A DNA stretch of 8,491 nucleotides. Origin: a bacterium (lineage in GTDB: Bacteria; CSSED10-310; JAJRTK01). How positions within the stretch are numbered: the first letter of the stretch is position 1; every line of letters begins with the position of its first letter. The DNA lies in contig JAJRTK010000192.1 of NCBI GenBank assembly GCA_024278345.1, positions 1-8,491 of the forward strand, written 5' to 3'. Position numbers and translations under genes: made by a program. Shown here in pieces: positions 1-8,491 of the stretch. The notes below the pieces were generated by a model, which had not been told where the DNA came from, did not search any database, and saw only the letters and a program-made list of their open reading frames with translations.

Positions 1-154
1 CTAGGCGGAAAGAGGGTTTGGGGGCTCGTTGACCGGTTGAAGGGCGATGAGAGGGGAGGGGCGGCGGACGGACTGCCGCCGACCCGACCGGACCCCAACC
101 AGCAGAAAAAAGCAGTTGTCGGACTCTTTGATCTGGATGCGTCCCACAAGCAAA

Positions 155-172
155 AAATGAGGGGATGGCTCA
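155..172 (-). repeat. Dispersed short repeat Z, copy 1
   Basis: The 18 bases at 155-172 match the reverse complement of 6135-6152 at 17 of 18 positions (core TGAGNCATCCCCTCATTT). Both copies lie 3' of a gene and are oriented in the sense of that gene: the M20 gene here, the kinase gene at the other copy. Confidence 0.5.
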
Positions 173-191
173 CCCTGCACCCACCAGGGAG
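173..191 (-). repeat. Dispersed short repeat X, copy 1
   Basis: A 19-base segment, CTCCCTGGTGGGTGCAGGG on the minus strand, recurs exactly on the plus strand at 3524-3542. Here it starts 26 bases after the M20 stop codon, in the sense of that gene. The other copy lies 3' of dusB, in the sense of dusB. Confidence 0.6.
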
Positions 192-216
192 ATCGCTCCC
201 CGGGCCCACGTCTTTG

Positions 217-1239
217 TTAGTCTCGGGAGGCAACAGGGTGCGGGGAGAGAGTTTGCACCAGCCGAAAGAAGATCTGAGTCGCGGCCAGAATATCTGATTT
301 TCGGATTTTTTCTTCCGCCGTATGTGCATCCAAGATAGATCCCGGTCCGATGAGATAACGGTCTCCGAAGTTGATCAAATAGGGGAGGTCCGTTCCGAAG
401 GCAACCACCGTGGTGGGAAGATCTGGCAACCTGCCGAGATGGAGAGGTGGGGTCCGCTTGAGAATCTCGACGTGGGCTCGTTTGCCGATGATCGCGCGGA
501 GTTGCTCCTCCACCCGATCAATTTCGGTGGCAACGCGAATCTGTATCGAGGCCTCGGCTGTTGGCGGAATAACGTTCACTGCCAGCCCGGCGCGGAGCGT
601 CCCGATATTCAAGGTGTTCTTCCCGAGTTTCGGCGACCCACCCCAGTCGGTGGAATCAAGCTCCTGGAGGATCCGCAGCATCGGCGGGATCGCCGACTGT
701 CCTGCTTCGGGATAGGCACCATGGGCAGCACGGCCCAGGCAGCGGATCTTCGCGGTGAGAACGCCCTTCTGAGCGATAGCTAGACGGTTTTGAGTCGGTT
801 CGCCAACCGCGATAGCCTGCGTTTCGCCGCCCAGTTCCTCGTTGGCTCGTTTTGCCCCAATAGAGTCAGTTTCTTCGCCCACCAGGAAGAGCAAGGCGAA
901 ATCGCTCTGCCCGTGGACCAGAAGCTGTCCCGCCGCGGCGAGCATGGCGGCGATAATCCCTTTGGCGTCGCAGGCGCCGCGGCCGTAGAGGAAAAACTCG
1001 TCCTCGGAGACCGATACATAGGGAGGCACGGTGTCCAAATGGCTGCAAAGGACAACTCGAGGTTTTCCCGCGGTTGCGAAAATGTTGTGCCGGTGCGGTT
1101 CCACTTCCTGGAGCCGCACGTCAAGTTCCAAGTGGCGGCAGAGCTCCGCGGTTCGCCGGGTCATGGCAGCTTCCTCGCCCGTGGGCGACGGAATTTCCAC
1201 AAGCTCTTTGGCAAGGGCCACAGGATCGATGGGGAGCAA
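217..1239 (-). CDS. M20-family metallopeptidase / amidohydrolase (ArgE/DapE-like)
   Basis: A predicted cytosolic di-zinc hydrolase that cleaves an N-acyl or peptide amide bond. The 340 residues show the M20 layout: SHLDTVPP with metal His67 and catalytic Asp69, bridging Asp91 in GRGACDAKG, general base Glu122 and metal Glu123 in GEETDS, a fifth ligand in GEPT (Glu147), the dimerisation-domain His173 in AAHGAYP, and C-terminal metal His306 in DAHTAEE. All expected metal and catalytic residues are present, so it should be active. It resembles acetylornithine deacetylase, succinyl-diaminopimelate desuccinylase and related broad M20 hydrolases; the sequence alone does not fix the substrate. The start is TTG (1237-1239), chosen because AGGAG (complement of 1247-1251) lies 7 bases upstream. 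It is transcribed alone and divergently from the DUF4442-dusB operon; no biosynthetic partner gene is adjacent. Confidence 0.9.
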   Translation of the reverse strand: MLPIDPVALAKELVEIPSPTGEEAAMTRRTAELCRHLELDVRLQEVEPHRHNIFATAGKPRVVLCSHLDTVPPYVSVSEDEFFLYGRGACDAKGIIAAMLAAAGQLLVHGQSDFALLFLVGEETDSIGAKRANEELGGETQAIAVGEPTQNRLAIAQKGVLTAKIRCLGRAAHGAYPEAGQSAIPPMLRILQELDSTDWGGSPKLGKNTLNIGTLRAGLAVNVIPPTAEASIQIRVATEIDRVEEQLRAIIGKRAHVEILKRTPPLHLGRLPDLPTTVVAFGTDLPYLINFGDRYLIGPGSILDAHTAEEKIRKSDILAATQIFFRLVQTLSPHPVASRD

Positions 1240-1246
1240 GAAGAAT

Positions 1247-1251
1247 CTCCT
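1247..1251 (-). promoter_or_regulatory. Ribosome binding site of the M20 gene
   Basis: AGGAG on the minus strand, 7 bases before the TTG codon at 1237-1239. There is no ATG or GTG nearby in frame, so this site decides the non-ATG start. Confidence 0.7.
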
Positions 1252-1297
1252 GGTAGTCGGTAACGGCTCTGGTCATCGATTCGGCCACCCACCAAAA

Positions 1298-1318
1298 CCG
1301 CGGTGCCGAGCGCAGCGA
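1298..1318 (+). repeat. Dispersed CGAGCGNAGCGA repeat, copy 1
   Basis: The 21 bases at 1298-1318 match 3418-3438 at 20 of 21 positions (CCGCGGTGCCGAGCG, C or T, AGCGA). A shorter related copy (GATGCCGAGCGCAGCGAG) lies at about 3564-3581. A further variant lies inside the ~99-base repeat as CCGAGCCAAGCGAGGCG. Confidence 0.6.
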
Positions 1319-1486
1319 GAGCCGCCGAAGGCACCACCGGTGACCAAGGCCGGCGGTGACCGACCCGGTGGCGGACCTGAGCTCCTTATCACGGCTCTAC
1401 TACGGCGTCTGGCCGTGTTCTCCACCGCCGTCCTTGGCGGATCCACGCCCCGCTGCCTAGCAACGGGCCATGATGGGACATTCTAG

Positions 1487-1516
1487 TTGGAGAGTGGCGT
1501 CGAAGCAAGATATAAC
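1487..1516 (+). promoter_or_regulatory. Candidate sigma70-like promoter for DUF4442-dusB
   Basis: TTGGAG (1487-1492), an 18-base spacer and TATAAC (1511-1516). The -10 box matches 5 of 6 consensus bases but the -35 box only 3 of 6. It would leave a 5' leader of roughly 180 bases before the ATG at 1703. This is a weak prediction. Confidence 0.25.
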
Positions 1517-1702
1517 ACGACGGTCCGGAAATAGTGATTCGTCCCAGATGGGTAGGAAACTCGATTCCCACGGATTTCGCATCTGCGTTATGCTTCTAGC
1601 TCTTCGTCGTTTACACTGGGATTTGGCAGTGAGGGTGCGGGCTCGCTTTTTGGGGGACTTGCCCCGCCGCTTCGGTGGCTTGAGGATCATGGAGAAGAAT
1701 TG

Positions 1703-2251
1703 ATGTTCCAACTCTTGACGAGGCCGGTGGGCCTACTTCGGGCTGTGGCTGAACGGGTCATCCCATCGACGGGAAGCCCCGCGGGGAACCTCCGCGTAGC
1801 TTGGAAGCAGCTTCGGCATCTTCCCGGCGGCAAAATGTTGTTCAGCAAGATGGTGGGGCGAATGGCTCCCTACACGGGAACGATTGGTGCTCAGGTGTTG
1901 GAGCTGCGGGAGGGCTATAGCCGGATTGAGATGGCGGATCGCCCGGGAATCCGCAATCATCTAGACTCGACCCACGCGGTGGCCCTGGTCAATCTTGCCG
2001 AGGTCACCACGGGGTTGGCGATGATGTACTCCATACCGCTAGACGCCCGGGGCATTCTATCGGGCCTCTCCATCGAATACCTCAAGAAGGGCCGCGGGCT
2101 CCTCACCGGGATCTGCCACTGTCCGGTGCCGCCGACGAACCAGCGGCGGGAATACGATGTCGTGGGCGAAATCTACAACGAAGGCGGTGAGCTAGTGGCC
2201 AGGGCCACGGCACGTTGGCTCATCGGACCGCTGCGCGAAAAAAAACGCTGA
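1703..2251 (+). CDS. DUF4442 hotdog-fold thioesterase-like protein
   Basis: A 182-residue soluble protein that resembles the DUF4442 / YiiD C-terminal branch of the hotdog thioesterase superfamily, whose members act on acyl-CoA or acyl-ACP thioesters. The central part shows the family pattern: a Trp-containing helix and LPGGKMLFS, then GRMAPYTGTI, a strand with MADRPGIRNHL, then a helix with STHAVALVNLAEVTTG (the usual acidic-residue-bearing hotdog helix), and late strands with LSIEYLKKGRG and ARATARWLIG. There is no signal peptide or membrane segment. The start is ATG 1703, placed about 6 bases after GGAGAA (1691-1696); a TTG directly before it is also possible. The stop lies 4 bases before the dusB start, so the two genes very probably form an operon. 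No biochemical link with dihydrouridine synthesis is apparent, and the real substrate is unknown. Confidence 0.85.
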   Translation: MFQLLTRPVGLLRAVAERVIPSTGSPAGNLRVAWKQLRHLPGGKMLFSKMVGRMAPYTGTIGAQVLELREGYSRIEMADRPGIRNHLDSTHAVALVNLAEVTTGLAMMYSIPLDARGILSGLSIEYLKKGRGLLTGICHCPVPPTNQRREYDVVGEIYNEGGELVARATARWLIGPLREKKR

Positions 2252-2255
2252 TCCC

Positions 2256-3281
2256 ATGAGATTCAAGTCTTTCCGGATAGGAGCGGTGGAGGTTGATCCA
2301 CCCACCGTTCTCGCGCCCATGGCTGGAATTACCGACGCCTGGTTTAGGAAGATCGTCAAATCCCTTGGAGGCGTCGGACTGGTGACCATGGAGTTTATCA
2401 GCTCCGAATCTCTGACCCGCGACGTGGAAAAGACGCGGCAAATGATGGCGTTTGCCGAATCCGAACGGCCGATCTCCATCCAGATCTACGGTTCGAAGCC
2501 CGGGCGTATGGCGGATGCCGCTCGCCGCGTAGAAGAGATCGGCGCTGATCTGGTGGACATCAATATGGGCTGCCCGGCCAAGAAGATCCTCAAGGGCTGC
2601 GCGGGCGCTGCGCTCATGGGAGACCTCGTTCTTGCCAGAAGGATCATTTCCGCCGTTCGGAAGGCCGTGGATCTTCCGGTGACGGTGAAATTTAGGACAG
2701 GGCTAGATCCCAGAAGAGAGAACTACCTGGAGCTCGGCCGGATATGCCAGGAAGAGGGAGCCGATGCCGTGGCTTTGCATGGGCGCACGGCGAAGCAAGG
2801 ATACCGCGGCCAAGCTGATTGGATGGCTGTGGGTCGCCTCGTGGAGAACCTGCGGATTCCCGTCATGGGAAACGGCGATGTCTCATGCGCGACCGACGCC
2901 TTCGACCTAGTGGAGAAAACTGGCTGCGCTGGAGTCATGATCGGTCGGGCGGCGCTGAAAAATCCCTGGATTTTCCTTCAGATCAAGGAGATCTACCAAG
3001 GCGCGAAGATGACCGAACCCACTTGGAGGGATCGGCGAGACCTGATCCTGCGCCACTTCCAACTTCTCAAGTCCCATCCCGACAGGCGGTTCGTCCTTCA
3101 CAAGATCAGGACTTTTACTGGCTGGTACAGCAAGGGAATCCGCGGCGGCGCAGCCCTCCGGCGAAGATTGAGCCACGTGAGCGATCCCACGGCCTTTCTG
3201 GAAGAGATCCGGGAGTTTTTTCACCGCCTGCAAGCCTCTCACGACCAGAAGCCGGTGGTTCCCTTGATCGAGCGTGTCTAG
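2256..3281 (+). CDS. dusB: tRNA-dihydrouridine synthase, DusB type
   Basis: An FMN- and NADPH-dependent enzyme that reduces uridine to dihydrouridine in the tRNA D-loop. The 341 residues follow the Dus TIM-barrel plan: LAPMAGITDAWFR (19-31, FMN binding), EFISSESL, IQIYGSKP, DINMGCPAKKI with catalytic Cys106, VKFRTG with Lys145, LHGRTAKQGY with His175, PVMGNGDV (FMN phosphate region) and IGRAALKNPWIF, followed by the helical C-terminal tRNA-binding part (about 250-325). Length and motifs fit DusB (the TIGR00737/NifR3 group) better than DusA or DusC. ATG 2256 follows the thioesterase stop (2249-2251) by four bases with no clear Shine-Dalgarno, which suggests translational coupling. A short stem and T-run at the stop may end the transcript. 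In many bacteria dusB is cotranscribed with fis; here it is not. Confidence 0.95.
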   Translation: MRFKSFRIGAVEVDPPTVLAPMAGITDAWFRKIVKSLGGVGLVTMEFISSESLTRDVEKTRQMMAFAESERPISIQIYGSKPGRMADAARRVEEIGADLVDINMGCPAKKILKGCAGAALMGDLVLARRIISAVRKAVDLPVTVKFRTGLDPRRENYLELGRICQEEGADAVALHGRTAKQGYRGQADWMAVGRLVENLRIPVMGNGDVSCATDAFDLVEKTGCAGVMIGRAALKNPWIFLQIKEIYQGAKMTEPTWRDRRDLILRHFQLLKSHPDRRFVLHKIRTFTGWYSKGIRGGAALRRRLSHVSDPTAFLEEIREFFHRLQASHDQKPVVPLIERV

Positions 3282-3310
3282 GGTGTAGTTTCCAGAACCC
3301 TCTTTTTTCT
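3280..3310 (+). terminator. Weak intrinsic terminator candidate after dusB
   Basis: AGGGT (3280-3284, overlapping the dusB TAG) pairs with ACCCT (3297-3301) across a 12-base loop and is followed by C and six T (3303-3308). The T-run is good but the 5-base stem is short. Confidence 0.4.
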
Positions 3311-3417
3311 CAATGTGTTGTGTTCCGCTCACATCGGGCGCAGTCCGTCGCCCGCTCCTCGCCATTTTCACCCCTTTCCCCATCAGTTCCCCCGAAAGCA
3401 AAGCACCAAAGAGGAAG

Positions 3418-3438
3418 CCGCGGTGCCGAGCGTAGCGA
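3418..3438 (+). repeat. Dispersed CGAGCGNAGCGA repeat, copy 2
   Basis: Matches 1298-1318 at 20 of 21 positions, in the same orientation. The only difference is C to T in the CGAGCG-N-AGCGA core. Confidence 0.6.
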
Positions 3439-3486
3439 CACGCCGAGCATGAGCGAGGCCCACCGCCCACCCACGTGGGCTGGGAT

Positions 3487-3553
3487 CCCGTTGCCCGCAA
3501 GTTGCAACGGGAAGTTGAGCTCGCTCCCTGGTGGGTGCAGGGCAAAGCCCTGC
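3487..3553. repeat. Two adjacent perfect hairpins
   Basis: An 8-base stem with 9-base loop (3487-3511) is followed by a 7-base stem closed by an AAA loop (3537-3553). Neither is followed by a T-run, so a simple intrinsic terminator is not the obvious reading. Confidence 0.6.
3524..3542 (+). repeat. Dispersed short repeat X, copy 2
   Basis: An exact 19-base match to the reverse complement of 173-191. It lies 3' of dusB in the sense of dusB and runs into the 7-base hairpin at 3537-3553. Confidence 0.6.
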
Positions 3554-3582
3554 CTGGGGACCGGATGCCGAGCGCAGCGAGA

Positions 3583-3601
3583 CGCGGCCCACAGGGCCGC
3601 G
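3583..3601. repeat. Perfect 8-base-stem hairpin
   Basis: CGCGGCCC and GGGCCGCG are separated by ACA. It lies between the third CGAGCGCAGCGAG motif and the ~99-base repeat Y, in the 3' region of two convergent genes. Confidence 0.55.
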
Positions 3602-3603
3602 GC

Positions 3604-3702
3604 CGGAGTCCCCGGATGATCGCCGGGTCACGCAAACGTGACCCGCCGAGCCAAGCGAGGCGCAAAGAGAGTGTCCAACTGTCCCGCTTTGCGTGGATGC
3701 CC
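3604..3702 (-). repeat. ~99-base dispersed repeat Y, copy A (inverted relative to copy B)
   Basis: The reverse complement of 6032-6129 aligns along this whole interval with only scattered substitutions and one length change near 3684-3691. The repeat contains the GGGTCACG/CGTGACCC hairpin (3625-3644), which is identical in both copies, and a CGAG-AGCGAG-type core. It begins about 60 bases after the hydrolase stop, in the sense of that gene, just as copy B lies 3' of the kinase in its sense. Together the two copies form an inverted repeat enclosing both genes. Confidence 0.85.
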
Positions 3703-3731
3703 GGGCCTTCCAGGCGCCATCTAGGGGGAGC

Positions 3732-3749
3732 GGGCGCGAGGGTGCGCCC
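3732..3749. terminator. Hairpin just after the hydrolase stop
   Basis: Perfect GGGCGC/GCGCCC stem with a 6-base loop, 12 bases 3' of the hydrolase stop codon (complement of 3762-3764). No T-run follows on the minus strand, so it could be a transcript-end stabiliser rather than a classical intrinsic terminator. Confidence 0.35.
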
Positions 3750-3761
3750 TAGATCTCCATG

Positions 3762-4898
3762 TCAGTGTTGTTGCAGCCACTCCAGGATGCGAGGCCAGAC
3801 GACCGCCGGTGCAGCCTTGCCACAGACGAGGTCCAGGTGGCCCCAACCCTTGGCCAAGGGTCCGGAATCCAGGCAGATAAAGCTCTTGTCGGCACTTCCA
3901 GCCGCGGCGTAGGCTGGTTCTACGGAGGCGCTTGGCGCCACGGCATCCTGAGCGCCCACAATAAAGAGAATAGGACGGGTGAACGTCTGGAGCCGGGAAC
4001 TGTAATCCACGCCTTTCCTGGGCTCGAGGCGGCCCGTGGAGGCCCAAGAAAACATGAAGCGGAGGATTTCCACGGACGTGCGGTCAAAACCAAGAGTCAG
4101 CCTTTCCTCCAGGATTTCCGGCTCGATGCTCCGGGGATACCAGAGAGCCATGGGGAAGAGGCTCAGGGGAGAATCGAAGTAAAACCGGCCGCGCCTCAGG
4201 AGCCATCCGGCTAAATCAACGGGCAAAAAGGGAATCGGGCTCAGGCCGCGAAACGGGTTGATTCGGCCGATCTCGTGGAGGCCCGTTGCAAGGTGGCGCA
4301 GGAACCAGGTTCCCCGGGCGAAATGTCCCGGCCCCGCCAGGGAGACGATTCCCCGGAGCCACCGCTGTTCTGGCGAATCGAGGCAGTAGGCGATGGATGC
4401 TCCCAGTGAATGTCCTATGACAAAGATCTCTTCCTGCTGGCTCAGCAGGGAAGCAGCACGGAGGAGTGCGGGCACGTCGAGATCGACATAATCCCCAAAC
4501 CCTTCCGGATAGGGGGCGCCGTGGGCTCTTGAAAGACCGTGCCCCCGAAGGTCGGCGATAAAGACTTCGTATCCGTGGGCGACCAGGTAGTTGGCAAAGC
4601 TTCTTTGGCTCAAGTCCCAACTAAAGCGGTTCTGCCCCAACCCATGGAGTAGCAACACGGCTCCGGAGATCCGCTCACAATCGAGCGGTCGCTTTCGCAG
4701 GACCACGAGTCGATGTCCGTCTTGGGTAGAGACTTCCACAAGCTCCCGGAGAAGAGGAATTGACCAGGTCTGGTCCACCACCTCGAAAACGGGTGAAGGG
4801 AGTTGGCGATTATGGCGAACCAGGGAGTGCGTTGTTGAAACGGGCTTCATGTTGAACCAGACGGAGCTTGACGGAGGAAGCTGGTCCCGGTATCTCAT
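3762..4898 (-). CDS. Alpha/beta-fold hydrolase (lipase/esterase-like)
   Basis: A predicted serine hydrolase of about 378 residues. Counting from the GTG codon at 4899-4901, the motifs are: strand and oxyanion region VLLLHGLGQNRFSWD (HGLG 86-89), FIADLRGHGLS (115-124), nucleophile elbow GHSLGAS with Ser165, acid Asp319 in VGAQDAVAP and His355 in KGWGHLDLV. The triad is complete. A large insertion between the nucleophile and the acid (about 190-300) forms a hydrophobic, Pro/Leu-rich cap, which suggests a lipid-like or bulky substrate. The tail GHLDLV...VWPRILEWL recalls the PHA synthase/depolymerase-like branch, but the Ser (not Cys) nucleophile argues against a synthase. The start is uncertain: ATG 4896-4898, adjacent GTG 4899-4901 or ATG 4848-4850, none with a clear ribosome binding site; the domain begins near residue 40. 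No signal peptide is visible. It is divergent from the kinase, with about 87 bases between starts. Confidence 0.88.
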   Translation of the reverse strand: MRYRDQLPPSSSVWFNMKPVSTTHSLVRHNRQLPSPVFEVVDQTWSIPLLRELVEVSTQDGHRLVVLRKRPLDCERISGAVLLLHGLGQNRFSWDLSQRSFANYLVAHGYEVFIADLRGHGLSRAHGAPYPEGFGDYVDLDVPALLRAASLLSQQEEIFVIGHSLGASIAYCLDSPEQRWLRGIVSLAGPGHFARGTWFLRHLATGLHEIGRINPFRGLSPIPFLPVDLAGWLLRRGRFYFDSPLSLFPMALWYPRSIEPEILEERLTLGFDRTSVEILRFMFSWASTGRLEPRKGVDYSSRLQTFTRPILFIVGAQDAVAPSASVEPAYAAAGSADKSFICLDSGPLAKGWGHLDLVCGKAAPAVVWPRILEWLQQH

Positions 4899-4985
4899 CA
4901 CGGGTGGCGGAGGAGCAGATTTCAGCGCAGGCCCAAGGCTTTGAACCGAGGCCCGCCCAAGCCGTCAAGAGATCCAGGTGGACAG
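4899..4985. promoter_or_regulatory. Shared divergent promoter region of hydrolase and kinase
   Basis: The only DNA between two divergent starts, so both promoters (or operators) should lie here or in the adjacent 5' codons. I see no convincing -35/-10 pair on either strand. The kinase ribosome binding site AGGTGG is at 4976-4981. Confidence 0.4.
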
Positions 4986-5819
4986 ATGCCCCATATCAAA
5001 AACCCCTCCGCAATACGACCGGGCGACAGGATTCTGGGGCGATTTGTTTGTGAAAAGCTGCTTGGCGAGGGCGGCATGAGCTTGGTTTTCCTGGTTTCCG
5101 ACGAAGGGCGCGGAGGCGGGAGAGAAGCGCTGAAGCTTCTCAAGACGAAAGGGATGCAGCGGGATTGGCCAAGGCTCCTTTGCCAGGAGTTCGAGAACAT
5201 CCAGCGCCTTTGCCACCCCGGATTCGTTGAGGTCCACGAAATGGGGTTTGACCCCGGTTCGGGCCTACCTTTCTTCACTATGGAGCCTTTGGTGGGCACG
5301 GGTCTTCTCCAGGCCTGCCGCGACGGAGGCGTGATCAAGCTGGCGGCCATCCTGGGGAAGGCTTTGGAGGCGCTCGATTTCCTCCACGGTCATGGCCTGC
5401 TTCACTACGACTTAAAGCCGAGCAATATTTTCGTGACCGAAGGTGGCCGGGTTGTTCTCATGGACCTCGCATTGGCCGGGCCTCCCGGTCGGAGCACCAT
5501 CCACAAGGGAACTCCGGCGTACGCCGCCCCGGTAATGATCTGCCGCCGCCATGCCGATGCTTGGCTGGATCTCTATTCCCTAGGGGCGAGCCTTTACCAC
5601 TGTTTAGCCAGCCGCCCGCCATTTCGGGGGACGATTCATCAGGTGCTGGCCGGCCATCTCTATCGGCTCCCCGGGCCCCTGGCCCTCTGGGGAAGGGCTC
5701 GAATCCTGGAGCGTTTTGCCTTTCGGCTCATGGCCAAGGATCCCAAAGAGCGGTTTCCCACGGCGGCTGCCGCGCTGACCTGGTTGCGCCGACACCGGCC
5801 CTCGGTGCCGGAGAGCTGA
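4986..5819 (+). CDS. Stand-alone Hanks-type Ser/Thr protein kinase with variant motifs
   Basis: A 277-residue protein that is almost nothing but a kinase domain, predicted to phosphorylate Ser/Thr in the cytosol. Motifs in order: glycine loop LLGEGGMSLVF (25-35), ATP-anchoring Lys50 in EALKLLK, a helix-C Glu in QEFENIQRL (68 or 70), hinge FTMEPL, catalytic loop LHYDLKPSNIF (Asp142, Lys144, Asn147), metal Asp160 in LMDLALAG, GTPAYAAPV (176-183), DLYSLGASLYH (195-205) and late Arg256 in DPKERF. The oddities are HYD for HRD, DLA for DFG and APV for APE. The catalytic Asp, Lys, Asn and metal Asp remain, so activity is plausible, but activation-loop control probably differs. There is no membrane segment or sensor domain, unlike most PknB proteins. 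Start ATG 4986 follows AGGTGG by four bases; an upstream in-frame TTG (4941) lacks such a site. It is divergent from the hydrolase. Confidence 0.9.
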   Translation: MPHIKNPSAIRPGDRILGRFVCEKLLGEGGMSLVFLVSDEGRGGGREALKLLKTKGMQRDWPRLLCQEFENIQRLCHPGFVEVHEMGFDPGSGLPFFTMEPLVGTGLLQACRDGGVIKLAAILGKALEALDFLHGHGLLHYDLKPSNIFVTEGGRVVLMDLALAGPPGRSTIHKGTPAYAAPVMICRRHADAWLDLYSLGASLYHCLASRPPFRGTIHQVLAGHLYRLPGPLALWGRARILERFAFRLMAKDPKERFPTAAAALTWLRRHRPSVPES

Positions 5820-5965
5820 AACCATTCTGACTCGACATGAACCTGATCTGGATCCAGTCAAAATCGAGGATCAGTGAAGTCAATGGCTTACGGAAAACTT
5901 GAACATTAAGTTCCAGCGATTCACAGGCCATGACTCTCGTAGGGGCCGGTCATCGGCGGTCGCTT

Positions 5966-5984
5966 TGGCAGGCTCTCGCTGCCA
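5966..5984. repeat. Nested hairpin
   Basis: TGGCAG/CTGCCA with loop GCTCTCG, set inside a wider GGCCGGT (5944-5950) / ACCGGCC (5989-5995) pair. It could form a stem-loop in the kinase 3' transcript. Confidence 0.4.
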
Positions 5985-6031
5985 TCGGCACCGGCCTGAT
6001 GGAGCACAGCCGCCCTCGGCTCTGCAAAGGG

Positions 6032-6129
6032 GGGTATCCACCCAAGGCGGACAGTTGGACACTCTCTTTGCGCCTCGCTCTGCTCGGCGGGTCACGTTTG
6101 CGTGACCCGGCGGTCGTCCGGGGACTCCG
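6032..6129 (+). repeat. ~99-base dispersed repeat Y, copy B (inverted relative to copy A)
   Basis: Aligns with the reverse complement of 3604-3702. It contains the same GGGTCACG/CGTGACCC hairpin (6089-6108, 4-base loop). It begins about 210 bases 3' of the kinase stop, in the sense of the kinase. An open frame through it has nothing recognisable. Confidence 0.85.
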
Positions 6130-6134
6130 TCCCC
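6120..6134. repeat. Perfect 6-base-stem hairpin at the end of repeat Y
   Basis: GGGGAC and GTCCCC with a TCC loop, immediately followed by repeat Z. Copy A lacks this exact pairing: its sequence diverges just at this edge. Confidence 0.5.
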
Positions 6135-6152
6135 TGAGTCATCCCCTCATTT
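6135..6152 (+). repeat. Dispersed short repeat Z, copy 2
   Basis: Matches the reverse complement of 155-172 at 17 of 18 positions and ends in CCCTCATTT. It lies 3' of the kinase in its sense. Confidence 0.5.
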
Positions 6153-6242
6153 GCATTGACAAGGCTGAAAGCGTAGAACCCATGGGGTTTAGGGATACGA
6201 GTAACCTGACCGAATGGGGAAAAGGAATGGCAGCCTTGCGTG

Positions 6243-6573
6243 ATGTCGATTGCGAACGGAGTCATTGGGACCCTCAATGCAGCGTCACTGAGTATTGCGG
6301 CCATTGGACAAGGGCTCGCGGCGGTCCGTGGCCTTGAGACGAAGCATGGCTGACCAATCGACGTTGATGTTGGGTTGCCAGACAACACATGGACGCAGTA
6401 CTCCACTCATCTGGATGACGGTGCGAAAGAGTGAACTCAAGGGCCAGCGCAACGAGCATGAAGACAACCTTCTGGCGGCCTTCCGGAAACTGGTTCCTGA
6501 AAATGTCCGGGTGACGGTCATCGCAGATCGAGGATTTTCCGACACCAAGCTCTATTCCTTTCTTAATCGTATG
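6243..6573 (+). pseudogene. IS4-type transposase remnant with internal deletion and frame change
   Basis: Two pieces of one DDE transposase lie in different frames. The first (ATG 6243 to TGA 6351-6353) reads SIANGVIGTL, NAASLSIAAIGQGLA and ending ETKHG, which resembles the N-terminal helical region of an IS4-group transposase. The second starts near 6346 in another frame and reads DQSTLMLG, TTHGRSTPLIWMTVRKSELK, NEHEDNLL, VRVTVIADRGFSDTKLYSFLNR; this is the core with the second catalytic Asp (codon 6526-6528, ADRGF). The segment between them, which should carry the first catalytic Asp (an LDWT-like motif), is missing, and the pieces meet at about 6345-6350. Similarity stops abruptly near 6571, well before the catalytic Glu. 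It cannot encode an active enzyme. I see no terminal inverted repeats or target duplications. Family assignment is from remembered motifs and fairly secure for the second piece. Confidence 0.8.
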
Positions 6574-6577
6574 GTGC

Positions 6578-6754
6578 TTTCCAGCGATTTCGTCCTCCTT
6601 CGTTGGCGATGGCGATGACGTTGTTTCGGGTCAGCTTGAAGTTTGTGACCCACTTGTAATTCTTGGTGCCGCTCTCTTCCTTGCTGTAGCGGGTCTCTCG
6701 ACACTCCAGGACGGAGAGGAACTGCTCATCGCCCTTGGTGTCGATGTCGTGGAT
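6578..6754 (-). pseudogene. Fragment of a second, unrelated transposase
   Basis: On the minus strand a 59-residue segment reads IHDIDTKGDEQFLSVLECRE, followed downstream by KWVTNFKLTRNNVIAIANEG and GRNRWK. The pattern WVTN-x-K-x-T-x-x-N-x-x-x-x-AN-E-GGR-x-RWK resembles a C-terminal block of DDE transposases that normally continues as KIENEGFN. Here it breaks right after RWK and meets a stop (complement of 6563-6565). Upstream there is an in-frame TAG (complement of 6755-6757). No start codon or ribosome binding site is present, so this is a dead fragment. The family match is from memory and needs a search. Its 3' edge abuts the IS4 remnant of the opposite strand at about 6571-6578. Confidence 0.6.
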
Positions 6755-7117
6755 CTATCCGCTTGCTCCGGCCAGAACCTCGCTGGGCGGCAGGCGGAAA
6801 GCGGCGAGCCGGTCCTCATCATAAAAAGCGCAAGCGGAGCGGTAGGTACCAAACCCATCTAATGGCCTATTCCAACGCGAAAAAACTACACTCTTCAGAG
6901 CTGGCCGATCAAGTCGCGGGCTCGCCTCAGCCCGGGAAAGATAGGCCGGCAAAGCCGCAACAACCTGGCCGGGCTCTTGATTTTGGGGCGCAGATCGCAA
7001 AGGACCAAGCCCCCGCGATTCGAGAAGACCGACTTCGGCAGGTCGCCCCGAAAACCCCGAGTAAGGAATGGTCCGGGGAAGAACCACCGAGACCGGGGCG
7101 AGGAGGATTTCGACGAC
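6755..7117. other. Intergenic region upstream of the methyltransferase, 363 bases
   Basis: Open frames exist on both strands, but none has a recognisable domain or a ribosome binding site. The minus frame continues, across a TAG, into the transposase fragment and may include more decayed sequence. I see no clear promoter. The only functional signal is AGGAGG at 7101-7106, the methyltransferase ribosome binding site. Confidence 0.5.
7101..7106 (+). promoter_or_regulatory. Ribosome binding site of the methyltransferase gene
   Basis: A full AGGAGG, 11 bases before ATG 7118. The spacing is a little long, but this site supports 7118 over the 47-codon-longer open frame that begins at 6977, whose extra part is Arg/Pro-rich and unlike the family N-terminus. 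Confidence 0.65.
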
Positions 7118-8002
7118 ATGAAAGACGCACGACCCAGCAAGACCGCGGAATTCGTGGCGTTCCAGAGAGCCTCCGAACGGAAGCATCCCTCGAGCGCACG
7201 CATCCTGGACGATCCATTCGCCCGGTTCTTCTTGACCAAAACCAGCCAGGCAGCCCTGGCGGCGTGGGAGCATGGCGGGAAGATCGGCGAGCTCCTGGGA
7301 TGGTTTTCCCTGGGGCTCACCACTTTCGTGGTGACGCGGCACCGGTACATGGACGACCGGCTGCTGGAAGCGCTAGCCGATAAGGAGAGAGCGCCTCAGC
7401 GGATCGTCGTGCTGGGCGCCGGGTACGACATGCGGGCGCATCGGCACGCGGAGGCCATCGGCGGGCGGCCCTTCCTGGAAGTGGACCATCCGGCCACGGG
7501 AAAACGGAAAACAAGGATCCTGGAGAAGCTGGAAAGAGAAGGCCGGATCACTTCTCCCAAGGCGGACCGCCTTCTCATGGACTTTCAGACGGAATCCCTG
7601 GAGGAACGCCTTTCCCGGGAGGGTCTCAACGGTGAGGAACGGGTGTTCTTCATCTGGGAGGGGGTCTCCATGTACTTGACCCGGGAGGCGGTGAAGAAGA
7701 CGCTCCGGACGCTGTGCAAGGTCTCGGTGCCGGGCAGTGAAGTCGTGTTCGACTGTTGGTTCCTCCTGGATCAGCCGGACCTTCGGAGCGCGTCTCACAG
7801 GATCATGTCGAATGTGCTTCTCCTGCTGGGAGAACCGTTGCTCTTCGGGATCCATCCGGAGGATATCGGAGGCTTCTTGGAGCGGTGCGGTCTGGAACTC
7901 GTGGAAACGGTCTCTCCAGCGGAGCTCGAGGAGCGCTACGTCCGGGATGATCGCCGGGTGTACCCGGCCTGCTACATGGTTTGGGCGCGAGTGGCGGGAT
8001 AG
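7118..8002 (+). CDS. SAM-dependent methyltransferase, LCM/TIGR00027 type
   Basis: A 294-residue class I methyltransferase of the leucine-carboxyl-methyltransferase-like family (Pfam PF04072, TIGR00027), which transfers a methyl group from S-adenosylmethionine to a substrate that is usually unknown in bacteria. The N-terminus PSKTAEFVAFQRASE with ILDDPFARFF (29-38) is the family signature. Motif I is VVLGAGYDMRAHR (97-109), the acidic SAM-ribose strand is FLEVDHPATGKRK (119-131), MDFQTESLEERL (154-165) is the next strand region, and IWEGVSMYLT (179-188) is the family's motif around the active site. A C-terminal ERCGLELVE and SPAELEERYV part completes the fold. Length is typical and all motifs are intact. 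It stands alone between transposase debris and a repeat array, so transfer is possible, but base use looks like the neighbours. Actinobacterial homologues are often annotated as polyketide or glycopeptidolipid methyltransferases; nothing here supports that role. Confidence 0.9.
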   Translation: MKDARPSKTAEFVAFQRASERKHPSSARILDDPFARFFLTKTSQAALAAWEHGGKIGELLGWFSLGLTTFVVTRHRYMDDRLLEALADKERAPQRIVVLGAGYDMRAHRHAEAIGGRPFLEVDHPATGKRKTRILEKLEREGRITSPKADRLLMDFQTESLEERLSREGLNGEERVFFIWEGVSMYLTREAVKKTLRTLCKVSVPGSEVVFDCWFLLDQPDLRSASHRIMSNVLLLLGEPLLFGIHPEDIGGFLERCGLELVETVSPAELEERYVRDDRRVYPACYMVWARVAG

Positions 8003-8284
8003 GCGGTTTGGTTGCCTTCGCTTATCGCCAACGCTTGGCCCAACCGGCCTCTTCGTCGGGCAGACATTCTCGATGGTTTGCAAGGCGACGCCTCCGAGGG
8101 TCCGTTCACCCGGCCTGGTCCCCGGGTCGGATTGGCCGGAAACGGCGACTCTCCGTGAAGAGCGGATGGCGCTGCAGGGCCAAAACGCCTGCGCCGCGGG
8201 TTCGGCCAAGAAGGGACCTATCAAACCCGGTTGACAAGTGGCCCCGAGCCTCCCCTGCAACTCCGTGAAGCCCGTCCGGCACGC
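8003..8284. other. Non-coding stretch between the methyltransferase gene and the repeat array
   Basis: No gene is supported. Plus-strand frames here are short and Arg/Pro-rich. The long minus frame is antisense to the methyltransferase and simply continues out of the repeats. No clear intrinsic terminator follows the TAG at 8000-8002. Confidence 0.55.
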
Positions 8285-8491
8285 CAGCGGCAGGATGCCG
8301 CTGCCACCCTTTCTCCAGCGGCAGGATGCCGCTGCCACCCTTTCTCCAGCGGCAGGATGCCGCTGCCACCTTTGCGGGGCCGCCTTTTCTCCAGCGGCAG
8401 GATGCCGCTGCCACCCTTTCTCCAGCGGCAGGATGCCGCTGCCACCCTTTCTCCAGCGGCAGGATGCCGCTGCCACCTTTGCGGGGCCGCC
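8285..8491. repeat. Two-level tandem array of palindromic repeats, cut by the window end
   Basis: Six copies of a 24-base unit start at 8285, 8316, 8347, 8392, 8423 and 8454. Each holds a perfect inverted repeat, CAGCGGCA-GGA-TGCCGCTG, followed by CCACC. Spacing is 31, 31, 45, 31, 31: the third and sixth units are followed by a longer spacer with GCGGGGCCGC instead of CTTTCTC. The array is therefore a 107-base super-repeat (8285-8391), with a second copy from 8392 that runs off the window. Units are identical to one another, which points to recent expansion. With seven-base spacers, all alike, this is not a CRISPR. It looks like a REP/BIME-like palindromic element expanded in tandem. Confidence 0.95.

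Follow-up and report, generated by a model that had tools for sequence, protein, structure and literature searches.

The tandem palindrome array at the end of the analyzed window (the whole 8491-bp stretch of DNA, which is the entire contig C116) is best explained, with a probability of about 0.87, as a minisatellite within one copy of a MITE, which would have expanded by slippage or unequal exchange at a hairpin and would be moved in trans by a putative DDE-type transposase. Judging from its sequence, the array, which adjoins a terminal inverted repeat located 71 bp before its start, belongs to a dispersed element that the first-pass annotation had not seen. The genome assembly comprises 6.06 Mb in 550 contigs and is estimated to be 87.9% complete.

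Within positions 8285-8472, six identical copies of a 19-bp palindrome with 8-bp arms (CAGCGGCA-GGA-TGCCGCTG) are present at 8285-8303, 8316-8334, 8347-8365, 8392-8410, 8423-8441, and 8454-8472 (strand not applicable), with start-to-start spacings of 31, 31, 45, 31, and 31 bp, and these coordinates confirm the layout described previously. The third palindrome lies within a 45-bp unit (8346-8390) and the sixth within a truncated 45-bp unit (8453-8491). Units of 31, 31, and 45 bp build a 107-bp super-repeat on the plus strand (8284-8390), which is followed on the same strand by a second one (8391-8491) that reaches 101 of 107 bp before the contig ends. The two super-repeats are identical over all 101 shared positions (100% matches by TRF), so the nested tandem array proposed in the first-pass annotation is real, its 107-bp unit repeating without mismatch to the contig end; the contig stops within the array, which is therefore cut short here. 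The expectation that the unit would recur elsewhere in the genome was also borne out, since the palindrome with its CCACC flank gave 226 matches in the whole genome (138 + 88) and none in the reversed control. When folded as DNA, the 107-bp unit had a z-score of -4.3 relative to shuffled sequences, and this value, together with the genome-wide palindrome counts, shows that the window array is not due to chance. A CRISPR array was rejected because the spacers between palindromes are themselves repeated rather than unique, and a minus-strand ORF across the array (7373-8476), opposite a methyltransferase gene, looks spurious.

The connection between the array and the MITE is provided by a 13-mer, GGGACCTATCAAA, which was found by reading the arrays and adjoins three of them. 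In the window, it occupies positions 8213-8225 on the plus strand and forms the terminal inverted repeat at the right MITE end; the sequence below 8213 is outside the element, whose reading direction in the window is leftward. Local alignment delimits its right half (8213-8303, minus strand), which consists of this end, a subterminal GGTTGACAA, a spacer, and the first palindrome and is subfamily-B-like, with a local alignment score of 82 against B-type elements compared with a shuffled maximum of 28. Directly outside, GCCAAGAA (8205-8212, plus strand) would be one copy of an 8-bp target-site duplication, the position being taken from 36 of 52 other copies of the element and the partner being expected beyond the contig end, where the far end of this MITE copy would also lie. 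The window and C325 were considered as two ends of one element; this is probably not the case because they differ in their 8-bp flanks (TTCTTGGC versus GATCCGTT), although about 30% of element copies have no perfect duplication anyway.

Analysis of the whole genome revealed how abundant the carrier is. The 13-mer occurs in 151 exact copies, compared with 0 for its reversed control, and terminal inverted repeats of the form GGGACCTATCARA (up to 2 mismatches allowed) bound both ends of 54 complete elements, 45 of which are exactly 154 bp in length. A perfect 8-bp target-site duplication was observed in 36 of the 52 testable copies, among which no perfect duplication of 4-7 or 9-11 bp was found. 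The centre of the element is a hairpin, CACCGGCA-TCT-TGCCGGTG or a variant of it, and the element fold has a z-score of -4.3. Of the 54 copies, 35 and 9 make up two main subfamilies, which have the ends and the centre in common and differ in the sequence in between. Three features of a MITE, namely terminal inverted repeats, a duplication of fixed length, and short, non-coding, high-copy dispersal, are found in this element. Among the matches listed, 40 copies were 97-99% identical to the query element, which indicates a recent spread in the genome. In the copy on C36 (locus L048, element at 1359-1513), the centre has been turned into a palindrome with 22-bp arms, one side mirroring the other, as if the template had been switched at the hairpin.

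A search of the same genome for related DNA detected further arrays on C28, C325, C274, and C140, and tandem palindromes are found on at least nine contigs (C116, C325, C274, C28, C140, C494, C153, C445, and C407), with every array running into a contig end. The left MITE end is kept at the arrays of C28, C325, C153, and C445 and the right one at those of C116, C494, and C407; six arrays besides that of the window therefore show one MITE end each, and both ends are visible at none, as each array meets a contig end. The unit periods are 31 and 45 bp in C116 and C325, 31 and 56 bp in C274, 35 bp in C28 and C140 (the latter also having one unit of 42 bp), 43 bp in C494, 43 and 45 bp in C153 and C445, and 42 bp in C407. 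Since the periods differ among arrays and the units are made up of the centre of the element itself, the expansions arose more than once, separately in different copies. In C494, two unit types alternate with a period of 86 bp. The arrays of C153 and C445 have different flanking DNA yet carry the same run of distinctive neighbouring units, which may imply that arrays moved with the element or were copied between loci. Such arrays also explain why the assembly breaks at these places.

The higher-order structure is older than the identity observed in the window. The C325 array, with spacings of 30, 45, 31, 31, 45, 31, 31, 45, and 31 bp, contains 3.3 copies of the 107-bp super-repeat with an 89% match, or a divergence of about 11% from copy to copy, and only 2 of its 10 units contain a perfect palindrome by our own count. 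A diverged array with the same 31-31-45 order shows that the nested order is real and predates the identity of the window super-repeats, which in turn points to later exchange or homogenization at that locus. The earlier proposal of recent amplification is likely to hold for the identical units of the window, whereas the nesting itself did not arise through a single recent duplication of a block. The idea of an expandable locus is supported.

It is possible to outline how such arrays could be generated. The MITE would be moved by a transposase supplied in trans, whose DDE type is suggested by the 8-bp target duplication. The polymerase could stall at the hairpin during replication, and the hairpin segment would be duplicated by slippage between the short direct repeats that flank it. 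Slippage classically occurs at hairpins that lie between such repeats. In the single-unit element, the hairpin is flanked by GCGAAG and, on its opposite side, by CGGAGG; the junctions of C494 alternate between GCGAAGG and GCGGAGG, which resemble these two short flanks. From two or three units on, unequal exchange would add multi-unit blocks and thereby yield the 31-31-45 higher-order repeat, and the array could then spread as the copies that carry it move or are duplicated through gene conversion. Slippage followed by unequal exchange is the expansion route that we infer from these sequences, and no host function would be necessary for the array.

A search of the ISL3, IS256, DDE_Tnp_1, ISKra4, and Y1 families in this 87.9%-complete, 550-contig genome found no autonomous partner with the ends of the element. 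For ISL3, one copy (C5) is interrupted by another MITE and has the apparent end GGCTCTTCGCC, and the other (C395) is a fragment; no IS256 transposase was found; the single DDE_Tnp_1 match is a fragment located where a contig ends, ISKra4 is represented by decayed relics that lack the element's ends, and Y1 by one gene on C390. A match on C142 resembling the terminal inverted repeat falls within a reading frame and was not considered further. In addition, four loci (L106 on C5, L061 on C78, L168 on C481, and L170 on C464) carry another MITE-like family, whose ends are GGCCTCGGTCATGGTACCGGCCAC, one copy interrupting the ISL3 transposase gene on C5 and another, on C78, replacing half of an GGGACCTATC element. 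The Y1 (IS200-like) gene (L104, C390:21000-24368; gene at 1511-2236) has internal palindromic GGGTTCGGAACCCGCCCC repeats and lies directly downstream of a 165-bp MITE-like element (L104 1323-1487) with diverged ends and no target duplication.

The first-pass annotation had suggested that the array might be a by-product of a REP-associated Y1 (RAYT) transposase, that is, an array of the REP/BIME type. The REP-like palindrome is indeed present in hundreds of copies, partly in tandem, and the genome contains one Y1-like gene (C390, 241 aa, 30 bits) that has MITE-like ends in its vicinity; tandem REP clusters are also known (PMC3733652). However, what is dispersed here is a 154-bp element bounded by terminal inverted repeats, not a free-standing palindrome of 20-40 bp that carries a GTAG/CGTC tag, and the sole Y1-like gene was not found adjoining any array. 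Moreover, the element is accompanied by exact 8-bp duplications, which, to our knowledge, Y1 (HUH) transposases do not make. A RAYT origin is thus unsupported, having been largely refuted by the target duplications, and we consider it very unlikely. Even less probable, and hardly credible in our judgment, is that the nested repeat was created by the assembler. All nine arrays meet contig ends and the two super-repeats of the window are identical, but an assembler cannot invent copies diverged by about 11%, as in the C325 super-repeats, nor do the unit periods agree between arrays. Because the diverged C325 array has the same 31-31-45 order, the nested order is not an artefact, while the assembly may still give the wrong number of copies for the window.

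Slightly less improbable, though still very unlikely, is that the array is kept by selection, either as a nucleoid-protein or gyrase site or through an RNA-level effect on the upstream LCM-type methyltransferase gene. The RNA fold of the region has a z-score of -3.2, and the palindrome variants of this genome and two others all stay paired, with both sides changed in 4 of 8 pairs, a proportion inflated by our choice of rows among recognizable cores. On the other hand, most units of the older C325 array have lost the perfect palindrome, the nine arrays occupy separate places, scans detected no Rfam family and no promoter-like or terminator-like site, and the full element was not found in any of seven further genomes from the phylum. 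The data give no good reason to think that selection for the hairpin acts on the arrays as such, and the previously suggested gyrase or nucleoid-protein binding array is unsupported here. Expansion within a MITE remains the preferred reading.

Other repeats were also observed in the window. An 89-bp inverted pair (3601-3689 and 6044-6132; 92% complementary) contains a GGGTCACG...CGTGACCC palindrome and is probably another dispersed repeat family, because similar sequence stands beside MITEs on C205, C153, and C445. A short plus-strand ORF (6295-6618), which resembles part of an IS4-type transposase on account of an ADRGF motif, had no Pfam match.

Beyond this genome, the palindrome pattern was detected in 2 of 385 other genomes. 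One of them, a member of the same phylum (G003; loci L161-L163), has a different MITE with ends GGCGTCGGCCGAAT that carries GTGGCACAGGC palindromes, one or two per copy, and in which CATTCTTG and CAAATTCA are, on visual inspection, apparent 8-bp duplications. The same hairpin module in a MITE with different ends suggests that it may pass between elements. A search of genome contigs also identified one truncated copy of the 154-bp element in a MAG labelled Myxococcota (JAJRTE010000302.1), and searches of plasmids and viral contigs gave no match.

The origin of higher-order tandem repeats has been studied mostly in eukaryotic satellites. Here, many single-unit elements coexist in one genome with copies of two to five units and with older arrays of higher order, by which a palindrome array becomes a traceable process, and these stages make it possible to test how tandem repeats driven by a hairpin begin and how they acquire a higher-order structure. 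A tentative and rather doubtful extension is that a bacterial mobile satellite exists, in which the centre of the element would repeatedly become higher-order tandem arrays that spread within the element, parallel to eukaryotic satellites born from transposons. In a limited literature search, no case of bacterial higher-order repeats in MITEs was found by title or abstract, and searches for the palindrome's sequence returned unrelated papers only.

Several known systems share features with this element. Bacterial MITEs such as NEMIS, RUP, ERIC, and Nezha (PMC3733652) are likewise 70-300 bp in length, with inverted ends, no coding capacity, a stable fold, and high copy number, whereas the sequence family described here was not identified among known ones and shows internal tandem expansion. 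REP/BIME sequences associated with RAYT (PMC3733652) are similar in having a short GC-rich palindrome in hundreds of copies, some in tandem clusters, but the present palindrome is embedded in an element with terminal inverted repeats and target duplications and lacks the linkage of a tag and RAYT. The closest likeness is BrickBuilt of Porphyromonas gingivalis, a MITE with an internal minisatellite (PMC4596501), which is also non-coding, with small inverted ends, inner tandem repeats, many copies per genome, and a copy number that differs from locus to locus. Most of the 19 BrickBuilt copies contain 23-bp repeats, and no target duplication accompanies them consistently (PMC4596501), whereas the element reported here occurs mostly as single-unit copies and has a hairpin unit, periods that differ by copy, a higher-order repeat, and a regular 8-bp duplication. 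The arrays thus look like a known but rarely described bacterial kind, the MITE-borne minisatellite, with an unusual repeat-of-repeats layout.
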